A stretch of 64,000 nucleotides of DNA, from positions 4,097,501 to 4,161,500 of the forward strand of contig NZ_CP053708.1 of assembly GCF_013201075.1 (NCBI RefSeq), given 5' to 3'. Below the pieces are notes generated by a model. It made no database searches and was not told where the DNA came from. It worked only from the letters and a program-made list of their open reading frames with translations. Shown here one piece after another: positions 1 through 64,000 of this stretch. Positions within the stretch are counted from its first letter, which is position 1, and every line of letters begins with the position of its first letter. The stretch comes from Lichenicola cladoniae (GTDB lineage: Bacteria; Pseudomonadota; Alphaproteobacteria; Acetobacterales; Acetobacteraceae). The translations under genes and the position numbers were made by a program.

Positions 1-382
1 CGATCTGGCCGGCCAGGGCATCGGCACTGGTGGACGGTGCGCTGGCATGGTCGATCTGCTTCGCCTTGTAGGATTCGAGCTGCTTCTCGGCCGCCTTGAA
101 GGCTTCCCGCAGCGAACTGTAGACGTCCGGATGAGCGTGGCGCTCCCTGGCGTGATGCGGTTCCCGTGATACGACAAGGTCGCGGCCCGGCACCGACAGC
201 GTCACGTGGACCTCGAACAGGTTGCCGGTCTGGTGCTGCTGGTGCAGCGCCTCGACCGAGACGCGGCATCCGGTCAGATGGCCGTAGCGAACTTCAAGCC
301 GCCTGACCTGGCGCCTGATCTCCGCCTCGACGGACTCGGAGGCCTGCAGGTTGTGGAAGGCGATCTCGAGCGGACGATCCAT
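1..382 (-). CDS. HPF/RaiA-family ribosome hibernation factor (3' truncated by window edge)
   Basis: The first 127 residues of a protein starting MDRPLEIAFHNL are present; the rest lies beyond the left edge. The fold pattern (beta strand, a helix rich in Arg/Glu at residues 15-30, then strands around CRVSVEA and FEVHVTLSVPG) and the basic helix with LREAFKAAEKQLESYK match the HPF/RaiA (S30AE) family, which binds the 30S decoding region and silences ribosomes in stationary phase. The ATG is followed by a sensible amphipathic N-terminus. A hairpin sits just upstream at 405-436. The missing C-terminus prevents a choice between short and long HPF. Family assignment is fairly sure; exact subtype is not. 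Confidence 0.8.
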   Translation of the reverse strand, partial: MDRPLEIAFHNLQASESVEAEIRRQVRRLEVRYGHLTGCRVSVEALHQQHQTGNLFEVHVTLSVPGRDLVVSREPHHARERHAHPDVYSSLREAFKAAEKQLESYKAKQIDHASAPSTSADALAGQI

Positions 383-404
383 GGTTTTTCCCTCGAACAT
401 TGGC

Positions 405-436
405 GTCCGCCGGGACCGGTCTCGCCGGAGGCGGAC
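405..436. terminator. Possible hairpin between purU and the HPF gene
   Basis: The arms GTCCGCC (405-411) and GGCGGAC (430-436) are perfect complements around an 18-nt loop that itself contains a near-palindrome centred on ACCGGT. It lies in the short gap between the end of purU and the start of the HPF gene, so it may end purU transcription. No T-run follows, so a leader structure of the HPF mRNA is equally possible. Confidence 0.3.
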
Positions 437-513
437 GTTCGTCTAACAACACATTGTACGAACCGGCGGTTTTGACAACGCCCGATGTTCGACGCGGCAG
501 CCTATCGCGCCGA

Positions 514-1380
514 TCAGGAGAAGACGATGGTCTTGCGCCCGTTGAGAATGACTCGATCGTCGAGGTAGGTATGCACGGCACGCGCCAGCACCCGGCGCTC
601 GATGTCGCGGCCCTTGCGCACCAGATCCTCCGGCGTGTCGCGATGCGAGATTCGTTCCACGTCCTGTTCGATGATCGGTCCCTCGTCCAGGGCGGCGGTG
701 ACGAAATGCGACGTCGCGCCGATCAGCTTCACGCCGCGCTCGTGCGCCTGGTGATACGGCCTGGCACCCTTGAAGCCGGGCAGGAACGAGTGATGGATGT
801 TGATGCAGCGGCCGAACAGCTTTGCTGCAAGCCCGTCCGACAGGATCTGCATGTAACGCGCCAGCACCACGAGGTCGGTGCCGGTTTCCTGCACCAGGCG
901 CCAGATCCCGGCTTCCTGCTGCATCCTGGTCTCGCGGCTGACCGGCAGCATGTGGAACGGGATATCGCCGATCGTCGCCAGCCCGTACGTCTCGCGCGGA
1001 TAGTTGGAGACGATGGCGCAGATATCCATCGGCAGCTCGCCGGTGCGCCAACGATAGATGAGATCGTTCAGGCAATGGTCCGGACGCGATGCCAGAATCA
1101 TGACCCGCCGCCGATCGGCCTGGCTGCGCAGGCTCCAGTGCATCGAGAAATGCGCCGCCACCGCATCGAAGCCGCGGCGCAGATCCTGGATCGACCCACC
1201 CGCATGATCGACGACCGCGAACACCACGCGCATGAAGAAGCGCCCGGTCTCGAGATCGTTGAACTGCTGCGCATCCAGGATATTGCCGCCGCGCTCGAAC
1301 AGGCAGGCCGTGGTTGCGGCGACGATCCCCGGCGCATCGGCGCAAGAGATCGTCAGCACGAACGAATGCGACGGAATCAT
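514..1380 (-). CDS. purU: Formyltetrahydrofolate deformylase
   Basis: The 288-residue protein hydrolyses 10-formyl-THF to THF and formate, balancing the one-carbon pool for purine synthesis. Residues 6-85 form an ACT domain (start [18 protein letters not shown]). The C-terminal part is the formyltransferase fold, with the [10 protein letters not shown] motif holding the catalytic Asn and His and the later [17 protein letters not shown] segment holding the catalytic Asp. Length matches E. coli PurU closely. The ATG at 1378-1380 was chosen because the frame upstream runs into nrdB and looks non-coding. It sits 10 bp downstream of the nrdB stop on the same strand, so the two are probably co-transcribed. 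Confidence 0.93.
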
Positions 1381-1390
1381 GCCGACAGTA

Positions 1391-2419
1391 TCAGGCGGGA
1401 ACGGCAGTCGATGCCTGCCAGTCGGCGCCGATCGAGGCGGTGAACGCCTCTTCCCAGGTGCCTGTCGTAGAGGCCCGGCTGTATTCGGTGGAGCGGTTCT
1501 CGAAGAAGTTCGCGTGTTCCACCGCATTCAGCATGTCGTCGAGCCAGGGCAGCGGATTGCTCTCGATGTTGTAGAGCGGATCGAGCCCGAGCTGCATCAA
1601 GCGGCGATCGGCCACGAAGCGGATGTAGGTTTTCACCTGGGCGGCATCGAGACCTTCCACCGGCCCGAGCTCGAAGGCGAGATCGATGAACGCGTCCTCG
1701 TGATGCACGATGGTGGCGCAGATCTCGGTCAGTTCGGTGCGGAGCTGCTCGGTCCAGATTTCCGGATTCTCCTGGATGAACACCCGGAACAGGCGGATCA
1801 CCGACAGGCAATGCAGCGTCTCGTCGCGCACCGACCACGTCACGATCTGGCCCATGCCCTTGAGCTTGTTGAAGCGCGGAAAGTTCAGCAGGATCGCGAA
1901 CGATGCGAACAGCTGCAGACCCTCGGTGAAGGCGCCGAACGCTGCCAGCGTCTTGGCGATCTCATGCTTGTTCTCGACCGAGAACCCCTGCATGTAATCG
2001 AACTTGTCCTTCATTTCCTTGTAGCCGAGGAACGCGGAATATTCGTCCTCGGGCATGCCGATGGTGTCGAGCAGGTGGCTGTACGCGGCGATGTGGATCG
2101 TCTCGATATTCGAGAATGCAGACAGCATCATCAGGATTTCTGTCGGTTTGAAAACCTGGCTGTAGTGCTTCATGTAGCAGTTGTTCACTTCCACGTCGGA
2201 CTGCGTGAAGAAGCGAAAGATCTGCGTAACCAGGTTCTGTTCCGACGGCGTCAGGTTACGATGCCAGTCCTTCACGTCGTCGGCCAGAGGTACTTCCTCC
2301 GGCAGCCAATGCACGCGCTGCTGGGTCAGCCAGGCATCGTAGGCCCACGGGTAGCGGAACGGCTTGTATACCGGGTTCGCCGTCAACAGGTCGAAACGTG
2401 GTGGGACGATCTGGTCCAT
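1391..2419 (-). CDS. nrdB: Class Ia ribonucleotide reductase, beta subunit
   Basis: The 342-residue protein is the radical-generating small subunit of aerobic ribonucleotide reductase. The diiron ligands are visible: Asp75, Glu106-x-x-His109, Glu166 and Glu200-x-x-His203. The radical tyrosine is Tyr113, in the AAYSH segment just after the first ExxH. There is no N-terminal ATP-cone, which some NrdB proteins carry. The partner nrdA is about 27 kb away on the same strand rather than adjacent, and both genes have the same pair of NrdR-like boxes upstream. purU follows at once, perhaps linking dNTP and folate metabolism. The ATG at 2417-2419 begins the conserved region directly. Confidence 0.96.
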
Positions 2420-2576
2420 GGGCTCTCTCCGTCGACGGCGATGCCCGGACGGTACCCCCGCCGGTCACTCCGCCATGCATCTGGTTCGACCGGCGCGGAC
2501 GCGTTCCGGAGCGTCTGCGAGTCAGTGCCGGATTATGCGCGCTCCCCATCGGCACAGCCAGCAGCTATCAACACGA

Positions 2577-2624
2577 TCGCCACATGTTGTGGTATCTGCG
2601 AAATTTATCCACCAGATCTGGTGT
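2577..2624 (-). promoter_or_regulatory. Tandem NrdR-like boxes upstream of nrdB
   Basis: Two 16-bp imperfect palindromes lie at 2577-2592, centred on ACATGT, and 2609-2624, centred on AGATCT (inner 14 bp CACCAGATCTGGTG is a perfect palindrome). Their centres are exactly 32 bp apart. Paired 16-bp sites about three helical turns apart are the known layout of NrdR operators in front of ribonucleotide reductase genes. The same layout and spacing occurs before nrdA at 31473-31520, and both upstream boxes are centred on ACATGT. The nrdR gene is not in this window. Confidence 0.6.
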
Positions 2625-2642
2625 TGCCTCCCGAAAGGTGGA

Positions 2643-3371
2643 TCAGTAGTTCCGGACGTCGTCGATCTCGTTCGTCCCGAAATCGTCCCGTCGCAGATAG
2701 GCCAGGATCGCAGCAGCCGCATCGTCCGGCGAGGTCAGCCGACCCTCCGCATGCAGCGCCTGGAAGCGCTCCCGATCCGGCGCGTCGAGGCCGCGTATGG
2801 TCTGCTGCATGGCGGTGTCGATCACGCCGGGCGCCAGCGATACGGCGCGGACCGCGGCACCCGTCTTCGCCTCGGCATATTCGGCGTTCAGCGAACGTAT
2901 GAAGTTGTCGAGCCCGGCCTTGCTGCTGCAGTAGGCGCTCCAGTGCGAGACCCCGCGCCGGCCGGCTCCGGACGAGACCGCCAGGATGCGCCGCGTCACC
3001 GGCCAGTCCCGGGTTGCTTCCAGGAAGCCTGCCGTCACCAGCATGGGCGAGGCCAGGTTGACGCGCATATGGGTCTCCACCGCATCCGGGCGCAGGTCGG
3101 CCACCGGCACCAGCGGATCGAGGGAGCCGGCATTCAGGATCAGCGCCGCCGGCTGCGCCTCGCATGCCCCGACCGCCCGGACCACCCAGTCCCGAGTTGC
3201 TGCCAGATCGCCGAGATCGAGCCGGGTCCAGTCGAGCCGGCCCGCATGCCCGGGCAGGTCCGGCGCCGGGCCGCGGGCGGCAGCCACCACATGGTGCCCG
3301 TCCCGGAGCAGGCGGATCAGCATCGCGGCGCCGAGACCGCGCGAGGCGCCGGTCAGGACATGCAACGTCAT
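2643..3371 (-). CDS. SDR-family NAD(P)-dependent oxidoreductase
   Basis: The 242-residue protein is a classical short-chain dehydrogenase. The cofactor motif is TGASRGLG at residues 7-14, the structural motif is LILNAG, and the active-site Ser and YxxxK are in SSGAGRRGVSHWSAYCSSK near residues 135-155. The compact size and the motif pattern resemble sepiapterin-reductase-like or benzil-reductase-like SDRs, but the substrate cannot be read from the sequence. It begins inside the stop codon of the upstream FAH-family gene (ATGA at 3368-3371), so the two are translationally coupled and may act on related carbonyl compounds. Confidence 0.88.
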   Translation of the reverse strand: MTLHVLTGASRGLGAAMLIRLLRDGHHVVAAARGPAPDLPGHAGRLDWTRLDLGDLAATRDWVVRAVGACEAQPAALILNAGSLDPLVPVADLRPDAVETHMRVNLASPMLVTAGFLEATRDWPVTRRILAVSSGAGRRGVSHWSAYCSSKAGLDNFIRSLNAEYAEAKTGAAVRAVSLAPGVIDTAMQQTIRGLDAPDRERFQALHAEGRLTSPDDAAAAILAYLRRDDFGTNEIDDVRNY

Positions 3372-4063
3372 GGCGCATCGCCCGCAACGTAGCGGACGGT
3401 GATGTCGCCGAGGCCCTCGCAGGTTCCGGTCACCAGGTCACCGGGCAGCACCGGCCCGACGCCGGCAGGAGTCCCGGTCATGATCAGGTCGCCGGGTGCG
3501 AGTGCCACGAACCTGGAGAGGAAGGCGATCGCTTCGGCCACGGTCCAGATCATCTGCGACAGGTCGCCGGACTGGCGCAGCACGCCGTTCACCGTGAGGG
3601 TGATCGCGCCGTGCGATGGATCGAAGCCGGCAACGGCCGGGACGATGCCGCCGATCGGGCAGGACTGGTCGAACCCCTTGGCCAGCGCCCACGGCCGGCC
3701 GAGCTTCTTGGCTTCCGCCTGCAGGTCGCGCCGCGTCATGTCGAGCCCGACCGCGTATCCATACACATGGTCGAGCGCCTGCACCGGGTCGATGGAGCGA
3801 CCGCCGATGCCGATCGCCACGACCAGCTCGACCTCGTGATGCAGCGATGCGGTCTCGGGCGGGAACACCAGCGTACCACCGCCGGGCACCACCGCATCGC
3901 CCGGCTTGGCGAAAAAGAACGGCGGTGCACGATCCGGATCGCCGCCCATCTCGCGCGCATGATCGGCGTAGTTCTGGCCGACGCACCAGATCCGCCGCAC
4001 CGGGAACGGGCTGGCCGAACCCTGCACCGGTATGGTGGGAACGAGTACCGTGATCGCATGCAT
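3368..4063 (-). CDS. Fumarylacetoacetate hydrolase family protein (fumarylpyruvate hydrolase/FAHD1-like)
   Basis: The 231-residue protein is the short, single-domain FAH type. Metal-binding acidic residues are visible in HHEVELVVAIG (E-x-E) and in the Asp of GYAVGLDMTRRDLQ; the RIWCVGQNYADHAREM segment is typical of FAHD1/fumarylpyruvate hydrolases, and GDLIMTGTPAGVGP is the family C-terminal signature. Such enzymes cleave C-C bonds in 2,4-dioxo acids or decarboxylate oxaloacetate. The ATG at 4061-4063 begins MHAITVLVP. The gene overlaps the SDR gene downstream by 4 bp and is divergent from the GreA/B-like gene. The exact substrate is unknown. Confidence 0.88.
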   Translation of the reverse strand: MHAITVLVPTIPVQGSASPFPVRRIWCVGQNYADHAREMGGDPDRAPPFFFAKPGDAVVPGGGTLVFPPETASLHHEVELVVAIGIGGRSIDPVQALDHVYGYAVGLDMTRRDLQAEAKKLGRPWALAKGFDQSCPIGGIVPAVAGFDPSHGAITLTVNGVLRQSGDLSQMIWTVAEAIAFLSRFVALAPGDLIMTGTPAGVGPVLPGDLVTGTCEGLGDITVRYVAGDAP

Positions 4064-4185
4064 CGTGAGCGTCCTTCGCTGGAAGCCCGATCGAGGGAAG
4101 CATGCGCGCACCTGTCCAGGCAACCTGGCGCGTCGCCGGGCGATTTGCCCTGGGTTCTTCCCAACCAACCTCGAGGGAAGCAGCG

Positions 4186-4653
4186 ATGAGCCGGGCGTTC
4201 GTGTCGGAAGAAGCCGAGGAAAACCGGGCGTCGGCGGTGCCGGAACGCCCGGTCAGCGCCCACCCGAACCTGGTGACGCCCAACGGCCTGGCACTGATCG
4301 ACAGCGCGCTGGCCTCGGCACAGGCGGCGCTGGCGGATACCGCGTCAGATGACACCGTGCGGCCGCGCAGGCTGCGGGACCTGCGCTACTGGCAGGCACG
4401 ACGCGCCACCGCCATGCCGATCGAGGCGCGTACGTCGGCACCGGACGAGGTAGTGTTCGGGGTCCTGGTTACGGTGAAGCGCGGCAGGACCACCAGCCAC
4501 TTTCGCATCGTCGGCGAGGACGAGGCCGATCCGGCCCAGGGCCTGCTGAGCTACATCTCGCCCCTGGCGGCAGCGCTGCTAGGCGCGGAAGCCGGCGAGA
4601 CAGTGGAGATCGAGGGCCGCGAGCCGGTGCAGGTGTTGGCGATCGACGTCTGA
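4186..4653 (+). CDS. GreA/GreB-family transcription elongation factor-like protein
   Basis: The 155-residue protein carries the GreA/GreB C-terminal domain, with FRIVGEDEADPAQG and LLSYISPLAAALLGAEAGE near residues 105-140. Ahead of it is a conserved N-terminal block (LPERP-like VPERPVSAHPNLVTPNGL, then RDLRYWQARRATA). Gre factors bind the RNA polymerase secondary channel and rescue backtracked complexes. The N-terminal coiled coil is shortened and lacks an obvious acidic tip pair, so this may be a Gre paralogue with modified activity rather than the housekeeping factor. The start is the ATG after GAGGGAAGCAGCG. It is divergent from the FAH gene. Confidence 0.8.
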   Translation: MSRAFVSEEAEENRASAVPERPVSAHPNLVTPNGLALIDSALASAQAALADTASDDTVRPRRLRDLRYWQARRATAMPIEARTSAPDEVVFGVLVTVKRGRTTSHFRIVGEDEADPAQGLLSYISPLAAALLGAEAGETVEIEGREPVQVLAIDV

Positions 4654-4763
4654 GGCCGATCGCCACCACCGGTCGATGCGCACGATCCTGCCTGCTGGTG
4701 TATAGCGCGGCCAATGCGGCGTCCCTCCGGGGCTTCGCGCACCAACAGGTTTGGATTGCCGCC

Positions 4764-5720
4764 ATGACCGCCGACCAGCCTCGCCCGCTCCTCGTCACCC
4801 ATAGCGGCAAGTTCCATTGCGACGAGGTGTTCGCGTACACCGTGCTGCGCCTGGCGCTCGGGCTGCACGAGCCCGGCCGCGACCACACGCTGGCACGCAC
4901 GCGGTCCGCCGGGATCATCGAGTCTGGCGACATCGTGTGGGATGTCGGCGCCAGGTTCGACGCCGCCACGAACCGCTTCGACCATCACCAGCGCGGCGCG
5001 CCGACCCGGCCGAACGAGACGCCGTTCTCGTCCGCCGGCCTGATCTGGCAGGTCTATGGCGAGCGCGCGGTGGCAGCCCTGATGCCGGCGGGCGCCGAGC
5101 GGTTCGCCGGCCAGATCGCCGCCGACCTCGACTCGACCCTGGTGCTGCGGATCGACGAGATCGACAACGGCGTCGCGGTCGACGGACCCGGCCGCGACAA
5201 TCTCGGGTTCTCGACGCTGGTCGGCGAGTTCAACCCGACCTGGGACGATCCCGCCGGTAGCGGCCCGACCGCCGGCGATACCGCCTTCCTGGCAGCGACC
5301 GCGTTCGCCGAGACCGTGCTGCGCCACCGTGTCGACGGGCTGCGTGCCCGCATGGATGCCGAAGCGACCGTGCTCGGCGCGCATCGTTCGGCAGAGGATC
5401 CGCGTCTGCTGGTGCTGGAACGCGGCATGCCCTGGAAGAACGTGGTGCACAACCACGCCCTGCCGGTGCTCCTCACCGTCTCGCCGGCCTCAAACGGGAA
5501 CTGGATGGTCGACACTGTACCGCCGGAACCCGGCTCGTTCGCGCAGAAGCTGCCGCTGTCGGAAGCCTGGGCCGGGTTGCAGAACGACGAACTGGCTACG
5601 ATCAGCGGCGTGCCGGACGCGGTGTTCGTGCATCTGCGCCGCTTCGTCGGTGCCGCGAAGTCGCGTGACGGCGCGCTTGCCATGGCACAGGCCACGCTGG
5701 CGCGCTTGACCTCACGCTGA
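4764..5720 (+). CDS. MYG1-family protein (predicted metal-dependent exonuclease/phosphoesterase)
   Basis: The 318-residue protein has the MYG1/UPF0160 hallmarks: THSGKFHCDEVFAY at residues 13-26 with metal-binding His, Cys and Asp, the FDHHQRGAP motif near residue 75, and a conserved C-terminal SEAWAGLQNDEL segment. MYG1 is related to DHH phosphoesterases; the eukaryotic protein is reported as a 3'-5' RNA exonuclease acting in nucleus and mitochondria. The ATG at 4764 begins the conserved region; the frame extends upstream but without a good ribosome site. The gene stands alone, facing the reductase gene, with a hairpin between them. Confidence 0.88.
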   Translation: MTADQPRPLLVTHSGKFHCDEVFAYTVLRLALGLHEPGRDHTLARTRSAGIIESGDIVWDVGARFDAATNRFDHHQRGAPTRPNETPFSSAGLIWQVYGERAVAALMPAGAERFAGQIAADLDSTLVLRIDEIDNGVAVDGPGRDNLGFSTLVGEFNPTWDDPAGSGPTAGDTAFLAATAFAETVLRHRVDGLRARMDAEATVLGAHRSAEDPRLLVLERGMPWKNVVHNHALPVLLTVSPASNGNWMVDTVPPEPGSFAQKLPLSEAWAGLQNDELATISGVPDAVFVHLRRFVGAAKSRDGALAMAQATLARLTSR

Positions 5721-5743
5721 TCGCAACGACGACCGGACCGCAG

Positions 5744-5775
5744 GAGGACGCCTGCTTCGGCCCCGCCGCGTCCTC
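5744..5775. terminator. Bidirectional hairpin between convergent genes
   Basis: The arms GAGGACGC (5744-5751) and GCGTCCTC (5768-5775) pair perfectly around a 16-nt GC-rich loop. The hairpin lies between MYG1 and the oppositely oriented reductase, reaching into the reductase stop codon. Its position suits a terminator serving both strands, although there is no clear T-tract. Confidence 0.45.
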
Positions 5776-6652
5776 ATGACGGGTAATAGCCGGGCTGGTC
5801 GAGATCGGTGAGCAGGTCCGGACCGGTCGGGTTCCAGCCGAGCAACGACCGCGTGCGCTCGCTCGATGCCGGCATGTCCAGGCCGGCGAAGCGGGCGAAC
5901 CAGCCGAAATGGCCGGCGTCCCGCGAGCCGGCCGGCAGGCCGAGCCGGCGGCCGATCATCTCGGCGATGTCCCTGAACGGCACCCCCTCGTCCGCGATCG
6001 CATGGTAGGCCGGCTCGGTCACGCCCCGTTCGAGCACGAGCCGGTACAGACGGGCGGCATCCAGCCGGTGCACGCCGGGCCAGCGGTTCATGCCCTCGCC
6101 GATATAGGCCGCGACGCCCTTCTCGCGCGCCATGGCGATCAGCATCGGGATGAAACCATGATCGCCGATGCCATGGACCGATGGCGCAAGCCGGATGGTG
6201 GCGACGCGCACACCTCGCTCCGCGAGAGCGTTTGCGGCAAATTCCGACCGCCGTGGGAAGGACGGGTCGGGCTGCAGAACGTCCGCTTCGGTCGCGAGCC
6301 GGCCAGGCGCCAGCAATGCGACGCCCGAGGTGACGAGAAGCGGGCGATCCGATCCTTCGAGGGCGCTGCCCAGGGTCTCGATCGCGCGGCGGTCCTGCTC
6401 GGCATTCTCGGCGAACCTGGAGAAGTCGTGGTTGAACGCCGTATGGATCACCGCATCGGCAGCCGAGGCTGCGCTGCGCAAGATGTCGAGATCGTCGAGC
6501 GTGCCCCGGAGAACTTCGGCACCGGCCGCGCCGAGCAGGGCCGCTTTCTCGCCGGACCGGGCGAGGCCGGTCACCTGGTGCCCGGCTGCAACCAGATCGT
6601 CGACCACGGCGAAGCCGACCCATCCGGTGGCGCCGGTGATGAATATTCGCAT
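5774..6652 (-). CDS. Atypical SDR / NAD(P)-binding epimerase-like reductase (paralogue 1)
   Basis: The 292-residue protein opens MRIFITGATGWVGFAVVDDL, the extended-SDR Rossmann motif TGATGWVG, followed by a conserved DAVIHTAFNHDF block. It lacks a clear YxxxK, as do many atypical SDRs. It is clearly paralogous to the protein at 7618-8523, sharing VTGLARS/VLGLTRS, RGTLDDLD/RGTLEDLD, IRLAPSVH/VRLPQVHD and the C-terminal LGWNPTGPDL/LGWEPTGPDL. A good ribosome site (GGAGA) precedes the ATG. It is divergent from the MmyB-like regulator gene with a palindrome between them, so that regulator probably controls it. The substrate is unknown. Confidence 0.88.
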   Translation of the reverse strand: MRIFITGATGWVGFAVVDDLVAAGHQVTGLARSGEKAALLGAAGAEVLRGTLDDLDILRSAASAADAVIHTAFNHDFSRFAENAEQDRRAIETLGSALEGSDRPLLVTSGVALLAPGRLATEADVLQPDPSFPRRSEFAANALAERGVRVATIRLAPSVHGIGDHGFIPMLIAMAREKGVAAYIGEGMNRWPGVHRLDAARLYRLVLERGVTEPAYHAIADEGVPFRDIAEMIGRRLGLPAGSRDAGHFGWFARFAGLDMPASSERTRSLLGWNPTGPDLLTDLDQPGYYPS

Positions 6653-6703
6653 GTCACAACTCTCCAACAGTCACGTGCAACCACTGTCGGCAGTCGGCTC
6701 AAA

Positions 6704-6734
6704 CTGTTAAAGTAGGGACATTATACGGGTATAA
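6704..6734. promoter_or_regulatory. Operator/promoter between reductase 1 and its regulator (copy 1)
   Basis: The block has CTGTTAAAGTAG (6704-6715), 5 bp, then the palindrome TTATACGGGTATAA (6721-6734). On the minus strand the palindrome overlaps a consensus -10 TATAAT (6720-6725) pointing to the reductase; on the plus strand TATAAA (6730-6735) points to the regulator, whose ATG is at 6756. A copy with the same order and spacing lies upstream of the second reductase at 8572-8602. This suggests a shared operator for the regulator. Confidence 0.6.
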
Positions 6735-6755
6735 ATTGTCATAGGGTGAGGCGTC

Positions 6756-7592
6756 ATGGCCAACGGCAACTTGCTCGGCGCCTACCTCAAGAACCGGCGC
6801 ACCAAGCTCGATCCGGTCCTGTTCGGGTTATCCGGCAGCCGGCGCCGAACCCCCGGACTGCGTCGCGAAGAGGTGGCGCAGCGAGCCAACATCAGCACGA
6901 CCTGGTATACGTGGCTCGAGCAGGGCCGCGGCGGCAACCCCTCGGCCGACGTGCTCGACCGGATCGCTCGCGCGCTGACCCTGACCGGGATCGAGCGCGA
7001 GCACCTGTTCCTGGTCGGGCTGGGCCGGCAGCCGGGCGTTCGTTACCACGGCAGCGATCCGATCACCCCTCGGCTGCAGCGCCTGCTCGACGCGCTGACC
7101 TGGAGCCCGGCGATCGTGCGGACGCCGACATGGGATGTCGTTGCCTGGAACCGTGCCGCCGCGGTGGTGCTCACCGACTACGGCGCCTTGCCGCCCGACC
7201 AGCGCAACATCCTGCGCATGATCTTCTCCGATCCCCGCATACGGTCCGCGCAGCCCGAGTGGGAGGCCGTGGCCCGTTTCGTCGTCGGCTCCTTCAGGAT
7301 CGATGCTGCCCGGGCCGGGGCCGACGCCGAGATCATGCCGCTCGTCGAGGAGCTGTGCCGGTCGAGTCCCGAGTTCGCGTCCATGTGGCGCGAAAACGAC
7401 GTGCAGACACACGGCGAAGGGGTGAAACGCCTGAACCACCCCGTGATGGGGCCGATCACCCTGGAATACTCCGCCTTCGCCGTCGACGGCCGGCCGGACC
7501 TCAGCCTGATCGTCTACAATCCGGCGACGCCGGGCGATCAGCGTCTCATCGAGAACCTGATGCAGGCCAGGCCAGCCCTGGCAGCGGAGTGA
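6756..7592 (+). CDS. XRE/MmyB-like helix-turn-helix transcriptional regulator
   Basis: The 278-residue protein has an N-terminal HTH (residues 5-75; RRRTPGLRREEVAQRANISTT is split across turn and recognition helices) with the TWYTWLEQGR signature of MmyB-like regulators. A PAS-like ligand-binding domain (MLTR_LBD type) follows at about residues 105-265, with TPTWDVVAWNRAAAV and RMIFSDPRIR. Such regulators commonly control an adjacent divergent dehydrogenase and sense small ligands. Two paralogous reductases flank this gene, and the palindrome at 6721-6734 lies 21 bp before its ATG, which suits autoregulation. The inducer is unknown. Confidence 0.9.
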   Translation: MANGNLLGAYLKNRRTKLDPVLFGLSGSRRRTPGLRREEVAQRANISTTWYTWLEQGRGGNPSADVLDRIARALTLTGIEREHLFLVGLGRQPGVRYHGSDPITPRLQRLLDALTWSPAIVRTPTWDVVAWNRAAAVVLTDYGALPPDQRNILRMIFSDPRIRSAQPEWEAVARFVVGSFRIDAARAGADAEIMPLVEELCRSSPEFASMWRENDVQTHGEGVKRLNHPVMGPITLEYSAFAVDGRPDLSLIVYNPATPGDQRLIENLMQARPALAAE

Positions 7593-7617
7593 TCCGGAAG
7601 GGCTTTTGGTCCGGACC

Positions 7618-8523
7618 CTACGCTGCCGCTACCAACGCAGAGTAATCCATCCGGCGCAGGTCGGCGATCAGGTCAGGCCCGGTCGGTTCCCAGCCCAGTT
7701 GTCCACGGGTCCATGTGCCGGAAGCCGGAAGGTCCATGCTCGCGAAGATCGCGAACCATCCGAAATACGTCTGTGCTTCCTCGGGAGATAGCGACACCAC
7801 CGGCATGCCGAGACCCGCGCCGACCACTTCCACGATCTCGCGGGCAGAGATGCCCTGCTCGGCAACGGCATTATACCGGGCACCCTTCTGGCCCTTCTCC
7901 AAAACAAGTCGGTAGAGTTTCGCCACGTCGAGCACGTGGGCTGCCGGCCAGCGATTGGCACCGTCGCCGACGTAGGCTGCGACATTTTTCTCCCGCGCAA
8001 TTGCAATGGACAGCGTGATGAGCCCCTGCTTCACCGTGTCATGGACCTGGGGAAGCCGGACCACGCGCACGTCGACGCCCGCCTCGAGCAGCGCATTGCC
8101 GGCGATCTCGGATGCAACGCGCGGATTGCGGTTGGTCGCGTCGAACACATCCTCCGTCGCAGGCTCGCCAAGCCCGGCGTCACCCATCCCGGTTCCTGAT
8201 GTGATGATGAGGGGCCGTTCGGAGCCCTTGAGAGTGGCGCCCAGAGCTTCGATGACACGGCGGTCCTTGTCGCAGTTGGCGAGAAAGTTCGTGAAGTCGT
8301 GGTCGAACGCGGCGTGGATCACTGCGTCCGCTCGCCCCGCTCCGGCGCGAAGGCTGTCGAGATCTTCCAGGGTGCCACGATGTGCTTCCGCACCGGCGGC
8401 CGCGAGCAATCGAGCCCCGGCGTCGGATCGGGTCAGGCCGAGAACCTGGTGTCCGGCTGCCAGAAGTTCTGGGACGATGCGGGATCCGATGAAGCCGGTC
8501 GCACCAGTGAGAAATACAAGCAT
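7618..8523 (-). CDS. Atypical SDR / NAD(P)-binding epimerase-like reductase (paralogue 2)
   Basis: The 301-residue protein starts MLVFLTGATGFIGSRIVPEL with the TGATGFIG Rossmann motif. It is paralogous along its whole length to the protein at 5774-6652, the two flanking the MmyB-like regulator. The upstream region is also conserved: the 31-bp block at 8572-8602 repeats that at 6704-6734 at nearly the same distance from the start codon (66 versus 69 bp). The simplest history is duplication of a reductase together with its control region. It converges with the regulator gene, 25 bp apart. Its role is unknown beyond NAD(P)-dependent reduction or epimerisation. Confidence 0.88.
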   Translation of the reverse strand: MLVFLTGATGFIGSRIVPELLAAGHQVLGLTRSDAGARLLAAAGAEAHRGTLEDLDSLRAGAGRADAVIHAAFDHDFTNFLANCDKDRRVIEALGATLKGSERPLIITSGTGMGDAGLGEPATEDVFDATNRNPRVASEIAGNALLEAGVDVRVVRLPQVHDTVKQGLITLSIAIAREKNVAAYVGDGANRWPAAHVLDVAKLYRLVLEKGQKGARYNAVAEQGISAREIVEVVGAGLGMPVVSLSPEEAQTYFGWFAIFASMDLPASGTWTRGQLGWEPTGPDLIADLRRMDYSALVAAA

Positions 8524-8571
8524 TGGAAACTCTTCGATGTTGGCGCGGCATTATTTTGCCCGAAGCAGTTC

Positions 8572-8602
8572 CTGTTAAAGTAGTGAGTTTATCATGGTAT
8601 AA
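8572..8602. promoter_or_regulatory. Operator/promoter of reductase 2 (copy 2 of the shared element)
   Basis: CTGTTAAAGTAG (8572-8583), a 5-bp gap and the imperfect palindrome TTATCATGGTATAA (8589-8602) repeat the arrangement at 6704-6734 in the same orientation. The right half GTATAA is kept and the left half has drifted (TTATCA for TTATAC), so binding may be weaker here. It lies 66 bp upstream of the second reductase's start codon. Confidence 0.55.
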
Positions 8603-8647
8603 AACCTAACCGGCTCGATCCGGTCACCGAAACGATCAGTGCTGCTG

Positions 8648-9760
8648 CTACCGGCGCATGAACGCCAGCACTGCATCGGCCATGCGGTGCGCAGCGCCCG
8701 GGTCGCGCCGGCCAAGCGAGAGTGCGGCCATCGTCTCCTGCCGGTCGCGATACAGCGCATGCCGCGCGGGTGCGGCGCGGATCGCGTCCATGAGTTCGGC
8801 CGGGTCCTCGATCACGTCGCCCAGGTGCCAGTGCGCGAAACTCGGATCGTCGCGCCAGGATAGCTTGTGCGCGTTGATGAACACGCACGGCCGAGGTACC
8901 GACAGGAACTCGTAGACCTGGCTGCTGACGTCTCCGACATAAATGTCGGCAGCAGCGGTATAGCTCATGTCGACGGACCGTTCCGATCCGGTATCGATCA
9001 GCACGGTGCCGGAGCTGCGACGGCTCCACCCGTCCCGCAGACGCTGGCTGCGTCGCCGGAACAGCTTCACATGCGGTGCCACGAGCAGGTTGAACCGGTC
9101 CTGCTCGCGGAACTGCGCGATCATCGGCTCGATGAACCGCGGCCAGGACGAGAAGGCAGGTGCCTTGTGCGGGTTGTAGAGCACGATCGGCCGGTCATGC
9201 TCGAACAACGGCGGCAGGGTGGCGCGCAGCCGCTCCGCGGTCTCGAGCTTCACCGATCCGGTCACCGCGTGGTTGTCCGGACGGACCAGCCCTTCCCGCA
9301 GCATGCGGTCGGCGGTCTTCGATCCGGCGAGCAGCACGAAGTCGAACACCGCGACCGACCGGTCGAACCCGCGCGCGCGATCGCCGGTGCCATGCGGACT
9401 GTAGATCAGCTTCGGCCGCCTTATGCCGATCCGCCTCGCCAGGGCGGCGGTATCCTCGACCACGAAGATCGCATCGTAACGATCGAGCTCGGCCCGGTTG
9501 GCCAGGAGCACCAGGGTTTTCGCCATGCCCAGGAACCGGACCCACTGCACCAGCCTGGCCGGCAGCGACCGGCGCAGGCGACGGGTCGGCATCGGCGGTG
9601 CGCCATGGGCGAGACGGATGCGCTCGAGATGCGCCGGTGCGTCCGGATCGTTGTAGTAGCTCACCACACGCACGCCGGGCCGACCGGCCAGCTCCAGTGC
9701 CACCGCGGCCCCGTGGTAGCACTGGTAGGCTTCGGCGATATAAAGGAAGGCGATGTTCAT
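8648..9760 (-). CDS. CDP-glycerol glycerophosphotransferase (TagB/SpsB)-like glycosyltransferase
   Basis: The 370-residue protein starts MNIAFLYIAEAYQCYHGAAV and has a GT-B-like layout. The C-terminal half carries VLYNPHKAPAFSSW, LLVAPHVKLF, and the nucleotide-binding region MSYTAAADIYVGDVSSQVYE near residues 265-285, the pattern of TagB/TagF polymerases. It is a distant paralogue of the protein at 26247-27395, which shares LYNPHVNPLLSSW and MSYVRAADIYIGDASSQIYE. Family members move glycerol-phosphate or a sugar onto lipid-linked or surface glycans at the inner membrane. It is divergent from a flippase gene, with only 38 bp between. Donor and acceptor are not known. Confidence 0.78.
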   Translation of the reverse strand: MNIAFLYIAEAYQCYHGAAVALELAGRPGVRVVSYYNDPDAPAHLERIRLAHGAPPMPTRRLRRSLPARLVQWVRFLGMAKTLVLLANRAELDRYDAIFVVEDTAALARRIGIRRPKLIYSPHGTGDRARGFDRSVAVFDFVLLAGSKTADRMLREGLVRPDNHAVTGSVKLETAERLRATLPPLFEHDRPIVLYNPHKAPAFSSWPRFIEPMIAQFREQDRFNLLVAPHVKLFRRRSQRLRDGWSRRSSGTVLIDTGSERSVDMSYTAAADIYVGDVSSQVYEFLSVPRPCVFINAHKLSWRDDPSFAHWHLGDVIEDPAELMDAIRAAPARHALYRDRQETMAALSLGRRDPGAAHRMADAVLAFMRR

Positions 9761-9798
9761 CCTGTACCGGTCCGCAAGGCCAGGCGCCTGATACGCCC

Positions 9799-11118
9799 AT
9801 GAACGCCGCGCCTGAAATCCCTGCCGGACCGGGACCGACCGGCACCTTCGGGTCGGTGCTCCGCAACATCGGCTGGCTGTTGGCCGGCAAGGGCGTCGGC
9901 GCGGTGCTCAGCCTGGTCTATCTGGCGCTCACCGCGCGGACCCTGGCGGCGGAAGCGTTCGGCCAGTTCACCCTCATCCTGGCGACCGGCCAGGCCATCG
10001 CGGCACTGGTCAGCTTCCAGTCCTGGCAAATCGTGGTTCGTCACGGCATGGCGCACCTGGCCGCCGGCCATTTCGAGCGGTTGCGGCGGGTGGTCGCTTT
10101 CTGCACCGCCATCGATTTCGCGGCCGCCGCGGCCGGCTGCGTGCTGTCGACGATCGGGGTGCTGCTGCTGGGGCCGGTGCTGGGCTGGTCGTTGGGCCTG
10201 TCGCATACCGCCCTGGCCTTCTGTGTCGTGATGCTGCTGTCGGTCCGCTCGACCCCGGTCGGGGTGCTGCGCCTGTTCGACCGGTTCGCGGTCGGTGCGG
10301 CGGCGGACGCGACCACGCCGATTATGCGCTTCGTGGGCAGCCTTGTCGTCGTGGCGATCCACCCGTCGATCACCGGGTTCCTGATCGCCTGGGGTGCCGC
10401 GGAGATCGCGACGTCGATGGTTTACTGGTTCATGGCCCGCAGGATCGCGGCACCGTCCGTCTCGCTGCCGAGCCTGAGCGGAGCCTGGCAGGCGCCAGCG
10501 GAAAACGCGGGCCTGTGGCGGTTCACCTGGATGACCAATGCCGGCACCACGCTGGAGGCGGTCGGCAAGCAGTTCGGCGTGCTCATCGTCGGGCTGGCGA
10601 CCGGGCCGGTCGCCGCCGGCAACTACCGCCTGGCGTTCCAGCTCAGCCAGTCGATCGCACGGATCTCGGACATGGCGGCGCGCGCGATGTTCGCCGAACT
10701 GGCGCGGGCGCATGTCCGCCAGGTCCAGCCAGCCATGCGGCATCTGGTGCGCCAGCTCACCCACCTGGCCATCGCGGCCGGCGGCGTCGTGGTGGTGGTT
10801 GTGGTGCTGGGGCCGCCGGCGCTCAGGCTGATTGCCGGGGACGGTCACGCCGGCGCCACCCTGCCGCTGCAGGTGCTGGGATGCGCGGCCGCGGTGGACC
10901 TGGCGGCGGTCGGGTTCCAGCCGCTGCTGATCGCGGTCGGGCATGCCGGCCGGGCGCTGCTCCTGCAGGCCGCCGCAACCGCCTGCCTGATCGTTGCGAT
11001 GATCATCCTGTTGCCGCTGTTCGGTGCCGTCGGCATGGCGGTGGCGATGTTGATCGCATCCGCCTGTGCCGCCATCCTGTTCGGGATCGCCGCGATGCGC
11101 GTCGTGCGCATGACCTGA
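9799..11118 (+). CDS. Oligosaccharide flippase family membrane protein (Wzx-like)
   Basis: The 439-residue protein is almost entirely hydrophobic, with about 12 predicted membrane spans (for example AVLSLVYLALTARTLAAEAF and LRLIAGDGHAG between helices). The N-terminal GWLLAGKGVGAVLSLVYLALTARTL is the usual opening of the polysaccharide-transport (MATE/MOP) family. Such proteins flip lipid-linked oligosaccharides across the inner membrane. The start MNAAPEIPAGPGPTGTF was chosen because the upstream frame is antisense to the glycosyltransferase gene. It probably works with the surface glycosyltransferases on either side, and the lipoprotein gene follows after 21 bp. Confidence 0.88.
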   Translation: MNAAPEIPAGPGPTGTFGSVLRNIGWLLAGKGVGAVLSLVYLALTARTLAAEAFGQFTLILATGQAIAALVSFQSWQIVVRHGMAHLAAGHFERLRRVVAFCTAIDFAAAAAGCVLSTIGVLLLGPVLGWSLGLSHTALAFCVVMLLSVRSTPVGVLRLFDRFAVGAAADATTPIMRFVGSLVVVAIHPSITGFLIAWGAAEIATSMVYWFMARRIAAPSVSLPSLSGAWQAPAENAGLWRFTWMTNAGTTLEAVGKQFGVLIVGLATGPVAAGNYRLAFQLSQSIARISDMAARAMFAELARAHVRQVQPAMRHLVRQLTHLAIAAGGVVVVVVVLGPPALRLIAGDGHAGATLPLQVLGCAAAVDLAAVGFQPLLIAVGHAGRALLLQAAATACLIVAMIILLPLFGAVGMAVAMLIASACAAILFGIAAMRVVRMT

Positions 11119-11139
11119 CGGCACCGGACCGGAGCGAGG

Positions 11140-11619
11140 ATGACGATGACCATGCCGATCGTGTCTGCCCCCTCGACCGGCCGGCTGCTCGGCGTGCTCG
11201 CGGCGATGTCGCTGTCCGCCTGCGCAGCCCCGGGTCCGGCGGATCAACCGACGACGCGCTACGACGGCATCTACACGGGAACGCAGACCCCGGACACCGG
11301 GGAACAGGGCTGTGGGAGCGGCGTGCATTCGGTCCGGTTCGAGGTCGCCGGGAACCATATCTGGATTCACACGCACCACCGGCGTCGTCGTCTCGACGGC
11401 AACGTCGATCCGGGCGGCCAGATCGCGATGCGCGACGGGAACGGGACACGGACGATCAACGGCACGATCGTCGGCGACCGCCTCACCGGGGTCGAAAGCA
11501 CGACCCGCTCGGGCAAGAAGCGGACCTCGCTCCTGGACAGCTACCAGGATAGCGGCTGCACGACGCGCATCGATGCGACACGTGCCTCAGCCGGCGCGAC
11601 AGCCGATCCACCCGACTGA
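11140..11619 (+). CDS. Small predicted lipoprotein, unknown function
   Basis: The 159-residue protein has a short signal peptide ending in the lipobox LSAC (Cys near residue 28). The mature part has DGIYTGTQTP at its start, several Gly-rich beta strands, and Cys residues in GEQGCGSGVH and YQDSGCTT that could form one disulfide. The layout resembles small lipoproteins with a single beta-barrel-like domain, and the protein at 33356-33796 has a similar architecture (signal peptide, GEWTGTL start, two late Cys). A good ribosome site (GGAGCGAGG) precedes the ATG. It probably shares a transcript with the flippase. Its function is not known. Confidence 0.7.
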   Translation: MTMTMPIVSAPSTGRLLGVLAAMSLSACAAPGPADQPTTRYDGIYTGTQTPDTGEQGCGSGVHSVRFEVAGNHIWIHTHHRRRRLDGNVDPGGQIAMRDGNGTRTINGTIVGDRLTGVESTTRSGKKRTSLLDSYQDSGCTTRIDATRASAGATADPPD

Positions 11620-12576
11620 TCAGGCGGAACCGGCCTGCATCTCGCTCCGCCACCACGCGACCGTCTCGGCCAGCCCTTCCTTCAGCCCGATCGTTGGCCG
11701 CCAGAGTTCGGCCGGAGGTTGCAGTACGCGATCGGAGCCCCAGTCGCGATACAGGATCTCGCGCGCCTTACCACGACCGAACACCGCCGGCTTTCGGGTG
11801 ATCGACGCCCAGGCATCGGTCGCCAGGCCGGCACCGAGGAAGGCGAGGTCGGGCAGTGGCTGGAACCGCGGCATCCGGCCGAACGGCAGGGCAGCGGTTT
11901 CCACGATCTCGCGCCAGCCGTAGCCGTCGGTGCGCTCGTCGGACAGCTCGTAGACGACCGCGGAAGGACCGGGGCCGCACAGGGCCACGACCGATGCGGC
12001 CGCATCGTGCGCATGGACCATCGCGATGCGTGGCTCCGGTGCGGCCGGAACCGGCACGGTCCGGCGGCTGGCCAGGCGCAGGGTGGCGATGCCCTCCAGA
12101 TCCCAAGGGCCATAGACTACGCAGGGACGCAGTATGACCCAGTTTCCAAGAGGCAGGGCCGCCTGCGTCGCCTCTTCGCCGGCGCGCTTGCTCCGCGCAT
12201 AGGCCGAGACGTGCGGGGTCCGGGCTGCCTGCGACGAAATCAGCACGAAACGCGCCGTCGGTGCGTCACGGGCGACAATCGCCGCCAGATTGGCGGTGCC
12301 GTCCCGGTTGATGGCCATGAACTCGGCCGCCCCCTTCGCCTTCACCAGGGCGGCGGCATGCACGACTACATCGGCGCCCTGCACCAGACGCGACAGCGAT
12401 CCGGGGTTGCCGAGATCGCCCGGCACCACCTCGAACCTGCAGCCGGCGAGCAATGGATGCACCGGATCGCGGCGCGCCAGCAGCCTGACCTCCCAGCCCG
12501 CCTTGCAGAGAGCCGCGACGACGTGCCGGCCGAGAAAGCCGGTACCGCCGGTGACGGCGGCGACGGGCCGGGTCAC
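11620..12576 (-). CDS. cerR: NAD-dependent epimerase/reductase of the sphingolipid cluster (CerR-like)
   Basis: The 318-residue extended SDR has TGGTGFLG at residues 9-16, VVHAAA near 75 and an active-site Ser-Ser with YARSK near 130. In Caulobacter an epimerase-annotated SDR encoded with spt, its acyl carrier and an acyl-ACP synthetase acts as ceramide reductase (CerR), reducing the 3-keto group. Here the gene is last in the operon with an acyl-AMP ligase and a ceramide-synthase-like acyltransferase, so I infer the same role. It starts with GTG overlapping the ligase stop (GTGA, 12573-12576), so translation is coupled. The symbol rests on context; a nucleotide-sugar epimerase is the alternative. 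Confidence 0.68.
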   Translation of the reverse strand: MTRPVAAVTGGTGFLGRHVVAALCKAGWEVRLLARRDPVHPLLAGCRFEVVPGDLGNPGSLSRLVQGADVVVHAAALVKAKGAAEFMAINRDGTANLAAIVARDAPTARFVLISSQAARTPHVSAYARSKRAGEEATQAALPLGNWVILRPCVVYGPWDLEGIATLRLASRRTVPVPAAPEPRIAMVHAHDAAASVVALCGPGPSAVVYELSDERTDGYGWREIVETAALPFGRMPRFQPLPDLAFLGAGLATDAWASITRKPAVFGRGKAREILYRDWGSDRVLQPPAELWRPTIGLKEGLAETVAWWRSEMQAGSA

Positions 12577-14300
12577 GCCCGACTGGCGGCCGTGAGCGAT
12601 CCTGCGAGATAGCGCTGACGGACCGCGGACCGGCTGAGCTTGCCGGACGAGGTATACGGCAGGGTGCCGGGTTGCAGCAGCACCACGCGGCCATCGAGGC
12701 CATGCTGTGCTCGGATGGTGTCGGCGATCGCGTTGGTGAGCGTCTCGCTGGTGGTCTCGTCCGAAAGCGACCGGGCCTCGGCGGCAAGGATCAGCACCTC
12801 GCGCCCGTTCTCGTCGATCGAGAAGGCGGCGACGTTACCGGTCCGTACTTCCGGCAGGGTCTCGATCGTCCATTCGAGGTCCTGCGGCCAGATGTTGCGG
12901 CCGTTGATGATGATCAGGTCCTTGGCGCGGCCGGTGATCACCAGGGCACCGTCCAGCCCGTAGCCCAGGTCGCCGGTATCGAGCCAGCCGGTGCGCGACA
13001 GCACGGCGCTGGTTTCCTCGGAGCGTCGGTCGTAGCCGAGCATCAGGCTCGGGCCGCGCACGAAGATCCGGCCGACATGGCGGGCCGGCAACGGCTCGCC
13101 CGCGTCGCTCCGGATCTCTATCTCGTGGCCCGGCAGGGGCCGGCCGCACAGGACCACGGTCCGGGCCCGGCTGTCCGCGCTGCCGGGGGCGGCTGCGATA
13201 TCCTCCTGCTCCAGCCGGTCGAGATCGATAATGTCGGTCTCGATGCCAAGGCCGATCGGCGCGAAGCTGATCGCCAGCGTCGCCTCGGCCATGCCGTAGC
13301 TGGCCAGGAAGCTGCCAGCGTCGAACCCGTGCGGCGCGAAGGCGTCGGCAAAGCCCGCCAGCACGGCCGGGCGGATCATGTCGCCGCCGATGCCGGCGAT
13401 CCGCCAGCAGGACAGGTCCAGTTCCAGCGCGCTGGCCTGGCGCTCGCGACGGGTGCACAGGTCGTAGCCGAAGCTCGGGCTGTAGGAGATGCTGGCGCGG
13501 TTGCGGGAGATCAGCGACAGCCAGAGCTGCGGGCGCCTCGCGAAATCCGCGGTCGCCAGGAAATCGACGCTGATCTGGCCGGCCATCGGGCTGAGCAGGA
13601 ACCCGACCAGTCCCATGTCGTGATAGAATGGCAGCCACGATACCGCCCGGTCGCCCGGACGGATCTGGAGCCCATGGCTCAGGATCCCGGCGAGGTTGGC
13701 CATCAGCGCACGATGCAGCACCACCACGCCGATCGGGAACCGGGTGCTGCCCGACGAGAATTGCAGGTAGGCGACGTCATCCGGGCCGGTCGACGGCATC
13801 GGCGCCCACGAGGGTACGATGTCGGCCAGTTCGGCGACGGTGGAACAGAGACGCAGACCCAGTTCGGCTGCGAGCGGCCGCAGCCAGTCGATCAGTGCAG
13901 CCGGCCCGAGCAATGCGGTGGCCCTGGCCTCGACCACCAGGCGCCGGATATGCGCCTCGTAGGTGGCGCGTCCACCGAAGGCCTGCGGCAGCGGCAGCGG
14001 GGCGGGCACCAATCCTGCATACTGGCAGGCGAAGAAAGCGCGTACGAAATCCGGGTGCGTCTCGGCAATGATCGCCACGCGTTCCGCCGGCGCCAGCCCG
14101 CGACCGAGCAGGCGACGCGCCAGGTCGAGCGACTCGTCACGCAGCACGCCATAGCGCAGCGCCGCGGTCAGGTCGCCGCGAACGGAATAGAAATTAAGGC
14201 CGGTATCGCCCTGCGCCGCATAATCGAGAGCCTCGAGTAGCGTCGGGAAGTCGCCATTGCACGGCGACAGGCCGCTGGAAGTGGGGGTGCACCCCAACAT
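12573..14300 (-). CDS. Fatty acyl-AMP ligase / acyl-ACP synthetase (ANL family)
   Basis: About 575 residues. ANL core motifs are in order: the P-loop FSSGSTRFPIGVVVLH, WLPFYHDMGLVG typical of FAALs, YGMAEATLAISF, DTGDLGY, KDLIIINGRNIWP and the catalytic Lys in YTSSGKLSR. The enzyme should activate a fatty acid as acyl-AMP and load it on a carrier protein, here probably the ACP at 24388-24666 or another. A homologous acyl-ACP synthetase is needed for ceramide in Caulobacter. The ATG at 14300 has a good GGAG site; the frame stays open to ATG 14372 and TTG 14378, which lack one. It overlaps cerR by 4 bp. Confidence 0.88.
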   Translation of the reverse strand: MLGCTPTSSGLSPCNGDFPTLLEALDYAAQGDTGLNFYSVRGDLTAALRYGVLRDESLDLARRLLGRGLAPAERVAIIAETHPDFVRAFFACQYAGLVPAPLPLPQAFGGRATYEAHIRRLVVEARATALLGPAALIDWLRPLAAELGLRLCSTVAELADIVPSWAPMPSTGPDDVAYLQFSSGSTRFPIGVVVLHRALMANLAGILSHGLQIRPGDRAVSWLPFYHDMGLVGFLLSPMAGQISVDFLATADFARRPQLWLSLISRNRASISYSPSFGYDLCTRRERQASALELDLSCWRIAGIGGDMIRPAVLAGFADAFAPHGFDAGSFLASYGMAEATLAISFAPIGLGIETDIIDLDRLEQEDIAAAPGSADSRARTVVLCGRPLPGHEIEIRSDAGEPLPARHVGRIFVRGPSLMLGYDRRSEETSAVLSRTGWLDTGDLGYGLDGALVITGRAKDLIIINGRNIWPQDLEWTIETLPEVRTGNVAAFSIDENGREVLILAAEARSLSDETTSETLTNAIADTIRAQHGLDGRVVLLQPGTLPYTSSGKLSRSAVRQRYLAGSLTAASRA

Positions 14301-14390
14301 TTCGTTCTGCTCCAAGGTGCGATCGCGATGGAGAGCAATCGTTGAGAAACCCGTATCCGCCTCCTGCGTCATCGTCAAACCAAAGGCCGT

Positions 14391-15188
14391 TCAGCCAGCC
14401 GGTGCTGTCCTGATGATGGCCTCGACCAGAATAAGGTCAGCCGGAGTGTCCACGTCGATCGCCGCTTCCGCGAACGGCATCCTGACGACCCCGAGCATGG
14501 TGCCGGTTCTACGCCCGAGCAGCCGCACCATCATGCCGAGCGTGACAAGTCGCGACATATAGGCGAGCAGGGCGACCGGGCCAACCAGCCAGGCCATGGA
14601 CAGCGGTCGTTTGCGCTCATGCTCCAGCGACCGCCAGAACTCTACTACATTCGTTGCCCTATCCGTACGGAACATGAACAGGTTGCAGCCGCTGACCCGT
14701 CCATCCCTGAACCGCAGCCAGGTGCGCCTGGTGTCCGGATAGGCCGCGAGGATGGTCTGGGCACCGGCCACGGCAGCAACGGCATCGGCCGGATCGCTGC
14801 AACGAGCCACGAACCAGGACAGCATCGACGGTGTCAGAAGGGCATGGTCCGCGGTGGTGACCAGGAGCGGCGTCCCGAACTCCTCCAGCATCGTCGCAAC
14901 CGTGCCGCTCGGTGAGCCGGCGGCGTCGCGGCCGATGGTGCCGGGCACGACGACGATCGACGCGAGCAGGTCGTCCGCACCCTGGGCCGCCACAACGATC
15001 CGGCCGATCTCCGGGCTGGCGCGCAGCGCCTGCAGCACCCGCAGCAACATCGGCACCCCGGCGACCGGCAACAGCGCCTTGTGGGCGACGCCGGCGGCGA
15101 CCGCCATCGGATCCGCCCGGCCCTCGCGGCTGCCGGCAAGCACCAGCGCAGTCAGCTTCGGCGTTTCGCCCGGATCGTCACGGCTCAC
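14391..15188 (-). CDS. MobA/IspD-like nucleotidyltransferase of the sphingolipid operon
   Basis: The 265-residue protein has the nucleotidyltransferase opening LTALVLAGSREG (residues 12-23), the conserved Lys in AAGVAHKALLPVAG, and VTTADHALLTP where MobA-like enzymes have their metal-binding Asp. A late IDVDTPADL motif is also typical of MobA/IspD-like enzymes. An unusual hydrophobic segment near residues 205-230 suggests membrane contact. It starts with GTG inside the stop codon of the acyltransferase gene (GTGA, 15185-15188). The likely job is making an activated head-group donor (CDP- or other NDP-alcohol) for the sphingolipid, but the substrate is inferred from context only. Confidence 0.75.
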   Translation of the reverse strand: MSRDDPGETPKLTALVLAGSREGRADPMAVAAGVAHKALLPVAGVPMLLRVLQALRASPEIGRIVVAAQGADDLLASIVVVPGTIGRDAAGSPSGTVATMLEEFGTPLLVTTADHALLTPSMLSWFVARCSDPADAVAAVAGAQTILAAYPDTRRTWLRFRDGRVSGCNLFMFRTDRATNVVEFWRSLEHERKRPLSMAWLVGPVALLAYMSRLVTLGMMVRLLGRRTGTMLGVVRMPFAEAAIDVDTPADLILVEAIIRTAPAG

Positions 15189-16345
15189 GTGAGCAGCGTT
15201 TTCTCATAGACCCGGTAGGTCTTGTAGTTGCGCCCGCCGACCGCCTCGGCCAGATGACGCATGGGTGCGTTGTTCTCGAGCACCCAGGAAATCTCGACCG
15301 AGGTTATGCCCATCGCGACCGCCTCGCGACGCATCGCCTCGACGATATGCAACGGCAGCAGGCGCCCGAGCAGGCTGTTGTCGAACCGCCGGCTGACGCC
15401 CATCAACGGAACCCGCGCGGACCTGACGCCCGACCGCTTCAGCCGCCACAGCAGCTTGGCCCAGCCGAACGGGAACAGTTGGCCGGACAGGTCGCGGATC
15501 GCCTCGTTCAGGTTGGGCAGGCACAGGCCGAATGCTGCCGGCACGCCATCCACCTCGGCGAACCAGACCAGCCGGTCATGCAGCAGCGGCCGCAGGGCAC
15601 GCGACATGTGCGTGACCTCCTCCTTGGTGATCGGCGCGAAGCTCCAGTTATCGACCCAGGCCTCGTTGAAGATCCCGACCAGCGCCGCGATATCGGCTTC
15701 CAGGGCATCCCAGCGCATCGGCCGCAGCGTGACGTTGGCCGGCAGGCCGCGGCCGACCAGTTTCGCCGCAGCCGGCGGCAGGGCGGCCGTCGTGTCGCAC
15801 AGGTAGGCGTAGAGGTCCTGGGCCTTCTCGTAGCCGAGTTCCCGAAGCCGCGCGTCCGCGTACGGCGGGTCGTGCGGCATCATCAGCATCGGCGGGGTAT
15901 CGAAGCCGTCGACCAGCAGGCCGACTTCCTCGTTGATCGACAGGTTGAACGGACCCTGCACGCGGCGAAGCCCGCGGGCCCGCAGCCAAGCCTCGGCGGT
16001 GCGGATCAGGGCCGAGAACACGGCAGGGTCGTCGATCGCGACCAGCATGCCGAACTGCCCGGCATCCTTGTTCGTCGACAACTCGTCCTGTTGCGCGCTG
16101 ATGCGCCCGACCACGCGGCCATCCCGCCAGGCCAGCCAGAACTCGACCTCGGCATGGCCGAAGAACGGGTTGCCCTTGGGGGTCAGGGCGGCCCGGCGCT
16201 CGGAATGCAGCGGCGGCACGTAATATGGATCGGCGCGGAACAGCCGGTCCGGCAATCGGATGAAGCGGCCGAGGTCGGCGCGGCTGCGGACCGCGACGAT
16301 CTGGATGCTGCCAGCCGCGGCCGTTCCCGCGACGGGCTGGCTCAA
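15185..16345 (-). CDS. GNAT-like N-acyltransferase, candidate bacterial ceramide synthase
   Basis: The 386-residue protein begins LSQPVAGTAAAG from a TTG that overlaps the hydroxylase stop (TTGA, 16342-16345); no ATG or GTG is available without losing conserved sequence. Residues around RADLGRFIRLPDRLFRADPYYVPPL and the WLAWRDGRVVGRISA strand match a large GNAT-like family; the C-terminus has ISWVLENNAPMRHLAEAVGG. The Caulobacter ceramide synthase bCerS, which N-acylates the sphingoid base or its 3-keto form, belongs to this kind of GNAT-like family. Its position between hydroxylase, NTP transferase, acyl-AMP ligase and reductase genes supports that assignment, which I infer and have not tested. 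Confidence 0.75.
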   Translation of the reverse strand: MSQPVAGTAAAGSIQIVAVRSRADLGRFIRLPDRLFRADPYYVPPLHSERRAALTPKGNPFFGHAEVEFWLAWRDGRVVGRISAQQDELSTNKDAGQFGMLVAIDDPAVFSALIRTAEAWLRARGLRRVQGPFNLSINEEVGLLVDGFDTPPMLMMPHDPPYADARLRELGYEKAQDLYAYLCDTTAALPPAAAKLVGRGLPANVTLRPMRWDALEADIAALVGIFNEAWVDNWSFAPITKEEVTHMSRALRPLLHDRLVWFAEVDGVPAAFGLCLPNLNEAIRDLSGQLFPFGWAKLLWRLKRSGVRSARVPLMGVSRRFDNSLLGRLLPLHIVEAMRREAVAMGITSVEISWVLENNAPMRHLAEAVGGRNYKTYRVYEKTLLT

Positions 16346-17103
16346 CTGGTCTTGCCGGGCCGCGGCGGATGGTCCCGCGGCAGGCCACCGGACAGCGTGG
16401 CGACCCACGGGAACCGTGCGGCCTCGGCACGGTCGTAGCCGAGGTTGAACACATGCGGCGAACGCTTCCGCTCGCGCGCCGACGCATAGTAGGTGCCGAA
16501 CAGGCGATCGAGCACAAACGAGGTGATCCCGAAATTGCCGTGCTCGTCCTGGAAATGGTGCGTCAGGTGGAGCTCCTTCATGCGTCGCAGCAGCCGGTTG
16601 CGCGGCTTGATGTTCAGGTGCTGGATGCAGTGGCAGAACTCGTAGACGCAGGTGATCAGCAACCCGGCGAATACCGCCGCCGCCGCACTGCCCGGACCGC
16701 CGATCAGCCAGCCGAGCGGGATCAGGATCGACAGGATGGTCGGCAGGGTGGTGAGCGGCGAGCCGAACAGCACGTCCATCCGGTGCGGATCCTGGTGATG
16801 ATCGAAGTGGATCCGCTTCCAGAGCGACGCGGTCAGTTTCGAGCGATACAGGAAACGGCTGTGCAGGATGAAGCGGTGGATGCCGTACCAGGCGGCCGGG
16901 TAGGCCAGCGCGGTGGCCACCATCGCAGCCATCGGATGCCAGGGGTCGCGGCTGATGCATGCGGCGATCACGCCGCTGATCAGCGCACCGACAAGATAGA
17001 CGTGAACGGCGGGATGGCTCGCGTAAGCTGGGACCAGATCGCGGAGCGTCATGCGGCCAAGGTCGAAGCTGCGACCGTGTTTCCGCCAGCTGGAATAGAT
17101 CAT
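16342..17103 (-). CDS. Sterol desaturase/fatty acid hydroxylase-family membrane enzyme
   Basis: The 253-residue membrane protein has the di-iron histidine clusters of the fatty acid hydroxylase superfamily: HRFILHS, HFDHHQDPH, HCIQHL and HLTHHFQDEHGNFG, spread between four or so membrane helices. Acetic acid bacteria make 2-hydroxy-acyl and phytosphingosine-type ceramides, and an enzyme of this family could place the C4 hydroxyl on the sphingoid base or the C2 hydroxyl on the acyl chain. It is the third gene of the lptFG-ceramide operon. The ATG at 17101-17103 was chosen; a TTG at 17142 would add 13 residues. The regiochemistry is inferred. Confidence 0.85.
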   Translation of the reverse strand: MIYSSWRKHGRSFDLGRMTLRDLVPAYASHPAVHVYLVGALISGVIAACISRDPWHPMAAMVATALAYPAAWYGIHRFILHSRFLYRSKLTASLWKRIHFDHHQDPHRMDVLFGSPLTTLPTILSILIPLGWLIGGPGSAAAAVFAGLLITCVYEFCHCIQHLNIKPRNRLLRRMKELHLTHHFQDEHGNFGITSFVLDRLFGTYYASARERKRSPHVFNLGYDRAEAARFPWVATLSGGLPRDHPPRPGKTS

Positions 17104-17157
17104 GGCCTTCGAGTGCAGCGCCGATCGGTTGCTGTCAAGCAAACGACACGCGGGCGA

Positions 17158-18210
17158 TCATCCGATTTCGGCCTGCTGCAGCCTGACCGCACCGGCGACA
17201 CCGAACACCAGGGTCGCGGACCAGGCGGCGACGATCGGAGGAAGCGTGCCGGCATTGCCGAGCGCCTGCAGCAATCCGGCAGCCGCCATGGCGCCGAGGC
17301 CGAGGGTCAGCACCTTCATCGTCTCGAGTCCGCTGGTGCCGGATCGCGGCAGCGCCAGCAGGAGCGGCATGGCCAGCAGCACCATCAGGAACGGGTCGAG
17401 CAGGGCCGCGATCAGGCTCTGCAACTGGGTCCGGTAGTAGGGGGCGCCATGCACGCCGATCCAGCGTCCCCGGAGGGTGGCGGATAACCGTCCCAGGGTC
17501 TGGCTGTCCGTCGGCCGGGCCAGCTCGGCCATGTTGGCCGGCAACGGCCCCTGCGGCCACCGGAGATCGGGGCGCGTCTCGGCGGTGTCGCGGTCCGGCC
17601 GATCGATTTGGACGTCGTGCAGGGTCCAGTGTCCCCCGCCATAATCGGCCGAGCGCGCATCGAGGGTCGCAGACAGGGTGCCCGCTGCGGAGCGCTGCAC
17701 GATCATCAATCCCGTGAGGCGCTTGCCGTTCGGCGACACGCCGGCGATCGCGGCGACGTCGCCGTGGCTGCGCAACCAGACCCGGTCCGGGGCCGGTGTA
17801 TCCGCCGGTGCGGTCGCGGCCCACCAGTCGGCGAAGGCGCGCTCGGTGCGGGGCGCGACCTCGTTCTGCAGCACGAATTCCAGCCCCGATACCAGCAGGC
17901 AGGCAGGCATCAGTGACCACAGGACGTGCCACAGGCTCAGACCGGCTGCCCGCATCGCAGTCGTCTCCAGCCCGCCGGCAAGCCGCATGAAGGTCAGTAG
18001 CGCGCCAAGCAGGGCGGCGAGCGGCATCATCTCGCCCAGCAGGGTCGGCAGCCGCAGGGCGACGTAGAAACCGACCCTGCCGGCGCCGCCGCGGGTCAGA
18101 ATGGCGCCGGTGCGGTCGAGCAGGTCCAGCAGCTGCAGGATCGCGGCCAGCCCGAACAGGCTCGCCAGCAGGCGGCTGAGAAACAGCTTCGACAGATAGG
18201 CGCGCAGCAT
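17158..18210 (-). CDS. lptG: LptG-family permease of an LptBFG-type lipid exporter
   Basis: The 350-residue protein has three N-terminal and three C-terminal membrane spans around a periplasmic beta-jellyroll domain, the LptF/LptG layout. MLRAYLSKLFLSRLLASLFG, PLAALLGALLTFMRLAGGLE and the coupling segment near RAAGLSLWHVLW are typical. With LptF and the ATPase LptB it would pull an outer-membrane lipid from the inner membrane. It overlaps lptF by 1 bp and is followed after 55 bp by the ceramide-modifying genes, which is unusual for lptG. It may serve LPS or sphingolipid; lptB and lptC are not in the window. Confidence 0.88.
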   Translation of the reverse strand: MLRAYLSKLFLSRLLASLFGLAAILQLLDLLDRTGAILTRGGAGRVGFYVALRLPTLLGEMMPLAALLGALLTFMRLAGGLETTAMRAAGLSLWHVLWSLMPACLLVSGLEFVLQNEVAPRTERAFADWWAATAPADTPAPDRVWLRSHGDVAAIAGVSPNGKRLTGLMIVQRSAAGTLSATLDARSADYGGGHWTLHDVQIDRPDRDTAETRPDLRWPQGPLPANMAELARPTDSQTLGRLSATLRGRWIGVHGAPYYRTQLQSLIAALLDPFLMVLLAMPLLLALPRSGTSGLETMKVLTLGLGAMAAAGLLQALGNAGTLPPIVAAWSATLVFGVAGAVRLQQAEIG

Positions 18211-19487
18211 CAGGCGCGCGGTTCAGGCTGCAGGCGACGCCCGACGCTGCGCGCGACCACACGCAAGCCGCTCTCGATCGCATCGGATGCGCGGTCGATC
18301 AGCCCGTCCCCGGCATGGAACTCGGCGCGGCGAAAGATGCCAACGCTGGCCGCGGCGAACAGAGCAAGCGCGCCCCAGAGCAGCGGCCTCGGATCGATCC
18401 CCACCGCGATGCTGAAGGACTGGGCCAGTTGCAGCGCATGGTAGTACAGCACCAGGATCAGGCCCCCGGCCACGATACGATAGGGCCGGCCGGTCCGCTG
18501 TCCGGCCAGGCCGAACGGGATTGCCAGCAGCGGCAGGATCGCCAGGGACAGCGACCTCACGATCCGGCTGTGCAGTTCACCATCCAGCACGCGCCGTGGA
18601 ACGACCGGATGCGCCTGCCGGCGGGCGGACCAGAGCTCGCCGATCGTCATCTCGCGCTCGTCGAACCCGCGTGGACGGAAGCCCGGCAACGCCAGCACGA
18701 ACGGTCGTCTCACGGTGGTGTCGGACGAGGACAGCATGGTGGTCCTGCCGTCCGGCGCCCGGTCCATCTGCTCGGGATGCGCCAGTTCCAGGAGCAGTTC
18801 GGTCCGGTCCGGCGACAGCAGCAGCCGGCCGGCAGGGGCCACGGTGATCTTCTCATGCCTATCTGCCTGGTGCTGGTAGATGAACACATGCTCCATCCGG
18901 CCGGTGACCGGATCGGACCGGTCGGTGGTGACCAGCAGGTTTCGCGAAACCCGGGTGATCTCCCCGGGCGGTATGGTGCCGTTCCAGTTTCCCGTGGTCG
19001 CCGCCAGGAATGCGGCCCGGTAGGCATAGCGCGCATAGGGCTGGACGTAGCCGTACAGGCCGAAGCCGCCGATGGCGACAAGAACGCCCATCAGCATGAA
19101 GGGCCGTCCGATCCAGCCGAGCGAGAAGCCGGCATTGCGCATCGCGTCGATCTCGCGGCCACCATCGAGCCGGGCCACCACGAGATAGATGCCGAGGAAC
19201 AAGGCGCTGGGCAGTGCCAGTCCGAGATAGAACGGGACCAGGTCGATCAGCATCCGCATGACCGACGCTGCAGGAACATCCTGGGTGGCCACGAGGCCGA
19301 ACAGCCGCAGCAGCCGTTCCAGCAACAGCGCCGGCAGCACGATCAGCAGCGTCGCGGCGAAGGGCCGCGCCAGGGATGCCAGCAGGTAGCGCCCGATCGT
19401 GCCGCCCGGACGCAGATGCACCGAGCGTGCGGAGCCGTCCGGGGCTGGAAAAGACGGCGGTGTCCGGCTGATCATACCCTGTTCCAT
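18210..19487 (-). CDS. lptF: LptF-family permease of an LptBFG-type lipid exporter
   Basis: The 425-residue protein is a little longer than typical LptF (about 370), with a Pro/Ser-rich N-terminal extension and a charged C-terminal tail. Membrane spans are visible at about residues 40-60, 85-110 and 130-155, then a periplasmic jellyroll (ISRNLLV-like VSRNLLVTTDRSD, with HVFIYQH), then three C-terminal spans. The coupling-helix region reads DAMRNAGFSLGWIGRPF. It is first in the operon that continues with lptG and the ceramide genes. ATG at 19485-19487 gives MEQGM; a second ATG at 19475 (MISRTPP) is an alternative start. Confidence 0.87.
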   Translation of the reverse strand: MEQGMISRTPPSFPAPDGSARSVHLRPGGTIGRYLLASLARPFAATLLIVLPALLLERLLRLFGLVATQDVPAASVMRMLIDLVPFYLGLALPSALFLGIYLVVARLDGGREIDAMRNAGFSLGWIGRPFMLMGVLVAIGGFGLYGYVQPYARYAYRAAFLAATTGNWNGTIPPGEITRVSRNLLVTTDRSDPVTGRMEHVFIYQHQADRHEKITVAPAGRLLLSPDRTELLLELAHPEQMDRAPDGRTTMLSSSDTTVRRPFVLALPGFRPRGFDEREMTIGELWSARRQAHPVVPRRVLDGELHSRIVRSLSLAILPLLAIPFGLAGQRTGRPYRIVAGGLILVLYYHALQLAQSFSIAVGIDPRPLLWGALALFAAASVGIFRRAEFHAGDGLIDRASDAIESGLRVVARSVGRRLQPEPRA

Positions 19488-19596
19488 GCCGGGGGGAGCC
19501 GGTCCGTCAGCACGTTCGGAGATGCTGCGATCGAGACGGAACTGTCATGGCCCCGGGATTGCAGACTGACGGGAATTGCGCAAACTGCCATGCATC

Positions 19597-20160
19597 ATGA
19601 AAGCTTTCGAGATGCCGCAAACCCTGGCGAATACGTTGTCCCGGCGAGCGACCCATCCTGCCCGGGATCATCTGCTCCCGGCGCTGATCGTTGCGTGCGG
19701 CCTGGCGGCGTCCAGCGTGGGCCTTCCCGGTTCGGCCTACGCTGCCGAAGAGACCGCAGTTGCCTGCCCGGCTGCGGCCGGCGGGGCGGCGGGTACGCAA
19801 CTGCATATCGCGCTGACCGGGCTGCGGAACGACGACGGGACCGTTTCGGTGACGCTCTACGGCGAAAAGCCGGCAGCGTTCATGGCCCATAGAGGCTGGA
19901 TCGCCCAGGCGCGGGTCACACCGGCAGGCCGGCAGGCGGAGGCGTGTTTCTTGGTGTCCGGCCCGGGGACCTATGCCGTTGCCGTCTATCACGACGCGAA
20001 CAACAATCATCATTTCGACCGCACCTTTCTGGGCTTGCCGGCCGAGGGCTACGGCTTCTCGAACGACGCACCGACGCCGGTCGGGCCGCCGCCGTTCAGT
20101 GCCGCGAAGTTCGCCATACAGCCCGGCGGCACGGCGATCGCGATACACCTGCGCTACTGA
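19597..20160 (+). CDS. DUF2141 domain secreted protein
   Basis: The 187-residue protein has a signal peptide (hydrophobic LLPALIVACGLAASSVGL followed by AYA-A cleavage near residue 48). A DUF2141 domain follows, with LHIALTGLRNDDGTVSVTLYG, the conserved YAVAVYHDANNNHHFD block and the FGFSN-like YGFSNDAPTPVGPPPF motif. DUF2141 proteins are small periplasmic beta-sandwich proteins without a settled function. The ATG at 19597 begins MKAFEMPQ. It is divergent from lptF and converges with the metallophosphoesterase, overlapping its stop by 7 bp. I cannot assign a role; its place in the lipid locus may be coincidental. Confidence 0.82.
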   Translation: MKAFEMPQTLANTLSRRATHPARDHLLPALIVACGLAASSVGLPGSAYAAEETAVACPAAAGGAAGTQLHIALTGLRNDDGTVSVTLYGEKPAAFMAHRGWIAQARVTPAGRQAEACFLVSGPGTYAVAVYHDANNNHHFDRTFLGLPAEGYGFSNDAPTPVGPPPFSAAKFAIQPGGTAIAIHLRY

Positions 20161-21089
20161 CCCGGGCCTGCTGGTCCGGCGCTATCGATCCGGAGCGTCC
20201 AACTGCCGGCTGCGCGGAACTGTCCGGATGACGGGTCGTAGCGCCGCGCCGTGGTGGTGAGCCGCCAGCCCGCTCCATCGCGCTCGACCCCATGCAGATG
20301 CCATCGCGCGAGTTCCGGCCGGGCCAGGCCGGCGGACGCGGATGGCAATCCGATGACCGGGATCGGTCCGGCCGGGCCTGGGAGAAACGCCAGGCGGGAT
20401 ACGTGGTGATGCCCGTGCAATACCAGCTCGGCGCCATGGCGTCGCAGCAGGCCGGCCAGGCCCGAGCGGTCGCGCAGCGCCTTGCGCCGGCCGCCCTCGC
20501 CGATCACCGGCGGATGGTGGATCAGGACGACGCGGAACAGGCCATCCCGTGCAGTCTGCTGCAGCCAGGCCCCCGCCTGTAGCAGCTGCTGCGGGCCGAC
20601 GCGGCCGGAGGCGAGGAATAACGGCGTCGGCACGGCGGACGACAGGCAGATCAGCGCCAGCGGACCGCGGCGGCGCAGAAATGGGAATCGCGGCGCAGCC
20701 CCTGGACCGGGGTCGGCATCGCCACGCATCCAGGGTTCCCATTGCCCGATCCCATCCGGCCACGGTGCCGGCACCGTGCAGTCGTGGTTTCCCGGCACGA
20801 CGGAGACGCGATCCGGCTCCCCAAGCCGCTCGAGCCAGCATCGTGCGGCGGCCATCTCCGCAGGTGCGGCCAGGTTGACCAGGTCGCCGGTGACCGCGAG
20901 ATGATCCGGCGCCTGCGCTTCCAGGTCTGCCAGCAGCGCCTCGAGCGGAACCGTCGTCGAGATCAGGCGACGCTTGCGCCGCCATGATAGAAGGGCCAAC
21001 TCCTGCTTTGGCCTGAGATGGAACAGCGGCGGCATCCTGCCGGGCAGCGGCAGATGCGGATCGGTGAGATGGGCAAGACTGAAGGTCAC
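20154..21089 (-). CDS. Calcineurin-like metallophosphoesterase
   Basis: The 311-residue protein has all metallophosphoesterase motifs in order: LTDPHL (residues 6-11), VTGDLVN, VPGNHD, LIHHPP and LHGHHHVS. Start chosen as GTG 21089 (MTFSLAHLTDPHLPLPG), placing the first motif at the usual distance from the N-terminus; the frame stays open to an ATG at 21173 that overlaps the start of the divergent kinase gene. Enzymes of this subfamily act on phospholipids (for example LpxH/UDP-diacylglucosamine-type) or nucleotides. Divergent placement beside a lipid kinase and cytidylyltransferase suggests a lipid-phosphate or CDP-lipid substrate, which is inference. Confidence 0.87.
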   Translation of the reverse strand: MTFSLAHLTDPHLPLPGRMPPLFHLRPKQELALLSWRRKRRLISTTVPLEALLADLEAQAPDHLAVTGDLVNLAAPAEMAAARCWLERLGEPDRVSVVPGNHDCTVPAPWPDGIGQWEPWMRGDADPGPGAAPRFPFLRRRGPLALICLSSAVPTPLFLASGRVGPQQLLQAGAWLQQTARDGLFRVVLIHHPPVIGEGGRRKALRDRSGLAGLLRRHGAELVLHGHHHVSRLAFLPGPAGPIPVIGLPSASAGLARPELARWHLHGVERDGAGWRLTTTARRYDPSSGQFRAAGSWTLRIDSAGPAGPGQ

Positions 21090-21171
21090 GTGCGGTTCGG
21101 CATGCAATGGTCTCCGGCCAAGGCGGGCTCGCTTCGGCAACGGCAGGGCTCGACGGAGCCACACCTCTAGC

Positions 21172-22218
21172 ATGCCGGATGGAAGCATCGGCGGGTTCGA
21201 ACCGATACGCTCGCAAGGGGACATTCCCCTCGCTCGACGCATCGGGGTCATCCGCAACCCGCGCAGTTTTGGCAATCGGCAGACAGCTGCCGCGGTCGAG
21301 CCAGGAGCTGCGCCCGGGGTCGTGCTGACGCAGCCGTCCGATCGCCAGTCCCTTCTCGACACGCTGCACGGGTTTGCCGCGTCCGGCATCGACCTCGTGG
21401 TGGTGAATGGCGGCGATGGAACATTGCGCGACGTGATGAGTGCGCTGCTCGCCGCGTATCCTGACATGCTGCCGGAACTGGCGATCCTGCGGGCCGGGAA
21501 CACCAATCTTGCCGCGCGAGTGCTGGGCATCAACGGGAGCGGGCCGCAGGCGCTGGACCAGTTGATCGAAGCCGCACGAACCGGCCGCCTCCGACGCCAG
21601 CGCTGTGCGTTCCTGGAAGTCGCCTGGATCAACCAGCCATCGCGACCGCCATTGCGCGGCTTCTTCCTGGGCGCCGGCGCGTTTGCCGATGCCAAGCAGA
21701 TCGCCGACCACCAGATCCACCGGCGCGGCGTGCACCAGGGAGCAGCCGTCGGCCTGACGCTGGCGACCACCATCCTGCGCGTGCTGACCGGTCGCGGGCC
21801 CATACACCGCGGCACGCCGATATCGACCGCCATCGACAATCGCCCGGCCCGCGACGGGCACAAGTTCCTGTTGCTGGTCACCACCCTGGACAGCCTGATG
21901 CTCGGTCTCTGGCCCTTCTGGGGTTCGAAATCCGACTCCGGCCGCCTTACCTGGCTCGAAATCGACGCGCCGCACCGTTTCCTGCCAGTGGCACTGCCCG
22001 CAATCGTCATCCGCCAGCTCCGTGACTGGATGCCGGGCCGGATCGCCCGGGCCGTGTCGGCGATCGCGTCGGGCTGGGGCTACCGATCCGGCCGCGCCAC
22101 GCGTCTTGCCGTCAGGCTGGAGCGACCGTTCGTGCTGGATGGCGAGTTCTTCGAGCCCGGCCCCGAGGGCGTGCTGCTGACGTCGCCCGGACATGTGACG
22201 ATCGTCATCCCGGATTGA
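21172..22218 (+). CDS. Diacylglycerol/ceramide kinase-like lipid kinase
   Basis: The 348-residue protein belongs to the DAGK catalytic family: IGVIRNPRSFGN at residues 24-35 and the nucleotide-binding NGGDGTLRDVMS at 79-90, followed by ILRAGNTNLAARVLG. The C-terminal part has the LERPFVLDGEFFEPG segment of YegS/DgkB-like lipid kinases. A YegS-like enzyme encoded beside the ceramide genes in Caulobacter is a ceramide kinase. Here the gene is close to spt and starts a two-gene unit with a Tam41-like enzyme, so ceramide-1-phosphate is the most likely product; diacylglycerol or another lipid remains possible. Its stop overlaps the next start (TTGA). Confidence 0.82.
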   Translation: MPDGSIGGFEPIRSQGDIPLARRIGVIRNPRSFGNRQTAAAVEPGAAPGVVLTQPSDRQSLLDTLHGFAASGIDLVVVNGGDGTLRDVMSALLAAYPDMLPELAILRAGNTNLAARVLGINGSGPQALDQLIEAARTGRLRRQRCAFLEVAWINQPSRPPLRGFFLGAGAFADAKQIADHQIHRRGVHQGAAVGLTLATTILRVLTGRGPIHRGTPISTAIDNRPARDGHKFLLLVTTLDSLMLGLWPFWGSKSDSGRLTWLEIDAPHRFLPVALPAIVIRQLRDWMPGRIARAVSAIASGWGYRSGRATRLAVRLERPFVLDGEFFEPGPEGVLLTSPGHVTIVIPD

Positions 22219-23150
22219 CCGGCGCCCTGGCATCGATCCTGTCGGTCGAGCTCGACCGGCCCGCACCGGAGGCGGTGCAAGCCCTGGTCGATGAAATCCT
22301 GCGATCCTCCGGCCCGGTCGCGGCAATCCTGTTCTATGGCTCGTGCCGGCGCAGCGACGATCCGTCCGGACTGTTCGACCTGTATGTGCTGCATGACGGC
22401 CATCGGCGCTTCCATCGCCGAATCGTGCCGGCGATCCTGAACCGGCTGCTGCCGCCCAACGTGGTGCTGGTCCGGACCAGGCTGGGTGACCACCAGGTTC
22501 GCGCCAAGGTGGCGATCCTGTCGCGCGGGCAGTTCGCCCGCCGGATGCGACCCGCGTCGATCGACACCACGCTCTGGGCGCGCTTCTGCCAGCCGGTGTC
22601 GCTGGTCCATGTGGCGGATGCGCCGACCCGCTCCTGGGTGGAAGCGACGCTGGCAGATGCGGCACGGACTGCTGCATCGTGGGCCGTGCGGTTCGGGCCG
22701 GATCGCGGCACCCCGGCGCAGTTCTGGCAGGTGCTGTTCGCCCGCACCTATGGCGCCGAGTTGCGTCCCGAGCGGACCAATCGCGGCGGGCTGATCTACG
22801 AGACGAACGCGGCTTGGTTCGACCGGGTCCTGGTCCAGTCGCTCCACGATCTCGGGCTGGATGCCTCGGACCACGAGGGGCGCCTGTGCCCGGCGATGAA
22901 GCGGCCACTTGGCCTGGAGCTGGACTGGGCCATCCGGCGCGTCCTGGGCCGTTCGCTCAACCTGCTGCGCCTGATCAAGGCGGCCTTTACGTTCGAGAAT
23001 GGTGCGGACTACATCGTCTGGAAGATCGGGCGACATACCGGACGAACGCTCGATCTCAGCCCATGGCAGCGCCGGCACCCGCTCCTGTCGGCACCGCAGC
23101 TGCTCTGGCGGCTGCGGCGGGGAACCGGGTCAGTCGGCAGCAGCGTATAG
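22215..23150 (+). CDS. Tam41-like phosphatidate cytidylyltransferase homologue
   Basis: The 311-residue protein begins at TTG 22215, overlapping the kinase stop codon. Residues 38-60 contain FYGSCRRSDD and FDLYVLHDGHRRFH, the Gly-Ser and Asp motifs of the nucleotidyltransferase fold as arranged in mitochondrial CDP-DAG synthase Tam41. Further Tam41-like blocks are LPPNVVLV, QVRAKVAILSR and LWARFCQPVSLVHV (matching the 'GRLHKPV' region). The second Asp of the fold is replaced by Tyr in DLYV. With a lipid kinase directly upstream I infer that it uses CTP to turn a lipid phosphate into a CDP-lipid, possibly CDP-ceramide. Its 3' end overlaps spt by 21 bp, tail to tail. Confidence 0.65.
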   Translation: MTGALASILSVELDRPAPEAVQALVDEILRSSGPVAAILFYGSCRRSDDPSGLFDLYVLHDGHRRFHRRIVPAILNRLLPPNVVLVRTRLGDHQVRAKVAILSRGQFARRMRPASIDTTLWARFCQPVSLVHVADAPTRSWVEATLADAARTAASWAVRFGPDRGTPAQFWQVLFARTYGAELRPERTNRGGLIYETNAAWFDRVLVQSLHDLGLDASDHEGRLCPAMKRPLGLELDWAIRRVLGRSLNLLRLIKAAFTFENGADYIVWKIGRHTGRTLDLSPWQRRHPLLSAPQLLWRLRRGTGSVGSSV

Positions 23151-24386
23151 CTGGTCGGTCACGCCCGGCACGACGCCCAGTTCCTGGCCGATGGCACTCA
23201 TCGCGTCGATCGCCCGGTTGATCTGTTCGGTGCTGTGCGCGGTGCTCACGCTGGTGCGGAGCAGGGACTGGCTCGAGGGGGTTGCAGGCGGAAGCGCCAG
23301 GTTCACATAGATCCCCTGATCGAGAAGCATGTTCCAGAAGCGCACCGCGATCTCCGGATTGGCCAGCCGGATCGAGACGATCGGGCTGACCGTGGGGCCG
23401 AGCGCGAAGCCCGCCGAAGCCAGGCCGTGATGCAGATGTTCAGCATTCCGGCCGAGGCGATCGCGCAGCCCCGGCTGCTCCTCGATGATTTCTAGCGCGC
23501 GGGAGACGCCGGCAACCACCGACGGCGGCAACGACGCGCTGAACATGTAGGAACGGGAGGCCAGACGGAGCAGCTCGAAGTCCGGCACGTCGGACGCGCA
23601 GAAGCCGCCGACTCCGCCCAGGCTCTTGCTGAAGGTGCCGACGATGAACTCCACGTCGTCCTCGACGCCGGCGACCTCGATCAGGCCGCGGCCACGCTTG
23701 CCGAGCACGCCGAGCGAATGCGCCTCGTCGACCAGGAGGTAGGCGCCCATCTCCTTCTTGACGGCAACGAACTCACGCAGCGGCGCGATGTCGCCCAGCA
23801 TGCTGTAGATGCCTTCGACGACGATCAGGTTCTGGCTCGGCGCGCCCAGGCTGGCGACGTCCGGATGCGGTTCCTGACGTTCCTTCAGCAGCTTCAGCCG
23901 GCGATAGAGGTCCTCGGGGTCGTTGTGGCGGAAGCGCGTCACCTGCGCGCCGCTGAGGCGTGCACCATCGTAGATGCTCGCATGGCTGTCGGCATCGAGC
24001 AGCAAGTTGTCGTCGCGATTGACCAGGGCGGAGAGGGTGCCGAGGTTGGCCTGGTAGCCGGTGGTGAACAGCATGGCCTGCCGGCGGCCGAGGAAGCTGG
24101 CGACCTGTGCCTCGAGTGCCGCATGGCCCCCATAGGTCCCGTTCGCGATCCGCGAACCGGTCGTGCCGGTTCCCTCGGTCTCCAGCGCGAGCACCGACCG
24201 GCTGATACAGCTCGGGTCGAACGTCAGGCCCAGGTAGTTGTTGGTTCCCAGCAGCATGACGGAGCGACCGTCGAGCCGCGCCTCGGTCGGAGACAGGATC
24301 TCGTCGAACGCGACCGTGAACGGGTTGCGACCGCCATCGCGCAGGCGTGCATAGGCCAGTTTAAGGCCGGCGTGTTTTCCCAGCAT
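23130..24386 (-). CDS. spt: Serine palmitoyltransferase (alpha-oxoamine synthase)
   Basis: The 418-residue PLP enzyme has the alpha-oxoamine synthase signature: GTNNYLGL at 47-54, the stacking His135 in DADSHASIYDGA, DEAHSLGVLG at 220-229 and the PLP lysine Lys254 in GTFSKSLGG. Its closest families are serine palmitoyltransferase, KBL and BioF. The acyl carrier protein gene lies 1 bp upstream, an arrangement diagnostic of bacterial Spt that uses acyl-ACP rather than biotin or threonine pathways. It condenses serine with a fatty acyl thioester to 3-ketosphinganine, the first step of sphingolipid synthesis. ATG at 24384-24386 was chosen over an upstream extension overlapping acp. Confidence 0.9.
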   Translation of the reverse strand: MLGKHAGLKLAYARLRDGGRNPFTVAFDEILSPTEARLDGRSVMLLGTNNYLGLTFDPSCISRSVLALETEGTGTTGSRIANGTYGGHAALEAQVASFLGRRQAMLFTTGYQANLGTLSALVNRDDNLLLDADSHASIYDGARLSGAQVTRFRHNDPEDLYRRLKLLKERQEPHPDVASLGAPSQNLIVVEGIYSMLGDIAPLREFVAVKKEMGAYLLVDEAHSLGVLGKRGRGLIEVAGVEDDVEFIVGTFSKSLGGVGGFCASDVPDFELLRLASRSYMFSASLPPSVVAGVSRALEIIEEQPGLRDRLGRNAEHLHHGLASAGFALGPTVSPIVSIRLANPEIAVRFWNMLLDQGIYVNLALPPATPSSQSLLRTSVSTAHSTEQINRAIDAMSAIGQELGVVPGVTDQLYAAAD

Positions 24387-24387
24387 T

Positions 24388-24666
24388 CTATTCGAGCCCT
24401 GAAGGGGAGTGTGCAATCGGCTGCGTTTCCAACAACTTCGCCAGGTCGCCAACGGTTTCTACACCGGAGAGCCGGTCGATCGGAATGATTGTGTCAAACC
24501 GTGTCTCTAATTCCATGACGAAATCCATCACGGCCAGCGAGTCGAGCTTCAGGTCACGTGTGATGCTCGTCTCCTCGGTAATCGTTCCGGCGTAGGTCGG
24601 AGGCAGTACGTTCATCGACCTCAGGATGTCCGAGATCTGCTCGATAATGCCACTATCAACGGACAC
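24388..24666 (-). CDS. Acyl carrier protein dedicated to sphingolipid synthesis
   Basis: The 92-residue protein is an ACP with the phosphopantetheine site LKLDSLAVMDF (Ser43) and an acidic helix II (MELETRFD). It differs from the housekeeping AcpP in its longer N-terminal helix and Ser/Pro-rich tail. Translation begins at GTG 24666, preceded by GGAGGAAACGTGC, a strong ribosome site; ATG is absent nearby. It is encoded 1 bp before spt, like the ACP beside Caulobacter spt, and should deliver the acyl chain to Spt, probably charged by the ligase at 12573-14300. A possible promoter lies at 24708-24737. Confidence 0.9.
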   Translation of the reverse strand: MSVDSGIIEQISDILRSMNVLPPTYAGTITEETSITRDLKLDSLAVMDFVMELETRFDTIIPIDRLSGVETVGDLAKLLETQPIAHSPSGLE

Positions 24667-24707
24667 GCACGTTTCCTCCGCGGTTCGTCTTGTTACGCCG
24701 CATGTCC

Positions 24708-24737
24708 AGTTTACGTCGTTGCAATGGAAGAAGACAA
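24708..24737 (-). promoter_or_regulatory. Possible promoter of the acp-spt operon
   Basis: On the minus strand TTGTCT (24732-24737) and TAAACT (24708-24713) are separated by 18 bp, in front of the GTG start at 24666. The same intergenic gap carries an 11-bp direct repeat, CCGCGGTTCGT on the plus strand, at 24678 and 24753. The boxes are weak matches to the consensus, so this is a suggestion only. Confidence 0.3.
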
Positions 24738-24780
24738 CAACGGGCCGGTATCCCGCGGTTCGTGTCGTCTGCAGCCCACG

Positions 24781-26250
24781 TCATGCGGGATCGCGTGCGG
24801 CGAGCAGAACGATACCGTCCGGGCCGGCCTGGACCGGCGTATAGAAGGGACCGACAATATCGATCAATGGATCATGCCCGAATTTCCGGAGCGCGTCCTC
24901 GTGAATGGACGATCCGGGCCTGTACTCGATCATTCCCAGTCGATGATGCTCCGTCATTGACTGGAACGCCGCGATGGACCCACCGGTCATGATGCTCTGG
25001 TTCAGGTTGAAGAAGTCGATCGTGAACGGCTTGTGCGCCCAGTAGCAGAGCGACAGCATCTCGCAGGCGGCCGGCCCGCTCGTCGCGGCAAGACGGGCGA
25101 TCGTCGGTTGCCACAAGCGCTCCCGGGCATGGCGCGCTGCAATGTCGTCCCAGGCCCGCCCTATCTGCCACGGTGCCGTTACGATCAGTGGCAAAATCGC
25201 GAAAATCGCCAGGGCGCCCTGCCCGAACGCATGGTCGCGAATGTCGAACCCTGTGGAGGTGACCCGCGACACGGCGAGGCCGGTCATCAGGCAGAGCGCG
25301 ATCAGGGTTTCGAAATGGGCGTTGTAGTAGACCCCCTCGCCCAGGCGCTGGACCGCGCCGGTCACCACGGCGATGAGAGTGAACAGTCCGGCGAACAGGA
25401 CCGCCGGATCCCGCCTCCCCCGATCACGCCACAGGACAACCGCGATGATCCCCATCGGCAGCAGCGGCACCAGCCGGCCCAGCGCCTTGACCAGGCGCCA
25501 GAGCCGGAAAATCCGGTGGTGCCTGAGGACGTCGTCGAAAGCAGCGTGACCGTCCGCAAGCCGAGTCAACAGCAGTCCGGCGCCGAGCCCGGCCATCGCC
25601 GTCGCCACCCAGATCACTGCCGAACGCGGATGAAACCAGGCGAGCCACAGGGTCGCCGCCAGCGGAATCCCGACAAGGCTGTGCTTGACGAAACCGCCCG
25701 CCAGCACCAGCAAGGCCGCCATGACGACATCACGCGCCGGCAGTGTCCCTGACCTGTGGCCGCGCAGCAGCGTCGCCAGGCCGCCCAGCATCAGCGCATG
25801 GGCCAGCCATTGCGGGTCGTCCATCGCCAGGTATTCGCGAAAGAATGTTCCGGCGAACAACAGGAAGACGACCGAGCCGGTCAGTCCGCCACGCACGCTG
25901 CCGCCGAGATGCCTGATGCACAGGCCCAGCAGCCCAGCCGATGCCAGCAGCGACAGCAGCGCGACGATGCGCCCGGCCACGATCATGTCGCCGACGACGA
26001 AGCGGCCGAAGGCACCGACCAGATAGAAGGACAGCGGCGGGTAGTTGTTGAAGACCAGGCTATCCGAGCCCGGATAGAGTGGTCCTGTTTCCATGTTCGC
26101 GGCGCGGCTGTCGAAATACGCATTCCATCCCTCGTTGTAGTTGAGGGGGATGTGCCGCGGGATCGTCAGGATCGGTCCCAGCAGCAGGTACGCGACGAGC
26201 GCGCCCCCGGCGAGCAACAGCATGTCGAGCGAAGCCGGCGCGCGTCTCAT
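24781..26250 (-). CDS. GT-C-like integral membrane glycosyltransferase (GT39/ArnT superfamily), unknown substrate
   Basis: The 489-residue protein has 10-12 predicted membrane spans. The first periplasmic loop has NYNEGWNAYFDSRAA followed by YPGSDSLVFNNYPPLSFY, the acidic and Tyr-Pro pattern of GT-C enzymes that use polyprenyl-phosphate sugars. A globular C-terminal domain of about 120 residues follows. It would transfer a sugar on the periplasmic side. It overlaps the TagB-like gene by 4 bp (26247-26250) and is third in a unit with that gene and the propeller protein, upstream of acp-spt. The acceptor may be a lipid or a surface glycan. Confidence 0.75.
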   Translation of the reverse strand: MRRAPASLDMLLLAGGALVAYLLLGPILTIPRHIPLNYNEGWNAYFDSRAANMETGPLYPGSDSLVFNNYPPLSFYLVGAFGRFVVGDMIVAGRIVALLSLLASAGLLGLCIRHLGGSVRGGLTGSVVFLLFAGTFFREYLAMDDPQWLAHALMLGGLATLLRGHRSGTLPARDVVMAALLVLAGGFVKHSLVGIPLAATLWLAWFHPRSAVIWVATAMAGLGAGLLLTRLADGHAAFDDVLRHHRIFRLWRLVKALGRLVPLLPMGIIAVVLWRDRGRRDPAVLFAGLFTLIAVVTGAVQRLGEGVYYNAHFETLIALCLMTGLAVSRVTSTGFDIRDHAFGQGALAIFAILPLIVTAPWQIGRAWDDIAARHARERLWQPTIARLAATSGPAACEMLSLCYWAHKPFTIDFFNLNQSIMTGGSIAAFQSMTEHHRLGMIEYRPGSSIHEDALRKFGHDPLIDIVGPFYTPVQAGPDGIVLLAARDPA

Positions 26251-27395
26251 CGATGTCCGGTCCTCATGAACGCCAGGATCGCATCGGCCGCCCGTTCCCC
26301 TGCCGGCTGCGCGGACATCGAGAAGGTATCCAGGGCCGCCTGTCGCTGAACCGCGGCAAATGCATCCGGACGCGTCATTGCGCGCTCGAGTGCCACCGGC
26401 AAGTCACCAATCGTCTCGATGACGTCTCCCAGCGCCCAGTGGCGGTAATCTGCAACGCCCTGCCAGTCGGTTCGGCGCGTGTTGAAGAAGATCGCCGGCC
26501 GGGGCCGCTGGATCCATTCATAGATCTGGCTGGATGCATCGCCGATATAGATATCTGCCGCCCGGACATAGCTCATGTCGATCGAACGGCGACTGCCCTT
26601 GTCCACCCGTATCATCGGGTGATGCAGGAAGCGGCGCGGCACGCCGGGGCGGTATCCCATCGTTCGATAGACCAGCGACGTATGCAGCAGCCGTTTGAAC
26701 AGCATGACGTGCGGCGCGAAGATCAGGTTGAAGCGATCCTGCGACGCGAACCAGTCCAGGATGTCGATCCCGAGCGGATACCAGGATGACAACAACGGGT
26801 TGACGTGCGGATTATAGAGGACCGTCGGCTTGTCGTTATCGAACAGTCGCGGTTCCGGATCGCTATTGAAATGGTCGTATTTCGGATATCCCACGATGGC
26901 ATGGCGATTTTCGGTGATCAGCCCGAGCGCCAACATCCGGTCGCGAACCTTGTCGCCGGATAGAAGCACCAGATCCATGTGCCGTGTCGCCGGCTGGAAA
27001 CCAACTGCCCCGTCACCTGCCCCATGCGGTAGATAGATCAGCTTCGTCGATGTCAGGCCGTAACGGGTCTTCAGCAACGTGGACGTGGTTTCCGGAACCA
27101 CGAGCGCGTCAAACCGCGCAAGAACGTCGAGGTTTTCCCGCAGGATCGCCAGCCGCCGGAACGGGGCGACGTGACGCAGGATGAGGTCCGCCGCGCGGCT
27201 GACCGGACCGATATCCAGCATTGTGAATTGCACGGTTGCGCCCGCGGGCAGGAGTGCCGTCGCCACGGCCCGTTGCTCGTCGCTGGATGTCAGTATCTCG
27301 ATTTCGACGCCACGCGCGGCAAGTGCCGCCGCGATGGAGATCGTGTGCGGCACCTGATGGCTTGCGTCGTGGTTGTAGAGAAAGCCGATCCTCAT
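26247..27395 (-). CDS. TagB/CDP-glycerol glycerophosphotransferase-like transferase (second copy)
   Basis: The 382-residue protein starts MRIGFLYNHDASHQVPHT from an ATG that overlaps the preceding stop (ATGA, 27392-27395); an in-frame ATG at 27407 is the alternative. The C-terminal half has VLYNPHVNPLLSSW, LIFAPHVMLFKR and MSYVRAADIYIGDASSQIYE, typical of TagB/SpsB-like transferases. It is a distant paralogue of the protein at 8648-9760. Members of the family transfer glycerol-phosphate or sugars. The coupling with a GINT1-like protein upstream and a GT-C enzyme downstream suggests assembly of one surface glycolipid or glycan. Confidence 0.77.
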   Translation of the reverse strand: MRIGFLYNHDASHQVPHTISIAAALAARGVEIEILTSSDEQRAVATALLPAGATVQFTMLDIGPVSRAADLILRHVAPFRRLAILRENLDVLARFDALVVPETTSTLLKTRYGLTSTKLIYLPHGAGDGAVGFQPATRHMDLVLLSGDKVRDRMLALGLITENRHAIVGYPKYDHFNSDPEPRLFDNDKPTVLYNPHVNPLLSSWYPLGIDILDWFASQDRFNLIFAPHVMLFKRLLHTSLVYRTMGYRPGVPRRFLHHPMIRVDKGSRRSIDMSYVRAADIYIGDASSQIYEWIQRPRPAIFFNTRRTDWQGVADYRHWALGDVIETIGDLPVALERAMTRPDAFAAVQRQAALDTFSMSAQPAGERAADAILAFMRTGHR

Positions 27396-28288
27396 CGGCT
27401 CCGCCATGTCCGCACGATGCCACGAAGCCGCCTCGTCTTTCCGGCAAGGGTCGCGTCCATGCGCTTCACGTCGATCAGCGTCACCGGGCCGGCTGTCGAC
27501 AGGGTGTGGAAGCCATCCGTGAAAGGCGCCATCCACCCGGCCGCACCCACTCCGGTTCGGTCGTCTGCGATGAAGCTCGTCTCGTCGAGACGCGTGATCG
27601 ACAATTCGCGGATCGCGCCGCCATAGGTCGACCGGCAATCCTGCACCGGCAGGATGATCATGCCATCCTGGTGCCTGGGCGTACCGCCAGGACGGGCGCT
27701 TCCCAGGTCGACGCGCACCGGGTTGCGCGGATGCAGGTGCCACGGTCCGGCCGGATGGCCGGCCCAGGCCACATGAAGATGGCCGCGCCTGCCGATCCTG
27801 CTGTGCGACGGCGAATAGAACAGCCACCACTTACCGTCATGGAAGAATGGCGTCGCATCGATGGCCGGTCCATCCAGCGGAATGTCGCAGAACGGCTCCC
27901 ACTCCGACAGGCTGGCGCCGGCACGATAGAGGGTCAGCGTGCCCGACTTGTAAGCCTCCGGAAGCATCCAGGTTTCGCCGTCCGCCTCGAACACGACCGG
28001 ATAGGAGAGATGCCAGGGCTTGCTGAGAATCGCGCTGCACTCGAGCAGGTTGAGGTCGCGATCGTACACCAGCAGGTCGATATGGCCGAGCCGGGTCTGG
28101 TAGTCGAATGCCTCCGCAAACACGTGCAGGCATCCATCGCGCCACAACCCGAACGGGTCGGCCCGGAAGCTGCCGGAGGGCATGTCCGGAAGCCAGACGA
28201 TCGAGCCGGGATCGATGCCATCCCGGATGATCGCGCGGGCCGGCTGCTTCACGATGGCGCTGCGCCAGATATCCATCGGCCGCAGCAT
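27392..28288 (-). CDS. GINT1 N-terminal-like beta-propeller protein
   Basis: The 298-residue protein is built of repeated blades: SFRADPFGLWRDGCLHVFAE, HIDLLVYDRDLNLLE, HLSYPVVFEADGETWMLPEA, LTLYRAGASLSEWEPF and DATPFFHDGKWWLFYSP. This matches the propeller domain at the N-terminus of plant glucosamine inositolphosphorylceramide transferase (GINT1). In bacteria the domain occurs in stand-alone proteins or fused to formyltransferases. No separate catalytic domain is present here. Its place in an operon with glycosyltransferases and near ceramide genes makes a glycolipid role attractive, but function is unproven. ATG at 28286-28288; a second ATG (MDIWRS) follows 12 bp later. Confidence 0.72.
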   Translation of the reverse strand: MLRPMDIWRSAIVKQPARAIIRDGIDPGSIVWLPDMPSGSFRADPFGLWRDGCLHVFAEAFDYQTRLGHIDLLVYDRDLNLLECSAILSKPWHLSYPVVFEADGETWMLPEAYKSGTLTLYRAGASLSEWEPFCDIPLDGPAIDATPFFHDGKWWLFYSPSHSRIGRRGHLHVAWAGHPAGPWHLHPRNPVRVDLGSARPGGTPRHQDGMIILPVQDCRSTYGGAIRELSITRLDETSFIADDRTGVGAAGWMAPFTDGFHTLSTAGPVTLIDVKRMDATLAGKTRRLRGIVRTWRSR

Positions 28289-28324
28289 GTGCCGGGGGTT
28301 CCTAGGTCAGGCCAGCCGTAATGG

Positions 28325-29344
28325 TCAGGTCGGGAACGGCACCATCCGGCGCAGATCGGCATCCCACAGCGCATAGCTCGGAGCCCTGAAGGCGTCGCGC
28401 AGGGTCAGCACCGTCGCGACGTCGGTGACCGACGAACAATTGTCGTGGCAGTCCTGCAGCCGGTAGTTCGGAATGCCGGGACGGAGGTGATGGATATGAT
28501 GGAGGCCGATATTCGCGCTGAACCATTGCAGCACGCGCGGCAGCTTCAGGTGCGATGCGCCATGCAGCGCAGCCTGGTTGTAGTTCCAGTCGGCCGTCTC
28601 CGACCACTGCGAGTCCTCGAACCGGTGCTGCACCGAAAACAGCCAGATCCCGATGATGGCCGCGAGCGCCAGCGCAGGCAGGTGGACCAGCATGACGGTC
28701 CTGAAGCCGAACACCAGCGAGAGCCCGACGAAGAAGGCGACGAGAGACAGGTTCAGCAACAGCACGCTGATACGCTCGCGCCGGCATGATGCGGGCGTAT
28801 CGAACGGCAGCCGATACAGCACGATGAAGATCACCGGCGGCAAGACAAGATGGACCAGCGCCGGATGATGGGTCAGGCGGTAGATGCGCTTCTGCATCCG
28901 GCTCAGCGCCTGGTATTCCGTCACCGTGAGGCAATCGGAAAAGAAGTCGGCGGGGATGCCGCGGCCGTCCAGGTTGTTCCAGCTTCCATGATGACGCGCA
29001 TGCAGCCGGCGCCAATAGGCGAACGGGGTCAGGGTGACGAGGCTGCACGCGGCGCCGACAATGGCGTTGAGCCGGTGCGAGCGGAACATCGAGTTGTGGC
29101 CGCAATCATGCTGGAACATGAAGATGCGGACGATCAGGCCACTGGTCGGTATGGCGAGCAGCAGGGTCAGCAGAACCGAGGACGGGCGCACGGCGTACAT
29201 GACGACGATAAGTACCGCATATAATCCGAACGTGGAGAGGGTCTGCCAGGCCGCCTTGCCAACCGCAGGAGCCTGATAGGCCTTGAGACCTGCCAATTGA
29301 AGCTTGCTGGGAGCCGGTAGTACGTGCGCTTCGAGTACGGACAA
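28325..29344 (-). CDS. Membrane fatty acid desaturase (three His-box type)
   Basis: The 339-residue protein has the three histidine boxes of acyl-lipid desaturases: HDCGH (near residue 79), HARHHGSWNN (near 115) and HHIHHLRPGIPNYRL (near 277), with four hydrophobic segments between. The pattern FQHDCGHNSMF fits the Delta-12/omega-6 type. It would introduce a double bond into phospholipid or sphingolipid acyl chains. The only usable start after the upstream in-frame stop is TTG 29344, with AAGAGG about 12 nt ahead. A better ribosome site lies farther upstream, in the same frame but cut off by TGA at 29378-29380, suggesting an altered start or a leader peptide. Confidence 0.85.
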   Translation of the reverse strand: MSVLEAHVLPAPSKLQLAGLKAYQAPAVGKAAWQTLSTFGLYAVLIVVMYAVRPSSVLLTLLLAIPTSGLIVRIFMFQHDCGHNSMFRSHRLNAIVGAACSLVTLTPFAYWRRLHARHHGSWNNLDGRGIPADFFSDCLTVTEYQALSRMQKRIYRLTHHPALVHLVLPPVIFIVLYRLPFDTPASCRRERISVLLLNLSLVAFFVGLSLVFGFRTVMLVHLPALALAAIIGIWLFSVQHRFEDSQWSETADWNYNQAALHGASHLKLPRVLQWFSANIGLHHIHHLRPGIPNYRLQDCHDNCSSVTDVATVLTLRDAFRAPSYALWDADLRRMVPFPT

Positions 29345-29377
29345 TCCGGTTCCAGCCTCTTGAGTTGGTGCCGGCCG

Positions 29378-29437
29378 TCAGGCGACCGAAGGAGACTGCT
29401 CCATAACAGGGGCATGAGCAACGTGCACGGCTTTCAT
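29378..29437 (-). CDS. 19-codon ORF with strong ribosome site upstream of the desaturase
   Basis: AGGAGAAATCGCG precedes an ATG at 29435-29437, and the frame reads MKAVHVAHAPVMEQSPSVA then TGA. It is in the same frame as the desaturase, whose TTG comes 11 codons after this stop. It begins 28 bp after nrdA ends. Either it is a leader peptide coupled to the desaturase, or the TGA is a nonsense change that detached the original N-terminus of that enzyme. The codons between the two look coding-like, which favours the second reading. Confidence 0.4.
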   Translation of the reverse strand: MKAVHVAHAPVMEQSPSVA

Positions 29438-29464
29438 CGCGATTTCTCCTTCCGGAGGCCCGCA

Positions 29465-31390
29465 TTACTGGCAGGCGAGACATTCCTCGTAATCCGTCGA
29501 GCCTGACACACTGCGCACCGGCGGAAGCGCCGCCTCGTGGTCGAACGCGTCCGGCTTGTTCAGCATCTCGCTAACCGCATCGGCACGCTGGATCGACAGG
29601 CTGCGGCAGTAATACAGGCTCTTGAGGCCACGGCTCCAGGCCAGGAAGTGGATCTGGTGCAGGTCGCGCTTATGGATGTCGGCCGGCAGGAACAGGTTCA
29701 CCGACTGGCTCTGGCACACGTATGGCGTGCGATCGGCCGCATGTTCGATGATCCAGCGCTGGTCGAGCTCGAACGCGGTCTTGTAGACGTCCTTTTCCTG
29801 CTGGGTCAGGAAGTCGAGCCGCTGCACGCTGCCCTTGTTCAGGGTGATCAAGGACCAGACCTCGTCGGTATCGTGCCCCTTCGCGGCCAGGAGCTTCTGC
29901 AGGTGCCGGTTACGGACCGTGAAGCTGCCCGAGAGCGTCTTCTGCAGGAACACGTTGGCGGCGATCGGCTCGATGCCCGGGCTGGTGGCGCCGGTGATGA
30001 TCGAGATCGAGGCGGTCGGGGCGATGGCGATCTTGTGGGAGAAGCGCTCCATCACGCCGTAATCGGCCGCATCCGGGCAGGCGCCCTTCTCCTCGGCCAG
30101 CATGCGCGAGGCGGCATCCGCCTGGGTCCGGAGGTGCTGGAACATGCGCTTGTTCCACACCTTGGCGATGACGCTCTCGAACGGGACGTCGTTGGCCTGC
30201 AGGAAGGAGTGGAAGCCCATGACGCCGAGACCGACCGAACGCTCGCGCGCAGCGGCATACTTCGCCTTGGCCATCTCGTCCGGCGCGCGGTCGATGAAGT
30301 CCTGCAGGACGTTGTCGAGGAACCGCATGATGTCCTCGATGAACAGCGGATGGTCCTTCCAGTCGAACCACGTCTCCAGGTTGAGGGAGGACAGGCAACA
30401 CACGGCAGTGCGCTGCTTGCCATACTGGTCGACGCCGGTCGGCAGGGTGATCTCGGCGCACAGGTTGGAGGTCTTTACCTCGAGGCCGGCCAGCTTGTGG
30501 TGCTCCGGACGCGCGTTGTTCACGTGGTCCGAGTAGATGATGTACGGCTCGCCCTGCTCCATCCGGGCAGTCAGGATCCTGATCCAGAGGCTGCGCGCCG
30601 ACACCTTGCGGATGTGGCTGTGATCCTTCGGCGAGGTCAGCGCCCACTCCTCGTCCGCATCGACCGCCCGCATGAAGGCGTCGCTGACCAGTACGCCGTG
30701 ATGCAGGTTCATCGCCTTGCGGTTCGGATCGCCGCCGGTGGGGCGGCGCATCTCGATGAACTCCTCGATCTCCGGATGCGACACCGGCAGATACACCGCC
30801 GCCGAGCCACGGCGCAGCGAACCCTGGCTGATCGCCAGCGTCAGGCTGTCCATCACCCGGATGAACGGGATCACGCCGGAAGTCTTGCCGTTGGCGCCGA
30901 CATTCTCGCCGATCGAGCGCAGGTTGCCCCAGTAGGAGCCGATGCCGCCGCCCTTCGAGGCCAGCCAGACATTCTCGTTCCAGAGGCCGACGATGCCTTC
31001 GAGGCTGTCGGTGGCCTCGTTCAGGAAGCACGAGATCGGCAGGCCGCGCGACGTGCCGCCGTTCGAGAGGATCGGGGTCGCCGGCATGAACCAGTGCCGG
31101 GACATGTAGTCGTAGATGCGCTGGGCATGTGCCGCATCGTCGCCATAGAAGCTGGCGACGCGGGCAAACAGGTCCTGGTAGCTCTCGCCGGGCATCAAAT
31201 AGCGATTATCCAGCGTCGCCTTGCCAAACTCGGTCAGCAAAGCGTCGCGCGACCGGTCGACACGAACCGGATGGTGACCCTCGAGCTGGACCACGTCGTC
31301 ATCGAGCAGGCCCCGGCCATTCGTCTCATGGTCGCGCACCTCGACCTCGGTGACCGTCGACACGGTTTCTCCGGCTTCATGAAGGGTCAT
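29465..31390 (-). CDS. nrdA: Class Ia ribonucleotide reductase, alpha subunit, lacking the ATP-cone
   Basis: The 641-residue protein is the catalytic large subunit. The active-site triad is Asn309-x-Cys311-x-Glu313 (NLCAEITLP), the redox pair is Cys121 and Cys332, and the C-terminal relay is ECLACQ (Cys637, Cys640). E. coli NrdA is about 120 residues longer because of its N-terminal ATP-cone; here the first 50 residues show no cone motif and NrdB has none either. So overall activity control by dATP through a cone is absent from this pair. AGGAGA precedes the ATG at 31390. NrdR-like boxes lie at 31473-31520. Confidence 0.96.
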   Translation of the reverse strand: MTLHEAGETVSTVTEVEVRDHETNGRGLLDDDVVQLEGHHPVRVDRSRDALLTEFGKATLDNRYLMPGESYQDLFARVASFYGDDAAHAQRIYDYMSRHWFMPATPILSNGGTSRGLPISCFLNEATDSLEGIVGLWNENVWLASKGGGIGSYWGNLRSIGENVGANGKTSGVIPFIRVMDSLTLAISQGSLRRGSAAVYLPVSHPEIEEFIEMRRPTGGDPNRKAMNLHHGVLVSDAFMRAVDADEEWALTSPKDHSHIRKVSARSLWIRILTARMEQGEPYIIYSDHVNNARPEHHKLAGLEVKTSNLCAEITLPTGVDQYGKQRTAVCCLSSLNLETWFDWKDHPLFIEDIMRFLDNVLQDFIDRAPDEMAKAKYAAARERSVGLGVMGFHSFLQANDVPFESVIAKVWNKRMFQHLRTQADAASRMLAEEKGACPDAADYGVMERFSHKIAIAPTASISIITGATSPGIEPIAANVFLQKTLSGSFTVRNRHLQKLLAAKGHDTDEVWSLITLNKGSVQRLDFLTQQEKDVYKTAFELDQRWIIEHAADRTPYVCQSQSVNLFLPADIHKRDLHQIHFLAWSRGLKSLYYCRSLSIQRADAVSEMLNKPDAFDHEAALPPVRSVSGSTDYEECLACQ

Positions 31391-31472
31391 GCTGAGGTCT
31401 CCTGGATGGTCCCGGCCGGGATTGCCGGCCGTGGGAGTCGCCCGATCGTCAGCGGCTCCGCTCGCGCGCATT

Positions 31473-31520
31473 ACGCTACATGTGGCGTTCGATTTCCAGG
31501 CGGCACACCATATTTATGTC
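31473..31520 (-). promoter_or_regulatory. Tandem NrdR-like boxes upstream of nrdA
   Basis: Two 16-bp sites lie at 31473-31488 (ACGCTACATGTGGCGT, a near-perfect palindrome centred on ACATGT) and 31505-31520 (ACACCATATTTATGTC). Their centres are 32 bp apart, exactly as in front of nrdB (2577-2624). The second site resembles the AT-centred NrdR consensus. They lie 83-130 bp upstream of the nrdA start. The rest of the 31391-31683 gap between nrdA and guaA shows nothing else I recognise. Confidence 0.6.
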
Positions 31521-31673
31521 TGGCCGGGTGCTACGACGCTACCTGCGGCGTGCGGCGATCGCTGCGACTTCAAGCCGCTAGGCCAAGATGTGCACGTGAT
31601 CCACATGCGGTCGGCCGTGGGCGAATCGCGCGCTACGCCGGCTTGGAGACTCGACGGCGGCGTGCCGGCCGGA

Positions 31674-31690
31674 GGAGTAGACGCTACTCC
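31674..31690 (-). terminator. Hairpin spanning the guaA stop codon
   Basis: The arms GGAGTAG and CTACTCC form a perfect 7-bp stem with a 3-nt loop, and the TAG stop codon of guaA (31684-31686) lies in one arm. No T-run follows on the minus strand. It could weaken read-through into the nrdA control region or affect mRNA decay; a chance palindrome is also possible. Confidence 0.3.
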
Positions 31691-33255
31691 CACTCGATCG
31701 TGCCGGGCGGCTTCGACGTGATGTCGTAAGTCACCCGGTTGACGCCGCGCACCTCGTTCACGATCCGGCCGGCGGTGCGGGTCAGGAATCCCATGTCGAA
31801 CGGATAGACCTCGGCGGTCATGCCGTCGGTGCTGGTCACCGCCCGGAGCGCGCAGGCCCGGTCGTAGGTACGGCCGTCCCCCATGACGCCGACCGTGCGG
31901 ACCGGCAGCAATACGGCGAACGCCTGCCAGATCGCGTCATAAAGTCCGGCGGCACGGATCTCCTCCAGGAAGATGGTGTCCACCTTGCGCAGCACGTCGA
32001 GCTTCTCGCGATCGATGTCGCCGGGGATGCGGATCGCCAGGCCGGGCCCAGGGAACGGGTGCCGTCCGACGATGCTTTCGGGGATTGCGAGCTCGCGGCC
32101 GAGCACCCTCACCTCGTCCTTGAACAGCTCGCGCAACGGCTCGACCAACTGCATTCGCATCGTCGCCGGCAGCCCGCCGACATTATGATGGCTCTTGATG
32201 GTCACCGAAGGGCCGCCGGTGAACGAGACGCTCTCGATGACGTCCGGATACAGGGTGCCCTGGGCCAGGAAGTCGGCACCGCCGAGAGTCTTGGCCTCCT
32301 CGTCGAACACCTCGATGAACAGGCGGCCGATGGTCTTGCGCTTGATCTCGGGGTCGGTCACCCCGGCTAGTGCGTCGATGAACAGGTCGCTGGCATCGCG
32401 GTGGATCAGGCGGATGTTGAAGCGGCCTCGGAACGTGGTGACCACCTCTTCCGCTTCGCCCGCGCGCAGCATGCCATGATCGACGAAGATACAGGTGAGC
32501 TGGTCGCCGATCGCCTCATGGATAAGAACCGCCGCGACCGAGCTGTCGACACCGCCGGAGAGGCCACAAATCACCCTGCCTTTGCCGACCTGGGCGCGGA
32601 TCCGCTCGATCTCAAGATCGCGGAAACCGGCCATGGTCCAATTGCCGCGGCAGCCGGCGACGTCGTGGGTGAAGTTGCGCAGCAGAGCCGCGCCATGCGG
32701 GGTGTGCACAACTTCCGGGTGGAACTGCACGCCGTACAGGCGCCTGCCCTCATCGGCGATGATCGCGAACGGCGCGCCCGGGCTGACCGCGACCGCGCGG
32801 AAGCCAGGCGGCAGCCGGGTCACCCGGTCGCCATGGCTCATCCAGACCTGCTCGCGGGCGCCGCGCTGCCAGATGCCGCGCAATAAGGCGGAGTCTTCCA
32901 GCACCTCGACATGCGCCCGGCCGAACTCCTGATGCTCGTGGGTTTCGACCGCGCCGCCAAGCTGCGCGCACATCGCCTGCTGGCCATAGCAGATGCCCAG
33001 TACCGGCACGCCGAGGGCGAACACCTCGTTGGGAATACGCGGCGCGCCGGCATCGAGCACGCTGGCCGGACCGCCGGACAGGATGATACCGCGTGGTCCG
33101 AAGCCGGCAATCCGGGCCGGATCGGCGTTGAACGGCCAGATTTCACAATAGACCCCACTCTCCCGGACCCGCCGGGCGATGAGCTGGGTCACCTGGCTGC
33201 CGAAATCCAGGATCAGGATCCGGTCCTCGTGCAGAACGGTCTCGAGCTCGCTCAT
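31684..33255 (-). CDS. guaA: GMP synthase (glutamine-hydrolysing)
   Basis: The 523-residue enzyme converts XMP to GMP. The N-terminal class I glutamine amidotransferase has the nucleophile in GICYGQQ (Cys near residue 93) and the His-Glu pair in VQFHPEV. The ATP-pyrophosphatase P-loop is [10 protein letters not shown] near residue 235, and the C-terminal dimerisation domain has [12 protein letters not shown] and ends KPPGTIEWE, the usual GuaA terminus. ATG at 33253-33255 (MSELETVL) was chosen; the frame upstream is unlikely coding. It precedes nrdA on the same strand by about 290 bp but has its own hairpin at the stop codon. Confidence 0.97.
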
Positions 33256-33355
33256 GATATTGGGCCTTGGCGGACGGACGGGTGCGCGGGATCGCATTAA
33301 TGCTGGGGCTTGCTATACCGACCGTGCCGGCCAAGGGCCAGGGTGGAGAAAGACG

Positions 33356-33796
33356 ATGTGGCATACCCAAGCCGGACTGCACCGATTACGTCCGTCCTGC
33401 ATGATTGTCCTGGCGGCAAGCCTGGCACTGTGCGGATGCGGCGGCCCGACCCCGGACGATCCCATCGGCGAGTGGACCGGCACTCTCGTACCCGAGAAGG
33501 GATCTTGCCCCGTCGATACGCCGTCACGGTTGCTGGTCGACCGCGAGACCGTGTCCTTCATTCCGGCCGGTGGCGTGCTGGTTCTGCAAGGCAAGCGCGT
33601 GTCGGACCGCAACCGGTTGCACGCCCAGTTGCAGCTGCGGGACATGAACCACAAACCGCTGCCGATGGTGTTCGAGGGACGCCTCGCCCGGGACGGAAGC
33701 CATGTCGACGGCACCTACGGCACCCCGTCCTGCCGGGCGCATATCGGGCTCTATCGCCCGGCCGACCATCCGCTGGAGCGTGCCCTCGGCAACTGA
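33356..33796 (+). CDS. Small predicted lipoprotein, unknown function
   Basis: The 146-residue protein has an N-terminal hydrophobic segment (MIVLAASLAL) ending in the lipobox LCGC, then a beta-rich domain beginning IGEWTGTLVPEKGSCP and ending with GTYGTPSCRAHIGLYRP. Two Cys residues, one near each end of the domain, may form a disulfide. The overall shape (a 'GxWTG'-type opening and closing Gly-rich strand) is like the lipoprotein at 11140-11619, although identity is low. Start is the ATG after GGTGGAGAAAGACG. It is divergent from guaA and lies just before the tRNA gene. Function unknown. Confidence 0.75.
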   Translation: MWHTQAGLHRLRPSCMIVLAASLALCGCGGPTPDDPIGEWTGTLVPEKGSCPVDTPSRLLVDRETVSFIPAGGVLVLQGKRVSDRNRLHAQLQLRDMNHKPLPMVFEGRLARDGSHVDGTYGTPSCRAHIGLYRPADHPLERALGN

Positions 33797-33866
33797 GATC
33801 CCGGAAGCGACGGGTGGGGCTTGCGAAGCAATAGACCTTCCGCTACATCCCGCCCCCACGGCCCAA

Positions 33867-33943
33867 GCACCCGTAGCTCAATTGGATAGAGCACCAGACT
33901 ACGAATCTGGGGGTTGGAAGTTCGAGTCTTTCCGGGTGCGCCA
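33867..33943 (+). tRNA. tRNA-Arg (anticodon ACG), CCA encoded
   Basis: The 77-nt sequence folds into a full cloverleaf: acceptor stem GCACCCG/CGGGTGC, D-stem GCTC/GAGC, anticodon stem CCAGA/TCTGG with loop CTACGAA (anticodon ACG), and T-arm GGAAG-TTCGAGT-CTTTC with one G-T pair. The discriminator base is G and the 3' CCA is present in the DNA. The ACG anticodon is expected to be edited to ICG to read CGU, CGC and CGA. The AT-richer island with secreted paralogues and glycosyltransferases begins just downstream, so this gene may mark the insertion point. Confidence 0.97.
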
Positions 33944-34003
33944 CGCCGTCCATCGACCTCGTTCAGATGTCGACGAGCAGGCGCTGGCTGTCACGAAACA
34001 GAA

Positions 34004-34035
34004 AATTCCCCCCCGTTCATCGAACGGGAGGAATT
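34004..34035 (-). terminator. Rho-independent terminator of the first secreted paralogue
   Basis: The stem CCCGTTC/GAACGGG with loop ATC is extended by AATTCC/GGAATT across a small bulge. Read on the minus strand it is followed by TTTTCTGTTT. It lies 45 bp past the stop codon of the gene at 34081-35319. A related hairpin follows the second paralogue at 35662-35692. Confidence 0.75.
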
Positions 34036-34080
34036 GTCGGTCGGTTGGACGTTGCGGCAACCGAAGCGGGTGCCGGTCAG

Positions 34081-35319
34081 CTACTTGATCACGGTCACCG
34101 GAGCGTTTTGTGCAAGCCAGAACGCGGCGGCGTTCAGGCTTTCCGAAGCAGTTCCGGTCTTGGCGATCACCGCGCCCGGACCTTCATAGTTCTCGACACT
34201 ATAGTCTGTCGGGATCGCGTTTGCCGCCACCAATTTCGTCACGGCCGCCGTAACGTCCTCCACGAATGTTGGGCTACCGCCAGGCGAGAAGACGACCGAA
34301 GTGCGGATCCCGTTAGCAACGCCCCACCGGATCTGAGCTTCGATGAACTCCGGCCAGCCAGCACCCAGGGTGATGAAGTTCCTCGCCGGAATATCGATGG
34401 CGATCGCGCCACCATACAGGCAGGCCTGTGCCAGATTGCCCCATACCCGATCGGTCGCCCCAAAGGTCCCACCCAGCGCCGCGACGCCCCCGCCCGGCGT
34501 GGCGAACGGTGCGATCGTGACCTTCGACAAGGCCGGACGCGACCGAACCTTATCCATCCAGGTCTTGACCCCCTTCAGGTCGGACGCCGTATAGCTTTCG
34601 ACCGAACCACCCAGGTTCAGATTGATGTACTGCGGAGTCCAGCCAGACGAGGCGAGAAAGCTGTCATAGGCATTTCCGTTGTCGAAGAAGCCATTCTGGC
34701 CAGCCTCGAAAACGCCGCCACCATAGGGCTGGAACGACGTCAGGATCTCCCGATCGACGGCGGCAGTCGCCGGGCTGACCGCGCTGCCATGGATGTAGAT
34801 GCCGCCCCGGCCGGTGGCCAGCAGGTTGGCGACACTGGCGGTGGTGAGATTGGTGAAACCAAAGTCCCCGCCAACAAAGACATTTCCGGTCTGAATGGTG
34901 AAGCTCACACTTCCTGGCTTGTCGAGGGCTCTGTCAGCAATCGTAGTGCTACCATCATAGGTAAGCATATTGACATAGAGATTGCGATCCTTGGCAGCGG
35001 ACCCGCCGTACGCGTCGTTCAGGAAGTTCACGCTGACGACGTGCTTTCCAGTTCCCCATGAACCGAGAAGCATGAAGTTCTGCGACGCCCCGGCGCCATG
35101 CAGCGCCGTCGACGTGAGCTTGCCGTTTATCTGCTTGCCATCGACAGCGACGGTGAACATCGCATCACCCTTATAGGCGTCCTCGGACATGTTGAGGACC
35201 AGCGTATCCGTCGACATGGCATATGCCCGCTGGTGAAATGCTGTTGCCGATATCAATCCAAGCCCAACGAGAGCGGCTCGCGTCGCTAACCGGATCGATG
35301 AATGAATTGCCTGGGTCAT
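34081..35319 (-). CDS. Secreted protein with CBM60-like domain, tandem paralogue A
   Basis: The 412-residue protein has a signal peptide cleaved after AYA near residue 34. Residues about 38-130 look like a CBM60-type calcium-dependent carbohydrate-binding module: LVLNMSEDAYKGDAMFTVAVDG, GSWGTGKHVVSVNFLNDAYGG and RNLYVNMLTYDG. Residues about 150-412 form a second domain I do not recognise, with VFVGGDFGFTN, GIYIHGSAVSP, FEAGQNGFFDNGNAYDSFLA and YGGAIAIDIPARNFITLGAGW; its alternating pattern would suit an alpha/beta barrel. A polysaccharide-binding or -cleaving role outside the cell is inferred. ATG is preceded by GGAAGGAAAAGC. A terminator follows. Confidence 0.8.
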   Translation of the reverse strand: MTQAIHSSIRLATRAALVGLGLISATAFHQRAYAMSTDTLVLNMSEDAYKGDAMFTVAVDGKQINGKLTSTALHGAGASQNFMLLGSWGTGKHVVSVNFLNDAYGGSAAKDRNLYVNMLTYDGSTTIADRALDKPGSVSFTIQTGNVFVGGDFGFTNLTTASVANLLATGRGGIYIHGSAVSPATAAVDREILTSFQPYGGGVFEAGQNGFFDNGNAYDSFLASSGWTPQYINLNLGGSVESYTASDLKGVKTWMDKVRSRPALSKVTIAPFATPGGGVAALGGTFGATDRVWGNLAQACLYGGAIAIDIPARNFITLGAGWPEFIEAQIRWGVANGIRTSVVFSPGGSPTFVEDVTAAVTKLVAANAIPTDYSVENYEGPGAVIAKTGTASESLNAAAFWLAQNAPVTVIK

Positions 35320-35417
35320 GTGCTTTTCCTTCCTGACCCGAGATGAATATCGGGTTGGTGCCAGGCAGTAATGACAGCCCGCAGCGGCGAAAGGAAAGCT
35401 TTAATAACGAGTTTTTT

Positions 35418-35430
35418 ACGATAATATCGT
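35418..35430. promoter_or_regulatory. 13-bp perfect palindrome upstream of paralogue A
   Basis: ACGATAATATCGT reads the same on both strands and lies about 100 bp upstream of the start codon at 35319, with further GATATATC palindromic sequence next to it (35434-35441). It may be a protein-binding site; a regulator cannot be named. Confidence 0.35.
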
Positions 35431-35661
35431 CTCGATATATCAACGTTCAGCTTGGGTTGGTCATCGGCGTATACCGTCCACCCTTATGGGACGTGACGGG
35501 TTTTCTGAGACTTTCTATACTACCTTAGGTTGTAGTTACATCTTAACGCCGGTAATTTATAACCCAAGGTAGAATATGTTTATTTTCATTTTCTCAGGGT
35601 TGTGTACCGATTGACTTCTCTACCTCTGACCTTGCCCCGCTATAAATGATCGTGACGAAAA

Positions 35662-35692
35662 GCTCCCTCCCCGTTTCGGGCCGGAGAGAGTG
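35662..35692 (-). terminator. Terminator-like hairpin after secreted paralogue B
   Basis: On the minus strand CTCTCTCC and GGGGAGGGAG enclose an inner CCCG-AAA-CGGG hairpin, followed by CTTTTCG. It lies about 30 bp past the stop of the gene at 35720-36955, in the same place as the terminator after paralogue A, consistent with duplication of gene and terminator together. Confidence 0.6.
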
Positions 35693-35719
35693 CTCGTCGG
35701 TTTAATCACTGACTGCTTG

Positions 35720-36955
35720 TTACTTACCGGCTGCCACTGGGGCATTCTTCGCCAGCCACAAAGCTGCAGCATTGAGGCTCTCGGATTGATTTTCCGAACC
35801 GGCGATCTTAGCCCCTGCACCAGTATAGTTCTCTACGCTGTAGTCGGTAGGAATCGCGTTCGCAGCGACCAGCTTGGCAACAGAAGCAGCCACGTCCTCG
35901 ACGAAGGTCGGGCTGTTGCCGGGCGAGAAGATCACCGATGTACGGATCCCGTTAGCGGCCCCCCACCTGATTTGCGACTCGATGAACTCGGGCCAACCCG
36001 CGCCCAGCGTTATGAAGTTTGAAGCGGGAACATCGATTGCGATCGCGCCGCCATACAGGCACGCCTGTGCGAGATTCCCCCAGACCGGATCGGAAGCCGA
36101 GAACGTACCGCCCAACGATGCTACATTGCCGCCCGGAGTTGCGACCGGAGCTATGGTGGCGCCGGCAAGCTCTGATCGCGAACGGACCTGATCCATCCAG
36201 TTCTTCACCGACGCGAGATCCGACGCAGAATAGCTGTCGACCGGACCACTCAGGTTCAGGTTGATCGCCTGCGGGACCCATCCTGACGCGGCCAGGTAGC
36301 TGTCATACGCATCCCCCCGGTTGAAGAAGGTGTTCTGTCCGGCTTCGAAGACGCCCCCGTATGGCAGGAAGGCAGTAAGGACGGCGCGAACAGCGGCGGC
36401 CGTCGCGGCGCTGACTGCGGTGCCGTGCAGATAGACGCTGCCTCGGCCTGTCGCCAGCAAGCCGGAAACGCCTCCAGTCGTTAGGTTCGTGAAGCCGAAG
36501 TCTCCGCCGATGAAGATATTTCTGTCTGCAGTCGTGAAATTTCTGGTGCCGTTAGACATGAGCGCCGCGTCAATGACCGTGGCACTGCCGTCATAGGTCA
36601 GGGTGTTGACGTAGAGGTTGCGGTCGGTTGTAGGTCTGCCCGCATACAGGTCGTTGTTAAAGCTCACCGAAACGACATGCGCACCCGCCCCCCACGACCC
36701 GCTAACCGTAACGTCCTGCGAAGCGCCAGACGCGTGAGCTGCCGTCACTTTCCGCGCGCCGCCAACCTGACTGCCATCGACTGAGATCGTGAACGACGCG
36801 TCGCCTTTATACGCATCCTCCGACACGTTGACGACCAGCGTATCGGCGCCCGCAGCTCGAGCGCTTCTATATTCGGTCATCCCGGAAAGAAGCGTAAGTC
36901 CTGCAAAGAGATTTCTTTTAGACAAGCGAATGGAGGGTTTGATGGCAGAGATCAC
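35720..36955 (-). CDS. Secreted protein with CBM60-like domain, tandem paralogue B
   Basis: The 411-residue protein is a full-length paralogue of the protein at 34081-35319: the same signal peptide layout (cleavage after ARA), the same CBM60-like block (LVVNVSEDAYKGDASFTISV, GSWGAGAHVVSVSFNNDLY, RNLYVNTLTYDG) and the same unknown domain (GGDFGFTNLTTGGVSGLLAT, FEAGQNTFFNRGDAYDSYLA, GGAIAIDVPASNFITLGAGW). Conservation is highest in the C-terminal 150 residues, which suggests an enzyme core there. It starts at GTG 36955 with AAGGA a few bases upstream. The near-identical spacing of domains points to recent tandem duplication. Substrate unknown. Confidence 0.8.
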   Translation of the reverse strand: MISAIKPSIRLSKRNLFAGLTLLSGMTEYRSARAAGADTLVVNVSEDAYKGDASFTISVDGSQVGGARKVTAAHASGASQDVTVSGSWGAGAHVVSVSFNNDLYAGRPTTDRNLYVNTLTYDGSATVIDAALMSNGTRNFTTADRNIFIGGDFGFTNLTTGGVSGLLATGRGSVYLHGTAVSAATAAAVRAVLTAFLPYGGVFEAGQNTFFNRGDAYDSYLAASGWVPQAINLNLSGPVDSYSASDLASVKNWMDQVRSRSELAGATIAPVATPGGNVASLGGTFSASDPVWGNLAQACLYGGAIAIDVPASNFITLGAGWPEFIESQIRWGAANGIRTSVIFSPGNSPTFVEDVAASVAKLVAANAIPTDYSVENYTGAGAKIAGSENQSESLNAAALWLAKNAPVAAGK

Positions 36956-38092
36956 ACTTAATTCCTTGCTGATACGATATGAGACAGATTGACCTTGGCA
37001 TCTCGGAACGGATGCGGAAAGTGCCTATTTGCGTCGAAACGATGTCTTATTATTTTAATAGTCTGTGATTTTACAAAGGAGACCTCTTGTGAATCATCCT
37101 AATAGGAAATAATTCAGTATCGTTCCGATGTCGGTCCGGTTTGCATTGGACAAGAACCAGGAGCCGGACATGGGAGCAGAGTCCCACTCGCCTGATGTTA
37201 TAACAGTCGTCCTGAATGTCAGGAGGTTCATGAGGGCAAGCAGGGACGATACCTACCGACTCATCTCGTCGATGACCTGAGTGCTTGTCCGCTACTTCCG
37301 GTCGGGGCTAGGTAGCCGCATGCCGTTGGATACCGACGGTGCAGCTTCCTGATCGGATGAGCACCTTGGCTAAGGCCGCAGCGTGGTGGCCCAGCACCCA
37401 CCCTTCAACGCCTGATACTGGGTGCAGCTTAAGCAGTTCAGAATGACGGTGAGGATGAAATTCGGAGCTGGCGAGACCTCGCGACGTGATGGAGAGCAGA
37501 TGTCTGCACATCCGAACGCCCTCGCCTGCCGCGATCCTATCGCGATTCCGGCAACTACCTGCTCCTGCTCGCCGATGAGGCCTTCGGCTTCAAAAGCCGG
37601 GGCAAGAAGCGGGTTGTAGTCAATAATCCATTATTTCGCGCATAAGTTGTATGAGGCAATATTAAAGCGAGTCGCGCTATGGTTGTGTGTGACTGCTAGG
37701 GGGAGAGCGTCGCCACTCGCATATACCCTCTTCCACGAAGCTCTTCTTCCACAGGGCTTTGGTCACCCGAGCCCGCTCCGTGCCAACGCTATGCTATCAG
37801 CGCCTCGACAGCTAATAACGGTAAAATGATGCGTCATGGATGACCTGATGAGTAGTCCCGCCCTAAGACGATGTCCGCTATTTGGTATACGCGATCCTAT
37901 AATGTCGCCCGCGTTATTTTCCATAACCATACCCACGCCGTCGATTTGGAGCCTCGGCACAGACGCCCAGGAGGACGGCCCCGCTTCGATAAGGCATGTC
38001 CCTCATGGAATTTCGGCGGAGGCCCGATCTTACGAGGCTTTATCCGCAGATTTCGGTTTCTTGACCGGGACGAAGATCGGGAATCATACAGC
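36956..38092. other. Gene-poor AT-rich region with one copy of a ~70-bp repeat
   Basis: About 1.1 kb with no convincing gene. The first part (36956-37270) is AT-rich and includes a good ribosome-site-like AAAGGAG before a 7-codon frame. The middle part (37300-37620) is more GC-rich with broken reading frames and looks like decayed coding sequence of unknown origin. The repeat at 37622-37691 matches one at 40426-40495. The frame of the next glycosyltransferase stays open upstream of 38093 but its codons do not look coding. Confidence 0.5.
37622..37691 (+). repeat. ~70-bp direct repeat, copy 1
   Basis: This stretch aligns without gaps to 40426-40495; I count about 54 identical positions of 70. 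Best-kept parts are CATTATTTC, TAAGTTGTAT and TCGCGCTATGGTTGT. Both copies are on the plus strand and each lies a few hundred bases upstream of a glycosyltransferase gene (38093 and 40799). That arrangement suits a shared promoter or leader element, though a relic of a duplicated segment is also possible. Confidence 0.65.
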
Positions 38093-39019
38093 ATGACTAG
38101 TCGAAAGCTCGGTATAGCCGTTACGACATATAACCGTTGCGACATTTTACTCTCGGGGCTGGAGGCGATAAAGCGCCTTACTTCGATAGATTACGAACTT
38201 GTTGTCTGCGACGATGGTTCGGTCGATGACACCGTTTCAGCCTTAACCAGGCATAATATAACGGTCGTCGGCAAGACGAATAAAGGCATAGCCTGGAACA
38301 AGAACCGGGGACTTTTTTACCTTAGTCAACACATGTGCTGCGACACAATCATCTTGCTTGACGATGATGCACATCCGGTCTTGATGGGCTGGGAACAGGA
38401 ATGGATCGCAGCTTGCGATCGGTTCGGGCATGTGAACTACATCCCGCCGCACTACCGCGAAAGCCTGCTTGCAGGAAAAATGACGGCAACGAACCCTGGG
38501 GTCGGTCCGACGGTAGGGGGCATGGCAATCGGACAGACTGCACAAGCCTTATCCTGTGTTGGATACATGGATGTGCGCTTCGGCCGCTACGGACATGAGC
38601 ACTCAGACTTCACGGGGCGCTTCGCTCGTGCAGGATTTGGAGGTTTCAAATATCAAGGGCTCACAAGCATAGAAGACGTTTATTACCTCATCGAGGGCGG
38701 TATAGAGCTTGTTCCAAGCGAGAGCAGCGGCACACCTCACGATCTTTCCCAAAATGGGGCACTGCTGGGTCAGCTAGCGAATGATCCCATCTACCGATCA
38801 CCCTGGCGGACCGATGCCGAGATGCGCGATTTCCTGTCCGAGATGCCAATCGCGTTCTGGGGTGCGCAGGGGGGGTTGATTCCTCCGCGTGAAGCGTTCA
38901 GCGCGAGCGCGTATCTCACCCAGTATGACGACGTTCGTGACGCAAATAACGACGCGCTCGAACATTATGTCCGGGCTGGGCGCTCCGAAGGACGGGCTTA
39001 TGGTCGGGCAACGGAGTAG
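38093..39019 (+). CDS. Family 2 (GT-A) glycosyltransferase with C-terminal HY/EGR tail motif
   Basis: The 308-residue protein opens MTSRKLGIAVTTYNRCDILL, the GT2 N-terminus, with VVCDDGSVDDTV at about residue 40 and the DxD-like LLDDDAHPV near residue 85. The C-terminal YLTQYDDVRDA and HYVRAGRSEGRAYGR form the short tail module found on many exopolysaccharide glycosyltransferases. It has no signal peptide and should act on the cytoplasmic side. ATG 38093 starts the conserved region. Base composition is AT-richer than the flanking genome, in keeping with acquisition. Downstream, 39020-40798 is gene-poor. Sugar and acceptor unknown. Confidence 0.82.
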   Translation: MTSRKLGIAVTTYNRCDILLSGLEAIKRLTSIDYELVVCDDGSVDDTVSALTRHNITVVGKTNKGIAWNKNRGLFYLSQHMCCDTIILLDDDAHPVLMGWEQEWIAACDRFGHVNYIPPHYRESLLAGKMTATNPGVGPTVGGMAIGQTAQALSCVGYMDVRFGRYGHEHSDFTGRFARAGFGGFKYQGLTSIEDVYYLIEGGIELVPSESSGTPHDLSQNGALLGQLANDPIYRSPWRTDAEMRDFLSEMPIAFWGAQGGLIPPREAFSASAYLTQYDDVRDANNDALEHYVRAGRSEGRAYGRATE

Positions 39020-40798
39020 TATACCCGGGCTAGTCCGCCGGAATTGGTGTCGGGAATTATCCTGATCCGAAAGCGTTTTCTTTGCGACCTCGGATCATGG
39101 AACCAAGCCTCGGATCTTGGCGACGGTCCGGATGCCAACTGCATCGCGATGTCGGTGATGCCGATCCGGTCTTGATGGGTGTGCACAGCAAAGCCACGCC
39201 CTCCAGGACACGATGCACACGCCTGGAAGCCACACCAATGAAGGTGCCTGCTTGGCCGCCGCCCCGATCTAGAACCATGCCGGCCGCGAACCGATCGAGA
39301 TCTGGCACAGGACGAGGGAGGAATCGGCCAGCAGAGGCACGCTGATCTGGCACTAGCTCGAACGCGGTCTCACGTGCCGGCGCCGCGGAAGCGCTCCTAT
39401 ACGTAGGCGAATTTGTTTGGAATGGTCCGTAACGCTGGCCACGGCCAGCATTGAAAGCGTGAACTTGATGCTGGTCGCTATCGGCGGCTACGCATCGAGG
39501 AGTGCCAGTGCGGTGGTTCGTGTGGATGGCGCCACTTGGCACCAACCGGACAACAAAAACGTCGGGAAACTACCTGCTTACAACCACCTCCACCTGACCC
39601 TTCAACATATTCGCCGTAGCCGTTGATACGTGCTGTCAAGCTAGAAATAGCCCTGCTGCAGTGGCAGAACGCGTCCGCGGTCATCGCCAGCCACCTGGGC
39701 GCCGGTAATTGAATGTCGCGACTGAGAGAGCTTTGCAGGCACTCCAAAGCCCTGCTCAAGCCACACAACCTCGCCGTCAGTAGATGGAACCTGCCCTCTT
39801 AACGCGTTCTTTCAGACTGTTCTCACTTTAAGGTTGTATCTATGTGCGATAGAACATCGAGTTAATGACAGTGCGCCGTTGATCGTAGATGGTCGCCATG
39901 ACGCGCAAAACGACCCCAGCGAACACGGATTCGGATGCATCCGATCTGGACAGCCGAACGTCAATCTCTATGCGTGGAATCGAATACCGTGATCAGGGGC
40001 CGCACCCCGACATCACCAGGGTGGGGTCCACCCATCCGACACGCGGTCAGTATACGCAAATATAACTTGCAGCCATACTGGCAGCGAGTAGTTAAGTTCG
40101 TATGTTTATTGGCAATTTAACGTCCGACAACGACTAAGTGATGATGCAACGGTAAAGTCATGACTGCAACGTTTGCGTGCGCCGGGGCAGGAACTTACCT
40201 CCCATAGGAGTTGCGTCACCAGTCCAGTGCCCTTCGTGGTCTGGAAGGACGCGGGACCGCAGCGCCGCTACACCGACCGAGACGGCAATTCCGCTGATCA
40301 TTGCAGCACCTAGATGGAAAGCCCTGCTAAAGACCGGGCCCTCGATCAAGCAATGAGACAGAACGGATAACGACATTTTCATTCATCGACGGCATTGCAA
40401 AGCATCTACGGAACGAACCGAGGTTAATAAATCATTATTTCTCGCGTAAGTTGTATATACCTGTATCAAAGTCAATCGCGCTATGGTTGTCTCTGGCCAT
40501 GATGAAGAGGTCATCGCGGCTGAGGGCTCTACTTTCCAAGGCGGACGTGAATTCTAGAGAGTTTGAGCCGGCATCGAAGTTCGGCAGGATCTCATCCTAT
40601 CGATAGAGGCGTCTGTAAACTTAGCTGGATAACGAATTTTTGACGGTCGGTTGGAAATGGGGCGTGCTTTAGACGGCTGAATCCGCTTTCCATGATTTAG
40701 CCTTGAAGCGGCTATCTACTGTGTCCGATATGCCCTGTGCTCGATTCTACCGCGCCTATGACCATCTTGAACGACAGACAGAGACAAGGACCCGAGCC
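39020..40798. other. Gene-poor, apparently decayed region with repeat copy 2
   Basis: About 1.8 kb between two glycosyltransferase genes. Frames in 39050-39550 are GC-rich but broken and match no family I recognise, so a degraded mobile element or gene is likely. A 58-codon frame at 39889-40065 (starts MVAMTRKTTPANTD) has an ATG but no good ribosome site. The region ends with the repeat copy at 40426-40495 and about 300 bp of leader before the next gene. No transposase, terminal repeats or tRNA are visible. Confidence 0.5.
40426..40495 (+). repeat. ~70-bp direct repeat, copy 2
   Basis: Ungapped partner of 37622-37691, again on the plus strand and again upstream of a glycosyltransferase (start 40799). 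The right third, TCGCGCTATGGTTGT, is identical in the two copies. The distance to the gene is about 300 bp here and 400 bp for copy 1, so if it is a promoter both mRNAs have long leaders. Confidence 0.65.
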
Positions 40799-42352
40799 AT
40801 GGCGACAATCGCCTGCCTGATCATGATGAAGAACGAGCAGACACTTATCGAGCCCTGGCTGCTTTACCATGCCGACCTGTTCGGCATCGACAACCTCTAT
40901 GTCTTCGATAACGGGTCGACCGATGCCCACAGCCTGGCGATACTCGAGAAGTACGAGAGCCAAGGCCTCAACGTCGACCGGTTCTTCACGACCCCGAGCG
41001 CATATGCTCATAAGGGCGATATCATCAGCTTGCTGGTCAAATCCCTCGATGGCTTGAATAAATACGACTTTTTTGTACCGCTCGACTGCGACGAGTTTCT
41101 TATGCTCCGCGACCCCGGTTCGGAGAGCGGGTATACGTCCTCGAAAGACCGCATTATTAGCTACTTTGACTCGATTGATGCCGACGAGGGTCGGATCCTG
41201 AAGGTCAGGGAAAACCTGACCAACGTCCTCGGCCATGCCGGTCTGTTCAAATCCGCTTTCTCAGCCAACACGATCTACCCGAGAAATTCTCTGGTCGAGA
41301 CCGATCATGGTTACCAGAACGCGACGTCCAGCCGTGCGCCCGGATATCGGGAAGTCGATCTGGCTTATGCGCACTTCCATTATCGCCCTTACGAAGAACT
41401 CATCCAGGTCTCGCGCGAGAAACTGCGGATGGCACTGACCGACGGCGACATGAACAACAAGGTCACCTTGAGTAACTTCAAGGGCCGGGGATCCCATCTG
41501 GTTGAATATTTCATGAACGATGCCGAGACCTATTATGGCCGTTTCCGGCACGTCCCCACCGGGATACTGTTGCCTGAGTTGACCGAGCGGTTTTCTGCAC
41601 TGGGCGTGCCGGTACCGTTCTCTGACTTCGAGCTTCCCAAGGAAACCGCACGCAACCTGGTGATCGATAGCATCGAACACGACTGGATCCAGGGCTGGGC
41701 CCGCGATCGGACCAATCCGAGGCAACCTCTCTTCACTCAGCTTCTGCTCGATAACGTGCCGTTCGTGGAAATGATCTGCGACGAGCCACGTGCGGATGTC
41801 ATGGCAGACGGATACGAGACCGATCAGGTCGGTTTCCGCGTGCGGCTACCGGAGGTAGTTCTCGATGGCTCCAGCCACACTCTTTCGGCTCGCGACCTGG
41901 AAGGTAACGGGATCCCCCTGTCCCTGAACAACGTCATGTTCCAGTCGATCGAGGTCAGCGCCGACGCGTTTCTCCCGGTCCGGAGCCATATCGATGGCGT
42001 GACCGATGGCGGTGTCGAGGGCTGGGTCCTGAACGGCCAGGACGGTGACGAGCTCAAAGGAGGCTGCTCGGTCATCCTGGTCAATGGTTCCAAAGTAATC
42101 GCCGAGACTGTCGCAGATCTCGAACGCCAGGACGTGTCTACTGTGCTGGGTGGCGACCCTAACTGCGGCTTCCGGTTTGAGCTTCCAAATGACGGTGTCG
42201 CTGGCGACCTCAGCCTATACGTAATGCCTGGAATGCGGCCACTTCATGGTAGCCCGTTCAACTTAAACGGCACTGCAAGCATTAGTACTCGTGATTTGCC
42301 GAGCGAGCTCCTGGTCGCAGCGGCCGGCACACCGACGTTGGTCGCCGCCTAA
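40799..42352 (+). CDS. GT92-like glycosyltransferase with two C-terminal beta modules
   Basis: The 517-residue protein begins MATIACLIMMKNEQTLIEPW and carries a glyco_tranf_2_4/GT92-type domain: LYVFDNGSTD near residue 35 and VPLDCDEFLML near residue 95 with the metal-binding acidic motif. After about residue 280 come two similar beta-rich modules: one with DWIQGWARDRTN and VGFRVRLPE, one with GGVEGWVLNGQD and CGFRFELPN. The same G-W...GF-x-F pattern occurs twice in the next protein. The start was set at ATG 40799 (AAGGA upstream); ATG 40730 is possible. Probably synthesises a surface glycan with the gene 50 bp downstream. Confidence 0.8.
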   Translation: MATIACLIMMKNEQTLIEPWLLYHADLFGIDNLYVFDNGSTDAHSLAILEKYESQGLNVDRFFTTPSAYAHKGDIISLLVKSLDGLNKYDFFVPLDCDEFLMLRDPGSESGYTSSKDRIISYFDSIDADEGRILKVRENLTNVLGHAGLFKSAFSANTIYPRNSLVETDHGYQNATSSRAPGYREVDLAYAHFHYRPYEELIQVSREKLRMALTDGDMNNKVTLSNFKGRGSHLVEYFMNDAETYYGRFRHVPTGILLPELTERFSALGVPVPFSDFELPKETARNLVIDSIEHDWIQGWARDRTNPRQPLFTQLLLDNVPFVEMICDEPRADVMADGYETDQVGFRVRLPEVVLDGSSHTLSARDLEGNGIPLSLNNVMFQSIEVSADAFLPVRSHIDGVTDGGVEGWVLNGQDGDELKGGCSVILVNGSKVIAETVADLERQDVSTVLGGDPNCGFRFELPNDGVAGDLSLYVMPGMRPLHGSPFNLNGTASISTRDLPSELLVAAAGTPTLVAA

Positions 42353-42402
42353 TTCATCGCCTTGTCACCGACGTCCTAAAACAGGAAGCGAGTATTTTAA
42401 TC

Positions 42403-45400
42403 ATGCCGAACTTCCTGTCTTCATGGACTGCCTCCGAAGAAAACCAGGTTAAGGCCACAAATATGCGCTCGGCTATCTGCATGGTCGTCAAAGACGAAAT
42501 CGATGATATCCCACAATGGATCATCCATCATCGCCTTGTCGGCTTCGACCAGATCATCATCTATGGAAACGGTGCCACCGACGGTTCGGCCGATCTCATC
42601 GATGCAATGGCGGCCGAATTCCATGTTGAGCATATACTGTGGCCAACCCCTGAAGGCAGGCCGGTTCCTAAGCTCGTCTATGAGGATTGCCTGCGCCGCT
42701 TCGGTGGCGCGTACGACTGGATCGCATTCCTGGATGCCGACGAATATCTGGTTCCCGCGGACCCTGAATCACACATTGGATCGCTGTTGGAGCAGCACCG
42801 CGATCACTCGGCCATCGCCATCAACTGGCTGATTTTTGGCTCCTCCGACGCTCCGAACACGAATGGGCTTCTCAACACCGAGACGTTCCTAAATCGAGCT
42901 GAGGATCAGTTTTCGGCAAACCGCAATGTAAAGTCGATCATCCAGCCGAGCCGGACGATCGAATGCGTCAACCCGCACGCCTTCGTTTGCGACGGTCCCT
43001 ACTTCACCCTCGACAACGAGATGGTGGAATGGGCATCGGAAGGCCTTGGCGTGGTTCCCGATGGGAAGGTCGTGGTCGGCTCATGGCGGATCCACCACTA
43101 CATGATCCGGTCGCACGATCATTGGCGTCGCCGTCTGGTTCGTGGAAACGACTCCAAAGGTGCGGAATGGGACGAGGTGTTTCGTCATCACGACCGCAAT
43201 GAAATCGAGGATCTTACCGCACTCCCGTTAGCGGCCCGCGTGCGGGAGGTCATGACTGAACGCGAGATCTGGTCGTTGATCGAGACTCATAGAACCGACA
43301 AGTCCGATCGTCGTACGCCGGTTCCGGATGCCGCCATGCAACTCGTCGCCGAGCCCATCCAGATACCGACGATCGCACTGGTTGCCGGGACGGACCTCGA
43401 TGCCGAGAAGCTTCGTTCCGTGGAGAGCAGCGCCGTGGCAGATGCCGTTTCGGACGATGACCAACTCTGGACCCAGAGTGGGCTACCGGTTGCACCGTCG
43501 GTGGAATGTCATCTCGATACCCTGTCCTCGACCCTCGTTCGCGGTTGGGCGGTGAACTTCGCCGACGCCGAGACGCCGCTGGTCATGCACATCATCATCG
43601 ACGGTGCGAACGTGGCGGCTGTTCCCTGCCTTATCGAGCGCCAGGACGTCCGGGCTGCCGGTTACCCCTCCGCCCGGGTCGGATTTGAGTTCACGCTCGA
43701 GCGTCGGTTCTTCAACGCGCAGACGCATCGGCTCGAGTTCCAGACCGTCAGCGGGGAAGTCATCCGGATCTCGACGCCTGACGAGAAACTCGAGTTCTAC
43801 GATTTCAGCGAGAAATGGAAGCCGGCGGTCCGCAGCCTGGTCGATGGCATGCACGAAGGCGTCATCAAGGGATGGGTGCTTCGCGAGGAGCAGGATCATG
43901 CCTGGCTCGGCGGGTGCAATATCGTCGTCACCTCGAACGGCACGCACGTCGCCAACATCAAGGCCAATCGCAATCGCGGCGACGTCGGGAAGGCCATGGG
44001 TGCCGATGTCAATTGCGGCTTCGAGTTCCTGCCGCCGATCGCCTTCCGCAAGGCACATCCGCAAGCGTTCCGCTTCTTCCTGGCGCCGTACGATATCGAG
44101 CTCACCGGCAGCCCCTACACGACCAGCTTCGTCAGCGACGGCAACGAGGCGGCCCTGCTGGATCTCAACGACACGCTCGATCGTCTTTATGTGGAAATGA
44201 CCAGGCTCCGCCGCCAGGTCAAGACGATGCTGCCGAAGCACGTTCACAACCTGTCCGATTACGATACCTGGGCAAGAACCTATCTCGAGGCGCTTCGTAC
44301 GCGTGTCGAGAAAGAGCGCTACGCGCGCAGCCGCAACCTCAAGACGTTCGAGATCGCGCGCTCCGAGCCGCTGGTCAGCATCGTGTGCCCGACCTGGCGT
44401 CCGAAGATCAGCGACTTCTGCGCAGCGGTCGAGTCGGTAATCGCCCAGACCCTGCAGAGCTGGGAGCTGATCCTGATCGACGATGGCAGCCAGATGCCGG
44501 ACCTGACCGCGCAGATCGATGCCTTCACCAAGCGCGACCCGCGCATCCGCGTCATCAGGCGTATGAAGAACGTCGGCATCAGTGCAGCGACCAACGCCGG
44601 CATGCGGGCGGCACGCGGCGACTGGCTGGCGTTCTTCGACCATGACGATCTGCTGGTGCCGGTCGCACTCGAGCTGATGGTATCCGAAGCACAGCGTACC
44701 GGTGCCAAGCTGCTCTATTCGGACGAGGATAAGATCGACGACAATGGCTACTATTCGGAGCCGGCGTTCAAGACCGACTGGAACTACCGCCTGCTGCTAG
44801 GCTGTAACTACATCTGCCACCTGGTCATGCTCGACCGCGCCACGATGAAGCAGGTCGGTTTCCTGAACCCGAAATACAACGGCGCCCAGGATCATGACTA
44901 TCTCCTGCGTGTGTCGGAAGTGCTGCGGCCGGACGAGATCCACCATGTCCCGGAGGTGCTGTATCATTGGCGCAAGTCGGAAACCTCGACCGCCAGTAGC
45001 ACGTCGGCCAAGCAGTATGCGGTCGATGCCGGGGTCTATGCGATCACCGACCATCTGGCACGCCGCGGCAAGTCGGCCGAGGTCACCAGCTTCAACGACA
45101 GCACCTGGTACAAGGTGCACTGGAAGATGGAGCAGCAGCCGAAGATCACGATCATCATTCCGTACAAGGAACAGATCAAGACGACGCGCACCTGCATCGA
45201 CTGCATCCTGGCCGGGACGGACTACGAGAACTTCGACGTCATCCTGGTCGATAACTGGTCTACCTCGGAAGAGGCGATGCAGTTCTCCGAAGAGATGGGG
45301 CAACTCGACAACGTGCGGGTGCTCAGGGTCGAGGAGGAGTTCAACTACTCGCGGATCAACAACCTGGCAGCGCGTGCCAGCGACGCCGAGTTCTTCGTCC

Positions 45401-46053
45401 TGATGAACAACGACCTGTTCGTGACGGATAAGTCCTGGCTGCGGACGATCCTGGACGAGGCGCTGGTCGACGAGCAGGTCGGGATCGTCGGCGGCAAGTT
45501 CGTCTATCCGAACCGTCGCGTTCAGCATGCCGGCGTCGTCCTGGGCGTTGGCGGCGTTGCCTGCCACTCCCATTCCGGCATCGGCGAGGATGAGCCAGGC
45601 TATGCGGCTCGGGCGTTGTTCGCCCAGGAGGTTTCTGCGGTCACCGCTGCCTGCCTGTTGATCCGCGCCGACATTTACTGGCAGGTCGGCGGCCTGGACG
45701 AACAGCATCTTGCGGTGGCGTTCAACGACGTCGATCTCTGCCTGAAGGTCAGGCTAGCTGGCTACAAGGTGGTCTGGACACCCGAATTCCTGGCCGAGCA
45801 TCATGAGTCCCTGAGCCGTGGAAGCGACGAGATCCGTCCGGAGAAGGAGGCCCGCTTCTTCCACGAGATGCAGACGATGATCGAACGCTATGGCGACTAC
45901 CTCAAGAACGACCCCTTCTACAGCAAGCACTTCACGCTCGAGCATCGTCCGTTCTTCGATCTCAGGGACCTGTTGATCGTTCCGGACGTTGCAAGACGGT
46001 CGACCCCGATGACGCTTAACCCGCCGCTGGCGCACATGGACGCTGCCGATTGA
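42403..46053 (+). CDS. Multidomain glycosyltransferase: GT92-like, two beta modules, two GT2 domains
   Basis: The 1,216-residue protein has four parts. Residues 20-280 are GT92-like (CMVVKDEIDDIPQWIIHH; FLDADEYLVP). About 365-590 are two beta modules with VRGWAVNF...VGFEFTL and IKGWVLREE...CGFEFLPP, as in the preceding protein. About 645-900 is a GT2 domain (VSIVCPTWRPKI, LIDDGS, FFDHDDLLVP), and about 905-1190 another (ITIIIPYKEQI, VLVDNWST, LMNNDLFVTD) of the rhamnosyltransferase-like kind. It could build several linkages of one polymer. Codons in the first third appear less GC-rich than in the last half, hinting at fusion of genes of different origin. Confidence 0.85.
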   Translation: MPNFLSSWTASEENQVKATNMRSAICMVVKDEIDDIPQWIIHHRLVGFDQIIIYGNGATDGSADLIDAMAAEFHVEHILWPTPEGRPVPKLVYEDCLRRFGGAYDWIAFLDADEYLVPADPESHIGSLLEQHRDHSAIAINWLIFGSSDAPNTNGLLNTETFLNRAEDQFSANRNVKSIIQPSRTIECVNPHAFVCDGPYFTLDNEMVEWASEGLGVVPDGKVVVGSWRIHHYMIRSHDHWRRRLVRGNDSKGAEWDEVFRHHDRNEIEDLTALPLAARVREVMTEREIWSLIETHRTDKSDRRTPVPDAAMQLVAEPIQIPTIALVAGTDLDAEKLRSVESSAVADAVSDDDQLWTQSGLPVAPSVECHLDTLSSTLVRGWAVNFADAETPLVMHIIIDGANVAAVPCLIERQDVRAAGYPSARVGFEFTLERRFFNAQTHRLEFQTVSGEVIRISTPDEKLEFYDFSEKWKPAVRSLVDGMHEGVIKGWVLREEQDHAWLGGCNIVVTSNGTHVANIKANRNRGDVGKAMGADVNCGFEFLPPIAFRKAHPQAFRFFLAPYDIELTGSPYTTSFVSDGNEAALLDLNDTLDRLYVEMTRLRRQVKTMLPKHVHNLSDYDTWARTYLEALRTRVEKERYARSRNLKTFEIARSEPLVSIVCPTWRPKISDFCAAVESVIAQTLQSWELILIDDGSQMPDLTAQIDAFTKRDPRIRVIRRMKNVGISAATNAGMRAARGDWLAFFDHDDLLVPVALELMVSEAQRTGAKLLYSDEDKIDDNGYYSEPAFKTDWNYRLLLGCNYICHLVMLDRATMKQVGFLNPKYNGAQDHDYLLRVSEVLRPDEIHHVPEVLYHWRKSETSTASSTSAKQYAVDAGVYAITDHLARRGKSAEVTSFNDSTWYKVHWKMEQQPKITIIIPYKEQIKTTRTCIDCILAGTDYENFDVILVDNWSTSEEAMQFSEEMGQLDNVRVLRVEEEFNYSRINNLAARASDAEFFVLMNNDLFVTDKSWLRTILDEALVDEQVGIVGGKFVYPNRRVQHAGVVLGVGGVACHSHSGIGEDEPGYAARALFAQEVSAVTAACLLIRADIYWQVGGLDEQHLAVAFNDVDLCLKVRLAGYKVVWTPEFLAEHHESLSRGSDEIRPEKEARFFHEMQTMIERYGDYLKNDPFYSKHFTLEHRPFFDLRDLLIVPDVARRSTPMTLNPPLAHMDAAD

Positions 46054-46132
46054 TCAGGACGAGGCTGGATATGGTCGAGATGTGTCAAATCGACGGTAAT
46101 CGGCTTCTACCCGACCGTATATCGTAGGTTGT

Positions 46133-46158
46133 GTTTCATTGCCTATGCTTAATGAAAC
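46133..46158. promoter_or_regulatory. 8-bp inverted repeat upstream of the aminotransferase operon
   Basis: GTTTCATT (46133-46140) and AATGAAAC (46151-46158) are perfect complements around a 10-nt loop, in the 173-bp gap before the operon that starts at 46227. It could be the terminator of the giant glycosyltransferase gene or a regulator site; there is no T-run. Confidence 0.35.
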
Positions 46159-46226
46159 GGCCTTCTGCGGTGTCATTGATCGGCACTTCTGCATTGCCCC
46201 TTTAGTTGTTTGATAGGATCGGAAAG

Positions 46227-47585
46227 ATGGCGACCCTCGAGCTTTCAACACAATTTGGCGAGCTGCATTCCGGCACGTCGAACGATGAAAGCCATGCTGA
46301 TTCGCCGACGTTCGACATCCCGTTCATCCGCCCGAACCCGCCCAGCCTTCGCAGCCTTGGGCCAGATCTTGCGCGGATCGAGGCGTCCGGGGTGTTCACC
46401 AACTATGGTCCGACCAATACCCGCTTCGAGCGCACTCTCGAGAACGACATGTTCGGCGGCCGTGGGTCCTGCCTGACCGTCTGCAACGCCACAATCGGTC
46501 TCATGATGGCGATCCGTTACGTCGTCGACCGCGCCGAGGCACAACGGGCGAGCACTCACCGCAATGTCCATGGCCGGCGCTATGCCCTGATGCCGTCCTT
46601 CACGTTCGCAGCCGCTGCCCATGCGGCCGACTGGGTCGGTCTGACACCATTGTTCTGCGACATCGACGAGAATGACTGGGCAGCGTCGGCAGCAGCCGAG
46701 GACAGCCTGATCCGCCAATATGGCAGCGAAATCGCGGTCATCGTTCCCTACGCGACATTCGGCAACAATATCGACCTCAGGCGCTACGAGCGCATCGCTG
46801 CCGAGACCGGCATCCCGGTCGTGGTGGACGCGGCCGCATCCCTGGGCAGCCTCGAGCTGTTCGGCGAGGCGTTCGGCGCCAGTTTCCCCTTTCCAATCGT
46901 ATTTTCGATGCATGCCACCAAGACCTTCAGCACCGGTGAGGGTGGCGTCATCTACTCTACGGACCGGACAGCGATCAGCGACCTGCGCACTATGGGTAAT
47001 TTCGGCTTCGGCGAGCCGCGGTCGGCCACGATGCCGGGGCTGAATTCAAAGATCAGTGAGGTCTCGGCACTGCTCGCCCTGACCCGGCTGAAGGATTTCG
47101 ATGGCGTGGTCGGTCACCGCGAACGCCTGGCGATCCTCTATCGCAGCATGCTGCCGGGCTGGGGGTTCCAGCGGATGAACGGGCTGCGCTGCGCCTACCA
47201 GTTCATGCCTGTTCTGCCGCCCGGCATGGTCGCGATGCCACGGGATGAGATCGTCGCGTCCCTCAAGATTCGTGGCATCGGCGCTGCGTGCTACTTCGCG
47301 CCTCACGTCGCGGAACAGCCATTCTTCCGCAACCGAGCGGTGTGTGGCGACCTGGCGGTAACCGAGCGCGTGTCGAAATCTATCATCGCGCTTCCCCTGT
47401 GGGACGGCATGACTGGCGAGATGGTGAAGATCGTCTGCCAGACCCTTCTGGAAATCTGTGGCCTCGATGCTTCCCCGACCTTGGTTCCGTCCTCCCTCGC
47501 CACCATACCATCGATGAACTCCGCCCTGGCGCAGCTCGACAGCTTCTCGGACCGGGTCATACCGTTGATGGAGACCGCCACATGA
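46227..47585 (+). CDS. DegT/DnrJ/EryC1/StrS-family PLP aminotransferase
   Basis: The 452-residue protein is a sugar-aminotransferase-type PLP enzyme: FIRPNPPSL, FTNYGPTNTRFE, SFTFAAAAHAADWVG, VDAAASLGS with the PLP-binding Asp, and the Lys in SMHATKTFSTGEGG near residue 235. Members usually convert a keto-sugar nucleotide to an amino sugar; some do other transaminations. It is longer than typical (about 380) through extra N- and C-terminal segments. The ATG at 46227 follows AGGATCGGAAAG. It overlaps the next gene by 4 bp (ATGA), so enzyme and flavoprotein are made together. No sugar biosynthesis partner is nearby, so substrate is open. Confidence 0.85.
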   Translation: MATLELSTQFGELHSGTSNDESHADSPTFDIPFIRPNPPSLRSLGPDLARIEASGVFTNYGPTNTRFERTLENDMFGGRGSCLTVCNATIGLMMAIRYVVDRAEAQRASTHRNVHGRRYALMPSFTFAAAAHAADWVGLTPLFCDIDENDWAASAAAEDSLIRQYGSEIAVIVPYATFGNNIDLRRYERIAAETGIPVVVDAAASLGSLELFGEAFGASFPFPIVFSMHATKTFSTGEGGVIYSTDRTAISDLRTMGNFGFGEPRSATMPGLNSKISEVSALLALTRLKDFDGVVGHRERLAILYRSMLPGWGFQRMNGLRCAYQFMPVLPPGMVAMPRDEIVASLKIRGIGAACYFAPHVAEQPFFRNRAVCGDLAVTERVSKSIIALPLWDGMTGEMVKIVCQTLLEICGLDASPTLVPSSLATIPSMNSALAQLDSFSDRVIPLMETAT

Positions 47586-49042
47586 CGAACATGATCGAGA
47601 CCGGAGCGCTCATCGTCGGCGGCGGTCCGGCCGGCTTGGCACCTCTGCTTGCAGCCTCCTATCTGGACCTTCTACCGAGGCTCCTGTCGGACGGCCTGGT
47701 GATCGCGGAGGGTGGTGGTCATATCGGAGCCGGTGGGATCGGCCGCTACATCATCAATTCGGACAGCTCGGCCATCACCTTCCTTTCGTGCGTCGTCGAC
47801 AATCCCGATCCGCGGCTTGCCGCGGTGGCGAAGCATCCGGCTGCGCTGGCGATCGCCGGTTGCGGCCGCGGCGCCGTTCCGCTGGCGCTGGTCGGCGCGT
47901 TGATGGAGCAGGTCGGGCAGGCGCTCGACACGGTGGTCCGGGACGCGCCCCACGGCACCGTCATGACGCATCACACCGCGCTGCATACCCAGAGACGCGC
48001 TGACGGACGCTGGTCGACGCGCCTGCGCTCCACCGCGACGGGACAGGATACCGAGATCGTGTCGGCCAGCGTCGTTCTGGCATGCGGCGGCCATCAGCCG
48101 GACTTGCGGCTGGAGAACGAACTGGTTGCCGGAGGTTCGCTGCTGCCTGATTACGGCGCCAAACTCATTCAATCCGACGTGGCTCTGACCGCGGCGGGCC
48201 TGACCGACATACGGCGCCGTCTGGCCGGGGTCGCCGACCCGCGCATCGTGGTGATCGGCGGTTCCACCAGTGCCGTGGCGACCGTCCGGCTTTTGCTGGA
48301 AAGTCTCGGTAGCCAGTTGCAGGCCGGTGCCATCACCCTGATGCATCGCCGGACGCTCACGCTGTTCTACCCTTCCGCCGATGCCGCCCGCGAAGACGGC
48401 TATCTCGCCTTCGGGCCGGATGACCTGTGTCCGGTGAGCGGCTTCGTGTTCCGATTCGGCGGCTTGCGGTTCGACTCACGCGACCTGGTGATGCAACTCC
48501 TTGGCGTCGGTGGTCAGCCGGCAGAACCACGCGTGACGCTGCATCGCCTGGCAGGTGATCCCGACCAGGATGGAATTGCCTTCGACCCGGCCGAGAGCCG
48601 GCGTGTTCTCGACGAGGCCGACGTGGTGATCTCGTGCCTCGGCTACCGTCCACGCGCACTGCCGGTCCTGGACATGGATGGGACGGTGATCCCGCTCCTG
48701 GCGGATCAGCCGGGCGGCGCGCTCGTCAATCCGCAGTGCGGGGTAGTCGATGCGCACGGCCGTGAAATTGCCGGACTGCTGGGGATCGGGCTCGCGGCAG
48801 GCTTCACGCCGCATGGCAGCATGGGCGGCGAGCCATCCTTCCGTGGGCAGGCGAACGGGCTGTGGCTCTGGCAGAACGATGTCGGCGCACTGGTCAGCCG
48901 CCGCATACTCGATCGGGCCGTCTCAATCCGATCCGCAACGGAGCTGCATGCCGAGACCGGGACATCCCTGAAACGGCCGCCGGTTGCTCCGATAACGATG
49001 TGGTCCAATAGCGAATACCAACCCCTGGCGGTCGAAGCCTGA
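47582..49042 (+). CDS. FAD/NAD(P)-binding oxidoreductase, unknown substrate
   Basis: The 486-residue protein has an N-terminal dinucleotide-binding motif ALIVGGGPAGLAPL (residues 8-21), a second Rossmann motif IVVIGGSTSAVATVRLL near residue 222 and a late ISCLGYRPRALP segment, the order seen in FAD-dependent N-hydroxylases and related monooxygenases (FMO/lysine N-oxygenase-like). It begins in the stop codon of the aminotransferase gene and is followed 34 bp later by a methyltransferase gene. The three probably modify one small molecule, for example an amino group that is formed, oxidised and methylated; this is inference. Confidence 0.72.
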   Translation: MTNMIETGALIVGGGPAGLAPLLAASYLDLLPRLLSDGLVIAEGGGHIGAGGIGRYIINSDSSAITFLSCVVDNPDPRLAAVAKHPAALAIAGCGRGAVPLALVGALMEQVGQALDTVVRDAPHGTVMTHHTALHTQRRADGRWSTRLRSTATGQDTEIVSASVVLACGGHQPDLRLENELVAGGSLLPDYGAKLIQSDVALTAAGLTDIRRRLAGVADPRIVVIGGSTSAVATVRLLLESLGSQLQAGAITLMHRRTLTLFYPSADAAREDGYLAFGPDDLCPVSGFVFRFGGLRFDSRDLVMQLLGVGGQPAEPRVTLHRLAGDPDQDGIAFDPAESRRVLDEADVVISCLGYRPRALPVLDMDGTVIPLLADQPGGALVNPQCGVVDAHGREIAGLLGIGLAAGFTPHGSMGGEPSFRGQANGLWLWQNDVGALVSRRILDRAVSIRSATELHAETGTSLKRPPVAPITMWSNSEYQPLAVEA

Positions 49043-49076
49043 TGACGAGGAAAATTTATCCGGACATACTTGCAGG

Positions 49077-49904
49077 ATGAGCATCGACCTGATTGTCGGG
49101 GGTACTCCATCCACCCTGCCTGAGACGACATCCAGCACATCGAGCCTCTACAGCTCGATCGCGGTGGATTACGACGAGAGCTATGAGCGCCCGACGCACA
49201 GGCGTGTCTATGACCTCCTGGCCTGGGAATACGCCCAGTCGATCGCCCTGCCGGCGAACGCCTGCATCGTCGATGTCGGGTGCGGCACTGGTCGCTGGAT
49301 TCCGCGCTGGCTCGAGCGCGGACACCGGGTGATCGGCATCGAAGTGGCCCCCGGCATGATCGCCGAGTTGAAGGCCAAATCGTTCGACGGCGATTTCGCG
49401 TTGATCGAATCCCGCATGGAAGAGGCGGTGATCGCCCCCGGTTCGGTAGACCTCGTTCTCGCGCTGGGCTCTGTGCAATACGCCGCCGATCCGGAGGCGA
49501 TGATCCGGCGGTTCGCAACCTGGCTACGGCCGGGCGGCGCCGTCTGTCTGTATGTCGACGGCCTGAAGTCGCTCGTGCTCGAACTCATTCGCGACGGACG
49601 GCAGGAAGAGGCGCTGGACCGCCTGGAGAACCGGGCCGGCCTGTTCCGGGACGGCGACCACGAGGCGCCGCTCGCCCTGTATGACCGGCACACGCTGGAG
49701 GCGCATTTCGCCGAGGCCGGCCTGGTCGACGTGCACTGCCATGGGCTGGCGGTGGCGGCGAGCGCACTCGGGCGTACCGGCTCCACCGAAGCAATGGAAC
49801 AGGACGAGGAAGCCGCGATGGATATCGAGCGCGCGCTTTCTGCCGATCCGGCAATGGCGGATGCCGGCCTGCATATCCTCGCCATCGGGTTCCGCCCGCT
49901 ATAG
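49077..49904 (+). CDS. Class I SAM-dependent methyltransferase
   Basis: The 275-residue protein has the SAM-binding motif IVDVGCGTGRWIPRWLERG (residues 62-80), the acidic residue after the second strand (IGIEVAPGM) and a DLVLALGSVQY segment typical of class I methyltransferases of the Methyltransf_25/11 type. N-terminal SSIAVDYDESYERPTHRRVYDLL resembles small-molecule methyltransferases. ATG 49077 follows GCAGG with short spacing. It belongs to the operon with the aminotransferase and flavoprotein and likely acts on the same product. The substrate cannot be read from the sequence. Confidence 0.85.
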   Translation: MSIDLIVGGTPSTLPETTSSTSSLYSSIAVDYDESYERPTHRRVYDLLAWEYAQSIALPANACIVDVGCGTGRWIPRWLERGHRVIGIEVAPGMIAELKAKSFDGDFALIESRMEEAVIAPGSVDLVLALGSVQYAADPEAMIRRFATWLRPGGAVCLYVDGLKSLVLELIRDGRQEEALDRLENRAGLFRDGDHEAPLALYDRHTLEAHFAEAGLVDVHCHGLAVAASALGRTGSTEAMEQDEEAAMDIERALSADPAMADAGLHILAIGFRPL

Positions 49905-49942
49905 CTTGAGACGCTTGCCCTATTCGCCCGGAGTATCCGACG

Positions 49943-50413
49943 CTGTCGATCGAAACATCCGCTACTGACCTGGACAGCCTGCTCGAGACGCTCGCTGCCT
50001 TGTTCGCCGGTGAACATAACCTGATCGCCAACTCGGCCAACATGGCGGCGCTCTTGTTCCAGACATTGCCGGACGTGAACTGGGCAGGATTCTATTTCAT
50101 GGCGGATGGCGAACTCGTGCTGGGCCCGTTCCAGGGGCGGGTTGCCTGCGTGCGTATCCCACTTGGCCGGGGGGTCTGCGGCACGGCCGCCGCGCGGCGT
50201 GAAACGATCCTGGTGCCGGACGTGCACCTGTTTCCCGGGCACATCGCCTGCGACGCCGCGTCGCGCAGCGAGGTCGTGGTGCCGTTGATCCAGGACGGAC
50301 GGCTGCTTGGCGTGCTCGATATCGACAGCCCGGTGGCAAACCGCTTCTCCGAAAGCGACCGCATCCTGTGCGAGGCAGCGGCCACGCTGCTGGTGCGCTC
50401 GCTCACGGCCTGA
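49943..50413 (+). CDS. Free methionine-(R)-sulfoxide reductase (GAF domain)
   Basis: The 156-residue GAF-domain protein has the fRMsr signature: GEHNLIANSANMAALLFQTLPD, NWAGFYFMADGELVLGPFQG, VACVRIPLGRGVCGTAA with the first active Cys, and HIACDAASRSEVVVPL with the second. It reduces free Met-R-sulfoxide using thioredoxin. No ATG, GTG or TTG gives the full conserved N-terminus; the only TTG (50000) would remove a helix found in the family. GGAG at 49930-49933 is correctly placed for CTG 49943, giving LSIETSATDLDSLLETL, so a CTG start is proposed. It lies 38 bp after the methyltransferase gene. Confidence 0.8.
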   Translation: MSIETSATDLDSLLETLAALFAGEHNLIANSANMAALLFQTLPDVNWAGFYFMADGELVLGPFQGRVACVRIPLGRGVCGTAAARRETILVPDVHLFPGHIACDAASRSEVVVPLIQDGRLLGVLDIDSPVANRFSESDRILCEAAATLLVRSLTA

Positions 50414-50418
50414 CCGAG

Positions 50419-50838
50419 TTGATTGCCCCGGTCGCGGCGGTCATTTCGGTGGTGGTACGCCGGGGCCAGGTTTTGCTGGTGCGGCGCGCCAACCCACCGG
50501 ATCAGGGGCTGTGGGGATTTCCGGGCGGCCGCATGGAAGCGGGCGAGACCATGTTCGCGGCGGTGGAGAGGGAGCTTCTGGAGGAAACCGGCATCCGGGC
50601 CCATGCCGGGCGGCTGGTCGATGGGTTCGACCTGTTAGACCATGCTCCGGACGGAACGCTTCGGGCACATTTCGTGCTGCTGGTGATCGCGTGCGACTGG
50701 ATCGTCGGCACGCCGGTCGCGGGGGACGATGCGCTGGACGCGGCATGGTTCGACCTGGATGGATTGCGCGACAACGACCCGCGCTTCAGCGAACGCGTGG
50801 CCGCGATCGCACGGAAAGCACACGAAGCCTCAGCCTGA
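50419..50838 (+). CDS. NUDIX hydrolase
   Basis: The 139-residue protein contains the complete Nudix box: GGRMEAGETMFAAVERELLEETGI (the 23-residue GX5EX7REUXEEXGU pattern) near residues 36-58. The opening VAAVISVVVRRGQVLLVRRANPP and FPGG are typical of ADP-ribose/8-oxo-dGTP-type NUDIX enzymes. Start is TTG 50419 (LIAPVAAV); CTG 50410, overlapping the previous stop, or GTG 50368 would be longer. It sits 5 bp after the fRMsr gene, so both may be repair functions on one transcript. Precise nucleotide substrate unknown. Confidence 0.87.
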   Translation: MIAPVAAVISVVVRRGQVLLVRRANPPDQGLWGFPGGRMEAGETMFAAVERELLEETGIRAHAGRLVDGFDLLDHAPDGTLRAHFVLLVIACDWIVGTPVAGDDALDAAWFDLDGLRDNDPRFSERVAAIARKAHEASA

Positions 50839-50909
50839 GCCGACCCATGGCCTGACGGGCTCGATAGGCCTAGGTTGTTCCGGATACATAACCAAGTTCG
50901 AGACCAGCG

Positions 50910-51887
50910 ATGTCCAGGACAGCAGCGACCCTCCGATGGGGCTGGATACCTGCCCTGCCGATCCGGCGCGCAGTCTGCTTCGGGTTGCTGATGCTGCTGC
51001 TGACCGGATGCAGCGAGGACAACCAGCAATCCTGCCGGATCGGGATGGCAGCCGATCTGCCGCTCCTGGCCAATACGATGATCCCGGCCGTGAAGGCCAG
51101 TCTGGACGGCCGCGACGTCGTGCTGTTTATCGATACCGGTGCCGTGATGTCATCGGTTTCATCCAGTGCTGCCGAGCGGTTCGCCTTGAGTGGAGGCATG
51201 GGAAGCCGGTCGGTGACGCTCGGTGGCATCGGTGGTGCGATCATTGCTCCACTCGTCACTGTCCGGCACCTGGGCCTGGGTTACGGTCATGCGCGCGACA
51301 TCGAGTTGCCGGTCCTGCCGGGCCTGCCCGCCAGCGTGCAGGGCCTGCCGGTGCTCGGACTGTTCGGCGCCGATTTCATGGCCAACTACGACGTCGATAT
51401 CGACATCCCGAACCATCACTTCGCGCTTTATCTCTTGCATCACTGCGGCAAGAATATCCAGCCGTTCGACCCCCCGTACTTCCAGGTGCCATTCCAGCTC
51501 GATGGGACCGCGATCAAGCTGGATCTCAAGCTCAACGACACGGCGCTGAACGCCGTACTCGATTCAGGCTCATCCATCACCACCATCACCGAGGAGGATG
51601 CCGAACGGGCCGGAGTGACGAAAACGCTGCTGGCGTCGGATCCGGGCAACACGCGACTGATCGGGATCGACCACCATCTTATCAAAGCGCGCCGGCACCA
51701 GTTCGGCAGCCTGGAGATCGGGGACGAGCAGATGAGGAACTTCCATTTCGCCGTGGCCGATATTTCCAGCGGCACCTCGTTGCTGGGCGCGGACTTCCTT
51801 CGCCTCAATCATGTGTGGATCTCGTATTCGCGCCAGATGCTGTTCATCCAGCCGGCCAATGACCTCATGCATGCCACGGTCAAATGA
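50910..51887 (+). CDS. Lipoprotein with two retropepsin-like aspartic protease motifs
   Basis: The 325-residue protein has a hydrophobic leader with lipobox LLTGC (Cys near residue 34). Two retropepsin-type motifs follow: FIDTGAVMSSV near residue 74 and VLDSGSSITTI near residue 218, each followed by the later Gly-rich LGLFGADF and SLLGADFL segments. That is a covalently linked, pepsin-like pair of two half-sites, unlike the usual single-domain bacterial retropepsins that dimerise. It would act in the periplasm. It could be an active protease or a binding protein if geometry is lost. The gene converges with motA, overlapping it by 8 bp. Confidence 0.75.
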   Translation: MSRTAATLRWGWIPALPIRRAVCFGLLMLLLTGCSEDNQQSCRIGMAADLPLLANTMIPAVKASLDGRDVVLFIDTGAVMSSVSSSAAERFALSGGMGSRSVTLGGIGGAIIAPLVTVRHLGLGYGHARDIELPVLPGLPASVQGLPVLGLFGADFMANYDVDIDIPNHHFALYLLHHCGKNIQPFDPPYFQVPFQLDGTAIKLDLKLNDTALNAVLDSGSSITTITEEDAERAGVTKTLLASDPGNTRLIGIDHHLIKARRHQFGSLEIGDEQMRNFHFAVADISSGTSLLGADFLRLNHVWISYSRQMLFIQPANDLMHATVK

Positions 51888-52746
51888 TCTGCAGGTTCTG
51901 GACCACGATCTCGAGTTCCTGAAACGTCGGCATGTGCTGGGTCGGTACCATCTTGCGGCCGCTTTCGATGCTGATCTGTGGCGGGTTTCCATGCAGATGC
52001 GCCACGATCACCGCGCGGATCAGCTCGTAGTATTTCGATTCCTCGATCACCACCGACCGTAGTTTCGCGGCGATCGGCGCGACGACGCCGTAGGCCAGCA
52101 ACACGCCCAGGAAAGTGCCGACCAACGCGCCGCCGATCATCTCCCCCAGCACTGCCGGCGGCTCGCTGATTTTCGACATGGTCTTGATGACGCCGAGCAC
52201 CGCTGCGACGATGCCCAGCGCCGGCAGCGCGTCCGACATACTCTGCAGCGCGTGGCACGGGTGCAGTTCCTCGGCCAGCGTCTTTTTCAGTTCGCGCGCC
52301 ATGATGTCGTCGATCTGGTGCGGGTCGTCGGCATTCATGCCGACCATGCGCAGATAGTCGCAGATCATCGAGCTGGCATGCCGGTTCGCCAGCACCTTCG
52401 GAAAAGCAATGAAAGCACTGCTGCTCTCGGGGCTTTCGATATGCGGTTCGATTGCCGTGGCGCCCTTGGCCGAAGCCAGCCGCACGAAAAAATAGAGCAG
52501 GCTTAGCATCTCGACATAGTCGGTCTTCTTGTAGGCTGGTCCCTTCACGGTCTTCTTGAAGCCGGCGACGGTATGCTTGATCTCCTGGATCGAATTGGCC
52601 ATCAGGAAACTGCCGACCGCCGCGCCCAGGATGCTGAGCAGCTCGAACGGCATCGAGGCGATCAGCGGGCCGATCGCGCCACCCGACGCGATGAAGCTGC
52701 CGAACACGCAGAGCAGCAGGAACACCAGGCCACCGATGGTGAACAT
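51880..52746 (-). CDS. motA: Flagellar motor stator protein MotA
   Basis: The 288-residue protein has four membrane spans and a large cytoplasmic loop after the second; it starts MFTIGGLVFLLLCVFGSFI. The conserved cytoplasmic charged region (ESPESSSAFIAFP...MICDYLRMVGM) and the PALGIVAAVLGVIKTM helix, with EMIGGALVGTFLGVLLAYG, are typical MotA. MotA5B2 forms the proton channel that drives rotation. It is 6 bp downstream of motB on the same strand. There are no other flagellar genes in the window, so the rest of the system lies elsewhere. Confidence 0.95.
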   Translation of the reverse strand: MFTIGGLVFLLLCVFGSFIASGGAIGPLIASMPFELLSILGAAVGSFLMANSIQEIKHTVAGFKKTVKGPAYKKTDYVEMLSLLYFFVRLASAKGATAIEPHIESPESSSAFIAFPKVLANRHASSMICDYLRMVGMNADDPHQIDDIMARELKKTLAEELHPCHALQSMSDALPALGIVAAVLGVIKTMSKISEPPAVLGEMIGGALVGTFLGVLLAYGVVAPIAAKLRSVVIEESKYYELIRAVIVAHLHGNPPQISIESGRKMVPTQHMPTFQELEIVVQNLQII

Positions 52747-52752
52747 CGCGGC

Positions 52753-53799
52753 TCAGCTCCCGCCGGCATGCTGGCGACGCAACGTCAGGACGATGCGGCG
52801 ATTGGCGCTTGCCAACGGGTCGGCGGGCAGCAGCAGATGCCGGTCGGCGAAGGCGGTCACCTCGCTGATCCGGCGATCCGACAGGCCGGACCGGACCAAG
52901 AGGTCGCGCGCTGCATCGGCACGCCCGGACGACAGCGTCCAGTTCGAGATGCCGCCCGACGGCCACGGCGCCGCATCGGTATAGCCACCTATCGACACCG
53001 GCTCGGGAAGCGTCTCGAGGAACGGTGCCACCTTGCGCAGCAAGGCGCTGGCACGGGCATTGAGCGTGGTGGCGCCACGGTCGAACATGGGCAGCCCTTC
53101 GCGGTCCATGATCTGAATGCACAGGCCATCGGGTGTGACGTCGATCGCCATCTGGCCTGCGAACTCGGCCAGCGCGGGATCGGCGCCGACGAGGCTCCGC
53201 ATCCGTGCAGCCGCGTCCTTGAGGCTTGCATCCTCGGCCGCAGCTTCGGCGTGGTGCGTCAGGCTGGACGGGCCGCCGCCATCGTCGGGCTCCACGGCCA
53301 GTGCGACGGTCGAGCCCTGCCCGGCAACGGCAGCGGTTCGGCCTAGCCCGGACGGCGGAGCGTCGTCGTCGCTGTCGGGTGTGGCGGGTATTCCGTCCCC
53401 GTCGGTTGCCACTTGGCCCGGCGCGGTCTGGATCGATACCGTCTGTGGCGGTGCATCCGCGGGCGGCGCGCCGGTACCCCTGGCGACCAGGCTGGTGCCC
53501 TTGTCCAGTGGGCTTATGCCGCCCGGCACCAGTCCGGCGCCGGAAAATCCGTTCTCGACGTTGGCAAGCGGGCTGAAATAGGCGGCGATGCCTCGGCGCT
53601 GCTGCTCGGTGGTGGCGTTGAGCAGCCACATCAGCAGGAAGAACGCCATCATCGCGGTGACGAAATCGGCGTAGGCGACCTTCCACGCGCCACCATGATG
53701 GGCTTCCACCACCTCCTCCTCGCGTCGGATGATGATGTTGACGACTTCGCCCTTGCCGCGCCGCTTGACCATTCCCGGCACCGCCCCCGATTGCGTCAT
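52753..53799 (-). CDS. motB: Flagellar motor stator protein MotB
   Basis: The 348-residue protein has a short basic N-terminus, a single transmembrane helix with the proton-binding Asp45 in AYADFVTAMMAFFLLMWLL, a long Pro/Asp-rich linker (about residues 80-190) and a C-terminal OmpA-like peptidoglycan-binding domain (MFDRGATTLNARASALLRKV; GGYTDAAPW; LASANRRIVLTL). The linker is longer than in E. coli MotB. ATG at 53797-53799. motA follows directly, and the glycosyltransferase gene behind it starts a separate unit. Confidence 0.95.
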   Translation of the reverse strand: MTQSGAVPGMVKRRGKGEVVNIIIRREEEVVEAHHGGAWKVAYADFVTAMMAFFLLMWLLNATTEQQRRGIAAYFSPLANVENGFSGAGLVPGGISPLDKGTSLVARGTGAPPADAPPQTVSIQTAPGQVATDGDGIPATPDSDDDAPPSGLGRTAAVAGQGSTVALAVEPDDGGGPSSLTHHAEAAAEDASLKDAAARMRSLVGADPALAEFAGQMAIDVTPDGLCIQIMDREGLPMFDRGATTLNARASALLRKVAPFLETLPEPVSIGGYTDAAPWPSGGISNWTLSSGRADAARDLLVRSGLSDRRISEVTAFADRHLLLPADPLASANRRIVLTLRRQHAGGS

Positions 53800-53841
53800 T
53801 CACCTGATGACGCATCGTGACCGATCCGGCTTAACCAGCCG

Positions 53842-55287
53842 CTAACGCGGCGCCGGCAGCCGCGCGATCTGCACCGCAAGGTCCGGTGGCAGGTCGGGCC
53901 GGATCCTGGCCCGATACAGCCGGTAGCGTTCGGCGACGCGGCCGTCACGCTCACGGACCAGTTCGCCGACCGGCACCAGATCTGCCCAGTAGCGCGGGTC
54001 GGGGGCATCGTGCCGGCGCTCGCTCCTGACCAGCAGCCCGGTCGCCTCGCCCGCGGTGTCGTGCGGCAGCCGGAACATCTGCCAGCGCGGCTCGATGCCC
54101 AGCACCACCCGTCCGGGCAGGTCGCGCGCGAGCTCGGCGGCAAGCCCGTATTCGTCGGCGGCGATGAAGCCCGGACCGGAACGCCCGACCGCCAGCGCCA
54201 GCTCCGGCCAGCCGGCGAGGCGCTGCAGGGTGACGTCGAGCGCACGCGGCAGCGGGAACGGTGCGAACGTCGCCTGCGCATAGACCGGCAGCACGAGGGC
54301 GAAACCGAGCACCGACGCAGCCCGCCACCAGCGCGCACCGGCCGAAGCGGCGATGACCGCACCCGGATAGAGCAGCCCGGGCCAGTTCGCCTGCACCCGG
54401 TCGCCGAGCGCGTGCTGGACGAACACCGCGAGCGGCAGCAGCGTCACCCAGGCGAGCAGTGCCGGTCCGGCCTCGCCGCGTCGTCCTGCCTGCACCGCCC
54501 GAATCATGCCGGCCACCAGCAGCACCAGGATGAACGGCGTGGCCAGGCCAAGCTGTCCGCCCAGCAGTTCCGGCAGGTAGCGGCCGGCACGGGCGGGCTG
54601 CCAGGCGCCGGTTCGGCCTCCCTGCTTGGCGAAGCTTGCCCAGCCGTGCGTCGCGTTCCAGTCCAGCACCGGGGCGAACAGCAGAAGTGCCAGCGCGCCG
54701 GCAATCCATGGCCAGGGCGTGCGCAGCCACGACCGTCCGGCGCGGGTGGTCAGCAGCCACAGGACCAGGCCGGCTCCGGTCAGGACGGCGGTATACTTGC
54801 TGTCCAGCGCCAGCCCGATCGCCAGGCCCACGAGGAGCCACCAGCCTCGACGCCCGGTCGCCAGCACGCGGCCGAGTGCCGCGAGCGCCAGCGTCCAGAA
54901 GAACAGCAGCGGCGTGTCCGGGGTCATGGTGACGCTGCCGACGCCCAGCAGCAGGGTCGCGTTCAGCATCACCGCGGCGACGATCCCCCGCCGCCGACGC
55001 TCCTGGCGGGTGCCGCCCCACAGGTCGGAGGCGGCGGATGCGAGCAGCAGCGTACCCAGGGCAGCCGACAGCGGAGCCAGCAACCGGACCCCGATCGGGC
55101 CGCTGCCGAGCATCGAGGTACCGGCGCGGATCCAGAGTGCGGTCATCGGCGGATGATCGAGATAGCCGGGCGCCAGTGCCCGCGACCAGACCCAGTAGTA
55201 GCTCTCGTCCGCCGATATTGGCGTGAACCCGCACACCAGCAGCCGCAGCACGGTCAGCGCGCCGAGGGCAAAAACCCAAGCCTTCAA
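53842..55287 (-). CDS. GT39/ArnT-like membrane glycosyltransferase
   Basis: The 481-residue protein has about 10 membrane spans. The first loop has FTPISADESYYWVWSRALAP and YLDHPPMTALWIRAG, the acidic DE and H-P motifs of GT39/GT83 enzymes that use dolichyl- or undecaprenyl-phosphate sugars. It begins at TTG 55287, overlapping the stop of the preceding GT2-GtrA gene (TTGA, 55284-55287). That pairing, donor synthesis and flipping followed by a GT-C transferase, implies transfer of a sugar to a lipid or protein on the periplasmic face. The motAB neighbours do not prove a flagellar role. Confidence 0.85.
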   Translation of the reverse strand: MKAWVFALGALTVLRLLVCGFTPISADESYYWVWSRALAPGYLDHPPMTALWIRAGTSMLGSGPIGVRLLAPLSAALGTLLLASAASDLWGGTRQERRRRGIVAAVMLNATLLLGVGSVTMTPDTPLLFFWTLALAALGRVLATGRRGWWLLVGLAIGLALDSKYTAVLTGAGLVLWLLTTRAGRSWLRTPWPWIAGALALLLFAPVLDWNATHGWASFAKQGGRTGAWQPARAGRYLPELLGGQLGLATPFILVLLVAGMIRAVQAGRRGEAGPALLAWVTLLPLAVFVQHALGDRVQANWPGLLYPGAVIAASAGARWWRAASVLGFALVLPVYAQATFAPFPLPRALDVTLQRLAGWPELALAVGRSGPGFIAADEYGLAAELARDLPGRVVLGIEPRWQMFRLPHDTAGEATGLLVRSERRHDAPDPRYWADLVPVGELVRERDGRVAERYRLYRARIRPDLPPDLAVQIARLPAPR

Positions 55288-56384
55288 CGCAGGCGCCAGA
55301 TCAGTGTCGAGGAGACGGCATAGTTCCACACCACGCCGATCGCGGCCCCGGCGGCGCCGGCCGGTTCCCAGCCATGGTGGGCATCGTGCAGTGCCCGCGC
55401 GATGCCGATATTGGCGACACCGCCCGCGCTGCAGACCAGCATGAAAAGGGCCAGCCCCTGCCACATGCGCCTGCCGCGCAGACGCCGGTCGCGATAGGTC
55501 AGCGCGTTGTTCAGCCAGAAATTGACGCCCATCGCGACGATCGTGCCGACCGTCTGCGATGTGCCGAAATGCGCCCCGGATCGGCGCATCAGGTCCAGCA
55601 CGACGAGATTGACGAGTACTCCGGCGCCTCCGACCACCGCGAAGGCGATGAAGCGGCCCGGCAGGTAGCCCCGGCAGGCCTTGTCGAGCAGCATGACCGC
55701 GAACTGGACCAGCACCAGCACGTCGAGCTTGCTTTCCCCCGCGATCCGCGGCCGGAACCGGGCCGGGATCTCGAGCACGCGCGGCGGCTGCGGCGCAGAC
55801 AGGATCAGGTCGAGCAGGATCTTGAAGCCTTCGCCGCTAAGTCTCGGCGCAACCTGCTCGAAGTAGCGCCGTTCGCAGGCGAAGAACCCGCTCATCGGGT
55901 CGCCCAGGGGTGCGAAGCCGGGCCGCATCGGCAGCAGGCGCTGCGCGATCCGGATGCCGGTCTCGGACAGGCGGTGCCGCCATGGCGAGGACAGGCCGGA
56001 CGCATCGCCGCCGGCCACGTGGCGCGAGCCCACGGCGATGTCGCAAACGCCCTGCGCGACCGCATCGAGCATCGGCACCAGCCTGGTTTCGTCATGCTGC
56101 AGGTCGCCGTCCATGACCGCGATCAGCGGCGCCGACGAGGCCAGCACGCCTTCTATTACCGCTGACGACAGGCCGCGCCGGCCGATCCGGCGCAGGCCGC
56201 GTACCCGCGGATCGATGGCGCCGAGCGACCTGATCTCGTCCGAGGTGCCGTCCGGACTGTCGTCGTCGACGAAGATGACCTCCCAGTCGCGCCCGGCCAG
56301 GGCAGCGTCCAGGCTCGCCACCAGCGGGCGCACGTTGGGTCGCTCCTTGTAGCAGGGGACGATTATGCTGATCAGGGGTGGCAT
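55284..56384 (-). CDS. Polyprenyl-phosphate glycosyltransferase fused to a GtrA-like domain
   Basis: The 366-residue protein has a GT2 domain at residues 1-235 (LISIIVPCYKERPNV; VDDDSPDGTSDEI; AVMDGDLQHDE) of the dolichol-phosphate mannose synthase type, then four C-terminal membrane spans forming a GtrA-like domain (GRFIAFAVVGGAGVLVNLVV; VNFWLNNALTYRDR) at about 240-366. The fusion makes a lipid-linked sugar and helps move it across the membrane. It supplies the GT39-like enzyme downstream, with which it overlaps by 4 bp. A MITE-like element lies just upstream at 56404-56566. Confidence 0.9.
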   Translation of the reverse strand: MPPLISIIVPCYKERPNVRPLVASLDAALAGRDWEVIFVDDDSPDGTSDEIRSLGAIDPRVRGLRRIGRRGLSSAVIEGVLASSAPLIAVMDGDLQHDETRLVPMLDAVAQGVCDIAVGSRHVAGGDASGLSSPWRHRLSETGIRIAQRLLPMRPGFAPLGDPMSGFFACERRYFEQVAPRLSGEGFKILLDLILSAPQPPRVLEIPARFRPRIAGESKLDVLVLVQFAVMLLDKACRGYLPGRFIAFAVVGGAGVLVNLVVLDLMRRSGAHFGTSQTVGTIVAMGVNFWLNNALTYRDRRLRGRRMWQGLALFMLVCSAGGVANIGIARALHDAHHGWEPAGAAGAAIGVVWNYAVSSTLIWRLR

Positions 56385-56403
56385 CGGTTATCGGGGAAGC
56401 CCT

Positions 56404-56566
56404 AGAGACCGTTTGAGACTGCGCTAGGCCGATTGAGAGCTCCCGTTTGGGAGCACCCATACTGGCTATCGGAGCACCGGAGCGGAGCGGCCTCCTGGCC
56501 GTGAGCACCGGAGCGCACGAAAGCCACGACGGATCGCCGACCTAGCAGCATTCTCGAACGATCTCT
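56404..56566. repeat. MITE-like element with ~30-bp imperfect terminal inverted repeats
   Basis: The left end (56404-56432) reads AGAGACCGTTTGAGACTGC then GCTAGGCCGA; the reverse complement of the right end (to 56566) reads AGAGATCGTTCGAGAATGC then TGCTAGGTCGG, allowing one extra base. Between them are hairpins at 56439-56454 (GCTCCC/GGGAGC) and 56488-56501 (CGGCC/GGCCG), and a direct repeat GAGCACCGGAGCG at 56472 and 56503. There is no ORF. It fills the gap between the Lrp stop codon and the GT2-GtrA start and looks like a non-autonomous mobile repeat or structured RNA. Confidence 0.55.
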
Positions 56567-57048
56567 CAGACCGGGACGCCAGCCAGGTCGCGGCTGGTGC
56601 GGATGGTCTGCAGCGTCTGCAGCCGGCTGACATGCGGCGCTTCGGTCAGGCGGCGGGTGAGCTGGTTCTCGTGCGCGGTGTCGCGGGCGACCAGCCGGAG
56701 CAGGAAATCGCCGCCGCCCCGGATCATGTGGCACTCGCGTACCTCGGGCCAGTCCGCCACCAGCGTCTCGAACTGCGTCAGCACGCTCTCCTTCTGGCTG
56801 TCGAGCCCGACCAGAGCGAAGAACACGATGGTCCAGCCGAGCAGGTGCGGGTCGCTGTCGCCGTAATAGCCCCGGATGACGCCAAGCTCCTCGAGCCGGC
56901 GCACGCGACGGAGGCAGGGCGGTGCGGAGATGCCGGCGCGCTTCGCCAGCTCGACGTTGGTCATCCGGCCGTCCCGTTGGAGTTCGGCGACGATCCGCCT
57001 GTCGATGGCGTCGAGGTCCGGGAAGCCGATCTTGTCTGCCGTCTGCAT
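56566..57048 (-). CDS. Lrp/AsnC-family transcriptional regulator
   Basis: The 160-residue protein has an N-terminal winged HTH (LDAIDRRIVAELQRDGRM, then VELAKRAGISAPPCLRRVRRLEELG) and a C-terminal RAM domain (TIVFFALVGLDSQ; VRECHMIRGGGDFLLRLVA; LQTIRTSRDLAGVPV) that forms octamers and binds amino acids. ATG at 57046-57048 (MQTADKIG); the frame upstream is unlikely coding. It is divergent from trxB with 169 bp between, a place where it might act. The right end of the MITE-like repeat touches its stop codon. Confidence 0.93.
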   Translation of the reverse strand: MQTADKIGFPDLDAIDRRIVAELQRDGRMTNVELAKRAGISAPPCLRRVRRLEELGVIRGYYGDSDPHLLGWTIVFFALVGLDSQKESVLTQFETLVADWPEVRECHMIRGGGDFLLRLVARDTAHENQLTRRLTEAPHVSRLQTLQTIRTSRDLAGVPV

Positions 57049-57217
57049 GCTGGCGAACCTGTATTGCACTCGAGCCTGGGCCGCAAAGTCCGTTTCCGGC
57101 GATCGGCCTCGCCGGGCGGATGATCCGGAAGGCCGGGTTGGCCGCCATCTTGCTTGCACTGCAGCAAAACAGGCTCATATCCTGGCGGCAAGGGTGCCCT
57201 GAAGAATCGATTGGATC

Positions 57218-58216
57218 ATGACCCAGACCTACTCCACCGATCTGCTGGTCGTCGGCGCCGGCCCCGCCGGCTACACGGCCGCGATCTACGCCGCACGTGC
57301 CAACATGAAGCCGCTGCTGGTGGCCGGGCTGCAGCCTGGCGGCCAGCTCATGATCACCACGGATGTCGAGAACTACCCGGGTTTTGCCGACGCGATCCAG
57401 GGTCCGTGGCTGATGGAACAGATGGCGGCGCAGGCCGAGCATGTCGGCACCCGCGTCATGTCCGACCTGATCATGGAGTGCGACCTGTCGCCGCGCCGCG
57501 CCGGCGAGCCGTTCAGGCTGATCGGCGACTCGGGTGACATCTACCTGGCGAAGACCGTGGTGATCGCGACCGGAGCGCAGGCGCGCTGGCTGGGCCTGCC
57601 GGCCGAGAGCCGCCTGCACGGCGCCGGCGTGTCGGCATGTGCCACCTGCGACGGATTCTTTTATCGCGGCAAGCGGGTTGCGGTGGTGGGCGGCGGCAAC
57701 ACCGCGGTCGAGGAGGCGCTCTATCTCACCCATCACGCCGACCATGTGACCCTGATCCATCGTCGCGACCGTCTGCGAGCCGAGCGCATCCTGCAGGATC
57801 GGCTGTTCGAGCACCCGAAAGTGTCGGTGATCTGGAACAGCGTCGTCGAGGACATCACCGATCGCGGCTCGCCGCCGGTGGTCGATGGGGTGATGCTGCG
57901 TGACATGGTGTCCGGGGAGAGCAGCCGGCTCGACGTGGATGGCGTGTTCGTGGCGATCGGCCATACGCCGAATACGTCGGTGTTCCGGGGACAGGTCGAG
58001 CTGGATGACGAGGGCTATATCGTCACCACGCCCGGCAGCACCCGCACATCGGTCGAGGGCGTGTTCGCGGCCGGCGACGTGCAGGACAAGATATTTCGCC
58101 AGGCCGTGACCGCAGCCGGCACTGGTTGTATGGCAGCACTGGAAGCGGAACGATATTTGACCGAAAAGGTCTCTCCGCAGCAGATGGCGGCTGAACACGC
58201 GATCGCGGCCGAGTAG
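57218..58216 (+). CDS. trxB: Thioredoxin-disulfide reductase
   Basis: The 332-residue flavoenzyme has the FAD motif LLVVGAGPAGYTAAIYAARA (residues 9-28), the redox-active Cys141-Ala-Thr-Cys144, the NADPH motif VAVVGGGNTAVEEALYL and the second FAD motif GVFAAGDVQD near residue 288. It reduces thioredoxin with NADPH and would serve ribonucleotide reductase and the methionine sulfoxide reductase encoded in this window. Length and motif order match E. coli TrxB. It is followed after 89 bp by a LysR gene, an arrangement common in related bacteria. Confidence 0.97.
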   Translation: MTQTYSTDLLVVGAGPAGYTAAIYAARANMKPLLVAGLQPGGQLMITTDVENYPGFADAIQGPWLMEQMAAQAEHVGTRVMSDLIMECDLSPRRAGEPFRLIGDSGDIYLAKTVVIATGAQARWLGLPAESRLHGAGVSACATCDGFFYRGKRVAVVGGGNTAVEEALYLTHHADHVTLIHRRDRLRAERILQDRLFEHPKVSVIWNSVVEDITDRGSPPVVDGVMLRDMVSGESSRLDVDGVFVAIGHTPNTSVFRGQVELDDEGYIVTTPGSTRTSVEGVFAAGDVQDKIFRQAVTAAGTGCMAALEAERYLTEKVSPQQMAAEHAIAAE

Positions 58217-58305
58217 AATGAACGAACGCCGCACCGCTCGTCCGGCATCGAGTCGCGGCGATTTCCACCCTGATCCCACCCACCATAGTCAATGAGCACG
58301 GAGCG

Positions 58306-59196
58306 ATGAGCATGGATTGGGACAAGCTCAGGATTTTCCATGCCGTCGCGGATGCGGGCAGCTTCACCCACGCCGGTGATGTGCTCAATCTCAGCCAGTC
58401 TGCAGTCAGCCGGCAGATCTCGGCGCTGGAGGAGGCGCTGCAGGTGCCGCTGTTCCATCGCCACGCACGCGGGCTGATCCTGACCGAGCAGGGCGAACAG
58501 ATGAACCGCACCGTGCGGGAAGTGTTCGCCAAGCTGGCAATGACCGAGGCGCTGCTCACCGAGAGCAAGGAAAAGGCGGCCGGCCGGCTCAAGGTGACCA
58601 CCACCACCGGCTTCGGCACATCCTGGCTGGCGCCGAGATTGCCGCGCTTCCTGAACACCCATCCCGACATCTCGATCACCCTGATCCTCGAGGATAGCGA
58701 CCTCGATCTCGGCATGCGCGAGGCCGATGTGGCGATCCGGATGCATCCGCCGCGTCAGCCCGACCTGGTGCAGCGCCACCTTGCCGACATCCAGATGCCG
58801 CTATGCGCGTCGCCCGACTACATCGCCAAGCATGGTTCGCCGGCCACGGCGGAGGATCTGGACCGCCATCGCATCATCCTGTTCGGCAACCATCATCCGC
58901 CGGTGGCCGACGTGAACTGGCTGGCCGGACTGGGCCGGCCAAATGGTCAGAAGCGGCAGTCGGTATTCGAGGTGAACAACTTCATGGCGATGGCCGATGC
59001 GATCGAGGCTGGCCTCGGGATCGGGTCGCTGCCTCATTACATGCTGGTCGATCGCCCCAGCCTGCAGAAGATCTCGATGGATGTGAAGCCGCCGACGGTC
59101 GAGGCGTATTTCGTCTATCCGGAGGAGTTACGCACCTCGAAGCGGGTCGCCGTGTTCCGTGACTTCCTGCTGTCCGAGATGCCCGCGCGCAGCTGA
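58306..59196 (+). CDS. LysR-family transcriptional regulator
   Basis: The 296-residue protein has the LysR HTH at residues 3-62 (MDWDKLRIFHAVADAGSFTH; LNLSQSAVSRQISALEEAL; LFHRHARGLILTEQG) and a C-terminal periplasmic-binding-fold effector domain with KVTTTTGFGTSWLAPRLPRF and ALITVEP-like MHPPRQPDLVQRHLA. ATG 58306 (MSMDWDK) follows GGAGCG. It is downstream of trxB in the same direction, which hints at a role in redox control, but the target and effector are not known. Confidence 0.93.
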   Translation: MSMDWDKLRIFHAVADAGSFTHAGDVLNLSQSAVSRQISALEEALQVPLFHRHARGLILTEQGEQMNRTVREVFAKLAMTEALLTESKEKAAGRLKVTTTTGFGTSWLAPRLPRFLNTHPDISITLILEDSDLDLGMREADVAIRMHPPRQPDLVQRHLADIQMPLCASPDYIAKHGSPATAEDLDRHRIILFGNHHPPVADVNWLAGLGRPNGQKRQSVFEVNNFMAMADAIEAGLGIGSLPHYMLVDRPSLQKISMDVKPPTVEAYFVYPEELRTSKRVAVFRDFLLSEMPARS

Positions 59197-59257
59197 GTGC
59201 GACGGGCGGGCTCGCGCGGGCGTCGCCGGGCGCGCCCGTGCCGCGACGCCAACGGCA

Positions 59258-60730
59258 TCACTGACGGTTGTAGACATCCTCGATGCGGATGATGTCGTCC
59301 TCACCCAGGTAGGCACCGGACTGCACCTCGATCAGCGTCAGCAGGATGCGGCCGGGATTTTCCAGCCGGTGCTCGCAGCCAAGCGGCAGGTAGATGCTCT
59401 CGTTTTCCCGGACCATGGTCTGCTTGCCGTCATGGGTCACCAGCGCCACGCCGGCGACGACGATCCAATGCTCGGCACGATGAAAATGCTTCTGCAGCGA
59501 CAGCTGCTCTCCCTGCTTGACCACGATCCGCTTGACCTGGAACCGGTCGCCCTGGATCAGGCTCTCGTAGAAGCCCCATGGACGATAGCTGCGGTTATGC
59601 GCCACCGCCTCGTGCCGACCAGCGCCGCGGAGCCGCTCGACCACCTTCTTGACGTCCTGGGCGCGATCGCGATGGGTGACCAGCACGGCGTCCTCGGTGA
59701 CCACCACGATCGCATCCTGCAGGCCGGTCACCGCGGTGACGATGCCGTCCGACCGGACGTAGCAGTTCGTTGTGTGCTCCAGGAACACGTCGCCGATGCC
59801 CACATTGCCGGTCGCATCCTTGGGACTGATCTCCCACAGCGCTTCCCAGCTGCCGACATCGGACCAGCCGAGATCGGCCGCGACCACGGCTGCCCGGCTG
59901 GTACGCTCGGCCACCGCATAGTCGATGCTGATGTCGGGTGCGGACGCGAAAGCCTCGGGCTGAAGCCGGATGAAGTCGAGATCCGTTGCCCGGCTCTCGA
60001 CCGCGCGACGCACCGCCGACAGCACCTCGGGCGCATATAGCTGCATCTCCTCGAGCAACGTCTCTGCGGTAAAGACATACATGCCGGAGTTCCACAGATG
60101 GGTCCCCGACGCTACCAAAGTCGCAGCGGTTGCGGCATCCGGCTTCTCGATGAAGGCTTCCAGTGCGTTCACGCCGGGCAGGCCATCGAGCGGCGCGCCC
60201 GCCTCGATATAGCCATAGCCGGTCTCGGGCCGTGTCGGCTTCATGCCGAAGGTGACGATCCGGCCGCTGCGTGCGGCGGTCACGGCGGTCGCGACCGCTT
60301 CGGCCAAGGCTTCCGGCTTGGTGATGGCCGAGTCCGCGGCCATCATCCAGAGCACGGCATTCGGCATGTCTTCGGCCACCAGCAGGGCCGCGGCGGCCAG
60401 CGCGGGGGCCGAGTTGCGCCCGACCGGCTCCAGCACGATGCGGGCACCTTCGATGCCGGCTTCACGCAGCTGTTCCGCGATCAGGAACCGGTGCTCCTGG
60501 TTGCAGACGATCACCGGTGCCGCAAATCCGGCGCCGACCCCGCGCAGGGCCGTTTCCTGGAGCATGGTCTTGTCGGAAATCAGCGGCCAGAGCTGCTTGG
60601 GGAAACTCGCGCGCGATACCGGCCAGAGGCGGCTCCCGGAACCGCCGGACAGGATGACCGGCACAACGACAACACTGTTCGCGTCGCCATGACGCTGCTC
60701 GACAGCAGGAACTTGACTGGCTTCGAGCAT
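59258..60730 (-). CDS. manC: Mannose-1-phosphate guanylyltransferase / mannose-6-phosphate isomerase
   Basis: The 490-residue bifunctional enzyme has the nucleotidyltransferase motif PVILSGGSGSRLWPVSR and FPKQ (residues 24-47), EKPD and SG...YVF segments of the GDP-mannose pyrophosphorylase, and a C-terminal cupin-type isomerase domain from RPWGFYESLI with the metal His in HFHRAEHWIVV. It makes GDP-mannose for surface polysaccharide and glycolipid synthesis and could feed the many glycosyltransferases here. ATG at 60728-60730 gives MLEASQVPAVEQ. The type II PMI/ManC fusion is common in alginate- and EPS-producing bacteria. Confidence 0.95.
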   Translation of the reverse strand: MLEASQVPAVEQRHGDANSVVVVPVILSGGSGSRLWPVSRASFPKQLWPLISDKTMLQETALRGVGAGFAAPVIVCNQEHRFLIAEQLREAGIEGARIVLEPVGRNSAPALAAAALLVAEDMPNAVLWMMAADSAITKPEALAEAVATAVTAARSGRIVTFGMKPTRPETGYGYIEAGAPLDGLPGVNALEAFIEKPDAATAATLVASGTHLWNSGMYVFTAETLLEEMQLYAPEVLSAVRRAVESRATDLDFIRLQPEAFASAPDISIDYAVAERTSRAAVVAADLGWSDVGSWEALWEISPKDATGNVGIGDVFLEHTTNCYVRSDGIVTAVTGLQDAIVVVTEDAVLVTHRDRAQDVKKVVERLRGAGRHEAVAHNRSYRPWGFYESLIQGDRFQVKRIVVKQGEQLSLQKHFHRAEHWIVVAGVALVTHDGKQTMVRENESIYLPLGCEHRLENPGRILLTLIEVQSGAYLGEDDIIRIEDVYNRQ

Positions 60731-60877
60731 GGCATTTCTCCGGCATGAGCGTGAGACGCTCGGCTTGCTGTTATCGCGTGGAACGCGTGGCTGGTTATCC
60801 TGGCGTCGAACACCCGGCTTCGGGGCCTATAACGCCGGGATCGAGGTTTAGGACAAAAGCGTCCTTCAATATGCCGA

Positions 60878-61186
60878 TCAGATCGGCCGGTGCGCCTTGT
60901 CCAGCAGCCGACGCAGCAGGCCTGGCTTTGCCGGGACGGCCTTCTTCTGGGCAAGCAGTTCGGCGTCGCGCTCCGCCTTCGCCCGCCGGTCCTTCTCGGC
61001 CATCCATTTATCGACGTTCATCCCGGCCTTGGCCGCACGCCGCGCCTCGTAGGCCTGCTTACCTGCGGAAGCCGGTGCGGCTTTGGCGATCTTGGCGGGG
61101 CCGGCGGCCGATACGGGGGGCTTTACCGCCGGAGCACGGACGGCAGTGGGCCGGTCCGGCGTCGTCCTGTCCTTCTTTTTGAACAT
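60878..61186 (-). CDS. Small basic Ala/Lys-rich protein, unknown function
   Basis: The 102-residue protein MFKKKDRTTPDRPTA... is rich in Lys, Arg, Ala and Pro, lacks a signal peptide or membrane span, and has a helical C-terminal half (EARRAAKAGMNVDKWMAEKD; LLAQKKAVPAKPGLLRRLLD). An ATG at 61184-61186 was chosen; a GTG 18 bp upstream is possible. The charge pattern suggests a nucleic-acid- or membrane-associated protein, but no family is recognised. It lies between manC and the small lipoprotein gene, all on the minus strand. Confidence 0.55.
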   Translation of the reverse strand: MFKKKDRTTPDRPTAVRAPAVKPPVSAAGPAKIAKAAPASAGKQAYEARRAAKAGMNVDKWMAEKDRRAKAERDAELLAQKKAVPAKPGLLRRLLDKAHRPI

Positions 61187-61295
61187 CGGGCGTCTCTGAC
61201 TCACTAGCTGGGCCGAGGGTTCTCCACCCTTGAACTAAACTCGGCAAGTGCCGGCGCGGCGCAGGAATAAGGTCACGTCCGACAGGCCGGAGCGA

Positions 61296-61613
61296 TCAGC
61301 TGCGGGCAGCGACGCTTCCATGCCAGGCGCACCGGTCACCCGGATGGGAAAAGAACATCGCCGAGCGGGTTGGAGCGAAAAAACGGCCATCGCCCAACTG
61401 AAGCACCAGCCTGTGCCCATGTTCGGAGCTTCTGGCCGAGAGCGGCATCGAGGCCGGTTTGCAGAGCAGGCTATCCTGATGCGCTGTCACCTTGGTATGG
61501 TGGCCAGCCTGTGCCGCCTCGCCGCACGAGGGCAGGACGACCATGCACAGCCCGGTGACCAGAGCAGAAAGCATGGTCCGGAAGCGCGTCGGACGGGTCG
61601 AATGCTGCATCAT
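61296..61613 (-). CDS. Small predicted lipoprotein
   Basis: The 105-residue protein starts MMQHSTRPTRFRT, has a hydrophobic stretch (MLSALVTGLCMVVL) and the lipobox-like LPSC near residue 30, then a short Ser/His-rich mature part with two further Cys (LLCKP, DRCAW). A strong ribosome site, GGGAGGCCAG, precedes the ATG, which supports a real gene despite the small size. It is probably anchored in the inner or outer membrane. No family recognised. Confidence 0.55.
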   Translation of the reverse strand: MMQHSTRPTRFRTMLSALVTGLCMVVLPSCGEAAQAGHHTKVTAHQDSLLCKPASMPLSARSSEHGHRLVLQLGDGRFFAPTRSAMFFSHPGDRCAWHGSVAARS

Positions 61614-61743
61614 CTGGCCTCCCTTCTACCTGTCAAAGGGTAAGGAGCAGACGCGAACGAATCAAGAACAAACTGAGCGGGACGAACTCGATGCAAATAT
61701 GCAACACTAGTCACTAATTTGCAACCATGACGATAGTAACGTG

Positions 61744-62040
61744 TCAGCGGTGACGACTTGCACGCTGGTTAACCCGCTCGCGTAACTCTTTTCCGGCCTT
61801 GAAGAACGGCACGACCTTCTCGTCGACCGCCACCGGCTCACCCGTGCGCGGATTGCGACCGGTGCGTGCATCCCGTTGCTTGACGGTAAAGGCACCGAAG
61901 CCACGAAGCTCGACTCGCTCGCCGCGTGCAAGGGCCGCAGTGACTTCGTCGAAGATGGTGGAGACGATCAGCTCGATATCGACCGTGCGCAAATGCGGGT
62001 TGGCGGACGCAAGCTCGGCGATCAATTCCGACTTGGTCAT
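61744..62040 (-). CDS. ihfB: Integration host factor, beta subunit
   Basis: The 98-residue protein has the HU/IHF fold: [17 protein letters not shown] at the start, the [21 protein letters not shown] strand-turn, the DNA-bending arm with RNPRTGEPV (Pro-tip), and [12 protein letters not shown] at the end, which distinguishes IhfB from HU. It pairs with IhfA (not in window) to bend DNA at promoters, origins and phage sites. ATG at 62038-62040 starts the canonical N-terminus; the frame runs upstream but is non-coding there. It lies 25 bp after sppA, the same pair found in many alphaproteobacteria. Confidence 0.96.
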
Positions 62041-62065
62041 GCCTGTTCCACCCCCGGCCACATCG

Positions 62066-63037
62066 TCAAGGTTGCCAGACCGAAATTGCACCGTCAAGCG
62101 CAAGTCCTTGCGGGACAAGGGTTTTCGAAACAGGATCGTTCAATAGTGCAACGACTGTATCATGCGTCATGGCGACGGCGATGCCGTTCAGGGCGCCACT
62201 GATACGCGTTCGAAACCAGCCTTGTTTCGCCTTCCGATCCAATGGCTGGACCGGCAGATCCAACGACAAATGCCGGTTGCTCGCCAGCCACTGCCTGGCG
62301 TCGCGCTCGTCGCCGATCTGGTCGATCAGGCCGAGTCCCAGCGCCTGGTGCCCCGTATAGGGACGACCATCGGCGAGGCTGCGCACCTTGGCGGGATCCA
62401 TGTGCCGGCCGGTCGCGACCATGCCGACGAACTGCTCGTACAGGTCCATGACAACGCCCTGGAGCATGACGCGGCCTTCGGGCGACAGCGGCTTGACGAT
62501 GCTGGGCTGGCCCTTCAACGGCCCCGAAACCAGCTCGTCCACATTGATGCCGAGCTTGCCCAGCAGGCCGGACACGTCCGGGCTCTGCAGGATGACCCCG
62601 ATCGAGCCGGTCAGCGTCGCGTTCGAGGCGAAGATCCGGGTCGCCGGCACGGCGATTATGTAGCCGGCCGAGGCCGCGACGCCGCCCATCGTCACCACGA
62701 CCGGCTTTTTTTCCGCGAACCGGGCGATCGCGTCGTGCAGAGACTCACCGCCCGACACCGAACCGCCGGGGCTGTCGATCGCCAGGATCAGTCCCTTGAC
62801 CCCGGCATCCTTGGCCGCCGCGTCGATCAGGTCGAGGCGGTCGCGATTCTCGGTGATCAGCCCATCGATCCTGAGCCGGGCCAGATGCGGGCCGCTTCCG
62901 AGCAGGTGGCCCTGATGCCGGCCGAGGCTGGTCGCCAGCAGGGCCAGCACGAAGCCCACTACCGCCAGCGCCCGCCATATGGTGAGCCGGCGCTTCAGCC
63001 GCAGGCGATCGACGACCAGGTCAGCTTCGAGGGTCAT
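62066..63037 (-). CDS. sppA: Signal peptide peptidase SppA (serine protease, S49)
   Basis: The 323-residue protein has one N-terminal membrane span ([15 protein letters not shown] near residue 30) and an S49 protease domain: [20 protein letters not shown], the nucleophile Ser in [16 protein letters not shown] and the general-base Lys in [13 protein letters not shown]. It is the short (about 36 kDa-type) SppA rather than the tandem-domain E. coli form. It degrades leftover signal peptides at the inner membrane. ATG at 63035-63037 (MTLEADLVV). It is cotranscribed with ihfB. Confidence 0.95.
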
Positions 63038-63216
63038 GCGGCAAAGCCAATCGGACAAGTTCGACCTCGACGTTATGGCCGAATGCCGGTCGCAGGGAAG
63101 GCCGGTTCGACACCAGCAGCCGCAATGCCGATCGAGTCCGGCCTGGACGATCGGACGGAAGCGTGACTGGCTCGTCCGGAACCGATGCCGCACAGTCGTT
63201 GCGACCAAGGACTGCC

Positions 63217-64000
63217 ATGCTCGAACACGTTTCCGACCCCGACAGCACGCTTCGCCGCACATTCGAGGCCCAACGCGAAGCAGCCGCCGCGTCGTCGGCA
63301 TCGGGACCGGACCTGGCTGCCCGGCTGGATGCGCTGGCCAGGATCGCCACGCTGCTGGACCGGTCCGGCAGCCGGCTGCATTCGGCGATTTCCGATGATT
63401 ACGGCCACCGCGCCTACCCTGAAACCGCACTCGCCGAGCTGATTCCGATCCAGGCGGCGGTCCGGTTTGCGCGGCGCCGGCTGGCGGGCTGGATGCGGCC
63501 GCAACGGCGCCGCGTGGGGGCCGCGTTCCTGCCGGGACGCGCCTGGGTGATGCAGCAGCCGCTCGGGTGCATCGGCATCGTCTCGCCGTGGAACTACCCG
63601 CTTTTCCTGTCGATGGGCCCGCTGGTGGATGCGCTGGCTGCCGGCAACCGGGTCATGCTCAAGCCGTCCGAGCTGACTCCCCGGTTCGGGGCACTTCTGG
63701 CGGAACTGCTGGGGGAACGCTTCGATCCGACCGAAGTGGCGGTCATCAATGGCGGGGTCGATGTGGCGCGCGCCTTCTGTGCCCTGCCGTTCGACCATCT
63801 GCTGTTCACCGGCTCGACCTCGATCGGGCGCGACGTGATGCGTGCCGCATCGGCCAATCTGACACCGGTCACGCTGGAGCTCGGCGGCAAGAGCCCGGTC
63901 ATCGTGTGCGCCGACGCCGATATCGGCCGCACCGCCCGCAGCCTGATGGTCGGCAAGCTGTTCAACGCCGGGCAGACCTGTATCGCGCCGGACTACGTGC
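63217..64000 (+). CDS. Aldehyde dehydrogenase, coniferyl-aldehyde type (3' truncated by window edge)
   Basis: The first 261 residues of an NAD(P)-dependent aldehyde dehydrogenase are present. Visible motifs are GIVSPWNYPLFLSMGPLVDA (Rossmann, Asn of the oxyanion hole near residue 128), LKPSELTP, LFTGSTSIGRDVM with the cofactor Gly, LELGGKSPVIV with the general-base Glu, and FNAGQTCIAPDYV with the nucleophile Cys near residue 257. The short N-terminus and PWNYP motif fit the class 3/coniferyl aldehyde dehydrogenase group. ATG 63217 follows CCAAGGACTGCC. It is divergent from sppA; the C-terminus lies outside the window. Confidence 0.93.
   Translation, partial: MLEHVSDPDSTLRRTFEAQREAAAASSASGPDLAARLDALARIATLLDRSGSRLHSAISDDYGHRAYPETALAELIPIQAAVRFARRRLAGWMRPQRRRVGAAFLPGRAWVMQQPLGCIGIVSPWNYPLFLSMGPLVDALAAGNRVMLKPSELTPRFGALLAELLGERFDPTEVAVINGGVDVARAFCALPFDHLLFTGSTSIGRDVMRAASANLTPVTLELGGKSPVIVCADADIGRTARSLMVGKLFNAGQTCIAPDYV

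Follow-up and report, generated by a model that had tools for sequence, protein, structure and literature searches.

The gene pair at positions 21172–23150 of the window (the whole 64,000-nucleotide stretch of DNA analyzed here) raises the question of which lipid its products act on and what they make of it. According to the original prediction, a lipid kinase and a Tam41-like cytidylyltransferase, encoded next to a serine palmitoyltransferase gene, convert ceramide to ceramide-1-phosphate (C1P) and then to CDP-ceramide. The conversion of C1P to ceramide phosphoglycerate (CPG) is a gap in the biochemistry of the pathway; if the prediction is true, CDP-ceramide is a lipid intermediate absent from the literature we searched, and the Caulobacter protein CpgC gives Tam41-fold enzymes a second lipid substrate. 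The host, which is related to acetic acid bacteria, has a genome of 6.06 Mb.

The kinase ORF runs on the forward strand from ATG at 21172 to TGA at 22216–22218 (21172–22218, 348 amino acids), and the second ORF (22215–23150, same strand, 311 amino acids) starts with TTG at 22215, so that its start codon and the kinase stop codon share the letters TTGA at 22215–22218, exactly the overlap that had been described. The adjoining gene is indeed that of serine palmitoyltransferase (spt; 23130–24386, reverse strand, with an ATG start chosen within an ORF that opens at 24452 with TTG): it converges on the pair and matches the NCBIfam model NF047599 with 613 bits, the cut-off being 500.

The arrangement of the kinase and CpgC-like genes is conserved across the named loci. 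Counts for these loci refer to the best 80 of 438, with flanks of up to 10 kb and tblastn at E ≤ 1e-6, and the 80 are skewed to Acetobacteraceae and are not mutually independent. A window-like kinase gene lies upstream on the same strand in 74 of the 80, overlapping the CpgC-like gene in 52, separated from it by 0–30 bases in 19 and by 73–154 bases in three, and six of the 80 have no window-like kinase upstream. In tblastn searches with the window proteins, matches were found for the kinase in 75 of these best 80 of 438 loci, the phosphoesterase in 70, spt in 70, the NTP transferase in 69, the carrier protein in 67 and the ceramide-synthase-like protein in 33. Of the 26 loci of the class that have the whole gene, read with no more than 1.5 kb of flank, 23 have the kinase as a neighbor and 18 have spt.

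In Caulobacter, the region CC_1168–CC_1152 includes CC_1165–CC_1162 and CC_1154 for ceramide synthesis (aasR, cerR, acpR, spt, and cerS), CC_1161, the ceramide kinase CC_1160, CC_1159, to which Pfam assigns a CDP-alcohol-transferase domain, the phosphoesterase CC_1158, CC_1157, LptF2/LptG2 (CC_1156/CC_1155), and the nucleotidyltransferase-like CC_1153 and CC_1152 (PMC11324152). CC_1160 and CC_1161 are both required for CPG; CC_1161, which carries an InterPro CDP-DAG synthase domain, is genetically needed for the conversion of C1P to CPG, and the ceramide build-up in its mutant is moderate (PMC11324152).

The window cluster is laid out like CC_1165–CC_1153, if the locus numbers are taken as the gene order. 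From 24666 downwards, an acyl carrier protein gene (24388–24666, reverse strand), spt, the CpgC-like gene, and the kinase gene are followed by those of a metallophosphoesterase (20154–21089, reverse strand, divergent from the kinase, GTG at 21089 chosen as the start), a DUF2141 protein (19576–20160, forward strand), and two LptF/LptG-type permeases (18210–19487 and 17158–18210, both reverse), in the positions of CC_1158, CC_1157, CC_1156, and CC_1155, respectively. Then come genes for a fatty acid hydroxylase-family protein (16342–17142), a GNAT-type protein in the position of the ceramide synthase CC_1154 (15185–16300, start not fixed), a MobA/IspD-fold NTP transferase in the position of CC_1153 (14391–15188), a fatty acyl-AMP ligase (aasR-like; 12573–14378), and an NAD-dependent epimerase/reductase (cerR-like; 11620–12576), all on the reverse strand; labels such as cerS rest on position. 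The window differs from Caulobacter in that CC_1159 and CC_1152 have no counterpart in place, the hydroxylase gene is extra, and the aasR–cerR pair has moved.

Due to this common layout, the pair matches CpgB and CpgC by position: the second gene lies between spt and the kinase gene, as does that of C. crescentus CpgC (CC_1161/CCNA_01219), while in the window no CpgA (CC_1159) gene occupies the corresponding place. The product of the second gene shares 41% identity with its equivalent from a Caulobacteraceae metagenome-assembled genome (MAG; L099), and on the basis of position and this link the pair would correspond to CpgB/CpgC. A primer pattern for C. crescentus had four matches, each with two mismatches, in 385 genomes, none of them close to a gene of the cluster.

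The kinase belongs to the DAGK family, as predicted: it matches Pfam DAGK_cat with 47.4 bits (cut-off 23.6), and GGDG begins at residue 80 within NGGDGT, whereas the NCBIfam YegS/BmrU model gives 36.2 bits, far under its cut-off of 118.65. The protein has one cysteine, and thus it cannot contain the CxxxCxxC motif found in ceramide kinases of eukaryotes, which is also missing from CpgB according to PMC10331486, where CC_1160 is demonstrated biochemically to be a ceramide kinase. The likeness to C. crescentus CpgB (CC_1160/CCNA_01218) is one of position, domain, and motif: both have DAGK_cat with GGDG, lack CxxxCxxC, lie beside cpgC, and are encoded within a ceramide/CPG cluster. By position, therefore, the window kinase corresponds to CpgB and is a predicted ceramide kinase.

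The second protein matches no NCBIfam model at E ≤ 0.01 and no Pfam family at E ≤ 10. Its relatives (E ≤ 1e-5) are found in 28 of 240 genomes of the class. Among the matches listed, the closest named relative comes from Acidisoma (55% identity), followed by Roseomonas-type records, all of which we take to be Acetobacteraceae. The family was studied in two alignments that both include the window protein, A1 (26 sequences) and A4 (51 sequences, i.e., 50 of 53 dereplicated proteins plus that of the window, with L084, L086, and L112 omitted). Tyr41, Gly42, Asp55, Lys98, Arg123, Gln126, Pro127, Glu182, Arg184, Lys255, and Lys270 are invariant in both.

The AlphaFold2 model built from A4 (pLDDT 91.2, pTM 0.88) has a nucleotidyltransferase fold, and Tam41 comes first among its matches in the PDB. 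A Foldseek search of 350,542 PDB chains yielded 18 matches at E ≤ 0.001, of which the first five are all Tam41 (E from 6.7e-8 to 5.0e-7), including the CTP–Mg complex of a Firmicutes Tam41; ranks 6–16 are aminoglycoside nucleotidyltransferases (from E = 1.9e-5), and ranks 17–18 are HalB. The Tam41 matches are moderate (TM-scores 0.45–0.54, rmsd 5.0–8.9 Å, identity 13%) and thus indicate kinship of fold, and probably of mechanism, rather than membership in Tam41. Hence the label "Tam41-like" holds at the level of the predicted fold, but it does not extend to a Pfam Tam41 match, and the protein is not filed as Tam41 here.

Two of the 26 A1 members match Pfam Tam41_Mmp37 (cut-off 24): L010, 35% identical to the window protein, passes with 28.8 bits, and L023 falls short with 23.2 bits; one of the 51 A4 members matches Pfam Tam41, at E = 0.07. 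PF09139 did not exceed its cut-off in any of 299 genomes of the phylum, among them the gene-bearing G026, G158, and G037, and gave one weak match; Tam41 was not among the results of PDB sequence searches with A1, A4, L026, or L010.

With Tam41/TAMM41 (S. pombe 6ig4 and 6ig2; Firmicutes 7ecd), the window family shares the fold, an invariant Asp after GS, and a basic C-terminal tail, but the window protein is 13% identical to Tam41 and lacks the Pfam Tam41 match, and the genes of the family belong to ceramide clusters, in genomes already equipped with a CdsA-type gene. In the 80 named-locus proteins (best 80 of 438), the last 35 residues carry a net charge of +3 to +10 (median +6), and the model of the window protein has a helix at 289–306. 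SpTam41 is described as having a basic C-terminal helix besides its domains (PMC7018664). The Tam41-like protein is probably a peripheral membrane enzyme.

The replacement of an aspartate by tyrosine in the DLYV motif had been seen as leaving catalytic competence in doubt, and this concern is not borne out. Tyrosine occupies position 57 in 51 of 51 A4 sequences and in 24 of 26 A1 sequences (the others have Cys and Phe), while position 55 is Asp in all rows of both alignments. Tam41 itself is reported to keep one of three acidic residues (PMC11646218), so that a lone invariant Asp, with no acidic residue at +2, is to be expected; the agreement with Tam41 covers positions 55 and 57. We therefore rejected the tyrosine as a sign of a dead enzyme.

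If the fold points to a CTP:lipid-phosphate cytidylyltransferase, the substrate could be phosphatidic acid or C1P. A ceramide-synthase-like gene (called at E ≤ 1e-20) is present in 27 of the 28 class genomes with a CpgC-like gene and in five of the 212 without one (240 genomes in total; Fisher test 1.5e-29, ignoring kinship), the lone exception being an 82%-complete genome. All 28 also have a CdsA-type gene (PF01148 over the cut-off), and a second DAGK_cat kinase, encoded elsewhere in the genome of the window organism, scores 101.9 bits, compared to 49.8 bits for the window kinase. These three observations favor a sphingolipid substrate over phosphatidic acid.

They also bear on the reading that the pair is a DAG kinase and a CDP-DAG synthase, which would salvage diacylglycerol by turning it into phosphatidic acid and then into CDP-DAG, the precursor of ordinary phospholipids. 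The DAGK_cat domain of the kinase and the fact that the nearest solved structures of the second protein are CDP-DAG synthases are consistent with such salvage, but genomes with the CpgC-like gene already have the CdsA-type gene and nearly always the ceramide-synthase-like one, the stronger DAGK_cat kinase is encoded elsewhere, and the Caulobacter counterpart of the window kinase phosphorylates ceramide (PMC10331486), which makes this explanation very unlikely. Given the fold, the cluster context, the link with the ceramide-synthase-like gene, and the presence of CdsA-type genes, C1P is the favored substrate, and the route from ceramide via C1P to CDP-ceramide, whose kinase step is known from Caulobacter, is still the best reading of the pair. 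In G026 and G158, both from the family of the window organism, the ceramide-synthase-like gene (32–33%) is more diverged than in the 30 other matching genomes and is located well away from the CpgC-like gene.

The proposed pathway would consist of three steps. The kinase would phosphorylate ceramide with ATP to give C1P, a reaction shown for its Caulobacter counterpart; the Tam41-like protein would then transfer CMP from CTP onto C1P, releasing pyrophosphate and yielding CDP-ceramide; finally, a CDP-alcohol phosphotransferase from outside the cluster might exchange CMP for glycerate or phosphoglycerate to form CPG. Five CDP-alcohol phosphotransferases are encoded in the genome of the window organism: L031 exceeds the PgsA cut-off, L032 is PssA-like but below the cut-off, and L033, L034, and L035 pass no cut-off, the latter three being candidates for the last step, from CDP-ceramide to CPG.

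An alternative retains the nucleotidyltransferase fold but has the protein join glycerate or phosphoglycerate to C1P directly, or act on another phosphate, as in the earlier Caulobacter scheme, reportedly that of Zik et al. CPG is still formed by mutants in CC_1152, CC_1153, and CC_1158 and does not depend on CC_1159 (PMC11324152), which would be explained if CpgC completed the step alone, and the mechanism of CpgC is termed "yet unidentified" in PMC12275187. Direct attachment, however, is called "energetically not very favorable" in PMC11324152, and the closest folds are CTP:lipid-phosphate cytidylyltransferases; we regard it as unlikely, though a contender of some weight.

It could also be that C1P is activated by a nucleotide other than CTP, or that the product is used together with the IspD-fold NTP transferase and the phosphoesterase in a lineage-specific manner. 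In agreement with this, 42 of the 47 loci in which CpgA was not found (among the best 80 of 438) have the NTP transferase and 44 have the phosphoesterase, and the NTP transferase of the window has the IspD/TarI fold. Still, Caulobacter mutants in CC_1153 and CC_1158 make CPG (PMC11324152), and the nearest folds of the CpgC-like protein include CTP complexes, so that this possibility seems quite improbable.

Returning to activation by CTP, we consider it fairly probable that the pair is cpgB–cpgC of a CPG cluster, whose kinase is followed by CDP-ceramide synthesis and later by formation of CPG, not of CPG2. We lean, if only slightly, towards the further proposal that CpgC is the first CDP-ceramide synthase, of the Tam41 type, that head groups are added via activated ceramide, and that this lineage runs a minimal, one-phosphoglycerate form of the pathway with a CDP-ceramide:glycerate phosphotransferase.

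The predicted restriction to CPG follows from the genes surrounding the pair. CPG2 is tied to CC_1159 and CC_1152, and CPG to CC_1160/CC_1161 (PMC11324152, PMC12275187); CpgD makes CDP-glycerate (PMC12275187). Searches of the 64-kb window found neither CpgA nor CpgD. A CpgA-like CDP-alcohol phosphotransferase (tblastn at E ≤ 1e-8; the queries were seven examples some 365–415 amino acids long, two of them Pfam-tested as PF01066) is present in 33 of the best 80 of 438 loci, usually between the phosphoesterase and the kinase, and was not found by tblastn in the other 47. In 44 of these 47, the BLAST matches of the phosphoesterase and the kinase are both seen, 33–422 bases apart, whereas in loci with CpgA the gap between neighbors is 1164–1387 bases in 17 of 21 measurable cases, the other four being rearranged. 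A CpgD-like gene occurs in 18 of the best 80 of 438 loci, all with CpgA, and in none of the 47 without it (tblastn, flanks to 10 kb or the contig end). Thus, in contrast to these 33 and 18 loci, where parts of the CpgA/CpgD module lie near the pair, the window lacks it, and the genome of the window organism holds distant relatives only: the CpgA profile gives two generic matches (33 and 22 bits; tblastn identity up to 35% over 85 residues), and the CpgD query finds one full-length distant relative, L124 (32% over residues 3–239, E = 6.4e-20). In view of L124, loss of the second phosphoglycerate module is not proven; we consider its presence elsewhere in the genome unlikely. Taken with the published genetics, the lack of CpgA and CpgD in the window predicts that its organism makes CPG but no CPG2; a similar inference has been published for Zymomonas (PMC11324152). 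Clusters without CpgA/CpgD point to organisms where the missing transferase has fewer candidate genes.

The NTP transferase encoded at 14391 was also weighed as a possible CpgD. Its nearest solved structures are TTHA0179, then IspD and TarI, whereas the CpgD-like protein of the Caulobacteraceae MAG first matches 4jd0, the PDB entry given for CpgD in PMC12275187; it is thus placed at CC_1153 by position alone. NTP transferases could be read to the stop codon in 61 of the 80 loci (best 80 of 438), and their alignment A5 comprises 28 of 30 such proteins plus that of the window (L079 and L098 omitted). The hydroxylase gene (16342–17142) between the lptG-like and cerS-like genes is present in 55 of the best 80 of 438 loci, 41 of the 47 without CpgA and 14 of the 33 with it. 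In L088, L089, L090, L099, L100, and L101, of which five are Burkholderiales-type records and one is a Caulobacteraceae MAG, the CpgA-like gene immediately precedes the CpgC-like one with no window-like kinase between them, and thus CpgC accompanies either CpgA or CpgB.

The original prediction added that no established bacterial CDP-ceramide pathway was known to its author. A full-text literature search for CDP-ceramide and related wordings found no paper, in agreement with this, but Olea-Ozuna et al. (2024; PMC11324152) had already put forward CC_1161 as the enzyme that makes an NDP-activated ceramide. In papers of 2025 and 2026, PMC12275187 among them, the CpgC mechanism is still called unidentified. 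The idea of activated ceramide is therefore already in print, and what is new here is the gene co-occurrence and the window variant without the second module. As for the role of such lipids, anionic sphingolipids help Caulobacter survive without lipopolysaccharide (PMC12275187).

Two further loci of the window organism combine related enzymes. At about 369.5–371.3 kb of G000:C1, a 599-amino-acid ORF (L125) fuses a phosphoenolpyruvate mutase (TIGR02320, 390 bits, cut-off 320) with an NTP transferase, and L124, itself an NTP transferase, adjoins it; this is perhaps a phosphonate head-group locus, possibly for a phosphonolipid. The other locus (G000:C1:202197–203443) contains the NTP transferase L126 and, immediately after it, the CDP-alcohol phosphotransferase L033, a pair built like CpgD/CpgA, with distant similarity; the best NCBIfam match of L126 is an inositol-1-phosphate cytidylyltransferase fusion (124 bits, cut-off 580).
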